From Flavobacteriaceae bacterium CG_4_10_14_3_um_filter_33_47 (GTDB lineage Bacteria > Bacteroidota > Bacteroidia > Flavobacteriales > Flavobacteriaceae): a DNA stretch of 64,000 nt. Below, one piece after another: positions 1 to 64,000 of the stretch (position 1 is the stretch's first letter; every line of letters starts with the position of its first letter). Both the position numbers and the translations under genes were made by a program. The DNA lies in NCBI GenBank assembly GCA_002784145.1, contig PFKE01000064.1:1-64000 (forward strand), read 5' to 3'. The notes beneath the pieces are model-generated. The model searched no databases. It had not been told where the DNA came from and saw nothing but the letters and a program-made list of their open reading frames with translations.

Positions 1-375
1 AAATCAACTAAAAACCTAAAAATGAATGAAATTTAGACCGAAATTTGATATTGGAAATGCAAATTGAAATTAATCTAGGTTTTGCAATGGTCTTGATATA
101 CACAATGCCTAGATTTAATAATGACTGTCTTATTGCAATACGTAATAAAATTTTGGTTGATAATTAAGTGTGAATTATTAGAAAAGTTTTATGGGGAAAA
201 TATCTTTTCGGGTCACTATTTAATAAAGCGAGGTTTTTGATTACTACCAACAAATAAATAATCAATACTTACAAGGTAGTCTATTTAATCTTAGCAATGG
301 CTTATTTAAAAAAAACCACTTAAAGCATTAAACTTTAAGTGGTTTTCTTAACTAAATAACCAAACCAAACTAATT
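1..375. other. gene-free left edge of window
   Basis: I see no convincing coding sequence in this stretch: all frames are broken by stops within short distances. It holds the terminator of the lipoprotein gene to its right (308-346). It also has an 8-bp inverted repeat, AATCTAGG at 72-79 against CCTAGATT at 108-115, with a long loop and no obvious role. A gene lying further left could end just outside the window. Confidence 0.5.
308..346 (-). terminator. intrinsic terminator of lipoprotein gene
   Basis: A perfect 14-bp stem (312-325 pairing with 333-346, 7-nt loop) is followed on the minus strand by a run of T. It lies just past the stop codon of the lipoprotein gene at 376-1317. The A-rich left arm gives the T tail only on the minus strand, so termination of that gene is the simplest reading. 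Confidence 0.8.
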
Positions 376-1317
376 TTATCCACGAGAGTTTACCCTAGGG
401 TTTTCTACTTTATTTTTTCGTTCTTTACGCATCTTTTCTGAGGATGCCTTTTTATTTTTTGTGTTTGCAATTTTTAAATATTGAATATATCCTTTACCCA
501 CAAATTCATAAACCGTTTCTGAGTTTGGATGATATAACTCAATCTTCCCGTCATTTATAACGGTTAATTCAAAATATTCATTGTTGAAGAAATCATAATC
601 TAATGTTAAAGTTTTTAGATACGCATTTCCATTTACTTTGCCTACGCCATAAACGCCTGTATAATCCCAGTATAAATTAGAAACACTAGTTCCTGATACA
701 TCTTGTGAGCTTCTAAATTCTGAATCGTTACCGCCAGCTAAAAACTGTAAGAAGTTTTCATTATCAAACTCGTTAATGGCGCCAAAAGTGCTGGTGTATG
801 TTTTTTCCCAAGCTTCGTATTCTTGTAAGAAATAATGAATGTTATCATAAAACACAAAATCATAATCAAACTGACTGCGTTGATAACCTTTTAAAAAGTA
901 AGACGTATCGTTATTTGGGTTGTAGAGTTCAATGGTATTATTATTTGCCTGAAAGACATCAAAGGTTGAAAAACCATCCACATCATGATACACATCTAAA
1001 ATCATCTTATACGCATCATAATCTGCAACAGCAATTCCGTAACCGTTTCCTGTACTTCCTATCCCTACTAAATTGTTATTAGCAAACAAAACACCGTTTC
1101 TAAAAGACAGCGTAAATGCTTTTTGTAAAAATGGTGTAGAACCATACCCAATGGTTTCATTAATATCTACATACCACAATTCGTAAGAGCCTAATAATTG
1201 GTATAATGAAATGCTGGGTTCATCAACCACAATATCATCCACAATAACTTCTGTATAACACGACGTAAAAAGTGTTGCTGATAAGGCAAATGCCAAGAGT
1301 AATTTTATAGTCTTCAT
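376..1317 (-). CDS. hypothetical lipoprotein
   Basis: A 313-residue protein with a lipoprotein signal peptide: short basic start, hydrophobic core and lipobox LFTSC with the acylated cysteine at about residue 20. It should be exported and anchored to a membrane. The mature part is rich in Tyr, Asn and Asp and contains two similar halves: YEL or YFEL strands followed by IELYNPNN or IELYHPNS and a Y-F-V/L-K-G-Y motif (around residues 125-145 and 255-275). This suggests an internal duplication of a beta-rich unit. The tail is strongly basic and low in complexity. Homologues in Flavobacteriaceae often carry an unsupported enzyme name; nothing here supports an enzyme, so I leave the function open. 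It is a single gene with its own terminator. Confidence 0.75.
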   Translation of the reverse strand: MKTIKLLLAFALSATLFTSCYTEVIVDDIVVDEPSISLYQLLGSYELWYVDINETIGYGSTPFLQKAFTLSFRNGVLFANNNLVGIGSTGNGYGIAVADYDAYKMILDVYHDVDGFSTFDVFQANNNTIELYNPNNDTSYFLKGYQRSQFDYDFVFYDNIHYFLQEYEAWEKTYTSTFGAINEFDNENFLQFLAGGNDSEFRSSQDVSGTSVSNLYWDYTGVYGVGKVNGNAYLKTLTLDYDFFNNEYFELTVINDGKIELYHPNSETVYEFVGKGYIQYLKIANTKNKKASSEKMRKERKNKVENPRVNSRG

Positions 1318-1417
1318 AATCGCTCATTTTAAGGGTTAATACTTAAAGGTTTTCAAAACACGTGCCAAAAAAAAATTAATAAGAATTTAAGTGCTTAACT
1401 ATGACTAATATTTTATG

Positions 1418-1425
1418 TACTTTTG
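1418..1425 (+). promoter_or_regulatory. -7 element upstream of gpsA
   Basis: TACTTTTG fits the Bacteroidota housekeeping -7 consensus TAnnTTTG exactly and lies 24 bp before the chosen ATG of gpsA. No clear TTG -33 box is seen at the usual distance, so the assignment rests on the -7 match and its position. Confidence 0.55.
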
Positions 1426-1449
1426 AATCCGTAACCATTGATTTTAAGT

Positions 1450-2451
1450 ATGAACCATGAGCTAAAATATGCTGTTTTTGGTGCCGGAAGCTGGGCAACG
1501 GCCATTGTAAAAATGCTTTGTGAAAACCTTAATGAAGTAGGTTGGTACATGCGAAGCGTTTATACTAAAGAGCATTTATTGAAAGAGCAACATAACCCAA
1601 ATTATTTAAGTTCGGTTGAATTTAATTTAAACCAGCTAAAATTAAGTAACGACATTAATGAAATTGCTTCTTATGCTGATGTGCTGATTTTTGTAATTCC
1701 ATCTGCGTTTATGCACAGCGAATTAGAGAAATTAACCCTTGACATTTCTGATAAAATTGTAGTCTCTGCTGTTAAAGGTATTATTCCAGAATCTGGTTTG
1801 TTAGTAGGTGAACATTTTAATGAGCTGTATAAGGTCCCTTTTGAGAACATAGCCGTCATTGCTGGTCCTTGCCATGCAGAAGAAGTGGCGCTTGAACGCT
1901 TATCGTACCTTACCATTTCATGTGCAGATCCTATAAAAGCCAAAGAAATAGCCAAGCAACTCTCTTGTGATTATATTAAAACCAAAATAAGTGATGACAT
2001 TATGGGTACAGAATATGCCGTCATGCTTAAAAACATTTATGCTATTGCTGCTGGAATTGCTCATGGTTTAGGATATGGTGATAATTTTCAAAGCGTGCTT
2101 ATGAGCAATGCCATTCGAGAAATGCGTCGTTTTATTAAGAAAATGCACAAAATGAAACGCAATATCAATAACTCTGCCTATTTAGGCGATTTGTTGGTTA
2201 CGGGATACTCTGTTTTTTCAAGAAATCGAATGTTTGGAAACATGATTGGTAAAGGATACACCGTAAAATCTGCCCAAATGGAAATGAGCATGATTGCTGA
2301 AGGGTATTATGCCACCAAAAGTGCACACTTGCTCAACAAAAAAAACAAGAAAAAAACCAAACTTCCCATTATTGATGCTGTTTATGAGATTTTATACGAA
2401 GGTAAAGACCCAAAAAAAACCTTTAAAAAGTTGACTGAAAAATTAGATTGA
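1450..2451 (+). CDS. gpsA: NAD(P)H-dependent glycerol-3-phosphate dehydrogenase
   Basis: This cytoplasmic enzyme reduces dihydroxyacetone phosphate to sn-glycerol 3-phosphate, the backbone for phospholipid synthesis. The N-terminal Rossmann motif GAGSWA is at residues 11-16. The family motifs SAVKG (Lys about 109), AGPCHAEE (139-145), the catalytic Lys in LKNIYAIAAG (about 194) and GDLLVTGYS-RNR (246-260) are all present. I place the start at the ATG at 1450 rather than the in-frame TTG at 1438, because it puts the Rossmann strand at the usual distance and follows the -7 element well; this gives 333 residues, the normal family length. It converges with the gene at 2452 with no intervening base between the two stop codons. 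Confidence 0.93.
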   Translation: MNHELKYAVFGAGSWATAIVKMLCENLNEVGWYMRSVYTKEHLLKEQHNPNYLSSVEFNLNQLKLSNDINEIASYADVLIFVIPSAFMHSELEKLTLDISDKIVVSAVKGIIPESGLLVGEHFNELYKVPFENIAVIAGPCHAEEVALERLSYLTISCADPIKAKEIAKQLSCDYIKTKISDDIMGTEYAVMLKNIYAIAAGIAHGLGYGDNFQSVLMSNAIREMRRFIKKMHKMKRNINNSAYLGDLLVTGYSVFSRNRMFGNMIGKGYTVKSAQMEMSMIAEGYYATKSAHLLNKKNKKKTKLPIIDAVYEILYEGKDPKKTFKKLTEKLD

Positions 2452-2847
2452 TTACTTCAACAAAACACCTCTTTTATCCATTAAAGGAATAGGTTGCAAA
2501 GCTTTTAAATTAATGGTGTTTTTTCTAAATAAATAGGTTTTATCAAACATCTTATTCCCTTCAAAAAAAGAGACTTTAAAACTGTTGTTCAATTGCAACA
2601 CAGCTTCTTGCATTAGTTCTACTTTAGCATAGCTCTTTGCAGGAAGTTTTTCTATTTTATGTCGCATGGTTGAGGTAATTTTAGTTTCAGTATAACCATT
2701 AACAACCATTAAAACCATATCTAAATCTACCTCTTTATCGTTTATAATATAGGCGTTCCAATCTTGAGTTTTATAAACATCATTATACTCATGGACTACC
2801 GCAATGTAAACGTGTTCAACTTCTGGTATTTGAATGTCTTTTTTCAT
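2452..2847 (-). CDS. conserved hypothetical protein
   Basis: A 131-residue soluble protein without signal peptide or membrane segment. It alternates predicted strands and short helices and is rich in Lys, Val and Asp. I recognise it as a type of small protein conserved in Flavobacteria, sometimes mislabelled as a phenylalanyl-tRNA synthetase subunit. It has no class II synthetase motif and pheS itself lies at 6862, so that label is not supported. It stands alone, tail to tail with gpsA, and faces the PspC-DUF2339 gene divergently across about 225 bp. Confidence 0.7.
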   Translation of the reverse strand: MKKDIQIPEVEHVYIAVVHEYNDVYKTQDWNAYIINDKEVDLDMVLMVVNGYTETKITSTMRHKIEKLPAKSYAKVELMQEAVLQLNNSFKVSFFEGNKMFDKTYLFRKNTINLKALQPIPLMDKRGVLLK

Positions 2848-3072
2848 TTGTTTTATTTATTGTTTTAACGGTCAGATGCCATGCCTTTATTTGTCCGTTT
2901 GGATGGTTTGGATTATCTTAAAAAGGCATTTCATAATTAGCAAGTTATCAGTATTTCAAAAATACTTATTTTCAATGATAATAATCTAAAAAGTCTTAAA
3001 TTCAATGTTTATTGTAAACACTAATATAATGCGTGTTTTCTTCAACATGCCAAACTAAAAAAGGGTATTTAA

Positions 3073-5580
3073 ATGAATCATCAAGATCACATAAACGACC
3101 TTCATAAAAAACTTGATCTTCTTTTAAAAAAACAGGAAGCGTTTTCAAAAGAAGTTGCTGAGTTGCAAAATGAATTAAAGCTATTAAAAGCTTATGAAAA
3201 ACAACAACCTGTTGAAAAGAAAACACTTGTTGAAGAGCCTACTTTTAAAGACACTATTTCAACAAATGCTGAAAATCGAAAAGGACTTTTTAGAGACACC
3301 TATCATCGTGGGTTAGGTGGCGTTTGTTCTGGTTTAGGAAATTATTTTGGCATGAACAGATATGTGGTTCGTTTTCTTTGGATACTGCTTTCTTTATTCT
3401 TTGGACTTGGCTTTTTCCTGTACATCATCCTTTGGATGGCGGTTCCAAAATCCAAAACAACAAGCCATAATCCTATAAAGGAACCCATTAAAATACCTGC
3501 TCAAAAACCTCTAAAAATAAGCAACGAACTTGAGAAATTCATTGGGGAAAATCTTATCAATAAAATAGGGATTGCCATTTTAATTATTGGTGTTGCTATT
3601 GGTGCTAAATATTCTATTGAAAACGATTTAATTAGTCCGCTAACCCGTATTATTCTTGGATATTTATTAGGATTAGGCTTGTTAGGATTATCTATAAAAC
3701 TAAAAGCCACATACGAAAATTTCAGCGCGGTTTTAGTTAGCGGTTCTATGGCTATTTTTTACTTTCTTACTTATGCAGCTTATAGTTATTACGAGTTAAT
3801 ACCACAATTAATAACCTTTGCTCTTATGGTTATTTTTACAGTATTCACGGTTATTGCTGCTTTACAATACAACAAACAAATTATTGCTCATATTGGTCTT
3901 GTTGGCGCCTATGCCGTGCCTTTTTTATTGAGTGACAACTCTGGAAACACCTATGTTTTATTTAGTTACATGGCCATTATTAATACTGGTATTCTGGTTT
4001 TAGCTTTTAAAAAATATTGGAAACCGCTGTATTATGTGTCGTTTGTTTTAACCTGGCTTATTTATGTCTCTTGGTTTGTGTTTAGCTACATTAAAACGGA
4101 TGATTTCACAACAGCATTAACCTTTGCGAGTATATTTTTCATCCTATTTTATATTACTTTTTTGGTTTATAAACTTATTAAAAAAGAATCGTTTGAAACA
4201 CTCGATATTATTCTGTTATTAACAAACTCTTTTGTGTTTTACGGCCTTGGTTTTGTAATTTTAAATGACCATGAAACTGGCCATCAATTACTCGGATTAT
4301 TCACGCTTTGTAATGCCATGTTACATTTTATAGTAAGCGTTGTTATTTTTAAATTAAAACTAGCAGATAAAAACTTGTACTACTTAATAGCCGGATTGGT
4401 TTTAGTGTTTATTACCATGGCCATTCCTGTTCAACTTGATGGTCATTGGGTAACTTTATTGTGGGTTGGCGAAGCTGCATTGCTGTTTTGGATTGGAAGA
4501 ACAAAACAGGTTCCCATTTATGAATACTTATCTTACCCATTAATGGCTTTGGCAACCTTAAGTCTGTATCAAGATTGGACCCATATTTATATAGATTATT
4601 ACCTGTTTGATGGTTCTGAAAAAATAACACCGCTGCTTAACAGTCATTTTTTTAACACCGTTTTGTTTATTGCCGGTTTTGGGTTTATTCATTATTTACA
4701 GAACCACAACGTTTATAAAACTGCTATTCTATCAAAAAAGAAATGGAGTAAGTGGTTATCCATCGTGGTTTCTGCCATTATAATAAGTACCGTTTATTTT
4801 GGTTTTTTCTTTGAGATTAGGCATTATTTTAATTCGCTTTACCAAGAATCAATACTAACTATTAATCAATATGAACGCTATAGCAATGGTGACATATTAA
4901 ATTTTAAAACCATTTGGCTGCTTATTTATTCCATGGTATTTGTTTCTGCACTATCTATGATTAATATCAAACGGATAAAAAATAAATTTCTTGGACACCT
5001 AAATTTAGGACTTAATGGTTTGGTGGTGTTGGCCTTTTTGTTTTCAGGATTGTATATGCTTAGCGAATTAAGAGAAAGTTATTTAAATGAAATCCCTTCT
5101 AAATATTATCAAATAAGTTCGTTTCATATCATCATTCGTTATATTTCATTTGTGTTTCTTGCCATAACCTTATTGGTAAGTTATAAATACCTCCAAGCAT
5201 CGTTTATAAAATTAACACACAAAACCTTATTTGGTGTTTTACTGCAAATAACGGCCATTTGGATTTTAAGCAGTGAACTTATAAACCTAATGGATTTATC
5301 TGGCTCTATACAATCACATAAATTAGGTTTAAGTATTTCTTGGGGCTTGTACGCATTGTTTTTAATTGTATTGGGTATCTGGAAAAAGAAAAAGTATTTA
5401 CGCATTGGCGCTATTGCTCTATTTTCTTTAACTCTTATAAAATTATTCTTTTATGACATTGTTCATTTAGAAACACTCTCAAAGACCGTTGTATTTGTAT
5501 CTTTAGGTATTCTTTTATTAATCATTTCATTCTTATACAACAAATTTAAAAACAGTATTTCAGATGATGTTGAAGACTAA
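3073..5580 (+). CDS. PspC domain and DUF2339 polytopic membrane protein
   Basis: An 835-residue protein in three parts. Residues about 5-42 form a charged heptad-like coiled coil. Residues about 72-127 are a PspC domain (HRGLGGVCSGLGNYFG, then a hydrophobic hairpin). From about 150 to the end it is almost continuously hydrophobic, as in DUF2339 proteins with many transmembrane helices. PspC domains are linked to envelope-stress proteins; DUF2339 has no defined biochemical role. The downstream DUF3999 gene overlaps it by 17 bp, and such pairing suggests that the two products work together in the envelope. The fusion of PspC to DUF2339 is seen directly; the partnership is inferred. Confidence 0.85.
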   Translation: MNHQDHINDLHKKLDLLLKKQEAFSKEVAELQNELKLLKAYEKQQPVEKKTLVEEPTFKDTISTNAENRKGLFRDTYHRGLGGVCSGLGNYFGMNRYVVRFLWILLSLFFGLGFFLYIILWMAVPKSKTTSHNPIKEPIKIPAQKPLKISNELEKFIGENLINKIGIAILIIGVAIGAKYSIENDLISPLTRIILGYLLGLGLLGLSIKLKATYENFSAVLVSGSMAIFYFLTYAAYSYYELIPQLITFALMVIFTVFTVIAALQYNKQIIAHIGLVGAYAVPFLLSDNSGNTYVLFSYMAIINTGILVLAFKKYWKPLYYVSFVLTWLIYVSWFVFSYIKTDDFTTALTFASIFFILFYITFLVYKLIKKESFETLDIILLLTNSFVFYGLGFVILNDHETGHQLLGLFTLCNAMLHFIVSVVIFKLKLADKNLYYLIAGLVLVFITMAIPVQLDGHWVTLLWVGEAALLFWIGRTKQVPIYEYLSYPLMALATLSLYQDWTHIYIDYYLFDGSEKITPLLNSHFFNTVLFIAGFGFIHYLQNHNVYKTAILSKKKWSKWLSIVVSAIIISTVYFGFFFEIRHYFNSLYQESILTINQYERYSNGDILNFKTIWLLIYSMVFVSALSMINIKRIKNKFLGHLNLGLNGLVVLAFLFSGLYMLSELRESYLNEIPSKYYQISSFHIIIRYISFVFLAITLLVSYKYLQASFIKLTHKTLFGVLLQITAIWILSSELINLMDLSGSIQSHKLGLSISWGLYALFLIVLGIWKKKKYLRIGAIALFSLTLIKLFFYDIVHLETLSKTVVFVSLGILLLIISFLYNKFKNSISDDVED

Positions 5581-6796
5581 ATTTTTTACTTGTTTTTCAT
5601 TGGTTGCTTTTGCTTTGTCTTTTGGGCAAATGCAAGAATACAAGTATAAACGTAGCTTGATTGGTGTACAAGATTCGTGGCATCAAGTAAGCTTGCCTGA
5701 TGATATCTTTGAAAAACTTTTGCCAAATTTAGCTGATATTAGAGTTTATGGCATTACCATTAAAAAGGATACTATTGAAGCCTCTTATGTGTTACAACTT
5801 AATGATGATAAAAGGGTAACAACCCAAGTGCCTTTTAAAATATTGAACACCTCGCACAATAACAAAGGATATTATATTACGTTTGAAGTGCCCTCAGAAG
5901 CTACCATAAACCAATTACAATTAAGTTTTAAGTTATTTAATTTTGATTGGCGTATTGATTTAGAAGGCAGTCACGAACAAAAAGAATGGTTTTCTATTTT
6001 AGAAGATTACAGAATATTGTCCATAAAAAACGCGAAAACTTTTTATGAGTTTACTAACCTAATATTCCCAAATTCGAATTATCGTTTTTTTAGACTCTTG
6101 ATAAAAAGCACCATTAAACCCGAATTAAAATCTGCCAATGCCAGCTATAACGCCATTAAACAGGGCGTTTTTAAAGATTATGCCATAAAACATTGGAACA
6201 TTAAAAACTATAAAGCCGAAAAACGAACAGACATTGAGGTAGAACTTTTCCAAGCAGTTCCTGTAAACCATGTAAAGGTTCACGTAAACGTAGCCTATGA
6301 TTATTACAGGCCAACAACCATTCAATGGGTTTCAGATAGTATTAAAACCCAAAAAGGATACCAATATAACTACAGAACATTAACCAAAAACACTTTAAAT
6401 TCTATTGAAAAAACCGAGTTCATGTTCGAAAATACGATTGCCAAAAAATTAAAGATTACCATTGAAAACCAAGACAATCAACCTTTAACTATTGAGCAAG
6501 TTTCTGTAAAAGGCAGCGTTTATGATGTAATGATACGTTTTACTGAACCCGCAAACTACTATTTGGCCTTCGGTCATTCAACAGCCTTTAAACCATCTTA
6601 TGATGTAAACCGGTTTATTTCAAAAATACCAGAAACCATTTCCAGAATAACCTTAGGAAACGAAGAAATCATTTATAAAGAACCGAAAGCAACCAAATCG
6701 CCCTTATTTGAAAACACCCTTTGGTTATGGGCTATTCTCATTGTTATTATAGTGCTCCTTGGCGGCTTTACTTTTAAGATGATGAAGTCTAAATAG
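5564..6796 (+). CDS. DUF3999 family membrane-anchored protein
   Basis: 410 residues with an N-terminal signal peptide (about residues 1-22, ending near SFGQ), a long extracytoplasmic beta-rich region and one C-terminal transmembrane helix (about 385-405, LWLWAILIVIIVLLGG) followed by a short basic tail. This matches the DUF3999 layout. The ATG overlaps the end of the DUF2339 gene, implying translational coupling. The function is unknown; a role in envelope integrity is plausible from the pairing only. Confidence 0.8.
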   Translation: MMLKTKFFTCFSLVAFALSFGQMQEYKYKRSLIGVQDSWHQVSLPDDIFEKLLPNLADIRVYGITIKKDTIEASYVLQLNDDKRVTTQVPFKILNTSHNNKGYYITFEVPSEATINQLQLSFKLFNFDWRIDLEGSHEQKEWFSILEDYRILSIKNAKTFYEFTNLIFPNSNYRFFRLLIKSTIKPELKSANASYNAIKQGVFKDYAIKHWNIKNYKAEKRTDIEVELFQAVPVNHVKVHVNVAYDYYRPTTIQWVSDSIKTQKGYQYNYRTLTKNTLNSIEKTEFMFENTIAKKLKITIENQDNQPLTIEQVSVKGSVYDVMIRFTEPANYYLAFGHSTAFKPSYDVNRFISKIPETISRITLGNEEIIYKEPKATKSPLFENTLWLWAILIVIIVLLGGFTFKMMKSK

Positions 6797-6861
6797 ACTG
6801 AAGTTAGGGAGTATTCTCTTAAAGTAAACAAAACTTCCTGGAAAAACTTTAAAATAAAAAA

Positions 6862-7881
6862 TTACAACGCCGATTTAAACTGCTCTAAAAACCTTACATC
6901 ATTTTCGCTTAACAATCTAATATCGCTAATTTGATGAAGCAATAAGGCAATACGGTCAATGCCCATTCCAAACGCAAAACCAGAATACACTTTAGAGTCT
7001 ATCCCACAGTTTTCAAGTACATTTGGGTCAACCATACCACAACCCATAATTTCTAGCCAGCCAGTTCCTTTGGTCATTTTATAATCGGTTTCAGTTTCCA
7101 AACCCCAATACACATCAACCTCAGCACTTGGTTCTGTAAAAGGGAAATAGGACGGGCGCAAACGTATTTTAGACTTTCCAAACATTTCTGTGGTGAAATA
7201 CTGAATCGTTTGTTTAAGGTCTGCAAAACTCACATCTTTATCTATGTACAAGCCTTCAACCTGATGGAAAAAACAATGGGAGCGAGCTGAAATAGCTTCA
7301 TTTCTAAATACTCTGCCTGGAGAAATAGTTCTAATGGGTGGTTTATTGTTTTCCATATAACGCACTTGTACAGAACTGGTATGCGTACGCAATAAAATAT
7401 CTGGTTGGGTTTGAATAAAAAACGTATCCTGCATATCACGTGCTGGATGATATTCTGGTAAGTTTAACGCTGTAAAGTTGTGCCAGTCGTCTTCCATTTC
7501 TGGGCCTTCACTCACGTTAAAACCTATGCGAGAAAATATATCAATGATCTGGTTTTTTACAATGGATATAGGGTGACGCGCCCCTATTTCAATAGGTTCA
7601 CCTGGCCTTGATAAATCGCCATAAACGCTTTGAAGGTCTTCTTTGTTTTCAAGCTCTTCTTTTAAAGCATTTACTTTATCTTCGGCTGTTTTTTTAAGTT
7701 TATTAATGACCTGACCAAATTCTTTTTTCTGGTCGTTGGCTACATTTTTAAACTCGGCAAAATAGTCACTTAATAATCCTTTTTTACCTAAATATTTTAT
7801 ACGGAACGTTTCAATCTCTTCTTTGGACTGTGCACTAAAAGCCTCGGCTTCAGCAATAAGTTCTTTTATCTTCTCTATCAT
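6862..7881 (-). CDS. pheS: phenylalanine--tRNA ligase alpha subunit
   Basis: This is the catalytic alpha chain of the (alpha-beta)2 enzyme that charges tRNA-Phe. An N-terminal coiled-coil arm (about residues 1-82, tRNA binding in the family) precedes a class II synthetase core. Motif 2 is visible at 189-210 (GRVFRNEAISARSH then FHQVEG) and motif 3 at 301-315 (GFAFGMGIDRIALLL). The length of 339 residues is normal. The beta chain gene pheT is not adjacent here, so pheS stands apart from its usual partner, as is common in Bacteroidota. It lies downstream of the small gene at 8020 on the same strand, separated by a repeat-bearing 138-bp gap. Confidence 0.95.
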   Translation of the reverse strand: MIEKIKELIAEAEAFSAQSKEEIETFRIKYLGKKGLLSDYFAEFKNVANDQKKEFGQVINKLKKTAEDKVNALKEELENKEDLQSVYGDLSRPGEPIEIGARHPISIVKNQIIDIFSRIGFNVSEGPEMEDDWHNFTALNLPEYHPARDMQDTFFIQTQPDILLRTHTSSVQVRYMENNKPPIRTISPGRVFRNEAISARSHCFFHQVEGLYIDKDVSFADLKQTIQYFTTEMFGKSKIRLRPSYFPFTEPSAEVDVYWGLETETDYKMTKGTGWLEIMGCGMVDPNVLENCGIDSKVYSGFAFGMGIDRIALLLHQISDIRLLSENDVRFLEQFKSAL

Positions 7882-7920
7882 GATATCAATTCAAAAATGA
7901 TGGCAAATTTAATCAATTTA

Positions 7921-8018
7921 TCGTTATTACGAGGAGTAACCGACGAAGTTATCTTTTGAGTTGTTAAGTTATGAGGTTTGAGCACAGTTAACCAAAAACC
8001 ATCAACCATCAACCAAAA
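7921..8018. repeat. extragenic repeat region with heptamer array
   Basis: The gap between pheS and the small gene upstream of it holds two things. At 7921-7954 is a sequence of the form CGTTATTACGAGGAG followed by CGACGAAGTTATC; it resembles the dispersed extragenic element with GAGGAG and CGACGAAG blocks found in many bacterial genomes. At 7991-8018 four 7-bp units follow each other: ACCAAAA, ACCATCA, ACCATCA, ACCAAAA. Neither is coding. The match to a dispersed element is from memory of its general form and needs a genome-wide count. Confidence 0.5.
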
Positions 8019-8019
8019 C

Positions 8020-8376
8020 CTAATCAATATATTCCGTTTCTACAAAGTAGTTTACAATAGCTTCTTTCATCAACACGCTTTGTTCGCCTGCTTTAAGATG
8101 AGGTAAGGCTTCTAAGGTTTTATAATGTGGCCAGCCATCTTCGTCTACAAAATCAAGTTCATAATAGCCATAAGGCATTAATAACTTACAGATGGCAATG
8201 TGCATTAAGTCTAGTTTTTGTTCTTTTTTAAAGCTTCTTTCTAGTTGTCCCAATTCCTGTACACCAATTAAATATATTATAGCATCAAGGTCTAAAGTGT
8301 CTCCATCCGCAAACTGATTGGACAATTTTTTTGTTACCAATTCCCAGCGTTGTTTTAATTGTTCGTCTCTTGACAT
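8020..8376 (-). CDS. conserved hypothetical protein
   Basis: A 118-residue soluble acidic protein, mostly helical, with no signal peptide and no motif I can tie to a function. Notable stretches are LDLDAIIYLIGVQELGQLE (about residues 28-46) and YGYYELDFVDEDGWPHY (about 71-87). It resembles small uncharacterised proteins that are well conserved in Bacteroidota. It is divergent from cvpA (about 100 bp) and upstream of pheS on the same strand, but the repeat-rich gap makes co-transcription uncertain. Confidence 0.7.
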   Translation of the reverse strand: MSRDEQLKQRWELVTKKLSNQFADGDTLDLDAIIYLIGVQELGQLERSFKKEQKLDLMHIAICKLLMPYGYYELDFVDEDGWPHYKTLEALPHLKAGEQSVLMKEAIVNYFVETEYID

Positions 8377-8404
8377 CCTTATTTTTTAATAGATTAAAAG
8401 TGGC

Positions 8405-8435
8405 AAAGTTACAAAGTTCTAAAGTTCTAAAGTTG
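8405..8435. repeat. 8-bp tandem repeat upstream of cvpA
   Basis: Four units of an 8-bp repeat, AAAGTTAC, AAAGTTCT, AAAGTTCT and AAAGTTG, start at 8405, 8413, 8421 and 8429. They lie in the divergent gap and end just before the -7 element of cvpA, so they could be regulatory or simply an unstable tandem repeat. Confidence 0.7.
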
Positions 8436-8451
8436 TTTGCAACCAAAACTT

Positions 8452-8459
8452 TATATTTG
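8452..8459 (+). promoter_or_regulatory. -7 element of cvpA
   Basis: TATATTTG matches TAnnTTTG exactly, 18 bp before the cvpA ATG. A TTG at 8433-8435 lies 16 bp upstream and could be the -33 box; it falls in the last unit of the 8-bp repeat. Confidence 0.6.
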
Positions 8460-8477
8460 TGATAAAAAGTAAGACTT

Positions 8478-9011
8478 ATGAGTATTTTAGACATCGTTCT
8501 GTTAACCTTACTTGTTTTAGGATTAATACGGGGTTTTATGCGCGGTTTTTTTGTTGAATTAGCCTCTTTAATTGCCTTGATTGCCGGTGTTTATGGCGCA
8601 TTTCATTTTAGTAATTATGCGGCATCATTTTTAAAAGACCGTGTTGACTGGGATGAAAATACGGTTAACATCGCCGCGTTTATCATAACGTTTGTTATCA
8701 TCATCATAGTGATTGGATTGGTGGGAAAAGCTTTGACAAAAATAGCGGATTTTGCCATGTTGGGGCTTATAAACAAACTATTAGGTGCTCTTTTTGGAGG
8801 TTTAAAAGTAGCTTTTATTCTAAGTGTTGTTCTGATTGTTTTAGATAAAATGCAAGCTAATATTCCGTTTGTTCAAGCGGTAGATCAACAAGAATCCGTT
8901 CTTTATATGCCATTAAAATCTCTGGTTCCAACCCTATTCCCTAACATTAAAGTCAATGGAAAACCTATTGGCGAAGCGTATCAAGAAGAACATGAAACGG
9001 CTAAAAACTAG
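8478..9011 (+). CDS. CvpA family membrane protein
   Basis: 177 residues with four hydrophobic segments and the family signature near the start (ILDIVLLTLLVLGLIRGFMRGF, with the conserved basic loop). It is an inner-membrane protein related to colicin V production protein CvpA, whose molecular activity is not settled. The length is typical. It converges with the carbonic anhydrase gene, leaving only a few bases between stops. Confidence 0.88.
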   Translation: MSILDIVLLTLLVLGLIRGFMRGFFVELASLIALIAGVYGAFHFSNYAASFLKDRVDWDENTVNIAAFIITFVIIIIVIGLVGKALTKIADFAMLGLINKLLGALFGGLKVAFILSVVLIVLDKMQANIPFVQAVDQQESVLYMPLKSLVPTLFPNIKVNGKPIGEAYQEEHETAKN

Positions 9012-9018
9012 CATTGAA

Positions 9019-9645
9019 TTAATCTAAGTGATAAATTTCCATAATATCTTTTAAATACTTCTTAAAATCTATTTTTAAATCAATCAGTTTACCGGTATGG
9101 ACATCAAACACCCAACCATGAACCTGAAGACCTCTATCTCTGAAGGCTTTTTGAACCGCTGCCGTTTTAATTAAATTAACACATTGTTCTTTAACATTGA
9201 GCTCAACAAGGCGATCGTACTTTTTATCTTCATCTGTAATATGGTTCAATTCGTTTCTATGAATACGGTACACATCACGTATGTTGCGCAGCCAAGGATT
9301 TAAAATACCTAAATCTGCCGATTGCATGGCGGCCTTAACACCACCACATTCATAATGGCCACAAACTATAACATGGTTAACTTTAAGGTATTCAACAGCG
9401 TAATTAACCACAGACATGACATTTAAATCAATGCTAATAACCATGTTGGCAATGTTGCGATGCACAAAGACTTCGCCTGGGCCAAGACCCATTAGTTCTT
9501 CTGAAGTAACGCGACTATCTGAGCAGCCAATAAATAAGAGTTCCGGATTTTGTCCTTTGCCTAAATTTTCAAAATATTCAGGATCCTTAGAAAGTTTATC
9601 TTTAATCCATTGTTTATTGTTTTCAAATACTTTATCTAAATTCAT
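9019..9645 (-). CDS. beta-class carbonic anhydrase
   Basis: This zinc enzyme interconverts CO2 and bicarbonate in the cytoplasm. The zinc ligands Cys41, His97 and Cys100 are visible in GCSDSR (40-45) and GHYECGG (96-102). Asp43 and Arg45 form the catalytic dyad. The length of 208 residues and the HRNIAN segment (62-67) fit the bacterial Can type. It appears to be a single gene, next to but 39 bp away from the last bat gene on the same strand, so read-through from the bat operon is possible but not shown. Confidence 0.94.
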   Translation of the reverse strand: MNLDKVFENNKQWIKDKLSKDPEYFENLGKGQNPELLFIGCSDSRVTSEELMGLGPGEVFVHRNIANMVISIDLNVMSVVNYAVEYLKVNHVIVCGHYECGGVKAAMQSADLGILNPWLRNIRDVYRIHRNELNHITDEDKKYDRLVELNVKEQCVNLIKTAAVQKAFRDRGLQVHGWVFDVHTGKLIDLKIDFKKYLKDIMEIYHLD

Positions 9646-9684
9646 CGCACTTAAATTGTTTGAGATAAAGATACTTGAAATAAA

Positions 9685-10434
9685 CTAAAGTTCTTTAATA
9701 TCATCATTTTCTATCCATCCTGTTTTTCCATCAGAAAGTTTTATTTCCTTCCACAGATTTACGGTATCCAGAATTTGAACTTTAGTGCCTTCATGAAGTC
9801 TGAATATTTCTTGACTCCTGTTGTTTGGTTCGCTCTTGATAACAGTTTCCTGAGCAAAAATAATGGCTGGATTATCCTTTTTACTCTCATTGAATTTATG
9901 AAACGCTATAACCAAAGAAATCACTGCTAAAAACAGAAATAAGTTACTGCTTATAAATGCCAAACGCTTTTTTAAGGTTGAATAGGTTAGGTAGTAAATT
10001 AAAAATATAAGCACAAACAAGATGACCGAAGCTACGGCTAGTTTCGCCCAATTATCAAAACCCATAAGGTCTGTAACCTTTCGTAATAATTTAGAAAATC
10101 CCGCATCAGGCATAATCTCAATGGCATCAATGGTCATGTTTTTGGCAAATGCTAAATTATTCTTAATGTCTTGATCATTGGGTGCTAACTGTAATGCTTT
10201 TTCATAATAATATATACTTGGCGCAATATGGTTTAACTTGTAATGCGCATTGGCCAAATTAAAGTATAGGGCCTCTGAATGATTATTTGTTTCTAATATC
10301 GCTTCATATTTTTGAATGGCTTCAGCATATTTACCATCATTATAAAGCTTATTCCCTTGTTCAAATAAGGTTTGGTTTTGGGCAAAAATACCTGTACTAA
10401 ACAACGCTAAAATGAGATACAAAATTCGGTTCAT
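9685..10434 (-). CDS. batE: BatE-type TPR and SH3 domain protein
   Basis: The last gene of the bat cluster. From the ATG at 10434 it encodes about 249 residues: signal peptide (MNRILYLILALF to about residue 19, ending GIFAQ), a TPR region (about 20-105), two hydrophobic helices (about 130-180) and a C-terminal bacterial SH3-like domain ending GWIENDDIKEL. I prefer this start to an in-frame ATG 21 bp upstream, because the signal peptide then sits at the very N-terminus and the start follows the batD stop by a single base. BatE is proposed to act with BatA-D in the periplasm in aerotolerance; the mechanism is unknown. Confidence 0.85.
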   Translation of the reverse strand: MNRILYLILALFSTGIFAQNQTLFEQGNKLYNDGKYAEAIQKYEAILETNNHSEALYFNLANAHYKLNHIAPSIYYYEKALQLAPNDQDIKNNLAFAKNMTIDAIEIMPDAGFSKLLRKVTDLMGFDNWAKLAVASVILFVLIFLIYYLTYSTLKKRLAFISSNLFLFLAVISLVIAFHKFNESKKDNPAIIFAQETVIKSEPNNRSQEIFRLHEGTKVQILDTVNLWKEIKLSDGKTGWIENDDIKEL

Positions 10435-10435
10435 A

Positions 10436-12208
10436 TTAATTGGCTTGTTTATCAATTAAAGAGATTGTTTTAGCGGCTATATCATAATCTTGCTGCATGG
10501 TAACTGCGGTTATTGGCGTATATCGGGCTAGGTCACAATTTTCCATAAGGTTACTAAAGTCTGAAATGGTTTCTTCATTAACACCTCTTTCAGAAAGCAG
10601 CATTTTAATTTTATCTTTGCTTAAATCGCTGGTTTCTAAATGCAATTTGGCCTTTAAATAATTGTGTAAAGCTTTTTCGAGCGCAATGTAAAACGCTTCT
10701 TTTTGACCCAATGCTTTTTTGGCATGACCCAAATACTTTTTGGCCAATTTATCGGCGTTTCTTATTCTATTTCCAAAAATATCGGCATCACGTTCTGCCT
10801 TTTTTCTTCTAATTAGAATGGCCAGAGGAATGACTAAAAAGGGTAATAATAAAGATGCCCAGAATAATTTGGTTTGAAAAAAGTATGTCGGTGTTATGGA
10901 CGTAAAATTTGATTTTGTTTTAATAAATGCAAACTGTTCACTGCTTAAGATAACCGGTTGTTTTGAATTGCTTGTTATTAAATTATCTTGAGAACCCGTT
11001 CCAGATATTGGCCCTTGTAAAACATTTATAACAACTTCTTTAGACTCCAACCTTTTGTAAGTCTCTGATTTTAAATCGAAATAACTAAATGAGATGCTAG
11101 GTGTTGGATAGGTGCCTTTAAATTGTGGAACAACTGTGTATGTGTCTGAAATACTACCTTGCATGCCATCTATATTGGTTTGCACATTTTCATGATGTTC
11201 TGGCTCATAAACCTCTAAAGAACTAGGTAGGGATATTTTAGGAAGATTAAATAGTTTTAAATTTCCTTTTCCTTTAACTTCTACTTTTGCCTGAAATGAT
11301 TCTGAGGCATTCAATTCTGTTTTTGACATGGAAACATTAAAATCAAAAACACCAACAGCTCCAGAAAAATCAGCAGGTTTACCCGCTTCTGGCAATGGTT
11401 TTACGTGAATGGTTTTATTTCCTGCCGAAACGGTTCTGTTTGCTTGTGCCATTAAGCGTCTTCCAAAAATATCGCGTCTGTTGGTTGGCACCTGAACCGA
11501 AATATTTAAACTTAAAGGCTCAATATCTAACTTTCCTGTTTTTTGTGGATACAAGACGGTTTTCCTTAATACCAGATATCGATAATCTTCACCGTTATAC
11601 GTGCCTGTTTGCACTTTTTGGCCTTGCATATCAATATTCTGACTCCAAAAATCATTGTACCTTGGACTGTTTATTTCTTGCCAATTATCAACGCCGGTGT
11701 TTGGTGACACATATAATTTGTAAACAATAGTGATGGCTTCATTTAAATAAGGGTTTTCTTTAGAAATTTCAGCGACTAAATGAATGTTTTCTGCAGCCAG
11801 ATAATCTGGATCGTTAGGATCTTTTGGAATGTCGACCGCAGAGGTAACTTCAATTTTTAAAGGAATTGTTTTATACGTTTCGCCATCAATAGTAATGGAG
11901 GCTTGATTTATGGTAAAATTTCCTTGCTTTTTTGGAGCCAAAAAATAACTGTAGGTTTTTGTAAAAGATCGAACGCCGTTAATCCATGAATTACTAACAG
12001 ATTGGTTTGGCCCACCAACGACGGTGAAATTGCTAAAATCTGGCGGAATAAAATGGTCGCCATCCTTATTCATTTCAAAATCCACACGCAAGCGCTCATT
12101 AACACCAAGCTTACTTTTGCTTACTTTAGCCTCAAATTTAACTTGAGCCAAGGTGCTAGCTGTTATAAGCAGTGTTAATAATAGGGTTATGTATGCTTTT
12201 AGTTTCAT
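10436..12208 (-). CDS. batD: BatD-type oxygen tolerance protein
   Basis: About 590 residues from the ATG at 12208: signal peptide (MKLKAYITLLLTLL to about ALAQ), several Ig-like beta domains rich in VKVEVKGKGNL-type strands, one transmembrane helix (LFWASLLLPFLVIPLAILI, about residues 440-460) and a cytoplasmic helical tail. This is the usual BatD layout. An in-frame ATG 30 bp upstream exists, but it would put non-hydrophobic residues before the signal peptide. The stop is one base from the batE start. It is separated from batC by a 480-bp insertion holding a pseudogene, unlike the tight spacing elsewhere in the cluster. Confidence 0.88.
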   Translation of the reverse strand: MKLKAYITLLLTLLITASTLAQVKFEAKVSKSKLGVNERLRVDFEMNKDGDHFIPPDFSNFTVVGGPNQSVSNSWINGVRSFTKTYSYFLAPKKQGNFTINQASITIDGETYKTIPLKIEVTSAVDIPKDPNDPDYLAAENIHLVAEISKENPYLNEAITIVYKLYVSPNTGVDNWQEINSPRYNDFWSQNIDMQGQKVQTGTYNGEDYRYLVLRKTVLYPQKTGKLDIEPLSLNISVQVPTNRRDIFGRRLMAQANRTVSAGNKTIHVKPLPEAGKPADFSGAVGVFDFNVSMSKTELNASESFQAKVEVKGKGNLKLFNLPKISLPSSLEVYEPEHHENVQTNIDGMQGSISDTYTVVPQFKGTYPTPSISFSYFDLKSETYKRLESKEVVINVLQGPISGTGSQDNLITSNSKQPVILSSEQFAFIKTKSNFTSITPTYFFQTKLFWASLLLPFLVIPLAILIRRKKAERDADIFGNRIRNADKLAKKYLGHAKKALGQKEAFYIALEKALHNYLKAKLHLETSDLSKDKIKMLLSERGVNEETISDFSNLMENCDLARYTPITAVTMQQDYDIAAKTISLIDKQAN

Positions 12209-12236
12209 AATGATTAACACGGGTTGATTTCCGAAC

Positions 12237-12251
12237 AACGATTAACGATTT
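12237..12251. repeat. right-hand copy of 15-bp inverted repeat (batD side)
   Basis: AACGATTAACGATTT is the exact reverse complement of 12636-12650. The two copies bracket the four-helix-bundle pseudogene, and this copy overlaps its original stop codon (12242-12244). Each arm is itself built from a 7-bp unit (CGATTAA). Confidence 0.85.
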
Positions 12252-12619
12252 TTGATATTTGAATTATTGTTTTTAGATGTTTTTATACTCGCAACAAATA
12301 TTGATATTAATTGATTATTTTCATCTATAACTTTTTCTATATTATTTTGATTTCCATTATATAAATTAGCTTTATTGATAATCTTTAAACAATTATAAGA
12401 TTATCTTAGCTCTTTCAAGCAAATACCCATTTTATGAACGAAATCTTTATGAGATTCTGCACTTCTGGCTTCACCATAGTTAAGCGCTGGAGCTCCCGAG
12501 GAGCGAATTAATTGATTCCCATAATAATTACCAGAATAATTGTTATTAACGTCTTCAATAATTTTTATAATAGAAACTGCAAAGTCAATTATTCGTTCTT
12601 CTAAATCATTCGTTTTCAT
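12242..12619 (-). pseudogene. four-helix-bundle (23S rRNA intervening-sequence type) protein, nonsense mutation
   Basis: The ATG at 12619 opens a reading frame typical of the small four-helix-bundle or S23 family: LEERIIDFAVSIIKIIED, then YYGNQLIRSSGAPALNYGEA, SAESHKDFVHKMGICLKEL. It stops after 72 residues at a TAA (12401-12403). The same frame then continues without another stop for 52 codons (SYNCLKIINKANLYN, then IEKVIDENNQLISIFVASI) to a TAA at 12242-12244. The downstream part is exactly the missing C-terminal helices, and the stop replaces the residue usually Glu in KELRES, so one G-to-T change explains the break. The full length would be about 125 residues. Family proteins form pentameric bundles of uncertain function. 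It is embedded in the bat operon between batC and batD and bracketed by a 15-bp inverted repeat, so it looks like an acquired cassette. A sequencing error at one base is the alternative. Confidence 0.85.
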
Positions 12620-12635
12620 TAAATCCTTATTTCTG

Positions 12636-12650
12636 AAATCGTTAATCGTT
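12636..12650. repeat. left-hand copy of 15-bp inverted repeat (batC side)
   Basis: AAATCGTTAATCGTT, the perfect reverse complement of 12237-12251, lies 16 bp upstream of the pseudogene start. The repeat continues as CGTTAATC, so it is part of a short 7-bp-period array. Confidence 0.85.
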
Positions 12651-12688
12651 AATCAGATTTCATTAGAATTAATAAATTATCCGTTTTA

Positions 12689-13537
12689 TTACCAATCTTT
12701 TTCAGTTTTTACTTTAACACCTTTTTGTTTTTCAGCATTCATTTTTTCTTGAACTTTTTGTTCTTGATTATTCATGGCTTCTAATAAACTCTTTATTTGC
12801 TGATCGGACAGTTTTCCGGGTTGTGGTTGTGGTTGTTGCTGATTTTTATTCTGCTCGTCTTGTTTGCCCTTATCTTGTTCTTTCTTGTCTTCTTTAGGCT
12901 TTCCTTCTTCATCTTTTTTGTCGTCGCCTTCTTTTTTATCTTGGTCTCCTTTGTCTTTTTGGTCTTTTTTATTATCGCCTTCTTTATCTTTTTGATCTTC
13001 CTTATCTTTTTTCTCTTCTTGCTTGTCCTCTTGATCTTTATTGTCTTTGTTTTTATCTTCCTTATCTTTTTGTTGCTCTGCACATTCTTTGGCTAAACCA
13101 AGATTGTAACGCGTTTCATCATCCGTTGGGTTGTTTCTTAGGGCATTTTTATAAGCTTCAACAGCTTCTTTACATTTTTTACTCTGCATTAAAATATTAC
13201 CAATATTATGAAATGCCTTATGTTTTTCTTCTTTAGAGGTTGATGTTTCTACCACTTCCTGTTGCCTAAATAGGGCTTCTTCCAAGCTTCCTTTTTTGTA
13301 ATAGGCATTGGCCAAATTATAAGCACCTACAGCACTTGACGGGTTTTCTGAAATAGCTTTTCGGTATTCCATTTCTGCCGAATTAAAATCATCTTGTTTA
13401 GCTAATTGATTGCCTTCAAATAGATATTTAGTAGCTTTTTTTAATGAAAGCTCATCTTGTTTTTCTTTTTCTTGTGAAAAAGAAATCAAGCTAAATAATA
13501 CTGAAAAAAGGACAACTAATATGTTTTTCATGTTCAT
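12689..13537 (-). CDS. batC: BatC-type TPR protein with charged low-complexity tail
   Basis: 282 residues: signal peptide (MNMKNILVVLFSVLF, cleavage near ISFSQ), TPR units (about residues 30-150, for example SAVGAYNLANAYYKKGSLEEA and AFHNIGNILMQSKKCKEA) and then about 90 residues built almost only of Lys, Asp, Glu and Gln (about 155-245). A short conserved end follows (LSDQQIKSLLEAMNNQEQKVQEKM). The position after batB and the TPR content identify BatC. The charged tract is low in complexity and probably length-variable between strains; it also produces long spurious open frames on both strands. The protein probably sits in the periplasm with the VWA domains of BatA/B. Confidence 0.85.
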   Translation of the reverse strand: MNMKNILVVLFSVLFSLISFSQEKEKQDELSLKKATKYLFEGNQLAKQDDFNSAEMEYRKAISENPSSAVGAYNLANAYYKKGSLEEALFRQQEVVETSTSKEEKHKAFHNIGNILMQSKKCKEAVEAYKNALRNNPTDDETRYNLGLAKECAEQQKDKEDKNKDNKDQEDKQEEKKDKEDQKDKEGDNKKDQKDKGDQDKKEGDDKKDEEGKPKEDKKEQDKGKQDEQNKNQQQPQPQPGKLSDQQIKSLLEAMNNQEQKVQEKMNAEKQKGVKVKTEKDW

Positions 13538-13622
13538 AATCTTACTACACTTTAAAAAAATCCATTAAAATAAAACTCACAATAAAGATATTAAACCAAT
13601 AGATTTCAGATAGTTAAAGGTT

Positions 13623-14660
13623 TTATAAATTCTCATTAAATAAATTTAATTTCTTTAACCATTCTGTTTTGCGTTCTAATAAGAAAATATCTAAAAACAA
13701 AAAGATTAACGCAAAGCCTAAAAACCATTGAAATTGGTCTTTAAAGTCGGCATATTGTTTTGCTTCAAACTCTGTTTTATCCATTTTATTTAAAATCTCA
13801 CTAATATTATCCACCACCTTTTTAGTGTCTCTGCCATTAATATATATCCCATCTGCATTTTCAGCAATGTTTATAAGCATCTCTTCATTTAAACGGGTTA
13901 TTACGGTTTCTCCATTGCTGTCTTTTTTATAATTTAAGACAATGCCGTTTCTTTTTTCTGGGATTGGACCGCCTTTAACATCTCCAACACCAATGGTAAA
14001 TATCCGGATGCCTTCTTCATTAGCTTCTTCGGCTACAGAAGCGGCTTCTTCGCTATGGTCTTCTCCGTCAGAAATAATAATAAGAACTCGATTGGTTTGT
14101 TCTTCATCATCATAATAGGTTTTTGCTAGCTTAATAGCTTCATTGATTGCAGTTCCTTGTGATGAAAGCATGTCTGTATTCATGCTCTGTAAAAACATTT
14201 TTGCAGCTGCATAATCTGTTGTGATGGGCAACTGAGGAAAAGCCTTCCCTGCATAAGCAATAATCCCTACGCGGTCGCTTGCGAGATTATTTATGATTTG
14301 AGTAACTAATTGTTTTGTTTTTTCTAACCTGTTTGGAGCAATATCTTCAGCCAACATACTTTTAGACACATCAATAGCAAATACAATATCAACTCCTTCG
14401 CGCTTTACAGTTTCCAATTTAGTTCCAATCTTTGGATTCACTAAGGCAATGGCCAAACAAGCGAATGCTAAACTTAAAACGACTAGTTTTAATATGGATT
14501 TAAACAAAGAACGATTGGGACTTAATCTTTTAAGCAGTTGTTTATCTGCAAACTTGCTTTGTGATTTATATTTCCAAATTTGAAGTATTATAAAACATAG
14601 AATTATTACAGGAATAATTCCTAAAACCCAAAACCATATTTTTTCATCTAACTGATACAT
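13623..14660 (-). CDS. batB: BatB-type VWA domain membrane protein
   Basis: 345 residues: two N-terminal hydrophobic segments (about 8-28 and 55-75), a von Willebrand factor A domain with the MIDAS motif DVSKS (97-101), and a C-terminal transmembrane helix (FLGFALIFLFLDIFLLE, about 316-332). The MIDAS motif binds a divalent metal and usually a partner protein. The pairing with batA (similar architecture) and batC is the canonical Bat order. It is separated from batA by 111 bp that hold a 7-bp-period repeat array. Confidence 0.92.
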   Translation of the reverse strand: MYQLDEKIWFWVLGIIPVIILCFIILQIWKYKSQSKFADKQLLKRLSPNRSLFKSILKLVVLSLAFACLAIALVNPKIGTKLETVKREGVDIVFAIDVSKSMLAEDIAPNRLEKTKQLVTQIINNLASDRVGIIAYAGKAFPQLPITTDYAAAKMFLQSMNTDMLSSQGTAINEAIKLAKTYYDDEEQTNRVLIIISDGEDHSEEAASVAEEANEEGIRIFTIGVGDVKGGPIPEKRNGIVLNYKKDSNGETVITRLNEEMLINIAENADGIYINGRDTKKVVDNISEILNKMDKTEFEAKQYADFKDQFQWFLGFALIFLFLDIFLLERKTEWLKKLNLFNENL

Positions 14661-14710
14661 TAATGTTCTTTGTTTTTTGTGGATTTATTGATTTCTTTTA
14701 CCACGAATTT

Positions 14711-14767
14711 TTTGTCTAAATTCTCTAATCTTTTGTCTGTTTTCTCTAGTCTATTATCTTAAAGTCT
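14711..14767. repeat. 7-bp-period array between batA and batB
   Basis: From 14711 to 14759 seven consecutive 7-mers all end in TCT: TTTGTCT, AAATTCT, CTAATCT, TTTGTCT, GTTTTCT, CTAGTCT, ATTATCT. After one extra T an eighth, AAAGTCT, follows at 14761-14767. Only the TCT phase is strictly kept. No coding frame covers it. On the transcribed strand the repeat reads AGAnnnn. Confidence 0.8.
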
Positions 14768-14771
14768 ATTT

Positions 14772-15776
14772 TTAAACAAAACTTCTAAAAATAGTAACTC
14801 TTAATAAAAATTCTATCAATAAGAATAACCCAGCTATAAGCACTAGAGGCCTGAACTTTTCCTGATAGTTGTAATACTTAAACTCATCAATATCTGTCTT
14901 TTCAAGTTTATTGATTTCGCCATAGATTTCTTCTAGCTTTTCGTTATTGGTCGCCCTAAAATATTTACCTCCAGTAACGTCTGCAATTTCTTTAAGTAAG
15001 GCTTCGTCAATTTCAACTTGAACACGTCCGTACTGAAAATCTCCATTGGGCAAAATAGCTATGGGCGACAAAGCGGTTCCGTTAGTTCCTAATCCAATGG
15101 TGTATGTTTTTATACCGTATTCAACGGCCAATTCACTGGCAATTTTAGGGTCAATAAACCCAGAGTTGTTAACTCCATCCGTCAATAAAATAATGACTTT
15201 ACTTATGGCTTTACTGTCCTTTAGCCTGTTTACCGCAGTTGCCAGCCCAGAACCTATGGCTGTTCCGCCTTCTATAATAGTATTATATCTAACCTCTTTT
15301 AAAGATCTTAAAATAATGGATTTATCACTGGTTATTGGGGTTCTGGTATAACTTTCTCCTGCATATTCTACCAGTCCAATCCTATCATTAGGTCTTCCTT
15401 TTATAAATTCGGCAGCAACTTCCTTAAGAGCTTCTAGTCTGTTAGGCGACAAATCCTTTGCCAACATACTTGCAGACACATCTATAGCCATGACAATATC
15501 TATCCCACGTGTTGTTTTTGTTCGTGTAGATACATCTACCGTTTGTGGTCTTGCTAATGCAGTAATGATTAAAGCTAAAGCCAACAGTCTTAATGCAAAT
15601 AATAAATGTTTTAATTTTGGCAACCATGACTGGGTTATTTTAAAACCTTTTAAACTTGATATTTTAAGTGCTGCTGTTTGTTTTTTAAATGTAATAATGT
15701 ACCAAAGCAGAGCTATTGGAAGCAGCAAAAACAACCAAAACAATTCTTTGTTTACAAATTCAATGCCATCAAACAT
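14772..15776 (-). CDS. batA: BatA-type VWA domain membrane protein
   Basis: 334 residues with the same plan as BatB: two hydrophobic N-terminal segments (about 12-30 and 56-76), a VWA domain with an intact MIDAS DVSAS (99-103) and ILLTDGVNN further on, and a C-terminal helix (about 308-326). Its ATG overlaps the stop of the preceding BatD-like gene in a TAATG arrangement, implying coupled translation. BatA is required for normal aerotolerance in some Bacteroides and Leptospira work; the exact role is unresolved. Confidence 0.92.
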   Translation of the reverse strand: MFDGIEFVNKELFWLFLLLPIALLWYIITFKKQTAALKISSLKGFKITQSWLPKLKHLLFALRLLALALIITALARPQTVDVSTRTKTTRGIDIVMAIDVSASMLAKDLSPNRLEALKEVAAEFIKGRPNDRIGLVEYAGESYTRTPITSDKSIILRSLKEVRYNTIIEGGTAIGSGLATAVNRLKDSKAISKVIILLTDGVNNSGFIDPKIASELAVEYGIKTYTIGLGTNGTALSPIAILPNGDFQYGRVQVEIDEALLKEIADVTGGKYFRATNNEKLEEIYGEINKLEKTDIDEFKYYNYQEKFRPLVLIAGLFLLIEFLLRVTIFRSFV

Positions 15777-17485
15777 TATTCTTTAGGTTTAATAAGTTCT
15801 ACTGAATTTAAAATACGATCAACCATTTGGTCAGCATAAACATCATCAGATCTCCAGGATAAAATAACTTGTTGAACTACATTGCCTGAATTAAAAGCTA
15901 ATATCATATAATTACCTTTTGAAAGCTTGTTTGATGTTCCTATGGGAAAATCTCCATTTCCAAAGGTTTTCAAGCCTTCTGCACCATTAGGCGTAACAAA
16001 TTTTTCGTTTTGAACAATGATATTCTGAACACCACTGTTTTCCCAAGTTTTAATATTATTTTCAACAACTTGATTTAAGTCTATCTTGTTTTCTTCTTTA
16101 TTTTCAGCATTGTTTTCGCCTTGTGAATTTACCTTTGATGTTGCCACGACAATACTAAATTGTTCTAACAAACTACCATAACCAAACATGGTAATTTGGG
16201 CTTGTTGAGCCACTTCTTTTGGGAGTTCTGGATTTATTCTTTTTAAAACCTTTGGTGTTGAGATGGTAATTGGGGGCACCCCATAATCGCTGGTTACCCA
16301 ATCTCCTTCCAATAACTCTAAACTTTGATGACCAATGAGGGTGTCTTTTACATAGTTAAATCCGTACTTTATAGAAAATCCAACCAAGGTTGCAATGAGC
16401 AGGAACAAAGAAATGGCTACGGTAATGAATATTTTTTTTCGCTTTTCCTTTCGTTCTAATTCCAGTTTATATTTTTCGTCTAAGCGTTTTTCTTCTTCGC
16501 TTGGTTCTGGCAATACTTCCTTTACATGATCAATTTCAAGATTAATGGTTTCTCTGTCAAGTTCCGCCAGGGCAACTTCAGGAGCAGATTTTGCAAATTT
16601 TACTAAATCGGCTCGCTTTAAGATGTTTTCTAAATTTTTAATGGTTTCTGGACTTAAGTCTATTTGATTACCATCTTTAAGCAATCTAAGTCTTGTTATG
16701 AGTTCGTCTGTGGTACTTTCCATAGAATGGTCATAGACTTTTTCATCTAAATATTTTCTAATGATTAAGGTAAGTTCAGAATAGTATTCTTTAAATTCTG
16801 CTTGCTTTAAATAAGGGCTTTCTTCTAATTTTTTTAAAGCCAATTTAGCTCGGTCATAAGGTGGTAACAAGGCTATTTGTTCTTCTTCGGTCAATGGTTT
16901 TTTTCGCCATACAAACCAATACAATAAGCCTGAAACAACCCCTAATGCCAATAAAATGAGTAATGCATATTTCCACCATTGACTTGCTGGTTTTTCAACT
17001 TCAAAGATGGGTTTAATATCATATAGGCCTTGTTTTGTTGAATCGACCAGAATATTTCTAACTTCAATCTTTAAGGAATCTGTTGAAAAAATTTTGTCTC
17101 CAATACTGATTTTTTGGGGTGGAATGGTAAAAGTACCCGAATCAAATTGTGTTAAACCGTATTTTTTTATAAGGTTGTATCTATCCTTTTTCTTAAGGGT
17201 ATCTGTTTTATACGATTCAATCATTTCTAAGGGCAAAAATGATTGCCCTTCTGGAAATACCACTAAGCTGGTAGTATCGGTTTCAACTTGAATTTTATAG
17301 GTTATTTGTTCTCCAATTTTTATGGAGGTTGAATCTATAGATGCTGTTACTTGCGAAAAAGAGACTAAAGACGTTAGGGCCAAGAATACAGACAACCATA
17401 TTTTGAAATAAAAAGGGTTTTTATCTTGACGCTTTATTCTTGGGGCTTTGTTTTTTAATTCCAATATTTTTAAATCGTAATTCAT
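15776..17485 (-). CDS. BatD-like protein with two membrane segments
   Basis: 569 residues between the DUF58 gene and batA. It has a signal-like N-terminal helix (about 28-46), a beta-rich domain of BatD type (residues about 47-165), a transmembrane helix (ALLILLALGVVSGLLYWFV, about 173-191) and a cytoplasmic helical region. A second transmembrane helix (about 348-368) follows, then a C-terminal extracytoplasmic domain. It therefore carries an extra domain not present in the batD further along the operon. Proteins at this position often precede batA in Bacteroidota. A role in presenting partners to the VWA proteins is inference from context. Confidence 0.8.
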   Translation of the reverse strand: MNYDLKILELKNKAPRIKRQDKNPFYFKIWLSVFLALTSLVSFSQVTASIDSTSIKIGEQITYKIQVETDTTSLVVFPEGQSFLPLEMIESYKTDTLKKKDRYNLIKKYGLTQFDSGTFTIPPQKISIGDKIFSTDSLKIEVRNILVDSTKQGLYDIKPIFEVEKPASQWWKYALLILLALGVVSGLLYWFVWRKKPLTEEEQIALLPPYDRAKLALKKLEESPYLKQAEFKEYYSELTLIIRKYLDEKVYDHSMESTTDELITRLRLLKDGNQIDLSPETIKNLENILKRADLVKFAKSAPEVALAELDRETINLEIDHVKEVLPEPSEEEKRLDEKYKLELERKEKRKKIFITVAISLFLLIATLVGFSIKYGFNYVKDTLIGHQSLELLEGDWVTSDYGVPPITISTPKVLKRINPELPKEVAQQAQITMFGYGSLLEQFSIVVATSKVNSQGENNAENKEENKIDLNQVVENNIKTWENSGVQNIIVQNEKFVTPNGAEGLKTFGNGDFPIGTSNKLSKGNYMILAFNSGNVVQQVILSWRSDDVYADQMVDRILNSVELIKPKE

Positions 17486-17492
17486 AAATGGG

Positions 17493-18359
17493 TTATGCTC
17501 TCGCTTTAAAATATCCTAATAATTTTTTTACATAGCTTTCATCAACACGGCAATCAATAGCTCCAGCACCAGATTTTGAAAAGCTATCTTTGTAATAATT
17601 CACTCGGTCGTGGTAGAATTTACCATAATTAAGCCTTACTTTGTTTGAAGCTGTATTGACCAACATGAACTCTCCTGTTTCTTCATCTTCCATTTGAACC
17701 ATTCCTAAATTTGGGATATTTTCTTCACGCTTATCATACACACGTATGCCTGTAACATCATGTTTTTTAGCCGCTATTTTCATGGTATGCTGAAAATCAT
17801 CGGCTATAAAATCTGAAAGCACAAAAACAATGGCTTTCTTCTTCATAACACTCGATAAAAATTTCAAGGCTTCGGCAATATTGGTTTTTTTACTTTTTGG
17901 TTCAAATTCTATAAGCTCCCGTATAATTCTCAACACATGAGATCGCCCTTTTTTGGGCGGAATGTATAGTTCTATTTGGTCTGAAAACAAGATCAGTCCA
18001 ATTTTGTCATTGTTTTGAGTGGCAGAAAACGCTAAGGTTGCAGCAATTTCTGTTATGACTTCATTTTTGAATTGTTCTTGAGTTCCAAAAAATTCAGAAC
18101 CAGAAATATCAACCATGAGCATCATGGTCAATTCTCGCTCTTCTTCAAAGACTTTTATATAGGGCTCGCTATACCTTGCCGTAACATTCCAGTCTATATT
18201 TCTAACATCATCACCATATTGATATTGTCTTACCTCACTAAAAGTCATACCTCGCCCTTTGAAGGTAGAATGGTATTCGCCTCCAAATATATGATCGGAC
18301 AACCTGCGTGTCTTAATCTCTATTTTTCGTACTTTTTTTAGTAATTCTTTAGTATCCAT
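17493..18359 (-). CDS. DUF58 domain protein
   Basis: 288 residues from the ATG at 18359 (MDTKELLKKVRKIEIKTRRL), which is the conserved N-terminus of the family; an in-frame ATG 54 bp further upstream adds residues with no family counterpart. DUF58 proteins contain a VWA-like fold: the ISGSEFFG stretch (MLMVDISGS, about residues 78-86) is a MIDAS-like DxSGS and the segment GDDVRNIDWNVTAR is the DUF58 hallmark. It is the second gene of the MoxR-DUF58-VWA arrangement, in which the AAA+ MoxR is thought to act as a chaperone on VWA proteins. Confidence 0.9.
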   Translation of the reverse strand: MDTKELLKKVRKIEIKTRRLSDHIFGGEYHSTFKGRGMTFSEVRQYQYGDDVRNIDWNVTARYSEPYIKVFEEERELTMMLMVDISGSEFFGTQEQFKNEVITEIAATLAFSATQNNDKIGLILFSDQIELYIPPKKGRSHVLRIIRELIEFEPKSKKTNIAEALKFLSSVMKKKAIVFVLSDFIADDFQHTMKIAAKKHDVTGIRVYDKREENIPNLGMVQMEDEETGEFMLVNTASNKVRLNYGKFYHDRVNYYKDSFSKSGAGAIDCRVDESYVKKLLGYFKARA

Positions 18360-18410
18360 TTTTAAATTGTCTATTGAATATTTATTATTGATTAATTTTC
18401 TCTTAATAAT

Positions 18411-18438
18411 CAATTGTCAATTATCAATTGTCAATTTT
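18411..18438. repeat. 7-bp-period array between moxR and the DUF58 gene
   Basis: Four consecutive 7-mers: CAATTGT, CAATTAT, CAATTGT, CAATTTT. The last runs into the stop codon of moxR. The 77-bp gap is otherwise AT-rich and non-coding. Confidence 0.8.
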
Positions 18439-19441
18439 AAGGTACTTCTATTTCGTTAACAATTTTGTTGATAATGTCTTCAGAGGTTACGTTTTCAGCT
18501 TCTGCCTCATAAGTAATGCCAATTCTATGTCTTAGCACGTCATAAACAACAGCTCTAACATCTTCTGGAATTACATAACCACGACGCTTTATAAAAGCGT
18601 AACATTTTGCAGCGATTGCTAGATTAATGCTTCCACGAGGTGATGCTCCAAAAGAAATGAGTGGTTTTAAATCTGGAAGTTTAAATTTTTCTGGATAACG
18701 AGTCGCAAAGATGATGTCTAAAATATATTTTTCAATTTTTTCATCCATATATACTTCACGAACTGCTTGTTGAGCTTTCAATATGGTATCAATGGAAACT
18801 ACAGGATTCACTTTATCCCAAGAACCTTTCATATTCGCTCTCATAATGAGTTGTTCTTCGGCTAACTTTGGATAATCAATGACAGTTTTTAACATAAAAC
18901 GATCAACCTGAGCTTCTGGTAATGGGTAAGTTCCTTCTTGCTCAACGGGGTTTTGAGTAGCCATAACCAAAAAAGGCTTATCTAAAATAAAGGTTTCGTC
19001 ACCAATGGTAACTTGTTTTTCTTGCATGGCTTCAAGCAAAGCCGATTGCACTTTGGCTGGTGCTCTGTTTATCTCATCAGCCAACACAAAATTTGCAAAA
19101 ATTGGCCCTTTTTTTATAGAAAAATCATTAAGCTTGATGTTGTAAATTAAGGTTCCCGTTACATCTGCGGGCAATAAGTCTGGTGTAAACTGTATTCTGC
19201 TAAACGAACCATCAATAGCTTTTGCTAAGGTGTTGATTGCTAAAGTTTTTGCTAAGCCTGGAACACCTTCAAGCAAAATATGTCCTTGCCCAAGAAGTCC
19301 GATAAGCAAGCGTTCTACCATATGCTTTTGACCCACAATAACCTTGTTCATTTCCAACATGAGTAAATCAACAAAAGCACTTTCCTTTTCTATCTTTTCA
19401 TTAATTGTTTTAATATCAATTGTACCTGTTTCTTCCATCAT
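18437..19441 (-). CDS. MoxR family AAA+ ATPase
   Basis: 334 residues, cytoplasmic. Walker A GVPGLAKT at 59-66 and Walker B with sensor region LADEINRAPAKVQ at 120-132 identify the MoxR class. The FGASPRGS and RHRIG segments near the C-terminus are also typical. MoxR ATPases work with VWA-domain proteins, here the DUF58, BatA and BatB products encoded next to it, probably in assembly or metal insertion. It is the first gene of the operon; two near-identical 17-bp repeats lie upstream and may be operator sites. Confidence 0.93.
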   Translation of the reverse strand: MMEETGTIDIKTINEKIEKESAFVDLLMLEMNKVIVGQKHMVERLLIGLLGQGHILLEGVPGLAKTLAINTLAKAIDGSFSRIQFTPDLLPADVTGTLIYNIKLNDFSIKKGPIFANFVLADEINRAPAKVQSALLEAMQEKQVTIGDETFILDKPFLVMATQNPVEQEGTYPLPEAQVDRFMLKTVIDYPKLAEEQLIMRANMKGSWDKVNPVVSIDTILKAQQAVREVYMDEKIEKYILDIIFATRYPEKFKLPDLKPLISFGASPRGSINLAIAAKCYAFIKRRGYVIPEDVRAVVYDVLRHRIGITYEAEAENVTSEDIINKIVNEIEVP

Positions 19442-19518
19442 TTTTTAATTTTTTAAAAGCTCGAATATACTGCCCTTAATTGAGCAATGCAAATTGTTAA
19501 AATTTTAAATGGTAAGCT

Positions 19519-19568
19519 GTTAATAATTGGTTAAAATATTCTCTCAATGCCGTTAATTATTGGTTAAA
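19519..19568. promoter_or_regulatory. pair of 17-bp direct repeats upstream of the moxR-bat operon
   Basis: GTTAATAATTGGTTAAA at 19519-19535 and GTTAATTATTGGTTAAA at 19552-19568 differ at one base and are 33 bp apart, about three turns of DNA, so they would face the same side of the helix. They lie 78-127 bp upstream of moxR and 94-143 bp upstream of the SDR gene. This looks like a two-site operator for a dimeric or cooperative regulator of one or both genes. Confidence 0.5.
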
Positions 19569-19661
19569 TGCCCTAATTTTTTATCTTAAAACTAACCTGC
19601 TTTACTTGTTAGAAGGTTTTTGAGTATTTTTATACATGAAATGCATTAAGATCTATATAAA

Positions 19662-20417
19662 ATGAATAAAATTGCCTTAATAACAGGAGCCACCAGTGGT
19701 ATAGGTAAAGCTACAGCCTATGAATTTGCCAAACACGGCATTTCATTAATATTATGTGGCAGACGACAAGAACGTCTTGAAGCTATAAAAAATGAATTAA
19801 GCGCTACAACAAAAGTTTACACATTATGTTTTGACGTTAGAAACAGAAAAGACGTTGAACAAGCTATACATTCGCTTCCAGACCATTTTAAAACCATCGA
19901 TATCCTCATTAATAATGCTGGTAATGCCCATGGATTGGATTCTATAGAAACAGGCAGCATTGATGATTGGGATGCCATGATGGATATTAATGTAAAGGGA
20001 TTGTTATATGTGAGCAGGGCCGTTATTCCACAAATGACAGAACGGCAAGCCGGACACATTATCAACATTGGCTCTTCTGCTGGAAAAGAAGTCTATCCAA
20101 AAGGCAATGTGTATTGCGGTAGTAAACATGCTGTATTGGCCATAACTGAAGGCATGCGCATTGATTTAAACCCATATGGAATCAAGGTTGGTGCAGTTAA
20201 TCCCGGATTGGTGGAAACCGAATTTTCAAAAGTCCGCTTTAAAGGCGAAAAAATAGCCGATACGGTTTACAAAGGGTTTGAAGCTTTGCAAGCCCGGGAT
20301 ATTGCAGAGATTATATACTTTGTAATATCAAGACCAAAACACGTAAATATTGCTGATTTGCTGGTGTTTCCAACGGCTCAGGCAAATAGTACAACCGTAA
20401 AAAAAACTAACTTTTAA
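19662..20417 (+). CDS. short-chain dehydrogenase/reductase
   Basis: 251 residues with the classical SDR layout: cofactor motif TGATSGIG (8-15), NNAG (84-87), catalytic Ser about 138-139 and YCGSK (Tyr151, Lys155). It resembles the YdfG group of NADP-dependent dehydrogenases acting on serine or 3-hydroxy acids (the VNPGLVETEFS segment fits), but the substrate cannot be fixed from sequence. It is divergent from moxR and about 30 bp upstream of the AlbA-type gene. Confidence 0.88.
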   Translation: MNKIALITGATSGIGKATAYEFAKHGISLILCGRRQERLEAIKNELSATTKVYTLCFDVRNRKDVEQAIHSLPDHFKTIDILINNAGNAHGLDSIETGSIDDWDAMMDINVKGLLYVSRAVIPQMTERQAGHIINIGSSAGKEVYPKGNVYCGSKHAVLAITEGMRIDLNPYGIKVGAVNPGLVETEFSKVRFKGEKIADTVYKGFEALQARDIAEIIYFVISRPKHVNIADLLVFPTAQANSTTVKKTNF

Positions 20418-20447
20418 GTTGTTGTTTTTTATTAAATGTAAGCTCCA

Positions 20448-21581
20448 ATGATTAATAAACGCCTACTTATAAAACACCTTTTAGCTCACAACGATGAGAA
20501 TAGTTTTTATGACAAAAAGCGAAAAATTGATATCAGCCATAAAGAGGGCAAGGCAAAGTTTTTAAAACATGTATGCGCCTTGTCTAACAGCAACCCAAAG
20601 AACAACTCGTTTATTGTTATTGGGGTAGAAGATGAAGACAACAACATTGTTGGTGTTGATTTTTTTGATGATAGCAAAATACAAAACCTTATCAATGCCT
20701 ATCTTACCAATCCACCCATTGTACAATACGAAAATATTCCTTTTCCGCATTTACCAGATGATAAAGTTGTTGGTTTAGTAACCATCAGGCCCATTGAAAA
20801 AATAACATCTCTCAGAAAAAACATTTGGAAGTATTACGGTGGTTCTGTTTTTTTTAGAGATGGCAGTATGAGTATGCCAAAAGTATTTGACGTTGAAATA
20901 AAAGATATTAATTCAAAAATTGTTGAGGCTATTGAAAAAAATGCTCAAAACAACATTCAGCATACTTTAGATGGTGTTTTTGATTTTATGAACAAACGAA
21001 AAGACTACAACCCACAATACAAAGTGTTTAAAGAATATTTTGTGGTTTGTTGGGCCGGACAAAAAAAAGAGGTGAAAGATGAAACGTTTTTATCAAGAGT
21101 AGATATTGAATTGATTAATGAACAGGTTCGTTTGTTTTTTTCAAACTTAGATGAAGTGTCTATAACGATTCATGAAAACTATTTTAAAATCATTGAATAT
21201 GTAAAACTTGGATTGCAAAACAATCATAAATACTATCCATTGGAAGAAACCATAATTAGTTTTGAAGAAAACGCTAATTATAATATTGACACAAAATTAT
21301 TATTTGAACCGCCACAATATGACAAAAAAACATTATATCACATTTATAACAGCAATAATTCGATTTTAGAAAAACTAAAAAAAGGATTAACCCTAACAAA
21401 AATGGAGGCCTTAGATTTAAAAAACTTATCAGCAACCTACCTCATTTGCTATTTGAATTTATTTCACGAAGCCATAGATAAACTCAATGAAGCAAGACCA
21501 TATCTAAAAAATTACAGTAAAGACCTGTACAATACTTATAAGGATTCTATTAGAATTTTAAGAAAAGTAAAATACAGTTAA
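20448..21581 (+). CDS. AlbA/Schlafen-type putative nucleic-acid-binding protein
   Basis: 377 residues. The N-terminal about 120 residues match the AlbA_2 (formerly AAA_4, Schlafen-like) domain: a small helix, an acidic strand, KFLKHVCALSNS, FIVIGVEDEDNNIVGV, then a VTIRP strand. The rest is helical and unrecognised. Such proteins are commonly labelled ATP-binding, though nucleotide binding has not been shown for most. It follows the SDR gene by 30 bp on the same strand, but no functional link is clear. Confidence 0.7.
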   Translation: MINKRLLIKHLLAHNDENSFYDKKRKIDISHKEGKAKFLKHVCALSNSNPKNNSFIVIGVEDEDNNIVGVDFFDDSKIQNLINAYLTNPPIVQYENIPFPHLPDDKVVGLVTIRPIEKITSLRKNIWKYYGGSVFFRDGSMSMPKVFDVEIKDINSKIVEAIEKNAQNNIQHTLDGVFDFMNKRKDYNPQYKVFKEYFVVCWAGQKKEVKDETFLSRVDIELINEQVRLFFSNLDEVSITIHENYFKIIEYVKLGLQNNHKYYPLEETIISFEENANYNIDTKLLFEPPQYDKKTLYHIYNSNNSILEKLKKGLTLTKMEALDLKNLSATYLICYLNLFHEAIDKLNEARPYLKNYSKDLYNTYKDSIRILRKVKYS

Positions 21582-21732
21582 TTTTAAACCATATTTAACC
21601 AAAACTTAACAATAAAACAGCATCAATCATCAACTTTTTGTTGATTTTTGCCATGCTATTAATCAGTTATAAATAAAGCCTTGTCTCTCCCGAAAAAAAT
21701 CGGCATTGAAGCAGGGTTTTTTTTATCCTATT

Positions 21733-23286
21733 TTACAAATCAAATTTAATTCCCTGAGCTAAGGGTAGATTAGTTGTGTAGTTAATGGTATTGGTTTGCC
21801 TTCTCATATACACTTTCCAAGCATCACTGCCCGACTCGCGTCCACCGCCAGTTTCTTTTTCGCCTCCAAAAGCGCCACCAATTTCAGCACCAGAGGTTCC
21901 AATATTTACATTGGCAATGCCACAATCTGATCCAGCAACCGATAAAAAATGTTCAGCTTCGCGCAAATTATTGGTCATGATGGCAGATGATAAACCTTGC
22001 ACAACATTATTTTGAATGGCTATGGCATTTTCAACCGTTCCAGAATATTTTAACACATATAAAACTGGAGCAAACGTTTCGTGCTGTACAATTTTAAATT
22101 CAGGTTTTGCTTCGGCGATGGCCGGTTTTACATAACAACCGCTTTCGTAACCTTTACCAGAAAGCACAGCGCCTTCAACGAGCATACGTCCGCCTTCTTC
22201 AATAACCTGATTTAAAGCTTTTTGATACATGGCTACCGCATCTTTATCTATGAGTGGTCCCACATGATGATGTTCATCTAATGGATTTCCAACACGTAAT
22301 TGTTTATAAGCATCTGTTATAGCTATAATTACCTTATCGTAAATCGAGTCATGAATAATTAACCGTCTAGTAGAAGTGCATCGCTGTCCTGCGGTTCCTA
22401 CAGCACCAAAAACAGCGCCTATAACCGTCATTTTTATATCAGCATCTGGGGTTACAATAATGGCATTATTACCTCCTAATTCTAATAAAGACCTTCCTAA
22501 ACGTGCGGCAACTTCTTGCGCCACAATTTTACCCATTCTAATAGAGCCAGTGGCAGAAATTAATGGAATACGTTGGTCTTTTGTCATAAATTCCCCAACC
22601 TTGTAATCTCCGTTTATTAAACATGAAATACCTTCTGGTAAATTATTGTTGGCAAAAACTTCTGCTGCAATGTTTTGGCAAGCAATCCCACATAATGATG
22701 CTTTTTCGCTGGGTTTCCATACACAAACATCGCCACAAACCCAAGCTAAAGCTGTGTTCCAAGCCCAAACAGCCACCGGAAAATTAAAAGCTGAAATAAT
22801 TCCAACCACACCTAAAGGATGGTATTGTTCATACATTCTGTGTCCAGGTCTTTCGCTATGCATGGTTAACCCATGAAGTTGTCGTGATAATCCAACAGCA
22901 AAATCACAGATATCAATCATTTCTTGAACTTCACCTAGTCCTTCTTGAATACTTTTACCCATTTCATACGAAACCAAGGTTCCTAAAGCCTGTTTTTTTT
23001 GTCTTAGTTTATCCCCAAACTGACGAACAATCTCACCTCGTTGAGGTGCTGGTGTCGTTCTCCAGATTTTAAAGGCCGCTGTTGCAACATCCATTACTTT
23101 ATCGTAATCTGCTTTAGACGTAGTTTTTATTTTTCCTATTAAAAGACCATCAACAGGCGAATAACTTTCAAGCAATTCTCCGCTTGAAAAATTGTTAACA
23201 CCTGTAGAAGTACCGTCATTAATATCTTTAACACCTAATTGTTTTAAAGCTTGTTTTATTTCGAAATCAGCAGCAATTGCCTTCAT
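21733..23286 (-). CDS. ALDH7-type aldehyde dehydrogenase (aminoadipate-semialdehyde type)
   Basis: 517 residues. The catalytic Cys303 sits in TAGQRCTSTRR and the general base Glu269 in LLELGGNN. The NAD site is indicated by AFNFP (166-170) and the ATGS motif (245-248). The GGNNAIIV and RCTSTRRL segments are those of the ALDH7A1/AmaB group, which oxidises piperideine-6-carboxylate or 2-aminoadipate semialdehyde in lysine breakdown. Substrate assignment is by family resemblance; no other lysine catabolism gene is nearby. Single gene. Confidence 0.85.
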   Translation of the reverse strand: MKAIAADFEIKQALKQLGVKDINDGTSTGVNNFSSGELLESYSPVDGLLIGKIKTTSKADYDKVMDVATAAFKIWRTTPAPQRGEIVRQFGDKLRQKKQALGTLVSYEMGKSIQEGLGEVQEMIDICDFAVGLSRQLHGLTMHSERPGHRMYEQYHPLGVVGIISAFNFPVAVWAWNTALAWVCGDVCVWKPSEKASLCGIACQNIAAEVFANNNLPEGISCLINGDYKVGEFMTKDQRIPLISATGSIRMGKIVAQEVAARLGRSLLELGGNNAIIVTPDADIKMTVIGAVFGAVGTAGQRCTSTRRLIIHDSIYDKVIIAITDAYKQLRVGNPLDEHHHVGPLIDKDAVAMYQKALNQVIEEGGRMLVEGAVLSGKGYESGCYVKPAIAEAKPEFKIVQHETFAPVLYVLKYSGTVENAIAIQNNVVQGLSSAIMTNNLREAEHFLSVAGSDCGIANVNIGTSGAEIGGAFGGEKETGGGRESGSDAWKVYMRRQTNTINYTTNLPLAQGIKFDL

Positions 23287-23409
23287 ATGGATAATATTTT
23301 TACGAATTTTATAATTATGAGATAAAGATACTAATAAAAAATTGTTTTAAAACCAGACTTTATTTCTAAATAATGTAACTTTAATGCTTCTCTACATTTT
23401 ATTTTAAAC

Positions 23410-24462
23410 ATGAAAAAACGTTTTATTTTAGGTTTAATTGCAATCGTTTTAGCTGGTTGTAAAAATGATGTTAAGCCCATCCATTCAAAATCATCTTCTG
23501 AAAAACAAAATGAATTTGCCATTGTCATTCACGGTGGTGCTGGCACCATTTTAAAAGAAAACATGACACCTGAAAAAGAAGCGGCTTACCAAGCAACATT
23601 AGAAGAAGCTATTAGAGTTGGGTATGAAATTTTAAAACATGGTGGCAGTAGCATAGAAGCCGTTCAAAAAACAATTAATGTCATGGAAGATTCTCCTCTG
23701 TTTAATGCCGGTAAAGGAGCTGTTTTTACCAATGCTGGTACAAACGAGCATGATGCTTCCATAATGGATGGAAAAACATTGAATGCAGGCGCCTCGGCAG
23801 GGACGAAAACCGTTAAAAACCCTATTGATTTAGCTAGGGCTATTATGGATAATTCTCCTCATGTAATGCTTTCAGGAAGTGGTGCTGAAGCGTTCGCCGA
23901 AGAACAAGGGTTGAACCTAGTTAAACCCGAATATTTTTACACTGAAAGTAAATTTAAATCGCTTCAAAAAATTAAAAATACGACTCATGTTTTATTAGAA
24001 TATAACCCTAAAAAGGCTTTTTATGATTCAACCATTAAAGATTCAAAATTTGGCACGGTTGGCTGTGTTGCATTAGATAAAAATGGAAATCTGGCTGCTG
24101 GAACTTCTACAGGAGGCATGACCAATAAACGTTGGGGACGCATTGGTGATGCTCCCGTTATTGGAGCAGGAACCTATGCCAATAACAACACTTGTGCAGT
24201 ATCAAGTACTGGTTGGGGCGAATTTTTTATACGAGCCGTTGTCGCTCATGATATTTCAGCCTTGATGGAATATAAAGGCTTATCTTTAGCAGAAGCCGCC
24301 AAAGAGGTTATTCAAAATAAAATTCCTAAACTTGGAGGTGATGGTGGTATTATTGCAGTTGATAAAAATGGCAACATGGTTATGGAATTTAATACAGCAG
24401 GCATGTTTAGAGCAACCATGAATGATAAAGGAGATTTAATTATTGGAATGTATAATGACTAA
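23410..24462 (+). CDS. isoaspartyl peptidase / L-asparaginase, lipoprotein form
   Basis: 350 residues with a lipoprotein signal (MKKRFILGLI, lipobox VLAGC, Cys17) ahead of an Ntn-hydrolase of the plant-type asparaginase family. The autocleavage site is in DSKFGTVGCVALD, with Thr216 expected as the N-terminal nucleophile of the beta chain. The GTSTGG, RWGRIGDAP and GAGTYA substrate-site motifs follow. It releases aspartate from isoaspartyl dipeptides or asparagine. The lipobox predicts extracytoplasmic location, so it may salvage amino acids from peptides outside the inner membrane. It overlaps the next gene by 8 bp. Confidence 0.9.
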   Translation: MKKRFILGLIAIVLAGCKNDVKPIHSKSSSEKQNEFAIVIHGGAGTILKENMTPEKEAAYQATLEEAIRVGYEILKHGGSSIEAVQKTINVMEDSPLFNAGKGAVFTNAGTNEHDASIMDGKTLNAGASAGTKTVKNPIDLARAIMDNSPHVMLSGSGAEAFAEEQGLNLVKPEYFYTESKFKSLQKIKNTTHVLLEYNPKKAFYDSTIKDSKFGTVGCVALDKNGNLAAGTSTGGMTNKRWGRIGDAPVIGAGTYANNNTCAVSSTGWGEFFIRAVVAHDISALMEYKGLSLAEAAKEVIQNKIPKLGGDGGIIAVDKNGNMVMEFNTAGMFRATMNDKGDLIIGMYND

Positions 24463-24781
24463 AAAACTTCCGTATTACGCCGTTATTTTTATCTCAAAGC
24501 ACTCTGAAAATATTGAGGGCTATTTAGAAATGTCTCATAAAATGGAATCTCTTGCTAAATTGCAAGATGGGTTTTTAGGTTTGGACAGCGCAAGAGATGA
24601 CATTGGAATTACCATCAGCTACTGGGAAAGTTTAGAAGCTATTAAAAACTGGAAAAAGCAAACCGACCATCTTGAAGCCCAACAAAAAGGACAAAAAATT
24701 TGGTATCACTGGTATCATGTTAAAATTTGTAAGGTAGAACGCGAGTATGAATTTGGAATGCACTTAAAACTTAACCATTAA
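24455..24781 (+). CDS. ABM-fold (antibiotic biosynthesis monooxygenase type) protein
   Basis: About 108 residues from the ATG at 24455, which overlaps the asparaginase stop in ATGACTAA; an upstream in-frame ATG would overlap more and adds only MECI. The pattern YYAVIFISKHSE, GFLGLDSARDD, ISYWESLEAIKNWKKQTDH, KIWYHWYHVKI is that of the dimeric ABM fold. Family members include monooxygenases and heme-degrading proteins, but many have no known activity. Translational coupling with the isoaspartyl peptidase is suggested by the overlap. Confidence 0.8.
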   Translation: MTKKLPYYAVIFISKHSENIEGYLEMSHKMESLAKLQDGFLGLDSARDDIGITISYWESLEAIKNWKKQTDHLEAQQKGQKIWYHWYHVKICKVEREYEFGMHLKLNH

Positions 24782-24851
24782 AAAAACAGATATACTCAGA
24801 AACTTTAAGCAACCATTTGCTTAAATTAACATCTACATAGAAATAATTATT

Positions 24852-25307
24852 GTGAAATACTTTTCTTTATTGGTTTGCTTGTTATGTCTTTTCTCTTGTA
24901 AAAATAATGATAAAGAAGATATCGATTGTGCCTTATTTGATCCTTTCATTGCGAATCTATTTATCAAATTAGTCGATTCCGAAGGAAATAACCTAATAGA
25001 AAACAACACTTTTATAGCAAATAATATAACCATTTTATTTAATGGCAATACCTTTACCAATGTTGTTTTTACTAATGTTCCTGATTTAGAAAATTTAATG
25101 GCTTTAAATTTAATTGGAGTAGATGGCAATAACCTTTTTGAAATTAAATTATCTGATAATGAAACAGACTCTTTGATTATGAATTTAACCACTGAATCTA
25201 AAGTTTGTGGTTTAACTTTTTTTAAATTAAATTCTGTAACTTATAACGAAACCATTCAAACCCTAGAGAATTTTAATGGAAACTATATGATAACAGTAGT
25301 TAAATAG
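24852..25307 (+). CDS. hypothetical lipoprotein, GTG start
   Basis: 151 residues starting with GTG at 24852. The N-terminus KYFSLLVCLLCLFSCKNN is a lipoprotein signal with lipobox LFSC. The mature part is beta-rich (Asn, Val, Leu, Thr) with a single later Cys in SKVCGLTF. No family is recognised. It lies 70 bp after the ABM gene and converges with the endonuclease-like gene, leaving 12 bp between stops. Confidence 0.65.
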   Translation: MKYFSLLVCLLCLFSCKNNDKEDIDCALFDPFIANLFIKLVDSEGNNLIENNTFIANNITILFNGNTFTNVVFTNVPDLENLMALNLIGVDGNNLFEIKLSDNETDSLIMNLTTESKVCGLTFFKLNSVTYNETIQTLENFNGNYMITVVK

Positions 25308-25319
25308 TTTGCATTGGCC

Positions 25320-26189
25320 TTATTTTCGAATAAAGGTTTTTAACAAACCATGATCTGATTTGGTTGTGAATAACTTCTGGGTTTTTAAAATTTTCAAATC
25401 TTTAGAAACCCAAATATGGTCCAAAGAAAGTACTGGCAGATTATAAAACCAGGTTTCTCTAAAACCATTGCCTTTTTTGTTAAACGCGTGATAAAAATTA
25501 TTTTTTAAAGGGTTTAAAAATTTAGACTCAAAAGGCACGTTAAAGTCGCCTAAAACAACGGTATTATTGGTTTTCTTAATAAGTTGGTTTACATAGGTAA
25601 GTTCCCAGTTTCGTGGTACATCGGCACTTCCAGTAACATCGACCGCATAAAAATTAATGCCTGCTGTATTAAAGTTTATTACCGAAGAATTATAATTTGA
25701 AGTATCGTCGCTATAAACCTTCAAAGGTGTTTTTGAGAAAATAAATAGTTCTCTGTTTGATTTAAAGAAATGGTATTTGGGAAATCTTTTTTGAAGGCTT
25801 TTTAAATCGTTTTTACTGGATTCTACTAACACCAGAATGTCTGGAATCTCCCCATTTTCTTTAAGAGACATTTCAAATTGGTTTTCTCTAGACGCATTCC
25901 AAAACACAATTTCTAAATCGTTTTCAGTAACCGCTTCTGGAATATGGATTTTAAAACTTCTGCCCAGCCAAATCATCGTCAAAATCCCTGCTAAAATTAT
26001 ATTGTATTTCCATTGTTTTAAAAATACTGATAGTATTAAAACTATAGCTATAATAACGGGCAACGGAAGCATGTAGAAATATATGGACTCCCAATAGCTG
26101 CGTTCTTTTATAACAAAATGTATGGCTAATAGTGTTACAATTATTGCTACATTTATGAGATGCAAAACAACTCTTAGTATCTTTAACAT
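25320..26189 (-). CDS. endonuclease/exonuclease/phosphatase-like membrane protein
   Basis: About 289 residues from the ATG at 26189 (MLKILRVVLHL), which overlaps the stop of the upstream gene as TAATG; an in-frame ATG 33 bp upstream is less likely. Three transmembrane segments fill residues about 1-85. The rest is an EEP-fold catalytic domain: LVLVESSK (Glu, metal), VVLGDFNVPF (Asp and Asn), LDHIWVS and a terminal SDHGLL (Asp-His pair). Family members cleave phosphodiester bonds in nucleic acids or lipids; the membrane anchor puts the domain probably outside the cytoplasm. The substrate is unknown. Confidence 0.82.
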   Translation of the reverse strand: MLKILRVVLHLINVAIIVTLLAIHFVIKERSYWESIYFYMLPLPVIIAIVLILSVFLKQWKYNIILAGILTMIWLGRSFKIHIPEAVTENDLEIVFWNASRENQFEMSLKENGEIPDILVLVESSKNDLKSLQKRFPKYHFFKSNRELFIFSKTPLKVYSDDTSNYNSSVINFNTAGINFYAVDVTGSADVPRNWELTYVNQLIKKTNNTVVLGDFNVPFESKFLNPLKNNFYHAFNKKGNGFRETWFYNLPVLSLDHIWVSKDLKILKTQKLFTTKSDHGLLKTFIRK

Positions 26190-26677
26190 TATCTTAAAGG
26201 GAATCCTTTTGCTGCCCACCACGGATGTATTTCAATAATTAATCTACCAGCTTTAACCATGGGGTCAGAATTGGCTAGACTATCGGCTATATTAAACGTG
26301 GGTACATTATAAATGGTTATCCCTCTAATTTCACCATTATCACCAAACGGACCAGAAATATCTGCATAACCCAATTCATACATTTTACTTAAATGCGCTA
26401 AATGCAAGGATTGCAAACTATCTGCTTCCTGTTTGGTTTGAGAACGCATAGAACCACTTTTTAAAAAAGCAATAAAATATTGTTGCATTAAAATGGTGTC
26501 TTTGGTAGTTTCATCAATATAATCAAAGGTTTGAAACCCTCTTTTTGTAAGTTCTTCTTTTAGTTGTTTAGAGGTCTTTTGTATGTCTTTATTTTCTGAG
26601 ATACTTAGCTTGTCAATATCCTTTTTACAAGAAATAATTTGCATTAAAACCAACAGACCTAATAGTAGCTTTCTCAT
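26189..26677 (-). CDS. YciI-like domain lipoprotein
   Basis: 162 residues with lipoprotein signal (MRKLLLGLLVLMQIISC, Cys17) and a domain resembling YciI: YFIAFLKSG, a helical LQSLHLAHLSKMYELG, SGPFGDNGEIRGI and ADSLANSDPMVKAGRLIIEIHPWW. YciI proteins are usually cytoplasmic ferredoxin-like dimers of unclear function. Here the lipobox makes it an exported version. It is coupled by a one-base overlap to the EEP-like gene downstream. Confidence 0.78.
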   Translation of the reverse strand: MRKLLLGLLVLMQIISCKKDIDKLSISENKDIQKTSKQLKEELTKRGFQTFDYIDETTKDTILMQQYFIAFLKSGSMRSQTKQEADSLQSLHLAHLSKMYELGYADISGPFGDNGEIRGITIYNVPTFNIADSLANSDPMVKAGRLIIEIHPWWAAKGFPLR

Positions 26678-26681
26678 TTTA

Positions 26682-27149
26682 TTACCAAGTTTTATAAGGT
26701 TTTTTACTTAACTGAGCGTTGTAATATTTAACATTGCCCGTAACTTCTTCGCCAATCCAATGGGGTTTTTTAAAGGTTTCTTTTTTGCTTTTCAACTCAA
26801 TCTCTGCTATGATTAAACCTTCATTATCACCAGAAAAAACATCTACTTCAAATAGGTGATTTTCAATGTTTATTTCATAACGAATTTTATCGATAACTCC
26901 AGGTTCACAAAGATTTAATAAGGCCTCTGCTTCATGCTTGGATATTTCCTTTTCCCACTCAAAACGTGTTAAGCCCTCATTATCTGAAAGTCCTTTTACC
27001 GTTATAAATCCATGGTCTTCTTTTAATCTAACCCTTACTGTTCTGGCTTTATCGGTATTTAAAAATCCTTGAATAATTCTAGTGCTTTTAAATGCTTCTT
27101 CTTTAAAATCAAGTGAGGTTACTAAAAACTTCCGTTCAATCTCAATCAT
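26682..27149 (-). CDS. CYTH domain protein
   Basis: 155 residues starting with the hallmark ExExK motif (IEIERKFLV, Glu3, Glu5, Lys7), followed by alternating charged strands (VRVRLKEDHGFITVKG, RFEWEKEIS, EVDVFSGDNEGLIIAEIEL). This is the triphosphate tunnel fold. Family members hydrolyse inorganic triphosphate or related triphosphates with divalent metals. The start overlaps the upstream gene by 4 bp (ATGA), indicating an operon with it. Confidence 0.9.
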   Translation of the reverse strand: MIEIERKFLVTSLDFKEEAFKSTRIIQGFLNTDKARTVRVRLKEDHGFITVKGLSDNEGLTRFEWEKEISKHEAEALLNLCEPGVIDKIRYEINIENHLFEVDVFSGDNEGLIIAEIELKSKKETFKKPHWIGEEVTGNVKYYNAQLSKKPYKTW

Positions 27150-27808
27150 ATATCCTGAGCTATTTTTTGAATATCGTCTGAAGGAATTCGTCCAGACTTA
27201 TAACTGTTATTAGCTAACCAAATCATTGCTTTTACAATGCTTTTTGGATGAATGCTGCGATATTTTTTTAAGCCTCCAATTAAAACCGGATTTAAAACTG
27301 ACATAAAAATCTTTGCCATTTTTTCGCCAAATCTTTTTTCTGCTCTATCTCCAGTAATTAAAGATGGTTGAAGAATATATGTGTTTTTAATGTTTTCTTT
27401 CAAAACGCTTTCCTCCATTCTTCCTTTAGTTCTGTTATAAAACAATTTGCTGGTTTTGTTAGCGCCTAATGCAGAGATAACAACCAGTGTGTTAATATTT
27501 TTTTTAACACAGAGGCGTGCTAGCGTTACAGGAATGCCATAATCAATTTTAAGATACATGGCTTCATCAGGCGTTTTTGCTTTGGTTGTGCCTACACAGC
27601 AAAACACTTCATCTGCAGTAAATTCATTTTCATGTTTTTCTAATTCAAAAACATCTATCAGATGCTCTTCAATTTTTGGATGGGTTATTTCACAAGAACT
27701 TCTACTAAATAATTTAATACAATCATATCTATCATCCACTAAAAGATCTTGCAATAATGTGCTTCCAGTTAAACCCGTTGCCCCAATAATAATTGCTGTT
27801 TTTGCCAT
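27146..27808 (-). CDS. NAD(P)H-binding Rossmann protein (atypical SDR type)
   Basis: 220 residues with GATGLTGSTLL (9-19) as the dinucleotide-binding loop, DEVFCCVGTTKAKT and a YNRTKGRMEESV stretch resembling an atypical YxxxK. It resembles the NmrA/HTATIP2-like group of small oxidoreductase-like proteins. No substrate can be assigned. It is the first gene of a short minus-strand run with the CYTH, YciI-like and EEP genes and is divergent from dinB across 42 bp. Confidence 0.8.
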   Translation of the reverse strand: MAKTAIIIGATGLTGSTLLQDLLVDDRYDCIKLFSRSSCEITHPKIEEHLIDVFELEKHENEFTADEVFCCVGTTKAKTPDEAMYLKIDYGIPVTLARLCVKKNINTLVVISALGANKTSKLFYNRTKGRMEESVLKENIKNTYILQPSLITGDRAEKRFGEKMAKIFMSVLNPVLIGGLKKYRSIHPKSIVKAMIWLANNSYKSGRIPSDDIQKIAQDI

Positions 27809-27850
27809 GGCATGTATTTCTCTTTGCTAAAGATATTATATTTTTACTAG

Positions 27851-28963
27851 ATGTCTGAGATTCCTCCTATTAGAAAAATTATTCATGTTGATATGGATGC
27901 ATTTTATGCGTCTGTAGAACAAATGGATTTTCCTGAGCTAAAAGGAAAACCTATTGCCGTTGGTGGAAGTGAAAAAAGAGGTGTTGTAAGCGCCGCCAGT
28001 TATGAAGCTAGAAAGTTTGGTGTTAAAAGTGCTATGAGTGGTTTGCAAGCTAAACGAAACTGTCCTGAGCTTATTTTTGTAAAGCCTCGTTTTGAAAGAT
28101 ATCACGAAATCTCAAAAAAAATTAGAACCATCTTTTTGGATTATACAGATTTGGTAGAGCCGCTTTCTTTAGATGAAGCCTATTTAGATGTTACACGCAA
28201 TAAAAAAGGGAATCCTAGTGCTTCTTTAATTGCTAAAGAAATTAGGGAACGTATTTTTAAGGAAGTAGGTTTAACAGCTTCTGCTGGAATTTCAATCAAT
28301 AAGTTTATTGCTAAAGTTGCCAGCGACTATAATAAACCAAACGGACAGAAAACCGTAAACCCAGAAGAAGTTATTGGGTTTCTTGAACAGTTAGATGTTA
28401 GGAAATTTTATGGTGTTGGCAAAGTTACCGCAGAAAAAATGTACCAATTAGGCATCTTCACAGGAAAAGACTTAAAATCTAAAACCATTGATTATTTAGA
28501 TGACCATTTTGGGAAGTCAGGCAGATACTATTATTATGTGGTTAGAGGCATTCATAACAGCGAAGTTAAACCCAACAGAACCAGAAAATCTTTAGCTGCT
28601 GAACATACTTTTAATGAAAACCTCTCAAGCGAAATATTTATGCTTGAAAAATTAGATCAAATAGCTCAGGAAGTTTCAAGACGCTTAAATAAAAGTAAGG
28701 TTGCAGGAAAAACAATCACTTTAAAAATTAAGTACAGCGACTTTACCATACAAACCAGAAGCAAAACATTACATTATTTTATTAGTGATAAGGTTTTAAT
28801 TTTTGATACCGCTAAAGATTTATTATATCAAGATAAACTCAATAACTCTGTACGCCTTTTAGGCATTTCAATATCAAATTTAAACACCAATAAAACCCCT
28901 TCAAAAAAAGATATTGATGAAAAAGAAAAAAAAGTAAGCGTACAATTACAGTTTGAATTTTAA
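27851..28963 (+). CDS. dinB: DNA polymerase IV (Y family)
   Basis: A 370-residue translesion polymerase. Catalytic acidic residues are Asp14 (VDMDAFYASVE) and Asp108-Glu109 (SLDEAYLDV). The fingers, thumb HhH segment (FYGVGKVTAEKMYQLGI) and little-finger domain (from about residue 245) are complete. It copies damaged templates with low fidelity and lacks proofreading. It is a single gene ending in a bidirectional-looking terminator shared with pyk. No LexA-type palindrome was evident in the 42 bp upstream. Confidence 0.94.
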   Translation: MSEIPPIRKIIHVDMDAFYASVEQMDFPELKGKPIAVGGSEKRGVVSAASYEARKFGVKSAMSGLQAKRNCPELIFVKPRFERYHEISKKIRTIFLDYTDLVEPLSLDEAYLDVTRNKKGNPSASLIAKEIRERIFKEVGLTASAGISINKFIAKVASDYNKPNGQKTVNPEEVIGFLEQLDVRKFYGVGKVTAEKMYQLGIFTGKDLKSKTIDYLDDHFGKSGRYYYYVVRGIHNSEVKPNRTRKSLAAEHTFNENLSSEIFMLEKLDQIAQEVSRRLNKSKVAGKTITLKIKYSDFTIQTRSKTLHYFISDKVLIFDTAKDLLYQDKLNNSVRLLGISISNLNTNKTPSKKDIDEKEKKVSVQLQFEF

Positions 28964-28984
28964 TTGCTACGTCTGTCTTTTAAA

Positions 28985-29019
28985 AAATGAAAACCTCTTG
29001 AGTATGACACAAGAGGTTT
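28985..29019 (-). terminator. terminator between dinB and pyk
   Basis: A perfect 10-bp stem, AAACCTCTTG at 28991-29000 against CAAGAGGTTT at 29010-29019, 9-nt loop, lies between two convergent genes. On the minus strand it is followed by TCATTTTTT, a good T tail for pyk. On the plus strand the tail is weaker (AATATTTAT), so it may serve dinB less efficiently. Confidence 0.75.
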
Positions 29020-29041
29020 AATATTTATAAAAGAAACTGGT

Positions 29042-30484
29042 TTATATTGGACAAGAAGTAATCTCGGTAACACGCAAAGTATTTACCATTCCCTTATCTT
29101 GAATAGGCATAGCAGCTAAACTAATGAGCATATCTCCAACTTCTAAATATCCCATTTTACAAGCAATGTTATTGACATCTTCAATGGTTTCATCAGTACT
29201 TACAAATTTATCATAGAAAAATGCCTTTACACCCCAAAGTAAACTTAGTTGTGTAAGGATACGTTTATTGGAGGTAAATACTAATATATGGGATATTGGT
29301 CTCCATGCAGAAATTTGAAATGCTGTATATCCGCTATTGGTTAAGGTTGAAATGGCTTTTGCGTTAATTTCATTTGCCATATTAGCCGCGTGATAACAAA
29401 TAGATTTTGTAATGTATCTGTTGGTGCGAATATGTGGTGCTAACTGTGGAACTTTTATTAGTGTAGAATCTTCCACTCTCTTTAAAATGTTTGCCATTTG
29501 TTTAATGACTTGAACCGGATACATCCCTACCGAGGTTTCGCCTGAAAGCATAACCGCATCGGCACCATCCATTACAGAATTTGCCACATCATTAACTTCT
29601 GCTCTTGTTGGCGTTAAACTGGTAATCATGGTTTCCATCATTTGAGTAGCTATAATAACCGGGATTCTTGCTTTTTTAGCTCTCAAAACCAATTGTTTTT
29701 GAATGAGCGGAACTTCCTCAGCTGGAATTTCAACACCAAGATCGCCTCTTGCTACCATTAAACCATCGCAATGAGCAACAATTTTATCAATATTTTCAAC
29801 AGCTTCTGGTTTTTCAATTTTAGCTATAATAGGGATTTTTTCGTCACTATATTCATTGATTAAATCTCTTAACTGAATTAAATCTTCTGCATGACGAACA
29901 AATGATAACGCTATCCAATCAACCTTTTGGTTAATGGCAAAAATGGCATCTTCAATGTCTTTTTCGGTTAAAGCAGGTTGAGAAATGTTGGTGTTGGGTA
30001 AGTTTACTCCTTTTTTTGATTTTAAAGGTCCGCCTTGAATTACTCTTGCTTTTACCTCATTTTCTTTGTTTGTTGAAACTACTTCAAAAATTAATTTACC
30101 ATCGTCCAATAAAATACGCTCTCCTGGTTTTGCGTCTTGTGGAAACCTCTCGTAGGTCATATAAACACGTTCTTTGGTGCCTTCAAAACGCTCTCCAGTT
30201 GCAAAAATAATTTCGTCTCCTGGATTTACTACGACTTCTTCTTTCATGACTCCAACGCGGAGTTTTGGGCCTTGTAAATCTGCTAAAATAGCAGCATTAT
30301 ATCCATAGCTGTCATTGAGCTCTCGGATCATTTTTATTCGCTCGGCTACATCATTATAATCTGCATGCGAGAAATTAATTCTAAATACATCAACACCTTC
30401 ATCAAGCATTGCTTTTAAAACTTCTTTTGTACTGGTTGCAGGCCCTAATGTGGCCACTATTTTTGTTTTTTTTCTGATTGGCAT
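29042..30484 (-). CDS. pyk: pyruvate kinase
   Basis: 480 residues; transfers phosphate from phosphoenolpyruvate to ADP, the last step of glycolysis. The start MPIRKKTKIVATLGPAT, the metal and substrate residues in IIAKIEKPEAVENI (Lys222, Glu224) and MVARGDLGVEI (Asp248) and the MLSGETSVGMYP segment are intact. The C-terminal regulatory domain is present. Its ATG overlaps the stop of the upstream IPExxxVDY gene by one base. Confidence 0.96.
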   Translation of the reverse strand: MPIRKKTKIVATLGPATSTKEVLKAMLDEGVDVFRINFSHADYNDVAERIKMIRELNDSYGYNAAILADLQGPKLRVGVMKEEVVVNPGDEIIFATGERFEGTKERVYMTYERFPQDAKPGERILLDDGKLIFEVVSTNKENEVKARVIQGGPLKSKKGVNLPNTNISQPALTEKDIEDAIFAINQKVDWIALSFVRHAEDLIQLRDLINEYSDEKIPIIAKIEKPEAVENIDKIVAHCDGLMVARGDLGVEIPAEEVPLIQKQLVLRAKKARIPVIIATQMMETMITSLTPTRAEVNDVANSVMDGADAVMLSGETSVGMYPVQVIKQMANILKRVEDSTLIKVPQLAPHIRTNRYITKSICYHAANMANEINAKAISTLTNSGYTAFQISAWRPISHILVFTSNKRILTQLSLLWGVKAFFYDKFVSTDETIEDVNNIACKMGYLEVGDMLISLAAMPIQDKGMVNTLRVTEITSCPI

Positions 30485-30969
30485 TAGTTAAAAATTAAAT
30501 TATCTTTAGATTTTAATTGACTTTGGTCAATAATGTAGGAGGTTGCTATTTGAGGAATACTAAGTATGGTATTTATTATGAGTTTTTCTTTTTTATTATG
30601 AAATTCATCATCGATTTTTAATAAATAATTTACGGTTTTAAATTCTGGCAACAAATGCAATGTTTTGGTAATACTTTGTGTGGTCTCAAACAACGGCCCT
30701 AAATTAGGCTGAGAATAATCATTTGTTTTACAAACATTGGACACTAAATTCCATGTTAAAAGCTGTTTGCTATCTTCCCATTTATAGATGGAATACGTTG
30801 CTTTACCATGATTAAAATCTAAATCTAATTTCTTCCTTCTCAGATTTATCTTTAAATACTTATTAAGAAGATAGGCTAACCGATAATCTTCAATGGTGCA
30901 ATGTATAGCTACTAACGTAAACACCGAATCATCAAAAACATCGTCAAGAATAAGTTTGTGTACCGCCAT
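30484..30969 (-). CDS. IPExxxVDY family protein
   Basis: 161 residues, soluble. The protein matches the small family named for a C-terminal motif IPExxxVDY; here the motif reads IPQIATSYIID (about 138-148), so the Glu, Val and Asp positions deviate. Upstream features such as IEDYRLAYLLNKYLKINL and SIYKWEDSKQLLTWNLVSN fit the family. The function is unknown. The gene sits between rnc and pyk on the same strand and overlaps the pyk start, an order I know from other Flavobacteria. Confidence 0.82.
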   Translation of the reverse strand: MAVHKLILDDVFDDSVFTLVAIHCTIEDYRLAYLLNKYLKINLRRKKLDLDFNHGKATYSIYKWEDSKQLLTWNLVSNVCKTNDYSQPNLGPLFETTQSITKTLHLLPEFKTVNYLLKIDDEFHNKKEKLIINTILSIPQIATSYIIDQSQLKSKDNLIFN

Positions 30970-31092
30970 AACTTACATAAATCGCTGTAAATATAATATT
31001 TAAAATATTCAAAGTTATAAGTTTTTATAAATCTTAATAAGAAACAACAACTAAATCGTTGTAGTTAATTTTTTTATTGAAATAAAAAAAAT

Positions 31093-31827
31093 CTATTTTG
31101 ACATTCTTGTTTGAAATACAAAAAAGGCGCGTTTTGAAGCTTTTTCTTCGGCTTTTTTCTTTGAAGTGGCTCTTGCTTTGGTAATAACCTTATTATCAAC
31201 AGATAATTTTACCGAAAAGTGTCTAACGTCATCATTTCCAGTGTCTTCATATACATTATAATTAAATGTTTTCTTTTCTTTTTGGCACCATTCTATCAGT
31301 AAACTTTTATAACTAATTACTCTTCCTTCTAACTGAGCAATGTCAACATAAGGAATTATAACGCGTTGATAAATAAATTTTTCACAATACTTAAATCCTT
31401 TATCCAAAAAAATAGCGCCAATTAACGATTCAAATAAATTACCATGTATATTGTCTCCAAATTGTGAGGCAGCTATTTTACTTTCTATAAGATTGATAAG
31501 GTTTAAATCTTTGCCAAGCTCGTTTAAATGTTCTCTACTTACAACTTTAGAGCGCATTTTTGTTAAATACCCTTCATCGCCACCAGGAACTTCGGTGTAT
31601 AAATGCGATGCTATAACGGCACCAAGTATGGCATCTCCTAAAAACTCCAACCGCTCATAATTAATAGTATTACCTTCATCGTCTTTTATGTTCATGGATC
31701 GATGCGTAAAGGCTGTTTTATAAATCTGTATATTTTTGGGCCTAAATCCTAAGATTTTTTTTAACTGAATAAAAAAATTCCCGCTACTTCTAGTACGGGA
31801 ACTTAATATGTATTTAATACGTTTCAA
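31093..31827 (-). CDS. rnc: ribonuclease III, TTG start
   Basis: 244 residues; cleaves double-stranded RNA in rRNA and mRNA processing. The RNase III signature NYERLEFLGDAILG (57-69) and the second acidic site ENLFESLIGAIFLD-like segment (Glu133) are present. A dsRNA-binding domain follows (about 172-240, ending in TSKKKAEEKASKRAF). The start is TTG at 31827; no in-frame ATG lies between the fabF stop and the conserved SGNFFIQLKKILGF region. Only 8 bp separate it from fabF. A terminator-like hairpin lies within the first 20 codons (31771-31801). Confidence 0.93.
   Translation of the reverse strand: MKRIKYILSSRTRSSGNFFIQLKKILGFRPKNIQIYKTAFTHRSMNIKDDEGNTINYERLEFLGDAILGAVIASHLYTEVPGGDEGYLTKMRSKVVSREHLNELGKDLNLINLIESKIAASQFGDNIHGNLFESLIGAIFLDKGFKYCEKFIYQRVIIPYVDIAQLEGRVISYKSLLIEWCQKEKKTFNYNVYEDTGNDDVRHFSVKLSVDNKVITKARATSKKKAEEKASKRAFFVFQTRMSK
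31771..31801 (-). promoter_or_regulatory. terminator-like hairpin inside the 5' end of rnc
   Basis: On the minus strand TTCCCG, TAC, loop TAGAA, GTA, a bulged G and CGGGAA form a nine-pair stem, directly followed by seven T. It covers codons about 9-17 of rnc (SRTRSSGN) and the T run encodes FF. The form is that of an intrinsic terminator or an RNase III-cleavable hairpin. The amino acids here are conserved, so the structure could be a by-product of coding. Confidence 0.45.
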
Positions 31828-31835
31828 TCTGGATA

Positions 31836-33086
31836 TTATTCTAATCTCTTAAATACGACACATGCATTATGACCACCAAAACCAAAGGTATTACTAATGC
31901 CTACTTTAACGTCGCGCTTTTGAGCCTTATTCAATGTTAAATTTAACTCAGGATCAATCTTTTCATCTACCGTGGTATGGTTAATAGTTGGAGGAACTAT
32001 GCCGTTTTGTATGGCTAAAATTACAGAAATTGCTTCAATAGCTCCAGCAGCACCAAGTAGGTGTCCTGTCATTGACTTTGTTGAGTTAATATTGATGTGC
32101 TTAGCATGGTCACCAAAAACCTCAGAAATTGCTTTAAGTTCTGCCACATCGCCTAAAGGAGTAGAAGTACCATGCGTGTTAATGTGGTCAACATCTTCAG
32201 GTTTAAGGCCAGCATTTTCTAGACAATTTTTCATAACCGCAACAACCCCAATGCCATCAGGATGTGGTGCTGTCATATGATAAGCATCTGATGACAATCC
32301 GCCACCAACAAATTCTGCATAAATTTTTGCGCCTCGTTTTTTTGCGTGTTCATATTCTTCTAAAACTAGTGCACCAGCACCTTCACCTAAAACAAACCCA
32401 TCTCTTGTACCATCAAACGGTCTGGATGCTGATTCAGGGGTTTCGTTTCTTGTAGATAGTGCATGCATGGCATTAAAACCGCCCATTCCTGCAATGGTAA
32501 CAGCTGCTTCACTTCCACCTGTGACAATGATATCACAATGTCCTAATCGAATATAGTTTAAAGCATCAAACATAGCATTTGCAGAAGAAGCACATGCAGA
32601 AACTGTGGTGTAATTTGGACCCATAAAACCATATTTTATGGAAATATTGGCTGGGGCAATATCTGCAATCATTTTAGGAATAAAAAATGGGTTAAATCTT
32701 GGAGAGCCATCACCCGATGCGAAGTTTAAAACTTCCTCTTGAAATGTTTCCAAACCACCTATTCCTGCTCCCCAAATTACCCCTACTCGCAATTTATTGA
32801 CCTCATCCAGATTTAAATGTGCATCAGCAATGGCCTCATCAGCTGCAACCATGGCATACTGCGCAAATTTATCCATTTTTCTGGCCTCTTTTCTATCGAG
32901 AAAATCGGTCGGATCAAAGTTTTTTATCTCGCAAGCAAATTTTGTTTTAAACTTTTCAGTATCAAAATAGGTTATAGGTGCAGCTCCACTTTTACCGCCA
33001 ATTAGTGCTTTCCAAAATTCATCTTTGGTGTTACCAATAGGGGTTAAAGCGCCTAATCCTGTAACTACAACTCGCTTTAATTCCAT
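31836..33086 (-). CDS. fabF: beta-ketoacyl-ACP synthase II
   Basis: 416 residues; condenses malonyl-ACP with acyl-ACP in fatty acid elongation. The nucleophile is Cys165 in TVSACASSANA; the two active-site His lie in NTHGTSTPLGD and STKSMTGHLLGAAG, and the GFGGHN motif is at the C-terminus. It follows acpP by 12 bp and precedes rnc by 8 bp, the usual acpP-fabF-rnc order. Confidence 0.96.
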   Translation of the reverse strand: MELKRVVVTGLGALTPIGNTKDEFWKALIGGKSGAAPITYFDTEKFKTKFACEIKNFDPTDFLDRKEARKMDKFAQYAMVAADEAIADAHLNLDEVNKLRVGVIWGAGIGGLETFQEEVLNFASGDGSPRFNPFFIPKMIADIAPANISIKYGFMGPNYTTVSACASSANAMFDALNYIRLGHCDIIVTGGSEAAVTIAGMGGFNAMHALSTRNETPESASRPFDGTRDGFVLGEGAGALVLEEYEHAKKRGAKIYAEFVGGGLSSDAYHMTAPHPDGIGVVAVMKNCLENAGLKPEDVDHINTHGTSTPLGDVAELKAISEVFGDHAKHININSTKSMTGHLLGAAGAIEAISVILAIQNGIVPPTINHTTVDEKIDPELNLTLNKAQKRDVKVGISNTFGFGGHNACVVFKRLE

Positions 33087-33098
33087 AAAAGTTATTAC

Positions 33099-33332
33099 TT
33101 ATTTTGCAGCCTCTATATATGATATAGCTTGACCTACTGTTGCGATATTTTCAGCTTGATCATCTGGTATTTGAATATCAAATTCTTTTTCAAATTCCAT
33201 GATTAATTCAACTGTGTCCAATGAGTCCGCTCCTAAATCGTTTGTGAAGCTAGCTTCAGTTACAACTTCGTTCTCATCAACTCCCAATTTGTCTACGATA
33301 ATCGCTTTTACTCTTGATGCAATGTCTGACAT
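33099..33332 (-). CDS. acpP: acyl carrier protein
   Basis: 77 residues, acidic, helical, with the phosphopantetheine attachment Ser37 in [12 protein letters not shown]. It carries growing acyl chains for FabF and other fatty acid synthesis enzymes. It is the first gene of the acpP-fabF-rnc unit and divergent from purN. Confidence 0.97.
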
Positions 33333-33363
33333 AATCTTTTAATTTAAGGTTTTAATTAGTTGG

Positions 33364-33371
33364 CAAAAATA
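33364..33371 (-). promoter_or_regulatory. -7 element of acpP-fabF-rnc
   Basis: On the minus strand the sequence reads TATTTTTG, an exact TAnnTTTG match, 31 bp before the acpP ATG. No convincing TTG box was located at fixed distance. Confidence 0.5.
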
Positions 33372-33514
33372 AAAAACTTTATTCTTAAAACACGAATTTA
33401 GTTTAAAAATGTGTTTCCAATGTACCAAAATAGTTTAAGTATTTTAATTTTGCCTATTAATTGTTAATAATTATTCTTTTTTTTGTTTGAATATTCCAAA
33501 CAAAATGCCTTGAT

Positions 33515-34087
33515 ATGAAACGTATTGTAATTTTTGCGTCCGGAAGCGGTACTAATGCTGAAAATTTAATCAAGTTTTTTCACAATAGGGAAAATGCTTT
33601 TGTTACTCTTGTGCTTACAAACAATCCTCATGCCAAAGTTTTAGACCGATGCAAAACCCTTGGAGTTAGTGCCATTTCGTTCAATAAAATAGCTTTTTAC
33701 AATACAAGCCATGTTTTAGATGTGTTAAAAACCTGTCATCCTGATATCATTGTGCTTGCTGGTTTTTTATGGAAATTTCCTGAGTTTATTTTAAATGAAT
33801 TTCCTGATAAAGTGATTAATGTGCATCCTGCGCTTTTACCAAAATATGGAGGCAAAGGTATGTATGGCATGCATATTCATGAAGCTGTTGTTGCTAATAA
33901 TGAACCCAAAACCGGTATTACCATTCACTATGTTAATGAACATTATGATGAAGGCGCTGTTATTTTTCAGGCAACTTGTGATATTTTAAGTTCAGATTCA
34001 GCCGAAGACGTGGCTGCTAAAATTCATGTGTTAGAAATGGAACATTTTCCTAAGGTGGTTGAATCTCTTATATTTCCAAATGAGTAA
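33515..34087 (+). CDS. purN: phosphoribosylglycinamide formyltransferase
   Basis: 190 residues; transfers a formyl group from 10-formyltetrahydrofolate to GAR in purine synthesis. It has the nucleotide-binding start IVIFASGSGTNAENLI, the catalytic block VINVHPALLPKYGGKGMYG (Asn and His) and HYVNEHYDEGAVI with the catalytic Asp. Length is normal. A TAATTTTG element at 33445-33452 is a candidate -7 box. The stop overlaps the next gene in ATGAGTAA. Confidence 0.95.
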   Translation: MKRIVIFASGSGTNAENLIKFFHNRENAFVTLVLTNNPHAKVLDRCKTLGVSAISFNKIAFYNTSHVLDVLKTCHPDIIVLAGFLWKFPEFILNEFPDKVINVHPALLPKYGGKGMYGMHIHEAVVANNEPKTGITIHYVNEHYDEGAVIFQATCDILSSDSAEDVAAKIHVLEMEHFPKVVESLIFPNE

Positions 34088-34721
34088 AAAAAAGAAGAAA
34101 TATTACACCGTTTGGAAAGGACATCACACTGGTGTTTTTGAATCTTGGGATGATTGTAAAGCCCAAATAACCCATTTTGAAGGAGCACAATACAAATCTT
34201 TTGAAAGTTTTGATGAAGCAAAAAAAGCTTACCAAGGAAATTACAAAGACTTTATTAGAAAGTCAAAATCATTTAAAAGCCAGTTAAACGAAGAACAACT
34301 CAAAAAAATTGGCCAGCCAAACTATGATTCAATTTCGGTAGATGCCGCATCAAGCGGAAATCCTGGTAAAATGGAGTACCGTGGCGTAGATACTAAAACA
34401 AAAAAGCAGCTTTTTATTCAAGGTCCATTTCATGAAGGCACTAACAATATCGGTGAGTTTTTAGCCATCGTCCACGGATTGGCTTTTTTAAAAAAACTCG
34501 ATAGCAATAAAATTATTTACACAGACTCTAAAACAGCCATAAGTTGGGTAAAAAAGAAAACTTGTAATACAAAACTAGAACCCAACGAAAAAAACAAAAC
34601 CCTGTTTGACTTAGTAGAAAGGGCCATTCAATGGTTGAATAATAACCCCTATAAAACCGTTATTGTTAAATGGGAAACCAAAGCTTGGGGAGAAATTCCT
34701 GCAGATTTTGGGCGAAAATAA
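34080..34721 (+). CDS. ribonuclease H with N-terminal viroplasmin domain
   Basis: About 213 residues from the ATG at 34080, which overlaps the purN stop by 8 bp. Residues about 6-48 form a caulimovirus viroplasmin/RNase HI N-terminal domain (YYTVWKGHHTGVFESWDDCKAQI then FEGAQYKSFESFDEA). It binds RNA-DNA hybrids in eukaryotic RNase H1. The RNase H domain follows, with Asp in ISVDAASSGNPG, Glu in NNIGEFLAIVHGL and Asp in IYTDSKTAISW. It degrades the RNA of hybrids. The basic start KKKKK is notable. Coupling with purN is positional. Confidence 0.9.
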   Translation: MSKKKKKYYTVWKGHHTGVFESWDDCKAQITHFEGAQYKSFESFDEAKKAYQGNYKDFIRKSKSFKSQLNEEQLKKIGQPNYDSISVDAASSGNPGKMEYRGVDTKTKKQLFIQGPFHEGTNNIGEFLAIVHGLAFLKKLDSNKIIYTDSKTAISWVKKKTCNTKLEPNEKNKTLFDLVERAIQWLNNNPYKTVIVKWETKAWGEIPADFGRK

Positions 34722-34747
34722 ATTCGTTTTTTAGCACCTAAAAGACT

Positions 34748-34755
34748 TATATTTG
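34748..34755 (+). promoter_or_regulatory. -7 element of PfkB kinase gene
   Basis: TATATTTG, an exact TAnnTTTG match, 22 bp before the ATG of the PfkB gene. Confidence 0.6.
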
Positions 34756-34777
34756 CACAAAAATACCAATCCTCTTA

Positions 34778-35713
34778 ATGAGTAAATTAGTTATTGTAGG
34801 TACTGTAGCTTTTGATGCTATTGAAACGCCTTTCGGGAAAACCGATAAAATTCTTGGTGGCGCAGCTACCTTCATTGGTTTATCGGCATCACAATTTGAT
34901 GTAGATTCTGCGATAGTGTCTGTAGTTGGCGGAGATTTTCCCCAAGAATATTTAGATCTTCTTTCGAGTAAAAATATTGATATTTCAGGCATTGAAATTA
35001 TTAAAGAAGGAAAAACTTTTTTCTGGAGTGGAAAATATCATAATGATATGAACACTCGCGATACTCTGGCAACAGAGCTCAACACCTTAGCCGATTTTAA
35101 ACCAGTAGTTCCAGAAAATTATCGCGATGCTGAAGTCGTTATGTTAGGAAATTTACATCCTATGGTACAATCAAGTGTGTTAGATCAAATGACTACTAAA
35201 CCCAAATTGGTGATTCTGGACACTATGAACTTTTGGATGAATAGTGCTCTTGATGATTTACATCAGGTTATTAAACGCATAGACGTTATTACCATTAATG
35301 ATGAAGAAGCCAGACAATTAACAGGTGAATACTCGTTAGTAGTGGCCGCTAGAAAGATTCATGAAATGGGTCCAAAATATGTCGTTATTAAAAAAGGTGA
35401 GCATGGTGCTTTGTTGTTCCACAATGAGAATGTGTTTTATGCACCAGCTTTACCACTAGAAGAAGTTTTTGACCCAACTGGAGCAGGAGACACCTTTGCT
35501 GGTGGATTTGCTGGCTATATTGCCAAAACAAATGATACCTCTTTTGAAAACATGAAGAATGCCGTTATTTATGGGTCCACATTAGCCTCGTTTTGTGTTG
35601 AAAAATTTGGCACTCAACGCATGAAAAACCTCACCAGAGATGAGGTTTACAAACGCTTATTACAATTTAAGAAACTAACTCAATTTGAAATCGTCTTAAA
35701 CGATAATTTGTAA
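34778..35713 (+). CDS. PfkB family sugar/nucleoside kinase
   Basis: 311 residues of ribokinase fold. The ATP and catalytic-base motif DPTGAGDTFAGGF lies at about 231-243, and an N-terminal GG-containing substrate motif (KILGGAATFIGLSASQF) is present. Substrates in this family include ribose, adenosine and fructose 1-phosphate; I cannot choose between them. It is monocistronic with its own -7 element and terminator, and next to the purine-linked gene at 35844. Confidence 0.88.
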   Translation: MSKLVIVGTVAFDAIETPFGKTDKILGGAATFIGLSASQFDVDSAIVSVVGGDFPQEYLDLLSSKNIDISGIEIIKEGKTFFWSGKYHNDMNTRDTLATELNTLADFKPVVPENYRDAEVVMLGNLHPMVQSSVLDQMTTKPKLVILDTMNFWMNSALDDLHQVIKRIDVITINDEEARQLTGEYSLVVAARKIHEMGPKYVVIKKGEHGALLFHNENVFYAPALPLEEVFDPTGAGDTFAGGFAGYIAKTNDTSFENMKNAVIYGSTLASFCVEKFGTQRMKNLTRDEVYKRLLQFKKLTQFEIVLNDNL

Positions 35714-35797
35714 TTTTAAGTCATGGAAATTAAACGATTATATATGACCTTTAAAAAGCAAATTTTAAAAACACATAACATAAAGTTAACATAACAT

Positions 35798-35825
35798 AAC
35801 GCGCTCAAAATAGAGCGCGTTTTTT
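35798..35825 (+). terminator. intrinsic terminator after PfkB kinase
   Basis: A nine-pair GC-rich stem, AACGCGCTC at 35798-35806 against GAGCGCGTT at 35813-35821, 6-nt loop, followed by TTTT. It lies 84 bp after the PfkB stop and just before the PurF-like gene. Confidence 0.9.
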
Positions 35826-35843
35826 AATTAAAAAAATACTGAA

Positions 35844-37742
35844 ATGAGTGATGCTTTAAAACATGAATGCGGCATAGCTGTTTTAAGACTTTTAAAACCA
35901 TTGGAGTTCTACAAAGAAAAATACGGAAGTGCTTTCTATGGTGTCAATAAAATGTATCTTATGATGGAAAAACAGCACAATAGAGGTCAAGATGGTGCTG
36001 GTTTTGCAAGTATTAAATTAGACACCAATCCTGGAGAACGCTATATAAGCAGAATTCGTTCCATAGCACAACAACCCATTCAAGACATTTTTGCTCAAAT
36101 AAATCAGCGAATCAATAAGGAGTTTTCTGAAAACCCTGAATATGTTGACAGTGTACACCTTCAAAAAAAGAATATCCCTTATATTGGCGAACTTTTCTTA
36201 GGCCATGTTAGATACGGTACGTTTGGAAAAAACAGTGTTGAAAGTGTTCACCCTTTTTTAAGACAAAATAATTGGCAACACAGAAACCTTATCCTAGCGG
36301 GTAATTTTAACATGACCAATGTTAAAGAATTATTTCAGAACCTGATCGATTTAGGACAGCATCCCAAAGAATATACGGATACTATTACCATTATGGAAAA
36401 AATTGGTCACTTCTTAGACGATTCTGTCAGTAAAATTTACAAAGACTTAAAAAATGAAGGATATAGCAAAAATGAATGCTCTCCTCTGATCGCCGATAGG
36501 TTAAATGTTGCTAAAATGCTAAAAAGAGCTGCCAAAAATTGGGATGGTGGCTATGCCATGGCAGGATTATTAGGCCATGGAGATTCTTTTGTTTTGCGCG
36601 ACCCAGCCGGCATTAGGCCTGCTTTTTATTACAAAGACGATGAAATTGTGGTGGTAGCCTCAGAACGACCTGTAATACAAACGGTTTTTAATGTAAAGTA
36701 TGAAGATGTTAAGGAATTAGAACCTGGGCATGCAATCATTACCAAGAAATCTGGAAAAACAGCCATTAAAAAAATATTAAATCCTCTAGAACGAAAAGCT
36801 TGTTCTTTTGAGCGAATTTATTTTTCAAGAGGAAGTGATGCCGATATTTATCAAGAACGTAAAATGCTTGGCAGATTATTGATGCCTAAAGTACTGGACG
36901 CTATTGAAAAAGACATTAAAAACACCGTGTTTTCTTTCATCCCTAATACAGCTGAAACCTGCTTTTTTGGCATGATAGAAACCGTTGAAGAGTTTCTTAA
37001 TAAAAAGAAAACAAAAGCTATTTTAAGTGGCACAAGAAATTTATCAGCAGAACGCGTTACAGAGATTTTATCAGAAATGCCTCGAATTGAAAAAATTGCC
37101 ATTAAAGATGTTAAATTAAGAACCTTTATTACTGAAGATAGTAGCCGAGATGACTTAGTAGCTCACGTATATGATGTAACTTATGGCGTCATTAAACCTA
37201 CAGATAATTTGGTGATTATTGATGATAGCATTGTTCGTGGCACTACGTTAAAGATGAGTATTATTAAAATGTTAGACCGATTAAAACCAAAAAAAATAAT
37301 CATTGTTTCATCGGCACCACAAATACGCTACCCAGATTGTTATGGCATTGATATGGCAAACCTAGAAAGTTTGATAGCTTTTAGGGCTGCCTTAGAGCTT
37401 CTTAAAGAATCCAATCAATATCATAAAGTAGAAGAGGTTTATAAAAAATGTGTTGAGCAAACAGATTTAGAAGATAAATATGTTCAAAACTTTGTTAGAG
37501 AAATTTATGACCCATTTACAGATGAGCAAATTTCAGATAAAATAGCAGAGTTACTTACCGGCGATAATGTTACGTCTGAAATAAAAATAATTTTTCAATC
37601 TGTAGAAAATTTACATCAAGCATGTCCAAAACATTTGGGTGATTGGTACTTTACAGGTTTTTACCCAACTGTTGGAGGAAATAGGGTTGTTAATCGTGCT
37701 TTTATTAACTTTTATGAAGGCAATAAAAAAAGAGCCTATTAA
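35844..37742 (+). CDS. PurF-like amidophosphoribosyltransferase, long Bacteroidota type
   Basis: 632 residues, clearly longer than the about 480 of ordinary PurF. The N-terminal class II glutaminase domain has Cys9 in HECGIAV, so an eight-residue leader would have to be removed to expose the catalytic cysteine. EKQHNRGQDGAGFAS and GHVRYGTFG are typical glutaminase-domain motifs. The C-terminal phosphoribosyltransferase domain has the PRPP loop VIIDDSIVRGTT at about 457-468. It would form phosphoribosylamine from PRPP and glutamine, the first step of purine synthesis, or a related reaction. Ordinary purF is not in this window, so whether the two coexist cannot be told here. Confidence 0.82.
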   Translation: MSDALKHECGIAVLRLLKPLEFYKEKYGSAFYGVNKMYLMMEKQHNRGQDGAGFASIKLDTNPGERYISRIRSIAQQPIQDIFAQINQRINKEFSENPEYVDSVHLQKKNIPYIGELFLGHVRYGTFGKNSVESVHPFLRQNNWQHRNLILAGNFNMTNVKELFQNLIDLGQHPKEYTDTITIMEKIGHFLDDSVSKIYKDLKNEGYSKNECSPLIADRLNVAKMLKRAAKNWDGGYAMAGLLGHGDSFVLRDPAGIRPAFYYKDDEIVVVASERPVIQTVFNVKYEDVKELEPGHAIITKKSGKTAIKKILNPLERKACSFERIYFSRGSDADIYQERKMLGRLLMPKVLDAIEKDIKNTVFSFIPNTAETCFFGMIETVEEFLNKKKTKAILSGTRNLSAERVTEILSEMPRIEKIAIKDVKLRTFITEDSSRDDLVAHVYDVTYGVIKPTDNLVIIDDSIVRGTTLKMSIIKMLDRLKPKKIIIVSSAPQIRYPDCYGIDMANLESLIAFRAALELLKESNQYHKVEEVYKKCVEQTDLEDKYVQNFVREIYDPFTDEQISDKIAELLTGDNVTSEIKIIFQSVENLHQACPKHLGDWYFTGFYPTVGGNRVVNRAFINFYEGNKKRAY

Positions 37743-37760
37743 TTTTAAAAAATGAAATTT

Positions 37761-37840
37761 GGGGCACTTTATCCGTAAAAATCACATTTAATCTAAAAAA
37801 AGTGCTGTTTATCTAAAAAATAAATTTTTTATCTAAAATA
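37761..37840. repeat. four 20-bp-phased TTTATCTAAAA repeats
   Basis: ATCTAAAA occurs at 37791, 37811 and 37831, exactly 20 bp apart, and a degenerate ATCCGTAAAA sits at 37771, again 20 bp earlier. Each is preceded by TTT or TTA. The phasing of about two helical turns suits repeated binding of one protein on one DNA face. The array ends 5 bp before the -7-like element of small-RNA unit 1. Confidence 0.75.
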
Positions 37841-37854
37841 CATATAAATTGGTA

Positions 37855-37929
37855 TCACCATAACATAAGTAGGTTAAGTTCATGGTAGATTTGGGGCAAA
37901 AAAAGGTGAACTTCTGTTCGCCTTTTTTT
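37855..37929 (+). ncRNA. putative small RNA, unit 1 of a tandem pair
   Basis: A 75-bp unit nearly identical to 38063-38137: the first 48 bases differ at one position. It contains ACCATAA and CATGGT, which can pair as a 5' stem, a GTAGATTTGGGGC single-stranded stretch, and a terminator hairpin GGTGAAC-TTCT-GTTCGCC ending in seven T. Relative to unit 2 one hairpin base changes A to G and keeps a wobble pair. TAAATTGG at 37845-37852 is a near match to TAnnTTTG at the same distance as in unit 2. No start codon or frame is shared between the units. It is probably a short structured transcript; the target is unknown. Confidence 0.6.
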
Positions 37930-38052
37930 ATGCCCTTCTTAATTTTTGAAGCCTTCCTTTTTGTTTCGTTTTTTAAAATCCTTTACTTTCCTCGCTTAAG
38001 CTAATATTTTAGTAGTTTGGCTAAAATATTTTTGCAGTTGTTGTTAGCTATA

Positions 38053-38060
38053 TACTTTTG
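38053..38060 (+). promoter_or_regulatory. -7 element of small-RNA unit 2
   Basis: TACTTTTG matches TAnnTTTG exactly and ends 2 bp before the conserved unit begins. A TTG at 38032-38034 is 18 bp upstream, an acceptable -33 distance. Confidence 0.65.
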
Positions 38061-38062
38061 GC

Positions 38063-38137
38063 TCACCATAACATAAGTAGGTTAAGTTTATGGTAGATTT
38101 GGGGCAAAAAGGTGAACTCTCGTTCACCTTTTTCATT
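38063..38137 (+). ncRNA. putative small RNA, unit 2 of a tandem pair
   Basis: The second copy, 208 bp after the first. Here the 5' stem is perfect (ACCATAA with TTATGGT, 7 pairs) and the terminator stem is perfect over 12 pairs (AAAAAGGTGAAC, loop TCTC, GTTCACCTTTTT). The exact -7 element immediately upstream and the terminator at the end define a transcript of roughly 70-75 nt. It ends before the minus-strand sodB terminator. It could correspond to a described flavobacterial RNA motif; I cannot check this here. Confidence 0.65.
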
Positions 38138-38160
38138 TTTAAAACTTTATGAATTTTATT

Positions 38161-38194
38161 CAAAAAAAAAGCAATCCAAATTAGAATTGCTTTT
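38161..38194 (-). terminator. intrinsic terminator of sodB
   Basis: AAAAGCAAT at 38167-38175 pairs with ATTGCTTTT at 38186-38194 (10-nt loop), and the minus strand continues into nine T. It lies 25 bp past the sodB stop. Confidence 0.8.
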
Positions 38195-38218
38195 CATTTT
38201 TAAAAATAAGTTTGATAT

Positions 38219-38827
38219 TTATTTTGCTTCAGCATAACGTCTTTCAACTTCATTCCAGTTAATGACATTAAAAAATGCATTGATATAATCCGGACGACGA
38301 TTCTGATAATTTAAATAATAGGCATGTTCCCAAACATCAAGTCCTAAAATGGGTGTTCCTCCACAAGAAACTCCTGGCATTAATGGGTTATCTTGGTTTG
38401 GTGTTGAACAAACTTCTACTTTTCCGCCTTTGTGAACACATAACCATGCCCAACCAGAACCAAAACGTGTGGCAGCAGCCTTGCTAAAGGTATCCTTGAA
38501 AGCATCTACAGAACCATAAGTTTCAATGATCGCGTCTTTTAATTCTCCAGATAAATATCCTTTTCCTTCAGGTTTCATAACATCCCAAAATAAGGAGTGA
38601 TTATAAAATCCGCCGCCATTATTTCTAACGGCAGCATTATTCATATCTAAATTTGTAAGAATATCTTCAATAGATTTACTTTCTAATTCGGTTCCCGCAA
38701 TAGCAGTATTTAAATTGTTTGTATAACCTTGGTGATGTTTAGTATGATGTATTTCCATGGTGCGTGCATCAATATGAGGCTCTAAAGCGTCATATGCGTA
38801 TCCTAACTTAGGTAATTCAAAAGCCAT
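38219..38827 (-). CDS. sodB: superoxide dismutase (Fe/Mn type)
   Basis: 202 residues. Metal ligands are His27 (in [11 protein letters not shown]), His77 (FYNHSLFW), Asp164 and His168 in the signature DVWEHAYY (164-171). The enzyme turns superoxide into oxygen and hydrogen peroxide in the cytoplasm. Whether iron or manganese is used cannot be decided from these residues alone; the gene symbol is chosen by convention. It is a single gene with its own promoter-like element and terminator. Confidence 0.93.
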
Positions 38828-38865
38828 AATTATTATGTTTTAATTAATTAATATTTAATTTCATT

Positions 38866-38873
38866 CAAATTTA
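38866..38873 (-). promoter_or_regulatory. -7 element of superoxide dismutase gene
   Basis: On the minus strand TAAATTTG fits TAnnTTTG exactly, 39 bp before the ATG. A TTG lies 14 bp further upstream, slightly short for a -33 box. Confidence 0.55.
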
Positions 38874-38937
38874 CGGATAAATGACCTCAATTAAAAATAA
38901 TTAATTGTTATGAACTCATCGATAGTTTTTATCTTGT

Positions 38938-41900
38938 ATGCAAATTACACGTTTTATGCAGCATAGTCCAGCTTTCTCTATTTATAATGCCTCTGCCGGC
39001 AGCGGAAAAACATACACGCTTGTAAAAGAATACCTTAAAATACTCCTTAGCTCAAAACAAAAAGAGCCTTTTAAAAATATTTTAGCCATTACATTTACCA
39101 ACAAAGCCGTTGCTGAAATGAAAGCGCGTATTATTGATACATTAAAAGAGTTTTCCTCAAAATCTATTTTAGAGAACTCTAACAGTATGTTTGATGCGCT
39201 TTGTGATGAATTAAAAATGGATGCGATTTCACTTCATTTAAAATCACACAAACTTTTAGGTAGCATTATTCATAATTATGCGGCTTTTGATATTTCAACC
39301 ATAGACGGTTTTACCCATAAAATAATAAGAACTTTTGCACACGACTTAAAACTGCCTTTTAATTTTGAAGTTGAATTAGACCAAGACAGTCTTTTAAATG
39401 AAGCTGTTGATAGCTTAATTTCTAAAGCCGGCATTGACAAAAACTTAACTAAGGTGTTGGTGGATTTTGCTATTGAAAAGGCTGATGATGATAAAAGTTG
39501 GGATGTGTCTTTTGATTTTAATAAGATTGCAAAGTTACTGGTTAATGAAAATGACATTCCATTTATTGAGATCTTAAAGGATAAGACTATTGAAGATTTT
39601 AATGCCCTTAAGGTTCTTTTAAAAAAACAGATTCAACATACAGAAACAAACATTATTGATACCGCCCAATCTACGTTAACTCTAATTGAAGCATGTGGAT
39701 TAGAATTTAAAGATTTTTCAAGAAGTACACTTCCTAATCATTTTAAAAAAGCTTCTGAATTAGATTTAGATAGACTCTATGATAATAAGCTTGAAGAAAA
39801 TATTATAGAGCGTACCGGTATTTACACAAAAACTTTAAATGCAGATTTAGCAAATACCATTGATTCTATTTTACCAGACATAGAAACGTTTTATAAAACC
39901 ATGAAGTCTTTAGTGTATCATCTTAAATTTTTAAAAGCATTTTATAAAAACATCACGCCTCTGTCTGTTTTAAGCGCTATTAATAACGAACTAAAATCTA
40001 TTAAAGAGGAGCAAAATAAAATGCTAATTTCTGAATTTAATACCATTATTAGCAACGAAATTAAAAATCAACCAACGCCTTTTATTTATGAGCGCATTGG
40101 AGAAAAATTTAAACATTATTTTATTGATGAATTTCAAGATACGTCTGTATTGCAATGGGAGAATTTAATTCCTTTAATTGACAACTCACTTTCATCAGAG
40201 CACGGAACCGTTATGCTAGTTGGCGATGCAAAACAAGCCATTTACCGTTGGCGAGGCGGAAAAGCAGAACAATTCATAAATTTGTTTAACGAGAAAGAAA
40301 ATCCGTTTCAAATCAAGCCAAACGTTGATAATCTTCCAACCAACTACCGCAGTTACAAAGAGATTGTAAATTTTAATAATCTTTTTTTTAAGTTTATTGC
40401 CTCAACCGTGTTTAATAACAAAGACTATGAAAAGCTTTACAATAAGGCTTCGCAAAATAACCATGCAGAAAACGATGGCTATGTCAATATGTCCTTTTTA
40501 GAAATTACCAGAGACGATGATAAGGACAATCTTTATGCCTTAAAAGTGTTTGAAACCATTAAAACTTGCCTTAGTAATAACTTTAAACTTGAAGATATTT
40601 GTATTCTGGTAAGAAAGAAAAAAGAAGGCGTTGCTATTGCCAACTATTTAAGCCAAAATAACATTCCTATCATATCTTCAGAAACTTTACTGCTCAATAA
40701 TTCTGAAGAAGTTCAATTTATAAACAACCTGTTAAGGCTTTTAATTCAACCTAAAAACAACGAAATAAAAGCAAGCGTATTAAGTTATTTAGCGGACTTG
40801 TTTCAAGTAAAAGATAAACATAATTTTTTTATCAATCATATTCATTTACCTGTAAATCAATTATTTAAAAGCTTTGCTGTTTTTGAAGTGTTTATTGAAT
40901 CTTATTCATTATTACAACATTCGCTTTATGATTTAATAGAAACCATCATTAGGCAATTTCATTTAGTAAAAACGTCTGACGCCTACATTCAGTTTTATTT
41001 AGACATTGTTTTAGATTTTACTCAAAAAAAAGGTTCTGATATTTCTGGTTTTTTAGACTATTTTGAAAAGAAAAAAGAATCCTTGAGCATTGTGTCTCCT
41101 CAAGGACAAAATGCAGTTCAAATCATGACCATTCACAAATCTAAAGGGCTTGAGTTTCCGGTAGTTATTTTTCCATATGCCGATTTAGATATTTATTCAG
41201 AATTAGAGCCTAAAGAATGGTTTTCTTTAAATCATGAAACTTATAACGGGTTTTCCCATACCCTTTTAAACTATACTAAAGATTTTGAATACTTTGGAGA
41301 TGAAGGGTTGCGTATTTTTAATCAGCATCAATCAGAACAAGAATTAGACAACATCAATCTGCTTTATGTAACCTTAACAAGAGCTATTGAGCAATTGTAC
41401 ATTATTTCAAAAAAGGAAATGTCTGCCAAAGGAGAGATTAGTGAGAAAAAATATTCGGGTTTGTTTATTAATTACTTGAAAAGCATTGGGTTGTGGAATG
41501 ATATTGATGTGACTTACAGTTTTGGAACACAAGAAAAATCTCCCAAAGAACCAAAGACTCAAAAATTTATTTTGGAAGAGCAAGCGTTTCATTCTACCGC
41601 AAAAGAAGAGCATGCCATTAATATTGTAACAAGTTCAGGCTATTTATGGGATTCATATACAGAAGACGCTATTGAAAAGGGCAATCTTATTCATACCATC
41701 ATGTCTAAGATTAAAACTAAACATGATATTGATTCTGTTTTAAATGAGTTTTTGGAGTCTTCAATCATTGATGAAGAACAAAGGGTAAAACTAAAAAAAA
41801 TAATCTTGGAAATTGTAGAACATTCAAGGCTTATAGAGTGTTTTAATCCAGAACATATCATATACAATGAAAGAGATATTATTACAAAAGATGGTCAAAT

Positions 41901-42093
41901 TTTAAGACCAGATAGAGTTGTTATAAATTCAAAAAACGACGTCATTATTTTAGATTATAAAACAGGCCAAGAAGATAAAAGTCATTTGCAACAATTAATA
42001 GGCTACCAAGATGTTTTAGAGTCCATGAACTTAAAAGTCATCAAAAAAATTCTTGTCTATATAAATGATACTATTACAATAAAAGAAATTTAA
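38938..42093 (+). CDS. AddA/RecB-like UvrD-type helicase-nuclease
   Basis: 1051 residues. SF1 helicase motifs: Walker A ASAGSGKT (18-25), [14 protein letters not shown] (motif Ia), FIDEFQDTS (about 396-404), [14 protein letters not shown], and [16 protein letters not shown] (about 730). At the C-terminus is a PD-(D/E)XK nuclease core RPDRVVI then VIILDYKTG (about 990-1010). This is the layout of AddA or RecB, which processes double-strand DNA ends for RecA. The AddB-like partner is at 44860, separated by kbl and an OmpA-type gene. An in-frame ATG at residue 7 is an alternative start. Confidence 0.88.
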
Positions 42094-42098
42094 CTTTG
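42091..42098 (+). promoter_or_regulatory. -7 element of kbl
   Basis: TAACTTTG matches TAnnTTTG and overlaps the stop codon of the helicase-nuclease gene, 11 bp before the kbl ATG. The very short leader is a weakness. Confidence 0.4.
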
Positions 42099-42109
42099 TA
42101 AAAAAAACC

Positions 42110-43303
42110 ATGTACGGAAAACTGCAACAACATCTTCAGAAAGAACTAAAGACTATTGAACAAGAAGGCCTTTTTAAAAAAGAACGCATTATCACCTCGG
42201 CTCAAGGCGCTGAAATTACTTTAAACACCGGAGAAACCGTTTTAAATTTTTGTGCGAACAACTATTTAGGATTATCTTCTAACCCAGAGGTCATACAAGC
42301 CGCAAAAGATACTATGGATACGCATGGTTTTGGAATGTCATCCGTAAGATTTATTTGTGGTACACAAGATATTCACAAAGAGCTGGAGCAAAAGATTGCC
42401 AGTTTTTACCAAACAGAAGACACCATACTGTACGCCGCTGCTTTTGATGCAAATGGCGGTGTTTTTGAACCCTTGTTTGATGCCGAAGATGCTATAATAT
42501 CAGATTCTTTAAATCATGCTTCTATAATTGATGGGGTAAGATTATGTAAAGCTGCAAGATACCGCTATGAAAACAGCAATATGGCTGATTTAGAAAAACA
42601 ACTAATTTCTGCCAATAAAAATGGCGCGCGTTTCAAAATTATTGTAACCGATGGCGTTTTCTCTATGGATGGGTTGGTTGCACCACTTGACAAGATTTGT
42701 GATTTAGCAGACAAGTACGAAGCATTAGTGATGATAGATGAGTGCCATGCTGCAGGATTTATAGGAAAAACAGGCAGAGGAACTCTTGAAGAAAAAGGGG
42801 TTATGAACAGAATAGATATCATTACTGGAACATTAGGTAAAGCCTTAGGAGGCGCTATGGGTGGTTATACCACCGGGAAAAAAGAAATTATTGACATATT
42901 GCGTCAACGTTCCAGACCTTATCTGTTTTCGAATTCCCTAGCACCGGCCATAGTTGGAGCATCCATTAAAATTTTTGATATGCTAAGTAAGGATACAAGG
43001 TTAAGAGATACCTTAGAGTGGAATACCAATTATTTCAAAAAAGGAATAAAAGAAGCCGGTTTTGATATTATTGATGGCGATTCTGCCATTGTTCCAGTAA
43101 TGCTATACGATGCTAAATTGTCACAAACCATGGCAAACATGCTTTTAAACGAAGGCATTTATGCGATAGGCTTCTTTTTTCCAGTAGTACCAAAAGGAAA
43201 GGCAAGAATTAGAGTACAATTATCGTCGTCTCACACAAAAACACATTTAGACAAGGCCATCCTTGCATTTACTAAGGTTGGAAAAGCTTTAAAAATCATA
43301 TAA
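42110..43303 (+). CDS. kbl: glycine C-acetyltransferase (2-amino-3-ketobutyrate CoA ligase)
   Basis: 397 residues; a PLP enzyme that splits 2-amino-3-ketobutyrate with CoA to glycine and acetyl-CoA in threonine breakdown. The PLP lysine is Lys244 in [36 protein letters not shown] and [10 protein letters not shown] are family motifs, and the length is exactly typical. The threonine dehydrogenase partner is not adjacent. Confidence 0.94.
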
Positions 43304-43350
43304 AATCTCTTTGAACTATTGACGATTATTAGGTTAAATCAATTTTTTTA

Positions 43351-43358
43351 TATATTTG
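43351..43358 (+). promoter_or_regulatory. -7 element of the OmpA-type gene
   Basis: TATATTTG matches TAnnTTTG exactly, leaving about a 70-nt leader before the ATG at 43427. A strongly expressed outer membrane protein fits a perfect element. Confidence 0.55.
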
Positions 43359-43426
43359 TCTTTGTTAATAACATTTAACAACTTACTTTTGTTTACAATT
43401 AACACTTAAAAATTAAACTTTTGAAT

Positions 43427-44788
43427 ATGAAAAATCTTAGCAGATTAATGTTCGCTATGTTGCTTGTACTTGGTTATAGCAACGCTAATGCGCAAGACAA
43501 AAACAACCCTTGGCAAATTACCATTGGGGCCAATGCAGTTGATGCTTTTCCTTCTGGAGATGGAGCTCCTTTTAGTGAAGGTATTTTTGATGAATATTTT
43601 AACGTGGGCGACCACTGGAATATTTTACCATCATTATCAACAATTTCCGTGTCGAAATACTTAAGTGACGGGTTCTCTTTTGGGGTAGCTGGATCAATTA
43701 ACAAAATTAAAGACTGGGGAGATGCTTCAGTAGACGATTTATCATACTATGGTGTAGATGGAACCATTAAATATAGTTTTAGTGAAATTCTTAACTCTAA
43801 CATTATTGAGCCTTATTTAGGTGTTGGTGGAGGTTACACTTGGGTTGATGAAATTGGAGCAGGAACACTAAACGGAACTTTAGGTTTCAATCTTTGGTTT
43901 ACTGAAAATATTGGTTTTACCATTCAATCTTCTTACAAACACTCTTTTGAAGATTATTTACAAACACATTTCCAACATACTGCTGGTATATCTATCAAAT
44001 TTGGTGGAACTGATACTGATGGTGATGGTATATATGACAAAGATGATGCTTGTCCAGATGTTGCTGGTTTAGAAGCATTCAACGGATGTCCAGACACAGA
44101 TGGTGACGGTATTGAAGATGCCAAAGATGATTGTCCTAATGAAGCTGGTTTAGCTGAGTTTAATGGATGTCCTGATACTGATGGCGATGGCGTTGCTGAT
44201 AAAAATGACAACTGCCCTACAGTTGCTGGTTTGAAAGCTTTAGCTGGTTGCCCAGATGCTGACGGTGATGGTGTAACAGATGCTGATGATGCTTGTCCAA
44301 GTGTTGCTGGTCCTGCTGCTAACAAAGGTTGTCCTTGGCCTGATACTGATGGTGACGGAGTTTTAGATAAAGACGATAAATGTCCAGATGTAAAAGGTAC
44401 AGTTGCTAATAACGGTTGTCCAGAAGTTTCTGAAGAAGTTCAAAAAACTTTAAATGCTTATGCTAAAACGATCTTATTTGATACTGGTAAATCAAGCATT
44501 AAATCTCAATCTGAAGCTGTATTGGGTGATATCATTAAAATACTTAATGAGTATCCAAATGCTAAATTTACTGTAGAAGGTCATACTGATAGTGTTGGTA
44601 GCGATAAATTAAACCAAACATTATCTGAAGCAAGAGCGTTATCAGTTAAAGAATACTTAACTAAAAACGGTGTTGATGAATTCAGACTTTCAGCTATGGG
44701 TTATGGTGAATCTAAACCAATCGATACTAACAATACTAGTAAAGGTAAAGCTAACAACAGACGTGTTGAAATTAACTTAGCTAAATAA
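43427..44788 (+). CDS. OmpA family outer membrane protein with thrombospondin type 3 repeats
   Basis: About 453 residues from the ATG at 43427 (an in-frame TTG lies two codons earlier). Order: signal peptide (to about SNANAQ), an N-terminal beta-barrel-like domain (about 25-190), then five calcium-binding type 3 repeats of the form DTDGDGI-D-DDACP-VAG (about 193-325). The C-terminal OmpA peptidoglycan-binding domain follows ([41 protein letters not shown]; about 340-450). It should link the outer membrane to peptidoglycan. The repeats are near-identical at the DNA level, giving a spurious opposite-strand open frame at 43954-44325. Confidence 0.93.
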
Positions 44789-44820
44789 TTTTATAAAAAC
44801 TAAATAATAATAAGTTTAAA

Positions 44821-44855
44821 AACGCTTCGGATATCCGAAGCGTTTTTTATTTTTA
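44821..44855 (+). terminator. intrinsic terminator of the OmpA-type gene
   Basis: A perfect 10-bp stem, AACGCTTCGG at 44821-44830 against CCGAAGCGTT at 44835-44844, with an ATAT loop, is followed by TTTTTATTTTT. It sits 32 bp after the stop and 5 bp before the AddB-like ATG. Confidence 0.92.
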
Positions 44856-44859
44856 TACA

Positions 44860-47628
44860 ATGGCTACTTTTATTTTTGATGTATTAAAAGATTTACAAAA
44901 TAAACATGTAAATTTCTCTTCAATTACTTTTATTTTACCCAGTAGAAGATCTGGATTATTTTTAAAACATCAACTTTCTCAAGTTGTTCAGGAAACTATG
45001 TTTTCTCCTCATATCATAAGTATTGAGGACTTTGTTGAAGAACTATCATTGATTAAAACCATTTCTAACCCAGAACTCCTTTTTGAATTTTATAATACTT
45101 ATACTCAATTAACGCCTATTGATGATATAGAACCATTTGAATCATTTTCAAAATGGGCACAAGTTTTACTTCAAGATTTTAATGAAATTGATAGATATCT
45201 TATTTCTCCTAAACATATTTTCAATTATTTAACGGCTATTAAAGAAACTGAAAATCTGCATTGGTCGCTGGAAGAAAATCAAACGAAATTTATTAAAAAG
45301 TATTTATCATTTTGGAATAGGTTACCTCTTTACTATGCACATTTTAAAGAACAGTTAGTGTCTAAAAAATTGGGATATCAAGGACTTGTTTACAGACAGG
45401 CTGTTGAAAATTTAGAAACGTACATTCAATCCAATCCAGAAAAGCAACATGTGTTTTTAGGTTTTAACGCCTTAAATAAATCCGAAGAAACGCTCATCCA
45501 GGAATTACTTCAAAACAATCTGGCCAATATTTATTGGGACATCGATGAGCAATTTATAAATAATGATATCCACGATGCTGGATTATTTACTAGGGCTCAT
45601 AAAAATAATTGGAATTATTTTAAAAATAATCCTTTTCAATGGGTAACCAAAAACTATACAAAACATAAAAACATATCTGTTTACGGGATTCCTAAAAAAA
45701 TTGGCCAAGCAAAATATATTGGTACTCTTTTAGAAACCTTGAAAACAGAAAATAATTCTTTAAATAATACGGCCGTAATTTTAGGCGACGAAGATTTATT
45801 AATTCCAGTTTTGAACTCTCTTCCAGCAAATATAGACGCGTTAAATATTACGATGGGTTTGCCTTTAAAATCAATTCCTTTAGCAACTTTATTTGAGCAT
45901 TTATTTAAAATTCATAAAACTGCTTCAAACTCATTCTATTATAAAGATATTTTAAACTTAGTCTCTCACCCATTCATCAGACCTTTATTTTTCGTTAACG
46001 AGATAGACTACTCTTTAAAACTTACGGAGACTATTGAAAGCAATAACCTGATTTATTTAAGCGCAGAACGTGTTAAAGAAATTTCTGAAGAAACCCTTAA
46101 CGAACTCATTGACAGTTTATTTTTAAACTGGAATACTTCCATTGATTTAGCTTTAAAAAACTGTTCAAACCTTATTTATACAATAAAATCCCATTTGGAT
46201 ATAAACAAAGCTTCCAACTTTATTTCATTAGAATATTTGTTTAGATTTAATGAATTATTTAATGAACTAAAAAGGCTGAATTTAAAATACCATCATATTA
46301 AAAACATGGCCTCTTTATACAGTATTTACAAAGAATTGTTAGGCTCAGAAACCTTAGATTTTAAAGGAGAACCTTTACAAGGACTTCAAATTATGGGCAT
46401 GTTAGAATCTCGCGTTTTAGATTTTGAAACGGTTATCATTTCCTCTGTAAATGAAGGCATTCTTCCAGCGGGAAAAAGCCATCAATCTTTTATTCCTTTT
46501 GATGTTAAATTAGAAAACAAACTACCAACTTATAAAGAAAAGGACGCTGTTTATACCTATCATTTTTACAGACTTTTACAACGTGCTAAAAATATTTACA
46601 TCTTATACAATACAGAAGCCGATGGGCTATCGGGTGCCGAAAAAAGTAGGTTTATTTCACAATTGGATATTGAAGGTCTTCATAAATTATCGCATCATAT
46701 TGTTTCTCCCAAGGTGCCTGTAATAAATCAACCTTTAAATACTATTGAAAAAACACAAAATGTCATCGAGACTCTTATCAAAATTTCTGAAAAAGGGTTT
46801 TCACCATCATCACTAACCAATTACATTAGAAACCCTATTGACTTTTACTTTCAGAAAGTATTAAACATTCAAGACTATGATGATGCAGAAGAAACTGTTG
46901 CGGCGAATACCTTAGGAACCGTTATACACAATACTTTAGAAGATTTTTACAAACCATTAGTCAATACATTTTTAACGGTTGAAATCATCCAAACATTAAA
47001 ATCCCAAATTGATAAAACCGTCACAAATCACTTTAAAAAAACCTATAAAGAAGGCGATATTAGCAAAGGCAAAAACCTGATTGTCTTTGAAATTGCAAAA
47101 CGATACGTTTCAAATTTTTTAGATTTAGAAATCGCCGATTTAAAAGCAGGGAACCACATAAAAATAATGGCTATTGAAGCAGAGCATAAGGTACGCATCC
47201 CTATTCCAGAATTAAATTTTCCAGTACATATTACTGGAAAAATTGATAGAATAGACCAGTACAACGGTGTTACTAGAATTGTAGATTACAAATCGGGAAA
47301 AGTAGAGCAAACTGACGTGGAAATTGTACATTGGCAAGATATAGCCTCAGATTATAAAAAGTTCAGCAAAAGCTTCCAGATTCTGTCGTATGCCTATATG
47401 ATGCATCAATCAGGAAACATCAAACTACCAGTTGAAGCAGGTATCATTTCTTTTAAGAATTTAAAATCGGGGTTTTTAAAATTTGCCAAAAAGGATAAAA
47501 CAGGATCCTATGCTAAAAAAGATGTTTTAATAACAGAAGAAACACTCGATAGCTTTTCAAACCAACTCAAAAATCTTATTTTAGAAATCTGTAACCCAGA
47601 GATTCCTTTTACAGAAAAAGACGTTTAA
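44860..47628 (+). CDS. AddB-like PD-(D/E)XK nuclease family protein
   Basis: 922 residues. The N-terminus (ITFILPSRRSGLFLKHQL) is the degenerate helicase start seen in AddB-like proteins. Residues about 545-620 hold LESRVLDFETVIISSVNEGILP. The C-terminal nuclease carries GKIDRIDQYNGVTRIVDYKSGK (about 789-810), with the PD-(D/E)XK acidic residues and lysine, preceded by the SPSSLTNYIRNPIDFYF segment. It is the likely partner of the AddA-like protein at 38938. No four-cysteine iron-sulphur cluster pattern is apparent. It starts right after the terminator of the preceding gene, so its promoter must lie in or before that short gap. Confidence 0.85.
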   Translation: MATFIFDVLKDLQNKHVNFSSITFILPSRRSGLFLKHQLSQVVQETMFSPHIISIEDFVEELSLIKTISNPELLFEFYNTYTQLTPIDDIEPFESFSKWAQVLLQDFNEIDRYLISPKHIFNYLTAIKETENLHWSLEENQTKFIKKYLSFWNRLPLYYAHFKEQLVSKKLGYQGLVYRQAVENLETYIQSNPEKQHVFLGFNALNKSEETLIQELLQNNLANIYWDIDEQFINNDIHDAGLFTRAHKNNWNYFKNNPFQWVTKNYTKHKNISVYGIPKKIGQAKYIGTLLETLKTENNSLNNTAVILGDEDLLIPVLNSLPANIDALNITMGLPLKSIPLATLFEHLFKIHKTASNSFYYKDILNLVSHPFIRPLFFVNEIDYSLKLTETIESNNLIYLSAERVKEISEETLNELIDSLFLNWNTSIDLALKNCSNLIYTIKSHLDINKASNFISLEYLFRFNELFNELKRLNLKYHHIKNMASLYSIYKELLGSETLDFKGEPLQGLQIMGMLESRVLDFETVIISSVNEGILPAGKSHQSFIPFDVKLENKLPTYKEKDAVYTYHFYRLLQRAKNIYILYNTEADGLSGAEKSRFISQLDIEGLHKLSHHIVSPKVPVINQPLNTIEKTQNVIETLIKISEKGFSPSSLTNYIRNPIDFYFQKVLNIQDYDDAEETVAANTLGTVIHNTLEDFYKPLVNTFLTVEIIQTLKSQIDKTVTNHFKKTYKEGDISKGKNLIVFEIAKRYVSNFLDLEIADLKAGNHIKIMAIEAEHKVRIPIPELNFPVHITGKIDRIDQYNGVTRIVDYKSGKVEQTDVEIVHWQDIASDYKKFSKSFQILSYAYMMHQSGNIKLPVEAGIISFKNLKSGFLKFAKKDKTGSYAKKDVLITEETLDSFSNQLKNLILEICNPEIPFTEKDV

Positions 47629-47630
47629 AT

Positions 47631-48467
47631 ATGGATAAAAACAGCTTGGTTATTCAAGGAAAACATCATAAACCTATTTTAATTGACTTTCAATACATCT
47701 CTAATGGCTTACAAAAACCAATCATCATTTTTTGTCATGGATATAAGGGTTTTAAAGATTGGGGCGCATGGAATCTGATGGCTTTAACATTTGCTGAAGC
47801 TGGTTTTTGTTTTATTAAATTTAATTTCTCCCATAATGGTGGAACACTAAAAGAACCTATTGATTTTCCCGATTTAGAGGCCTTTGGAAACAATAATTAC
47901 ACGAAAGAACTAGATGATTTGGAAGCAGTTATTGATTGGGTTTTTAATAATAAAGGCTTTGAGAATGAAACAAATAAAAAGAACATAACATTAATAGGTC
48001 ACAGTAGAGGATGCGGTATTGTTTCTATTAAAGCTGAAGAAGATAGCAGAATTAAAAAACTTATAACCTTAGCTGGGGTTAGTGATTATGGGGTTAGATT
48101 TCCAAAAGGAAACGCTTTTGAAGCATGGAAAAAAAATGGGGTTTATAAGGTGGAAAATGCCAGGACAAAACAGCAGATGCCACATTATTTCCAGTTTTAT
48201 CAGGATTTTACTGAAAACGAAAAACGTTTAACCATAAAACGAGCGGTTTCAAACCTAAAAATTCCACATTTAATCATTCATGGAGATGCCGATACCAGCG
48301 TATCTATTGAAGAAGCAAAAAAACTTCATGAATGGAATCCAAACAGCACCCTAAAGATTATTAAAGATGCCAATCATGTTTTTGGTGCATCACACCCTTG
48401 GAAATCTTCTGAAACTCCACAGCATTTAAGTCAGGCCATTCAATCTATAATGCTCTTTTTAAGCTAA
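47631..48467 (+). CDS. alpha/beta hydrolase
   Basis: 278 residues, cytoplasmic. Nucleophile elbow LIGHSRGCG (Ser at about 125), oxyanion-region FCHGYKGFKDWGAW, acidic residue in IHGDADTSVS and terminal His in DANHVFGASHPW complete a catalytic triad. A dienelactone hydrolase-like or acyl esterase function is possible; the substrate is unknown. It follows the AddB-like gene by 2 bp, so they are probably co-transcribed. Confidence 0.88.
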   Translation: MDKNSLVIQGKHHKPILIDFQYISNGLQKPIIIFCHGYKGFKDWGAWNLMALTFAEAGFCFIKFNFSHNGGTLKEPIDFPDLEAFGNNNYTKELDDLEAVIDWVFNNKGFENETNKKNITLIGHSRGCGIVSIKAEEDSRIKKLITLAGVSDYGVRFPKGNAFEAWKKNGVYKVENARTKQQMPHYFQFYQDFTENEKRLTIKRAVSNLKIPHLIIHGDADTSVSIEEAKKLHEWNPNSTLKIIKDANHVFGASHPWKSSETPQHLSQAIQSIMLFLS

Positions 48468-48651
48468 AATCTATACCACTAAAAAAAAAAGGTTGCCTTA
48501 AAGCAATTCTTAAGCATAAATTTTAAAAAACTGTTTTCTGCTCATCCCTAATTTTCAGATTTGCTCAACAAAAAACTGCTTCTTTTTTTAAAAAAGATTC
48601 TTTAAAACGCAACCATTTTGCTTAAAAAGCATCTTTCCATAAAACTTACTT

Positions 48652-49047
48652 ATGAAAAAAGTTTATGTGCCTGTATTTGCCTTATGCCTTGTTTTTATGG
48701 CATTTCAATGTGAAGATGACATTCATTTAACTCAGGAACAAGAAGCGTTGGAATTAAATACTTTAAAACAAACTATTGATGATTTAGCCTCTCAACCTCT
48801 TTGCAACGAATCTACAGAATGTAACTATATCGCTTTTGGAAGCAAACCCTGTGGTGGCCCTTGGGGTTATTTAATATATTCCACCGCTATTGATGAAGAA
48901 AAACTCATCATGCTAGTTGAGGAATACAACCAAAAACAAGATGCTTTCAATAAAAAATGGGATGTGGTTTCAGATTGCTCAGTAGCTTTACCTCCTACAA
49001 ACATAAATTGTGAAAATAACACCTGCATTGCTGTTTATCAAAACTAA
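48652..49047 (+). CDS. cysteine-rich hypothetical lipoprotein
   Basis: 131 residues with a lipoprotein-like signal peptide (MKKVYVPVFALCLVFMAFQC, Cys20). The mature part holds six further cysteines (PLCNESTEC, SKPCGGPWGY, VSDCS, INCENNTC), consistent with three disulphides outside the cytoplasm, and the segment KPCGGPWGYLIYS is striking. It resembles small secreted proteins of unknown function in Bacteroidota. Followed closely by plsC-like gene. Confidence 0.7.
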   Translation: MKKVYVPVFALCLVFMAFQCEDDIHLTQEQEALELNTLKQTIDDLASQPLCNESTECNYIAFGSKPCGGPWGYLIYSTAIDEEKLIMLVEEYNQKQDAFNKKWDVVSDCSVALPPTNINCENNTCIAVYQN

Positions 49048-49068
49048 GTTTTTCCTTATTTTTGGGGC

Positions 49069-49806
49069 ATGCGAAAACTGTTGGCTTACCCTTTAACTAT
49101 TTTACATTTACTGTGTTTTTTTATAACATTAGTCATTTTTCATCCTATTCAGTGGCTATGTTTTAACCTTTCTGGCTATCAGGCACATAAAAAAAGCGTT
49201 GATATTTTGCAATGGTGTTTAATGCGTTGCGCCAATATATTAGGGACTCGGTTTACATTTACTAACCCTCATAACATAGAGACCAACCAACCTTTAATTA
49301 TTGTTTCAAATCATCAAAGTTTGCATGATATATATCCTATTACATGGTATATGCGAAAACATCATCCAAAATTTATTAGTAAAATTGAATTAGGAAAAGG
49401 AATTCCTAGTGTATCTTATAATTTACGTCATGGTGGCGCTGCTTTAATTGACAGAAAAAACCCAAGGCAATCACTACCTACGCTTATGAAATTTGGTGAG
49501 TATATTGAAGAAAATAAACGTTCCGCCGTTATTTTTCCCGAAGGCACAAGAAGTAAAAATGGCGAACCAAAGCCTTTTCAAACTAAAGGATTGGACATTT
49601 TATTCAAAAAAATTCCTTCTGCTGTTATTGTTCCCATCTCTATAAATAACTCATGGAAAATGTATCAATATGGCAAATTTCCTATGGGAATAGGTTCACA
49701 TATTACCTTTACGGTACATAAGCCCTTAAAATTGTCTACCTTTGCAGATAAAGAAGCCCTTATTAAAACGATTGAAACAACCATTAAAAATAATATTCAT
49801 CCCTAA
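49069..49806 (+). CDS. plsC: 1-acyl-sn-glycerol-3-phosphate acyltransferase
   Basis: 245 residues with an N-terminal membrane segment and the acyltransferase motifs: SNHQSLHD (His82, Asp87, the HX4D catalytic pair), IELGKGIP, FPEGTRSKNG (about 155-164) and VPISI. It forms phosphatidic acid from lysophosphatidic acid. The 9-bp gap to the acyl-ACP desaturase suggests a shared role in membrane lipid composition. Confidence 0.9.
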   Translation: MRKLLAYPLTILHLLCFFITLVIFHPIQWLCFNLSGYQAHKKSVDILQWCLMRCANILGTRFTFTNPHNIETNQPLIIVSNHQSLHDIYPITWYMRKHHPKFISKIELGKGIPSVSYNLRHGGAALIDRKNPRQSLPTLMKFGEYIEENKRSAVIFPEGTRSKNGEPKPFQTKGLDILFKKIPSAVIVPISINNSWKMYQYGKFPMGIGSHITFTVHKPLKLSTFADKEALIKTIETTIKNNIHP

Positions 49807-49815
49807 AAAATAACT

Positions 49816-50811
49816 ATGTCTTTAAAGAATGTTCGTTTAGAAGTCATGCAGTTTTTGGAAAAAGACGTTGAAGCTTTAATAGAAAAATACCTGATCCCCA
49901 TAGAAAAAATATGGCAACCCACAGATTTTTTACCTAATTCTGAAGGCCATACTTTTTTTGAAGACGTTAAAGAAATCCGTGAATTATCAAAAGAACTACC
50001 ATACGATTTTTGGGTGGTTTTAGTAGGTGATATGATTACAGAAGAAGCGTTACCAACCTACGAATCTTGGTTGATGGATGTTGAAGGCGTAGACAATGTA
50101 GATAAAACGAATGCTTGGGCTAAATGGGTTCGTCATTGGACCGCTGAAGAAAACAGACATGGCGACGTGCTTAATAAATACTTGTATTTATCTGGCAGAG
50201 TTAATATGAAAGAAATTGAAAAAACCACACAATATTTAATAGCAGATGGTTTTGATATTGGAACTGATAAAGATCCGTATAAAAACTTTGTTTACACCAG
50301 TTTTCAAGAATTAGCAACCTATATTTCTCACAACAGAGTGGCTAAAATTGCGACTCAAAGTGGAAATAAACAGCTAGGAAAGATGTGTAAAATCATTTCA
50401 GGTGATGAAATGAGGCACCATAATGCTTATTCTGAATTTGTAGAACGTATTTTTAAAGTAGATCCTAGTCAAATGATGATGGCTTTTCATTATATGATGA
50501 AACAAAAAATTACCATGCCCGCTCATTTTTTAAGAGAATCTGGAAACAAAATAAGCACCGCTTTTGAAGAGTTTTCAAACACGGCTCAGCGTATTGGTGT
50601 TTATACCTCTAGAGATTATATTGAAATTCTAGAAAAACTAATGGTCCGTTGGGAAATTGACAAAATCAATAACCTAACCGATGAAGCTGAAAAAGCCAGA
50701 GAATACTTAATGAAACTACCTGAAAGAATGTTACGATTAGCAGATAGAATGAAAATACCTGAAAATTCATTTCAATTTAAATGGGTTGAACCAGCTAAAT
50801 TAAAATTATAG
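49816..50811 (+). CDS. acyl-ACP desaturase (soluble di-iron type)
   Basis: 331 residues. Two ExxH motifs provide the di-iron site: EENRHG (about 114-119) and DEMRHH (about 196-201), with a further Glu in SFQELATY. It fits the stearoyl-ACP 9-desaturase family, which introduces a double bond into ACP-bound fatty acids using ferredoxin and oxygen. Adjacent to plsC, so probably concerned with membrane fluidity. Confidence 0.9.
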   Translation: MSLKNVRLEVMQFLEKDVEALIEKYLIPIEKIWQPTDFLPNSEGHTFFEDVKEIRELSKELPYDFWVVLVGDMITEEALPTYESWLMDVEGVDNVDKTNAWAKWVRHWTAEENRHGDVLNKYLYLSGRVNMKEIEKTTQYLIADGFDIGTDKDPYKNFVYTSFQELATYISHNRVAKIATQSGNKQLGKMCKIISGDEMRHHNAYSEFVERIFKVDPSQMMMAFHYMMKQKITMPAHFLRESGNKISTAFEEFSNTAQRIGVYTSRDYIEILEKLMVRWEIDKINNLTDEAEKAREYLMKLPERMLRLADRMKIPENSFQFKWVEPAKLKL

Positions 50812-50832
50812 ATTTTAGATAAATAATAAACT

Positions 50833-50860
50833 AATTCCTTTTGTTTCAAGAGGAATTTTT
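50833..50860 (+). terminator. probable terminator after the desaturase gene
   Basis: AATTCCTT at 50833-50840 pairs with AGAGGAATT starting near 50849 (7-8 pairs, one wobble), followed by TTTTATTTTA. It lies 22 bp past the stop. Confidence 0.6.
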
Positions 50861-50870
50861 ATTTTAGGGA

Positions 50871-51527
50871 ATGCTAACTAAAGAAGAACACATTTCAAAA
50901 ACCATCGCATTTGTAAAGCATCAATTAATCAATGCCGAAGGTGGACATGACTGGTTTCATATTGAACGTGTTTACAACAATGCCTTGTTGATTTCAAAAA
51001 CTGAACCCGTAGATGACTTTGTTGTAGCCTTAGCAGCCTTACTTCATGATATTGCCGATAGTAAATTCCATGATGGAAACGAAACCATTGGGCCTAAAAT
51101 AGCTCGTGAATTTTTATTCAAATTAAATGTAGATTCCTCTATAATGGAGCATGTCATTAATATTATAGAGAACATCTCATTTAAAGGCGGCCATGAAGTA
51201 CCAACATTTCATTCAGCAGAATTAGCCGTTGTTCAAGATGCCGACAGACTAGATGCTATGGGAGCTATTGGTATTGCCCGTTGTTTTAATTATGGTGGTT
51301 TTAAAAATCGTCAGCTTTACAATCCTGAAATACCACCAAATCTTGGCATGAATAAAGAAGAATACAAAGCTTCAAATGCTCCAACCATTAATCATTTTTA
51401 TGAAAAGCTGTTGCTATTAAAAGATAAAATGAATACCAAAACAGCAAAAAAAATTGCTTTAGAAAGACACCAATATATGGAAACCTTCCTAAAACAATTT
51501 TATAAAGAATGGAACGGACTTTATTAA
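50871..51527 (+). CDS. HD domain phosphohydrolase
   Basis: 218 residues. HD-superfamily ligands: His in GGHDWFHIERVYNNA, HD in LLHDIADSKFHDG and a later Asp in VQDADRLDAMGAIGIARCF. It resembles the YedJ group of metal-dependent phosphohydrolases; the substrate is unknown. It shares a palindromic TTAA (51524-51527) with the AraC gene, in which both strands' stop codons overlap. Confidence 0.88.
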   Translation: MLTKEEHISKTIAFVKHQLINAEGGHDWFHIERVYNNALLISKTEPVDDFVVALAALLHDIADSKFHDGNETIGPKIAREFLFKLNVDSSIMEHVINIIENISFKGGHEVPTFHSAELAVVQDADRLDAMGAIGIARCFNYGGFKNRQLYNPEIPPNLGMNKEEYKASNAPTINHFYEKLLLLKDKMNTKTAKKIALERHQYMETFLKQFYKEWNGLY

Positions 51528-52414
51528 CTTGCTAACAAAGGTTGTTCCATTATTTTTTTAATTTCCTTTCTATAGTTTGAAGCACTTTTTCCTGTAACCT
51601 CATTAAATTGTTTATTAAAATGAGAGAAATTGTTAAATCCGCACTCAAAACAAATATCGGCAATACTTAATTGGCTTTCATTTAACAACTTAGTGGCGTG
51701 AACAACTCTGTATTCATTTACCAGTTCTGTAAATGTTTTTCCTGTGGTCTTTTTAAAGAATCTGCAAAATGCTGGAACGGTCATGCTTACTTTATCTGAG
51801 ATTTCTTCCAAGCTTATATGCCTCTTAAAATTATTGTTTACAAACTTAAAGATGGTATCAATCTTTGAGCTGTCTTGTGGCTTGGTTTCAAAAGCAAATC
51901 CATCGGCGTTTAATAAGGTATAATCTTCAGACTCTGCCAAGTCGTTTAAAACCTCCAGAAGCTTTAAAATTCTTTCAAAGCCTTCTAAATCAGGTAGTTT
52001 TTCAATTTTTGGACCCACTACTTTTTTTGCTTCAGGTTTAAATAACAAGCCGCTTTTTGCACGTTCAAATAGCGATGCTATTTTAGCCATTTCTGGTGTA
52101 TTAAAAAACCCTTCTCCCAAGAAATCAGATTTAAACTGTACTACCGTTTCTGTACCATTGGCAGTAAGTCTGTCTGTAAATCCATTATGTGGAAGATTAG
52201 ATCCTAATAATATAAGCTGGCTATTGTTAAAATATGATAAGTGGTTTCCAATATGTCTTTTTCCTTTGCCTTTATTAACATAGACCAACTCCAATTCTGG
52301 GTGGAAATGCCAAAAAGCAAAATTATTTTCCCTTTTTTCGGTATGTTGCTTAACTACTAAGGAACTACCAAAGCCAGGGCTAACTTTTTCAAATGTAGGT
52401 TTCTTATTAAGCAT
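51524..52414 (-). CDS. AraC family transcriptional regulator
   Basis: 296 residues. The N-terminal half is a cupin-like sensor domain (WHFHPELELVYVNKGKGKRHIGNHL, about 35-60). The C-terminal about 100 residues are the double helix-turn-helix AraC domain (HISLEEISDKVSMTVPAFCRFFKKTTGKTFTELVNEYRV, then ADICFECGFNNFSHFNKQF). It is divergent, across about 200 bp, from the first of two paralogous secreted proteins; whether it controls them is untested. Confidence 0.9.
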   Translation of the reverse strand: MLNKKPTFEKVSPGFGSSLVVKQHTEKRENNFAFWHFHPELELVYVNKGKGKRHIGNHLSYFNNSQLILLGSNLPHNGFTDRLTANGTETVVQFKSDFLGEGFFNTPEMAKIASLFERAKSGLLFKPEAKKVVGPKIEKLPDLEGFERILKLLEVLNDLAESEDYTLLNADGFAFETKPQDSSKIDTIFKFVNNNFKRHISLEEISDKVSMTVPAFCRFFKKTTGKTFTELVNEYRVVHATKLLNESQLSIADICFECGFNNFSHFNKQFNEVTGKSASNYRKEIKKIMEQPLLAS

Positions 52415-52525
52415 AATTAATTTTTAAACAAATTTACAATATTTCTATCTGAAAAAATATATTCTATTAACATAAATGTATGCTATTTTACCTTAACATA
52501 TAATTAACTTTAATTTTACAGTTAA

Positions 52526-52585
52526 AATAACACACAAATTGATTAAAATGGATGTTTTTTAAGGTCTTAATCGGTTATACATTTG
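52526..52585 (+). promoter_or_regulatory. duplicated promoter, copy 1
   Basis: Contains a conserved block ending ATGGATGTTTT (52548-52558) and TACATTTG (52578-52585), an exact TAnnTTTG -7 box exactly 30 bp after the start of ATGG. The same layout recurs at 53409 and 54543. Confidence 0.7.
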
Positions 52586-52615
52586 TCCTGTTGAACGTTA
52601 AAAAAAATCCAAATC

Positions 52616-53221
52616 ATGAAAAAAGTAATTAAAAACAGTATAATAATGGTAGCCATGTGTACTGCCTTATTAAGTAATGCCAATGAAGGTTCGTCTTTTA
52701 TTCCTAAAAAAGATAGCAATATTGCTAAAACCACATTAACCTTAACAGATGTTAAAGAAGGTCAAAGACTCATTATAAAAGACTTAAATGGTTTTATTTT
52801 ATATAAAGAGTTTATAAAAGAATCTGGTTTATATTCAAAAGTTTTTGATTTAACAGATCTACCGGACGGAGATTATTTCTTTGAACATGAAAAAGACTTA
52901 GAAATAAAAACGATTCCTTTTAGTGTAAAATCTAATACGGTAACTTTTGAAAAAGATAAAACAATAACCCTTTACAAGCCTTATGTTGTTTTAAAAAAGA
53001 ATACCATATATATGAATAAACTAGCTCTAAATGATGCGTCTTTAGATTTAACTATTCATTATGTAGGTTATAATGGTGGCAAAGAATTGATTTACTCCGA
53101 AACCATTAAAAACACAAAAAGTATTGAACGAGCCTATAAACTTATGAAAAGCAATAAAGGAAATTACATCGTTACAATCCATTCAGACAACAGAACGTAC
53201 TATGAGTATTTTACGTTATAA
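52616..53221 (+). CDS. secreted hypothetical protein, paralogue 1
   Basis: 201 residues with a Sec signal peptide (MKKVIKNSIIMVAMCTALL to about SNANE). Two beta-sandwich-like repeats follow: KEGQRLIIKDLNGFILYKE-FDLTDLPDGDYFFEHEKDLEIKTIPFSV (about 42-105) and a second about 110-200. The first half resembles the fold of the type IX secretion sorting domain (DLSxLxxGxY) but lacks the usual C-terminal end. It is about one half identical in sequence to the protein at 53498. Function unknown. Confidence 0.8.
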   Translation: MKKVIKNSIIMVAMCTALLSNANEGSSFIPKKDSNIAKTTLTLTDVKEGQRLIIKDLNGFILYKEFIKESGLYSKVFDLTDLPDGDYFFEHEKDLEIKTIPFSVKSNTVTFEKDKTITLYKPYVVLKKNTIYMNKLALNDASLDLTIHYVGYNGGKELIYSETIKNTKSIERAYKLMKSNKGNYIVTIHSDNRTYYEYFTL

Positions 53222-53253
53222 TTAAATTAAATAATCTATCATCTTTATAATTA

Positions 53254-53279
53254 GAGCCTCAATGGAGGCTCTTTTTTTA
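53254..53279 (+). terminator. terminator of paralogue 1
   Basis: GAGCCTC at 53254-53260, loop AATG, GAGGCTC at 53265-53271, then seven T. Located 33 bp after the stop. Confidence 0.9.
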
Positions 53280-53408
53280 TTTGTTCCTTTAGGTATTCAT
53301 TAAAAACCAGCCTTTTAAGCAAAAAATAGTATTCAAGATATATTTAAATTTAACATAAATATGTTCTATATTATCTTAACATTAAATTAACATATAGCGC
53401 ATTGATAA

Positions 53409-53468
53409 TATAGCACATAAATCAGTCAAAATGGTTGTTTTGCCTATAGCATATCAGTTATACATTTG
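53409..53468 (+). promoter_or_regulatory. duplicated promoter, copy 2
   Basis: Conserved block CACATAAATCAGTCAAAATGG, then GTTTT and, 30 bp after ATGG, TACATTTG at 53461-53468. The upstream AT-rich sequence is also similar to that before copy 1, so the duplication included at least 150 bp of leader. Confidence 0.7.
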
Positions 53469-53497
53469 CCTTGTAAAACGTTACAAAAACCCCAATT

Positions 53498-54094
53498 ATG
53501 AAAAATAGAAAAATTACATTAAGAAAAAGTATCCTAGTAGCTCTCATATTTACAGCTATGATTGGTAATGCAACCAATGAATTAAATAACGATCCTAAAA
53601 ACAGAATAAAGAAAACAACCTTTTCTTTAAACCATGTAAAAACAGGAAATCAATTAAAAATAAAAGATTTAAACGGAATCATTCTTTATAAAGAAGACAT
53701 TAAAACCTCTGGAACCTATTCTAAAGGCTTTGATTTAACCTCTTTACCAAATGAATCTTATGTATTTGAGCTTGAAAAAGATTTAGAAATTAAATCATTT
53801 CCATTTACAGTAACTTCTCAAACCGTTGTATTTGAAAAAGAAGAAACAATCATTCATAAACCTTTTGTTACTGTAAAAGACAACTATATTTATGTTTCTA
53901 AATTAGCTTTAAATGAAGAGCCTTTAGATATAAAAATATACTACCAAGAGGCATCAGACCTTATTTATTCTGAAAAAGTTGAAAACACAAAAAACATTCA
54001 AAAAATTTATAAGCTAAAATCAACTGCCAAAGGCGATTATAAAATTGTTTTAACTTCAAACGGAAGAGAATATTACGAAAGCATAACATTATAA
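53498..54094 (+). CDS. secreted hypothetical protein, paralogue 2
   Basis: 198 residues, same layout as paralogue 1: signal peptide (MKNRKITLRKSILVALIF to about GNATNE), then KTGNQLKIKDLNGIILYKED-FDLTSLPNESYVFELEKDLEIKSFPFTV and a second repeat ending YYESITL. The two genes arose by tandem duplication that included the promoter. Its own terminator is at 54128-54160. Confidence 0.8.
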   Translation: MKNRKITLRKSILVALIFTAMIGNATNELNNDPKNRIKKTTFSLNHVKTGNQLKIKDLNGIILYKEDIKTSGTYSKGFDLTSLPNESYVFELEKDLEIKSFPFTVTSQTVVFEKEETIIHKPFVTVKDNYIYVSKLALNEEPLDIKIYYQEASDLIYSEKVENTKNIQKIYKLKSTAKGDYKIVLTSNGREYYESITL

Positions 54095-54127
54095 TACTTA
54101 ATGTTTCACACTTAGTTTAGTTTGTTT

Positions 54128-54164
54128 AAAAGGTAAGTATTAGCGATAATCTTACCTTTTTATT
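54128..54164 (+). terminator. terminator of paralogue 2
   Basis: AAAAGGTAAG at 54128-54137 pairs perfectly with CTTACCTTTT at 54151-54160, 13-nt loop, and ends in T-rich sequence. It lies 34 bp after the stop. Confidence 0.8.
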
Positions 54165-54193
54165 ATTTCTTTTTAAAATTAAAAACTTGTTTT

Positions 54194-54487
54194 ATGGAAG
54201 CAATCCTTACCTTATTTGAAAACACTTTAATACTAAAGAGTCCTTTTAAACTTAGTTTTAGAAGTTCTTATAGTCATTATAAACTTAAACGATTATTATT
54301 AAATACTATCTGGGGCTTAATCAATATATTCATGATAGTGTTTGCAATTCAAAACATGATTGAATCGCATTTTGAAATGCTATGGATAGTACCATTAATA
54401 ATTTATGTCTTAAGCTACTGGATTATTTCATCTATGTTGATAGACACACTTATTGGTGATGAAATTGACAATCAATTATCTAAATAA
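54194..54487 (+). CDS. small putative membrane protein
   Basis: 97 residues with two hydrophobic segments (about 38-55 and 64-84, GLINIFMIVFAI and MLWIVPLIIYVLSYWII), a basic N-terminal half and a short acidic end. No family is recognised and no start-associated promoter motif was found. The frame is moderate in length and its composition is plausible, but it could be spurious. It lies between paralogue 2 and the orphan promoter copy. Confidence 0.5.
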   Translation: MEAILTLFENTLILKSPFKLSFRSSYSHYKLKRLLLNTIWGLINIFMIVFAIQNMIESHFEMLWIVPLIIYVLSYWIISSMLIDTLIGDEIDNQLSK

Positions 54488-54542
54488 AATATTATAATGT
54501 TATTTTAAACTTATTAAAATATTGAATTTTATTGGATGATAA

Positions 54543-54602
54543 AATAGCATATAAATACATCAATATGGATGTTTTAAACATTTAGTAAGCAAAGTATCTT
54601 TA
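54543..54602 (+). promoter_or_regulatory. orphan promoter, copy 3 of the duplicated promoter
   Basis: Block CATATAAATACATCAATATGG at 54548-54568, then GATGTTTT, and TATCTTTA at 54595-54602, exactly 30 bp after the ATGG start as in copies 1 and 2. The -7 box deviates at the last base. No gene follows; the next feature is the terminator at 54678. Confidence 0.6.
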
Positions 54603-54677
54603 CTAAGAATTTTTGAGTTGATAAAACACATCAGATATACATGATGTATTAATTAGTTTAGTTTGTTTTTAAAGAAG

Positions 54678-54707
54678 TCGCCTAAAGTTATTTTAGGCGA
54701 TTTTTTT
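54678..54707 (+). terminator. terminator after orphan promoter
   Basis: TCGCCTAAA at 54678-54686, loop GTTAT, TTTAGGCGA at 54692-54700, then seven T. It would end a transcript of about 100 nt from the orphan promoter. Just before it, TTAGTTTAGTTTGTTT is shared with the sequence before the terminator of paralogue 2. Confidence 0.88.
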
Positions 54708-54873
54708 ATGTTCTATTCAATCAAAGACGATGTAAATCAGCTAATCGTACTTATTTAACAATGAAGTGGCCCCCGAATGTACTAAGAAGAATTATCTAAC
54801 CCCATTTAAGATGTTTTATAGTTGATTTTAAAAAAAATGAAAAGATTTTTTTATAATTAAGCACACAATCATT

Positions 54874-55734
54874 TTAACCATTAAGAGCATTGGCACCACC
54901 AACGATTTCTAAAATCTCATTGGTAATAGCCGCTTGTCGCGCTTTATTATAGGTTAACTTAAGTTGGTCTCTTAATTCGGTTGCATTATCTGTGGCTTTA
55001 TGCATGGCGGTCATACGCGCTCCATGCTCACTGGCAAAAGAATCTCTAATACCTTTATATAGTTGAGTTTTTAATGACTTTGGAATTAATTGCTCAACGA
55101 TTTCTACTTTTGAAGGTTCAAAAATATAGTCTAAATTTACATGAGCATTATTTTGAATGGGAACAATTGGCAAAAACTGTTCAGTCATTACTTCTTGAGT
55201 TGCGGCATTTTTAAACTTATTGTAAACAATGTCTATTTTATCAAACTCTCCAGAAACAAACTTCTCCATTAATGTTTCGGCAACTTCTGCAACATTATCA
55301 AATGTTAAATCATCAAAAAGCGTGCTCTTGTTTGCAATAACCATGCTTTTCTTCATAAAAGCATCATTCCCTTTTTTCCCTATGGCGAAAATGGATACTT
55401 TTTTTCCAGCATAATCATAATCAACCAAGCTTTGAGTTTGTTTAATAATGTTAGAATTAAAAGCACCACATAAGCCTCTATTTGATGTAATAGGAACAAT
55501 TAATACTTTTTTAACGTCTCTTTGAATTGAATATTTGCTCCCAGAATCTGCATCTAAAGTTGCACTTAAACTTTGTAAAAGTTCGGTTAACTTATTAGCA
55601 TAAGGACGCATAGCGGTAATAGCATCTTGTGCTTTCTTTAACTTTGCAGCAGATACCATTTTCATGGCACTGGTAATCTGCATGGTAGAGGATACCGATG
55701 CTATTCTGCTACGTATTTCTTTTAAGTTTGCCAT
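54874..55734 (-). CDS. atpG: F-type ATP synthase gamma subunit
   Basis: 286 residues. The two long terminal helices of the rotor shaft are evident: MANLKEIRSRIASVSSTMQITSAMKMVSAAKLKKAQ at the start and NATELRDQLKLTYNKARQAAITNEILEIVGGA at the end. It forms the central stalk of F1. It is the last gene of the operon here and atpD/atpC do not follow. A 69-bp gap with a 13-bp inverted repeat separates it from atpA. Confidence 0.95.
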   Translation of the reverse strand: MANLKEIRSRIASVSSTMQITSAMKMVSAAKLKKAQDAITAMRPYANKLTELLQSLSATLDADSGSKYSIQRDVKKVLIVPITSNRGLCGAFNSNIIKQTQSLVDYDYAGKKVSIFAIGKKGNDAFMKKSMVIANKSTLFDDLTFDNVAEVAETLMEKFVSGEFDKIDIVYNKFKNAATQEVMTEQFLPIVPIQNNAHVNLDYIFEPSKVEIVEQLIPKSLKTQLYKGIRDSFASEHGARMTAMHKATDNATELRDQLKLTYNKARQAAITNEILEIVGGANALNG

Positions 55735-55744
55735 AGTTTAGTTG

Positions 55745-55796
55745 TTAGTATTGAGTATTCAGTAGCAAGTTTAAAAAACTCACTACTCAATACTAA
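55745..55796. repeat. 13-bp inverted repeat between atpA and atpG
   Basis: TTAGTATTGAGTA at 55745-55757 is exactly complementary to TACTCAATACTAA at 55784-55796. In the atp mRNA it would form a hairpin with a 26-nt loop between the atpA stop and the atpG start. The left arm is built of near-repeats TAGTATT, GAGTATT, CAGTAGC with 7-bp period. Confidence 0.8.
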
Positions 55797-55803
55797 AATC
55801 TAA

Positions 55804-57384
55804 TTATGCTTTATATTTACTTGATAAATCTTTAGCCACAGCTGTCAATGTATCTGTAACTTCATCCGTTAATTTTCCTGCTTTTAAATCTGCCAACACA
55901 TTGGTATGTTTGGCTCTTAAGAATTCTAAATAATCTCTTTCAAACTCTTTTATTTTTTCAACAGGTACATCTCTTAATAAGTTTTTAGATCCTGCAAAAA
56001 TAATAGCCACTTGATCTTCAACTTTAAAAGGATCGTTTTGGGCTTGTTTTAAAATCTCAACGTTACGTTTTCCCTTTTCAATGACGTTTAAGGTTACCGC
56101 ATCCAGGTCTGAACCAAACTTGGCAAAGGCTTCTAACTCACGATATTGAGCTTGATCCAATTTTAAAGTACCAGCTACTTTTTTCATAGATTTAATTTGG
56201 GCATTACCACCAACACGAGATACAGAAATACCTACGTTAATAGCTGGACGAACACCAGAGTTAAATAAATCGCCATCTAAGAAAATTTGTCCGTCAGTAA
56301 TAGAAATTACGTTTGTTGGAATATATGCCGAAACGTCACCAGCTTGAGTTTCAATAATAGGTAATGCCGTTAATGAACCACCACCTTTAACTAGAGGTTT
56401 TAAGGACTCTGGTAAATCGTTCATGTTTTTAGCAATGGCATCGTCATTAATAATTTTTGCAGAACGCTCTAATAAACGAGAATGTAAATAGAACACGTCT
56501 CCTGGATACGCCTCACGTCCTGGTGGACGTCGTAATAATAAAGACACTTCACGATATGCTACTGCTTGTTTAGATAAATCATCATAAATGATTAATGCTG
56601 GTCGACCAGAATCTCTAAAATACTCTCCAATGGCGGCTCCTGCCATAGGTGCATATACCTGCATTGGTGCAGGGTCTGATGCATTTGCAGCAACAATAGT
56701 TGTATACGCTAAAGCGCCTCTGTCTTCTAAAGTTTTTGCAATGTTGGCAACGGTTGATGCTTTTTGACCAATAGCTACATATATACAATATACAGGTTTT
56801 CCTGCATCGTAAAATTCTTTTTGATTTAAGATGGTATCAATACAAACGGTTGTTTTACCGGTTTGACGGTCGCCTATAACCAATTCACGTTGTCCGCGTC
56901 CAACAGGAATCATGGCATCAATAGATTTGATACCTGTTTGTAATGGCTCTGTTACTGGCTCACGGAAAATAACACCAGGTGCTTTGCGTTCTAGAGGCAT
57001 TTCATATGTTTTACCAGCTATTGGTCCTTTTCCATCAATAGGACTTCCTAAGGTATCAACAACACGTCCTACAATGCCTTCACCTACGTTAATGGAAGCA
57101 ATTCGGCCTGTTCGTTTTACTGTTGAACCTTCTTTAACACCTACTGAAGGGCCTAATAATACAATACCAACGTTATCTTCTTCAAGGTTAAGTACAATAC
57201 CTTCTAAACCTCCTGTAAATTCAACTAACTCACCGTACTGAACATTTGAAAGCCCATAAGCACGAACAATACCATCACCAACAGTTAACACTGTTCCTAC
57301 TTCGTCTAATGAAGCTGAGGCATCAAATCCTGCAAGTTGTTGTTTTAAGATTGCTGATACTTCAGCTGGTTTTACTTCTGCCAT
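55804..57384 (-). CDS. atpA: F-type ATP synthase alpha subunit
   Basis: 526 residues. Walker A GDRQTGKT at 171-178, the [17 protein letters not shown] and [21 protein letters not shown] segments, and normal length identify the alpha chain of F1, which binds non-catalytic nucleotide. It follows atpH by 6 bp. Confidence 0.97.
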
Positions 57385-57390
57385 CTTATT

Positions 57391-57927
57391 TTAGTTTAAT
57401 GTAAATTCTCTTTTTAATTTATTAAGCTTATTGGAGATGCTTGCATTATATTGTTTGTCCCCAACTCTTAAGATGAAGCCTCCTATGATACTTTCATCTA
57501 CTATGTTTTCTAGTGTCACTTCCTTATTGGTAAGCTCTCTAACTTTATCCAATACTTTTGCTTCCAACTCTTTGGTCATTGGAATTGCAGTCGTTACTTT
57601 TGCCTTTTCTTTTCCATTAACTGCATCAAACAAAACACTGTATTGAATAGCAATCTCTGGTAAAATATCAACTCTTTTATTGGTTATTAATACATCAAAC
57701 AAATCTGTGCTAATGCTATTTAATTTAGGAAATATTTTAAGTAAAACGGCCTTTTTTACTTCAGCCTTAATAACAGCATTTGTAAGCACGTCGTTTAACT
57801 CAATGTTTTCAGACATGGTATTAGCCATTAACTTCATGTCGTTATTAACAGATTCAGCACTTTTTTTATCGGTTGCCAAACTCAATATTGCTTTTGCGTA
57901 ACGTATCGCTGCTCTTGCTCCTGACAT
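57391..57927 (-). CDS. atpH: F-type ATP synthase delta subunit
   Basis: 178 residues, helical, of the OSCP/delta family: RAAIRYAKAILSLA at the start and VDESIIGGFILRVGDKQYNASISNKLNKLKREF at the end. It joins F1 to the peripheral stalk. It lies between atpF and atpA as in most operons. Confidence 0.93.
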   Translation of the reverse strand: MSGARAAIRYAKAILSLATDKKSAESVNNDMKLMANTMSENIELNDVLTNAVIKAEVKKAVLLKIFPKLNSISTDLFDVLITNKRVDILPEIAIQYSVLFDAVNGKEKAKVTTAIPMTKELEAKVLDKVRELTNKEVTLENIVDESIIGGFILRVGDKQYNASISNKLNKLKREFTLN

Positions 57928-57988
57928 ATTTTTAGACTTTAGATTTCAAACGTTAAATACCTAACGCTCTTTAAAGTAATTTATACTT

Positions 57989-58489
57989 TTAATTTAATTT
58001 TGCTTCGCCTAACATAGACTCCACTAATTTTGTTTGTTTGTCTTTGTTAGATAATTCTTCACGAACTACTTTTTCTGCTATTTCAATGGATAAACTGGCT
58101 ACCTGAGCTTTTAATTCAGCAATGGCCGCTTTCTTTTCAGACTCAATAGATGCTTGAGCCTGAGAAATCATCTTTCCGGCAGCTTCTTTTGCTTCTTCTT
58201 TGGCATCTTCAATCATTTTGTTTTTTATGTCGCGCGCATCTTTTAACATCGCTTCACGCTCAACCCTAGCTTCTTTTAACAATTTTCGATTATCTGCCTG
58301 AAGATTTTGCATCTCTAATTTTGCCTTTTCAGCAGATTCCAATGCATTTTTAATACCTTCTTCCCTATCGTTAACCGAATCTAAAATAGGCTTCCATGCA
58401 AACTTTTTTAATAAAAACACCAGTGCTAAAAAAAGCACGGTTTGCCAAAAAAACAATCCTAATGAAAAACCACCAAATAATTCTTCCAT
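57989..58489 (-). CDS. atpF: F-type ATP synthase b subunit
   Basis: 166 residues: one N-terminal membrane helix (LGLFFWQTVLFLALVFLLKKF, about 9-29) followed by a long charged coiled coil, the peripheral stalk. Length and position between atpE and atpH are typical. Confidence 0.95.
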   Translation of the reverse strand: MEELFGGFSLGLFFWQTVLFLALVFLLKKFAWKPILDSVNDREEGIKNALESAEKAKLEMQNLQADNRKLLKEARVEREAMLKDARDIKNKMIEDAKEEAKEAAGKMISQAQASIESEKKAAIAELKAQVASLSIEIAEKVVREELSNKDKQTKLVESMLGEAKLN

Positions 58490-58570
58490 AATACTTTATA
58501 TTTCTGTAATAAACTTAGTTTAATTAAAAAGAACAGCTATAACCAACCGTTATAACTGTTCTTAAGTTGT

Positions 58571-58774
<204 letters not shown>

Positions 58775-58797
58775 TTAAAAATTAAACATTCAATTTG

Positions 58798-59904
58798 TTA
58801 ATGTGCCTCTTCATGATGGTGCTCTTCAACCGCCATACCAAAGTATAATGCAGAAAGTACCGTAAAAATATAGGCCTGTAAAGCGGCTACCAACAACTCT
58901 AATATTCCTAATACAAACGCTAATAACAACGACAATGAACTACCAATCCAACTATTGAAAACGAACATCATTCCAATAATACTCATGAGTACAATATGCC
59001 CCGCAGTAATGTTGGCATACAAACGAATCATTAAAGCGAATGGTTTAATGAACGTTCCTAATAATTCTATGGGTGCTAAAATTATTTTCATAGGAACAGG
59101 AACTCCTGGCATCCAGAAAATATGCTTCCAGTAATTCTTATTTCCTGAAAAAGTTGTGATTAAATACGTAATGATAGCCAAACAAAAGGTTACGGCAATA
59201 TTATTTGTTAGGTTCATACCTATGGGCGTTAATCCGAACAAGTTGACAATCCAAACAAAGAAAAACACGGTTAACAAATAACTCATGTATCTTCTGTAAT
59301 GCTTCTCTCCGATATTAGGAATTGCTATTTCATCACGAACATACAAAACTATAGGTTCTAAGAAACGCCCCATACCTTTTGGCATGCCGTTATTGCTTTT
59401 ATATGATTTTGCCATTCTGCTAAACATAAAAAACAAGAGGGCAAACACCATGAAAATCAAAGTAACATTTTTAGTAATTGAAAAATCTAATGGTTTTTGA
59501 TTAGTTGCATGATGTTGTTCATCTAAAACAATGTCTCCTTCTTTGCCATCAACTTTATAAATTTTTGAATGATGAACCTTGTAATAATTGCCATTTACTT
59601 CTGCAACCTCTTCTCCATGATGAAATTTTGATGAGGAAAACACCTGTAATCCATTATCCCATAAAATAACTGGTAATGGAAATCCAAAATACTTATGCTC
59701 TCCAGAATCATTAACCCAAGAAAATAATCCAAAATCATAAGAATCTTGCAGATGGTGTTGAATGTATTCCTTTATTTCTGTCTTTAAATCAGTTTTTGGC
59801 TCCTCCATGGAGTGCGTTTCTGAATGCCCTTCTTGCCCATAAGACATAAGGGTTAATAAAAACAATAATAATGTAATTGGTTTTAAAGTTGTTTTTCTTG
59901 GCAT
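58798..59904 (-). CDS. atpB: F-type ATP synthase a subunit with N-terminal extension
   Basis: About 368 residues from the ATG at 59904 (MPRKTTLKPITLLLFLL); an upstream in-frame ATG would add 12 residues before the signal-like helix. Residues 1-25 look like a signal peptide, followed by about 120 mostly hydrophilic residues rich in His and Glu, then the usual a-subunit helices. The essential Arg is in FALMIRLYANITAGH. Most a subunits are about 240-270 residues, so the extension is extra; it is common in Bacteroidota. The C-terminal tail EEHHHEEAH is His-rich. Confidence 0.93.
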   Translation of the reverse strand: MPRKTTLKPITLLLFLLTLMSYGQEGHSETHSMEEPKTDLKTEIKEYIQHHLQDSYDFGLFSWVNDSGEHKYFGFPLPVILWDNGLQVFSSSKFHHGEEVAEVNGNYYKVHHSKIYKVDGKEGDIVLDEQHHATNQKPLDFSITKNVTLIFMVFALLFFMFSRMAKSYKSNNGMPKGMGRFLEPIVLYVRDEIAIPNIGEKHYRRYMSYLLTVFFFVWIVNLFGLTPIGMNLTNNIAVTFCLAIITYLITTFSGNKNYWKHIFWMPGVPVPMKIILAPIELLGTFIKPFALMIRLYANITAGHIVLMSIIGMMFVFNSWIGSSLSLLLAFVLGILELLVAALQAYIFTVLSALYFGMAVEEHHHEEAH

Positions 59905-60022
59905 ATCACTCCGATAATAGTGGCTTAAAAATCGCTGCAAAGGTATGTTTTTATCTCAAAAACAAAAACAAATTTATATTTTATTTATATGGCCTTTGGG
60001 TTACAGTATATCAAGGAAGTAC

Positions 60023-60406
60023 TCACAGTTTATTTAACCATTTACTTAAGCTAATTGTTTCTAAGATTAAACCTAATGCATATGGCACAAAAAAGGACGC
60101 AAATTCTAAGTTGGAAATACTATGGTCTTGCTTATAAAAAGGGTAAAAAACAATAAAAAATACGGCAAATTTTAAAAAACTCCCTGCTAAAAACAAAAAC
60201 CCTAATTGCGTTTTGTATTTGTTTTTTAGAAGATAAAGGCTTCCAAATACAACCATAATTAAGATTAAATTTATAATGTATGACAGTATTATTTTGTTAT
60301 CAAACAATGGCAGATGTAATACTTTTAAAACACCCACGTGCATAAAAAAAGCAAAGAAAAAGAGAATGATTGCTTTAACAGTAAATTCTGAAAAAGGGTT
60401 GCGCAT
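60023..60406 (-). CDS. DUF6168-type small membrane protein
   Basis: 127 residues from the ATG at 60406, overlapping the stop of the upstream atpZ-like gene by one base (TGATG). Four hydrophobic helices fill the protein (about 10-28, 42-62, 68-88, 98-118). It resembles the small membrane proteins that precede atpB in Flavobacteriaceae and may take the place of AtpI-like assembly factors. The function is not established. Confidence 0.75.
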   Translation of the reverse strand: MRNPFSEFTVKAIILFFFAFFMHVGVLKVLHLPLFDNKIILSYIINLILIMVVFGSLYLLKNKYKTQLGFLFLAGSFLKFAVFFIVFYPFYKQDHSISNLEFASFFVPYALGLILETISLSKWLNKL

Positions 60407-60636
60407 CAATATTTAATTCTGTTCACTTGTTTGATTACAACGTATAAAGAAATCCCAACACCTAAAAGCGTCATTATTATTAGGTATCCTTTATTACCAT
60501 CATTAAACTTGTTGTCAAGCCATTTTCCTAAAAGTACAAATAGATAAATTGTAACACCCATTTGAATAGCAATCCCAGATAAGACGGCTACATTTTTAAG
60601 CGGTTTTTCCGGTTTCCTGTTCTCTTTGTTGTCCAC
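60406..60636 (-). CDS. AtpZ/AtpI family protein, GTG start
   Basis: 76 residues starting with GTG at 60636 and overlapping the end of the bactofilin gene by 41 bp. Two membrane helices (about 14-36, 47-67) with LLGKWLDNKF between them are the AtpZ/AtpI pattern. Members help c-ring assembly or ion uptake for the ATP synthase. The position upstream of atpB fits. Confidence 0.85.
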   Translation of the reverse strand: MDNKENRKPEKPLKNVAVLSGIAIQMGVTIYLFVLLGKWLDNKFNDGNKGYLIIMTLLGVGISLYVVIKQVNRIKY

Positions 60637-61015
60637 CTTTATTCATTTCTTTAACGGTTCCTTTCATAACACAGGTTACATTGAATGTAGCGCCAGGTTC
60701 TACCGCCAATTTTCCAACAACAACTTCACCTTCAATATGAGCGGTTGATTTTAATGTTAAAGTTCCTGATAAGGCTAACTTTCCTGAAAACTTTCCTTCA
60801 AAATGGGCATCTGTACCTTGTAAAGATCCTTTAATAAAGCCAGATTTACCAACCACTACTTTTCCAGTGGTTTTTATGTTTCCTTCTATTTGTCCATCTA
60901 TTCTAAAATCGCCTTCACTATTAAAATCACCAGTGATTTTGGTGCCTTGGGCAACAATGTTTTGACTTGATTTAATGTCTTCCATGGGTTTCGTTTTTTT
61001 GTTATCCGAGAACAT
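60596..61015 (-). CDS. bactofilin family protein
   Basis: 139 residues of the DUF583/polymer-forming cytoskeletal type: SSQNIVAQGTKITGDFNSEGDFRIDGQIEGNIKTTGKVVVGKSG-type repeats forming a right-handed beta-helix (about 18-115) with unstructured ends. Bactofilins polymerise without nucleotides and scaffold cell-wall or shape proteins. It sits between the SprE-like gene and the ATP synthase genes on the same strand. Confidence 0.9.
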   Translation of the reverse strand: MFSDNKKTKPMEDIKSSQNIVAQGTKITGDFNSEGDFRIDGQIEGNIKTTGKVVVGKSGFIKGSLQGTDAHFEGKFSGKLALSGTLTLKSTAHIEGEVVVGKLAVEPGATFNVTCVMKGTVKEMNKGGQQREQETGKTA

Positions 61016-61030
61016 ATGACTGCTGTTAAT

Positions 61031-63592
61031 TTAATGATTGTCTGTATTTAAATACGCTTCTAAATTTTTGTGAATTTGAACCGTTTGATAATTGGGCGAA
61101 GAAATGACGAAAAAAGATTTTTTTATTTTCTTTTTGTCTTCTTTAGTAAATAATTGATCAAAGGTTTTTGCAACGACGCTGTTTTTTAAACCATGAACTA
61201 ACACAAGCTTGGTGTTAGGGTTATAAACATCTACAGAGGTTGATAAATTATAATATTTGATAGTCTTTAAAACTTTATCTAAGGTGTCTTTAAAGGTGTT
61301 AATTTCTGTAGCTTCTGCGTTTTCAAATTTAAAAACCACGTTGTAATTATTGGCTACGCTGTCTGCAACAAACGTGTTGTTTTCAAGTTTGGGTAACACA
61401 TTTGTTTCTATGTCTTGTGCCTTTTGTCCTTCTGGTGTGTTGGCATAGGTAATGGCTACATAGTTAATAGCTTTACTGTAGGGTTCAAAACCTAGTAACC
61501 GTCCAGTAGCTGTTGCTTTTAAAAGTTCTAATTTTGAAACTATGGGTTCGCCATCAAAAATATTTATATAGTTCTCACACTTGGATATAACCTCATCATA
61601 TTCTTGATTTTCATGCTGTTTATAAATACTTTCATAGATGCTTTCTGGGCTATTTTCATCATGAACCGTTACCAATTCTGGGTTGCTTAAAATAGTGGCA
61701 TAACGCGATTCTGGGAAATTTGAAACAATATCGTTTTTAGCAATATCGGCTTCGTCTGGCTGTCCTAAAAGTGAATAGATTTTATACAGGTTATATTTTG
61801 ATGGCAATATTAACCGTTCTTCTGGGTTACTTTTAAGAACCATTTCAAACTTGCTTTTGGCGAGTTCGTATTCTTTAAACTTTTCTTTGTAAATCAACCC
61901 TAATTGATAGTAAGCAAAATTTCGCTCTTTTGAAATACTGTCAATGGTTTTGGGCTCAACTGGAATTTTAGAAATGTAGTATTTCGGGTCATAAAGCTCA
62001 TCTTCAGAGGCATCGGCAAATATTTCATTGTCTAAAACACTTTTATTGGTGTTTGATTTTACTTTGCTGGACCATCGCCAATCGTCTTCCAAAGTTCTAT
62101 TTCCCCATACTTTAACAAATTCATTTTTACCATAAGCCACGGTGGTTGGGTTGTAAAAATAAAATAAATCGCTTTGATTAGGTAAACCGCCTCTTGGAGC
62201 TATAGCATTTGAACCCTGTATGGTGTTGTTTACGGTTATTAAACCGTTGTTTCTTAGCGCCGTTTCTTGTTTTTGTTTTTCTTCTTCAGCTTTGGTTTTT
62301 AGTGTTTCAATGATGGTTTCAAAAAAAGCAACCCTTTCTGCTTCGGGCAAATTAACCAAGTTTAAAATACTATCATTAACTTGAGCAATGCCTTCATAAT
62401 AAATAACATCTTCCAGATTGTCTCTTTTGCGTTTTATAATACGGTATGGTTTTGAATTAAGCGTTAGGTTATTGAGTGTACTATCGTAATAAGCACCCGC
62501 TTCTTTATAAATTGAATTTTCAAAGTTTATATCGCCTAGTATTTGATAGTTTCTGGCTTTTAATTCTTTATCTCTAGACTCTGTTCTTAATGATTTGTTG
62601 TAATAAGAAACGGCAGAATATTCTGAATTGGTTTTTAAATAAAATGTGCCCATTTGGTGGTAAATTTTATCTAAAAAAGGTCTGTTTTCTCTGTTCTCTT
62701 CAAGCTCGTTTAACAACTCCTGGCACGCTAATTTATCGCCATTTTGATAATCGAAGTTTTTAATTTTTTCGAGATGAGCACCGATTAAATAAATACGAGG
62801 TATTTTGCGGTTTAATTCAATAACCTTACTAAAGGCAATGTTGGCACTGTCTTTATAACCTAAGGTGTTATAGAGTTGCCCTTGTATAAAACGATATCTA
62901 CCACGTTCTTCATTGTTTTTTGTGTTATTTGAAGCCATTTCCAATTGCGTGATGGCACTATCGATAGATTTTGTGTTTAAATACGCTTGGGCCAATATAG
63001 CTGTTGCATCTGCTAAATCTTGATTATTTAATTCTTCACGCTCTAAAAGCCGTTTTAGGTTTTTAATGGCAAGTTCATCATTGTCTAAACGGATATTGGT
63101 TTTTTCTCTCCAAATTTTAGCCTGATTGATTTTATCGCTAGCAGGATATTTGTAGAGGATGTGGTTAAATGCTTCTAAAGCTGGTACAAAACGCTGGTCA
63201 AAATATCTGGCTTTTCCCAAGAGCAAATAAGCTTCATCTATTTGAGGGTTTTTTTCTTTTCCTTGAATATTAATGCTATGCTTTTGAATGGCTTTTACCG
63301 CTTTTTCTTCGGCCCTGTTAAACTTTTCGTTTTTTGATTGTCCAGGAAGTATAATTTCGTCATTAATTTGCATGCGCTCTATGGGTAAAACATCCCAATA
63401 ATTATCGCTGTAAGCATCGTTTAGCGTTTTTCTGCCTTCTTCTAAAGCTACATATCCATTATAAAGTGTATTATATTCTGCTGTAACCGCATGAAAATTT
63501 CGGTTGATAAACTTGTCTTTTTTTCGTGAACAGCTTATCACAAAAAATGAGGATATTACTACGAGGAGTATGACTTTGAAAGATGTTTTCAA
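61031..63592 (-). CDS. sprE: SprE/PorW-like TPR lipoprotein, TTG start
   Basis: 853 residues beginning with TTG at 63592; no in-frame ATG precedes it after the nearest stop. The N-terminus KTSFKVILLVVISSFFVISC is a lipoprotein signal (Cys21). It continues with CSRKKDKFINRNFHAVTAEYNTLYNGYVAL, as in the gliding motility protein SprE of Flavobacterium (PorW in Porphyromonas). Numerous TPR motifs span the length (for example DEAYLLLGKARYFDQRFVPALEAF). SprE is needed for the type IX secretion system and gliding. The assignment is by resemblance from memory; no other gld or por gene is in the window. Confidence 0.78.
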   Translation of the reverse strand: MKTSFKVILLVVISSFFVISCSRKKDKFINRNFHAVTAEYNTLYNGYVALEEGRKTLNDAYSDNYWDVLPIERMQINDEIILPGQSKNEKFNRAEEKAVKAIQKHSINIQGKEKNPQIDEAYLLLGKARYFDQRFVPALEAFNHILYKYPASDKINQAKIWREKTNIRLDNDELAIKNLKRLLEREELNNQDLADATAILAQAYLNTKSIDSAITQLEMASNNTKNNEERGRYRFIQGQLYNTLGYKDSANIAFSKVIELNRKIPRIYLIGAHLEKIKNFDYQNGDKLACQELLNELEENRENRPFLDKIYHQMGTFYLKTNSEYSAVSYYNKSLRTESRDKELKARNYQILGDINFENSIYKEAGAYYDSTLNNLTLNSKPYRIIKRKRDNLEDVIYYEGIAQVNDSILNLVNLPEAERVAFFETIIETLKTKAEEEKQKQETALRNNGLITVNNTIQGSNAIAPRGGLPNQSDLFYFYNPTTVAYGKNEFVKVWGNRTLEDDWRWSSKVKSNTNKSVLDNEIFADASEDELYDPKYYISKIPVEPKTIDSISKERNFAYYQLGLIYKEKFKEYELAKSKFEMVLKSNPEERLILPSKYNLYKIYSLLGQPDEADIAKNDIVSNFPESRYATILSNPELVTVHDENSPESIYESIYKQHENQEYDEVISKCENYINIFDGEPIVSKLELLKATATGRLLGFEPYSKAINYVAITYANTPEGQKAQDIETNVLPKLENNTFVADSVANNYNVVFKFENAEATEINTFKDTLDKVLKTIKYYNLSTSVDVYNPNTKLVLVHGLKNSVVAKTFDQLFTKEDKKKIKKSFFVISSPNYQTVQIHKNLEAYLNTDNH

Positions 63593-63710
63593 TACCTGTT
63601 AATTTAGTCTAATACATAACTTTAATCTCTTGCATATATTATGCAAAAAGGTAAAAATAAGCATCTTTTTTGATTAACGTATAATAAAGAAACGACTTTT
63701 GGATTAACTG

Positions 63711-64000
63711 TTAGCCTGCAAAATGCACTTCTAGTTCTTTTAAGGTTGCTGCGTTAGTTGCAAGGTCTTTAATGATGTCTCCTTTTTCAAGCACCACAAT
63801 GCGTTCGCAAACATCGGTAACGTGCATTAAATCATGACTAGAAATAAGCACCGTAACGCCTTTTGTTTCGGCCAGATTTTTAATGATTTGTTTTAATCTA
63901 ATCTGTGTTGTTGGGTCTAAATTAGCAAAAGGTTCGTCTAAAACAATAACTTCTGGATTACCTATTAAAGCTGCTACAATACCTACTTTTTTTTGGTTTC
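63711..64000 (-). CDS. ABC transporter ATP-binding protein, C-terminal part
   Basis: The 3' portion of a gene that begins beyond the right edge. Reading the minus strand gives QKKVGIVAALIGNPEV, then Walker B VIVLDEPFANLDP with D-loop, the switch His in VLISSHDLMHV, and an end KDLATNAATLKELEVHFAG before TAA at 63711-63713. The signature LSGG motif must lie just outside. It is a typical ABC ATPase of an export system; partners are not visible. Confidence 0.85.
   Translation of the reverse strand, partial: NQKKVGIVAALIGNPEVIVLDEPFANLDPTTQIRLKQIIKNLAETKGVTVLISSHDLMHVTDVCERIVVLEKGDIIKDLATNAATLKELEVHFAG

Follow-up and report, generated by a model that had tools for sequence, protein, structure and literature searches.

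The window, a 64-kb stretch of DNA, carries two small-RNA units between purF and sodA (Table 1). Both units span about 70 nt and are made up of a TAnnTTTG-like -7 box, a CCAT..ATGG hairpin with the invariant CATAAGTAGGTTAAGTT, a terminator hairpin and a run of T's. In F. psychrophilum the -7 box occupies -12 to -5 (PMC9723704), and the unit 1 RNA would start near position 37857. Divergent from sodA, at 38938-42093, lies a gene for a large UvrD-type helicase with a C-terminal PD-(D/E)XK nuclease match, similar to AddA.

Table 1. Features of the purF-sodA locus and the gene of the candidate regulator
Feature	Position	Strand	Basis or remark
purF, upstream neighbour of small-RNA locus	35844..37742	+	GATase domain matches; long ORF
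Half-site R1, GCACTTTATCCGTAA	37764..37778	+	13.4 bits; about -93 to -79 from inferred unit 1 start
Half-site R2, ACATTTAATCTAAAA	37784..37798	+	12.4 bits; register 57/58
Half-site R3, GCTGTTTATCTAAAA, core site	37804..37818	+	16.5 bits; register 37/38
Half-site R4, ATTTTTTATCTAAAA	37824..37838	+	10.5 bits; overlaps place where -33 box would be
-7 box of unit 1, TAAATTGG	37845..37852	+	Matches TAnnTTTG; conserved in aligned promoters
Small-RNA unit 1	37857..37929	+	CCAT..ATGG hairpin with invariant CATAAGTAGGTTAAGTT, then terminator hairpin and T run
Unit 2 half-site R2, TCGCTTAAGCTAATA	37992..38006	+	Weak, 5.2 bits
Unit 2 half-site R3, GTAGTTTGGCTAAAA	38012..38026	+	13.6 bits; 37 bp from -7 box
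-7 box of unit 2, TACTTTTG	38053..38060	+	Sequence
Small-RNA unit 2	38065..38133	+	Sequence
sodA (Fe/Mn superoxide dismutase), downstream neighbour	38219..38827	-	Sod_Fe_N/Sod_Fe_C
Orphan LytTR regulator, 231 aa	G000:C21:16248-16940		Same genome as window

The units have the predicted attributes of a bacterial small RNA: a promoter of their own, a conserved RNA, an intrinsic terminator and no conserved ORF. Compensatory changes occur at seven pairs, all within the terminator hairpin, and a one-base indel (GGTAGAT/GGTAAGAT) disrupts any reading frame. The 5' part of the RNA, about 45 nt, is almost invariant, and genomes hold one to six copies, usually in tandem. The window's relatives with the same RNA are named Flavobacteriaceae, and about 90% of the genomes sampled in this family (108/121) possess it. 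A search of the window against Rfam 15 returned no family at gathering score; a relaxed Rfam search gave weak matches only, far below gathering scores, and no family fits.

An earlier note on this DNA had described repeats at an exact 20-bp phase over four units, lying directly before the promoter-like box of unit 1. The 8-mer ATCTAAAA indeed recurs at 37791, 37811 and 37831, with ATCCGTAAAA at 37771; the phase is exact over the four half-site starts, and the array ends just 5' of the -7 box. The conserved unit exceeds that 8-mer, extending over 15 positions (G-[CT]-[AC]-[TG]-T-T-[TC]-[AG]-T-C-N-A-A-[AT]-A) in the fuller half-sites that we call R1 to R4. Unit 2 also has a half-site pair, which the earlier note did not mention. 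Over the 80-bp array (37768-37847), self-similarity reaches 65% at lag 20 and 60% at lag 40. The lag-20 value was not attained at that lag in any of 5000 dinucleotide shuffles, and the fraction attaining it at any lag from 8 to 40 was 0.0002. Scored with a weight matrix built from other genera only, the window's genus being excluded, the three successive unit 1 pairs rank 1 to 3 among all pairs with 20-bp spacing in the 64-kb window, both strands included, and the unit 2 pair (37992/38012) ranks 4. R1 also matches TTTATCCGTAAA upstream of sodA (inverted repeat I6); this match does not rank with the top tandem pairs, and we attribute it to chance.

Exact matching of the RNA core against GTDB genomes gave at least 118 stretches. 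From the GTDB matches listed and the relatives' loci, we gathered 286 copies with upstream DNA, 262 of them non-redundant. Half-sites lie 37/38 bp from the TAnnTTTG -7 box in 182 of these 262 copies and 57/58 bp from it in 158. The R1 register (77-79 bp) is occupied in 23 copies and the R4 register (16-17 bp) in six, essentially all from the window's genus; other registers are near zero. The spacing between R2 and R3 is 20 bp in 143 copies and 21 bp in 10. Two sites, R2 and R3, are the family rule, and the array of four is an embellishment of the window's genus. Spacing and position are kept across genera while other bases vary, which answers the comparison of relatives proposed in the earlier note: in aligned promoters the half-sites are conserved and the letters between them carry little information. 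Conserved sites, spacing and promoter distance, together with variable spacers, support the claim that proteins bound side by side may control the small RNA. Relatives with the RNA but no repeats, which the earlier note had set down as evidence against this claim, do occur, as a minority only (15 of 139 loci are without R2 or R3 above threshold).

Two explanations that dispense with a regulator can be weighed against these alignments. The window copies carry A-runs 20 bp apart just 5' of the promoter, and A-tracts in helical phase might act by DNA bending or as an UP element, with no sequence-specific regulator. We rejected bending by A-tracts and regard this explanation as very unlikely, since the invariant letters of the half-site are C, TT and G, not A-runs. 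The C is present in 100% of the sites collected, an invariance that choosing sites by a score threshold favours; position 13, after the core, is split almost evenly between A and T, and many copies interrupt the A-run. The region is also AT-rich, and the array might reflect chance or drift in low-complexity intergenic DNA. This idea has practically no credit left, being excluded by the shuffles, by the leave-genus-out matrix and by conservation in many genera; the conserved registers are a sufficient refutation in themselves.

The promoters themselves bear on the direction of control. A -33 TTTG is absent from 229 of the 262 copies collected; in the other 33, it stands 18-20 bp 5' of the -7 box. 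A terminal-copy class, CTTTGTTATTTCTCACAATACCAGTAATTTAG, mostly without LytTR-like sites, accounts for about 13 of these 33. Copies with the -33 TTTG tend to be without sites (Fisher p ~1e-5, ignoring phylogeny), the terminal-copy class being one lineage that counts as one or few events, not 13. The mutual exclusion is not absolute: in the window's unit 2, TTTG and an R3 site occur together. Members of the terminal-copy class (L047, L080, L104, L110 and similar, each the last copy) combine the -33 TTTG box with a variant RNA, GATTTGGGACGAAAAGGG, and are probably expressed independently of the regulator.

A missing -33 box is what one would expect if a bound protein replaces the -33 contact, and its absence from most promoters suggests activation. 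The earlier note had left activation and repression open; the near absence of the box tips the balance towards the former. The R2/R3 pair is centred at about -56 from the inferred start, upstream of the core promoter, and by E. coli nomenclature both sites would qualify as class I activator positions. The dominance of registers 37/38 and 57/58, with others near zero, also counts for activation by a LytTR regulator. Could the bound proteins instead block the small-RNA promoter? In the window's genus, R4 and the -33 region overlap; at acpP and at the candidate regulator's own gene (see below), the sites likewise overlap promoter boxes; and a LytTR repressor is known in CoxC, with three repeats over the -35 box (PMC11347149). 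We nevertheless consider repression unlikely, for R2 and R3, the sites shared family-wide, are both 5' of -33, and with no -33 box in most copies the unaided promoter would be weak. Given its overlap with the -33 region, R4 could act differently from R1-R3.

Which protein would bind the array? Direct repeats two turns apart are typical of LytTR regulators (PMC11347149, PMC4847170, PMC6193735), whose sites consist of 9-bp direct repeats with 10-13 bp between them (PMC11347149); a separation of 11-13 bp is given in PMC4847170, which places 10 bp at the short edge. Our array follows this operator rule, with direct repeats of a 10-bp core, GCATTTCATC, plus 10-11 bp, that is, a period of 20/21 bp, and the core resembles the proven YpdB LytTR half-site GGCATTTCAT (PMC4847170). 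From 13 genomes we retrieved 90 LytTR loci; upstream DNA was scored for 84 genes. The tandem motif stands directly upstream of seven (score 13.7-20.6), all from one orthologous group, and the remaining genes score at most 6.1. This group is an orphan response regulator located between priA and the rpsF-rpsR-rplI operon, with a receiver domain (PF00072, 67.8 bits) and a LytTR domain (PF04397, 70.7 bits); its identity is 91-100% in close genera, against 62-67% in other genera. All 19 close orthologues (18 with at least 91% full-length identity and one cut by a contig end) have the tandem motif upstream, where it overlaps the promoter boxes. Among distant orthologues, several have the motif and others do not, three without a located start being left unscored; in two genomes (G027, G036) the RNA is kept and the regulator promoter is without the tandem motif.

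The regulator and the RNA also occur together. In 121 family genomes, nearly one per genus, sequence search alone found both in 104, the regulator only in one, the RNA only in four and neither in 12. The four RNA-only genomes (G026, G070, G112, G146) have a gene for a divergent LytTR protein at the corresponding place between priA and rpsF, and after this synteny correction the counts become 108, one, zero and 12 (Fisher p ~1e-15, ignoring phylogeny; the genomes are related and p overstates their independence). The synteny check covered discordant and RNA-negative genomes only, and one contig that begins too near rpsF (G139) was left unjudged. In three genomes (G010, G086, G087), priA directly adjoins rpsF and the RNA is absent too. 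The single regulator-only genome (G016) keeps purF and sodA as neighbours, has lost the RNA and lacks the motif in the regulator promoter. A terminator-like hairpin with GATTTGGGG lies there between purF and sodA (L341), possibly a remnant of the small RNA, or a chance occurrence.

In four small genomes (L322, L355, L358, L366), the syntenic regulator has strongly diverged and the RNA persists, a point against control by this regulator. The receiver mostly looks degenerate, the usual acidic and phospho-acceptor residues missing in most, and phosphorylation control may have been lost.

The motif is found at other sites as well. A 20-bp pair is present in 12 of 38 acpP promoters, in Maribacter/Muricauda/Zobellia-type genera, and absent from the acpP of the window's own genome. 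The acpP sites (L117, L094, L052, L145, L046) occupy the R3/R4 register, overlapping promoter boxes, and acpP is a possible second set of targets. At least three LytTR-like half-sites 20-21 bp apart precede a SixA-like gene by about 23 bp (L182), and a similar series occurs at L189; these may belong to the priA-rpsF regulator or to another LytTR regulator. A LytTR kinase-regulator operon of another family has a tandem match upstream of the kinase gene (G040, L217), which speaks against an exclusive link to the priA-rpsF group. In a pattern scan for further tandem sites, forward matches were only modestly above the reversed-pattern control, and many such matches are therefore chance.

These observations leave room for a different assignment, in which the array is the operator of another LytTR or direct-repeat regulator and the priA-rpsF regulator is merely one more target of that protein. 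Genomes have several LytTR genes (six LytTR matches in the window's genome, whose other members could share the site), LytTR-like tandem sites also lie upstream of unrelated genes, such as those for secreted proteins and the SixA-like gene, and some distant orthologues have no upstream motif while their RNA keeps it. We judge this assignment improbable in the face of the near-perfect co-occurrence of the priA-rpsF regulator and the RNA, including their joint absence at intact priA-rpsF junctions, and because, of the 84 genes, those in other LytTR groups are all without the motif directly upstream. A tandem motif in the own promoter of one LytTR group only, combined with this co-occurrence, favours the priA-rpsF regulator. 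We thus consider it likely, from comparative sequence evidence, that the phased motifs are LytTR half-sites, most likely those of the priA-rpsF regulator, activating the multicopy small RNA.

Under this activation by the priA-rpsF regulator, its molecules would line up next to one another along one face of the DNA, bound between about -93 and -33 from the start, and recruit RNA polymerase to a promoter with a good -7 box and mostly no usual -33 box, which would switch on the multicopy RNA of about 70 nt. The regulator probably controls itself too, through the same repeats in its own promoter.

What the RNA would do can be approached from its invariant 17-mer. An antisense search allowing up to two mismatches matched only the two sRNA genes in the window's own genome, and no recurrent antisense target for the 17-mer was evident, making a short seed or a protein partner more likely. 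A tentative possibility, which we put forward with limited confidence, is a near-universal Flavobacteriaceae module in which an orphan LytTR regulator and its dedicated sRNA, gained and lost together, would tune growth through protein sequestration or short seed pairing, the regulator of small genomes acting independently of phosphorylation. The growth-tuning part stems from the ribosomal neighbourhood (rpsF-rpsR-rplI) and from the acpP promoter in some genera.

Little is known about small-RNA regulation in Flavobacteriia. Here a single motif ties one unassigned regulator, present in about nine tenths of the family genomes sampled, to a small-RNA family that Rfam does not contain and that hardly varies across about 100 genera. 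The promoter is of a type where activator sites apparently take over from the absent -33 box, and the regulator-target pair is open to direct testing. LytTR-driven regulatory RNAs are already known; neither Rfam nor the papers searched contained the present pair, the RNA family or the promoter design.

LytTR regulators drive regulatory RNAs in Staphylococcus (AgrA and RNAIII) and in Clostridium perfringens (VirR and VR-RNA). As in these systems, direct repeats about two helical turns apart lie upstream of the promoter of a regulatory RNA, where by analogy the regulator would bind. The AgrA pair is centred near -60 (PMC4227749), against about -56 for R2/R3 here. Unlike AgrA and VirR, the regulator described here has no neighbouring kinase gene and stands as an orphan between priA and rpsF, and the RNA differs in being short and multicopy, with up to four sites and a Bacteroidota-type promoter.

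The YpdB operator of yhjX in E. coli has a direct repeat, GGCATTTCAT, nearly identical to our GCATTTCATC, with a period of 21 bp as read from the printed oligonucleotide (PMC4847170); however, it comprises two sites only, and its target yhjX is protein-coding. On the RNA side, Rfp18 of Flavobacterium psychrophilum is likewise an sRNA, conserved in the genus Flavobacterium; by description, the basis of this comparison, it has a third stem-loop pairing with targets, whereas the RNA here has two hairpins (PMC9723704). The FopS covariance model (RF04319) gave no significant match (20.6 bits, E=1, against a gathering score of 56). Even so, the FopS and GibS sRNAs of Bacteroides (RF04319, PMC11697453) resemble our units in being short and multicopy, in ending with a terminator hairpin and in belonging to the same phylum, and an extra regulator is suspected at their promoters (PMC11697453).
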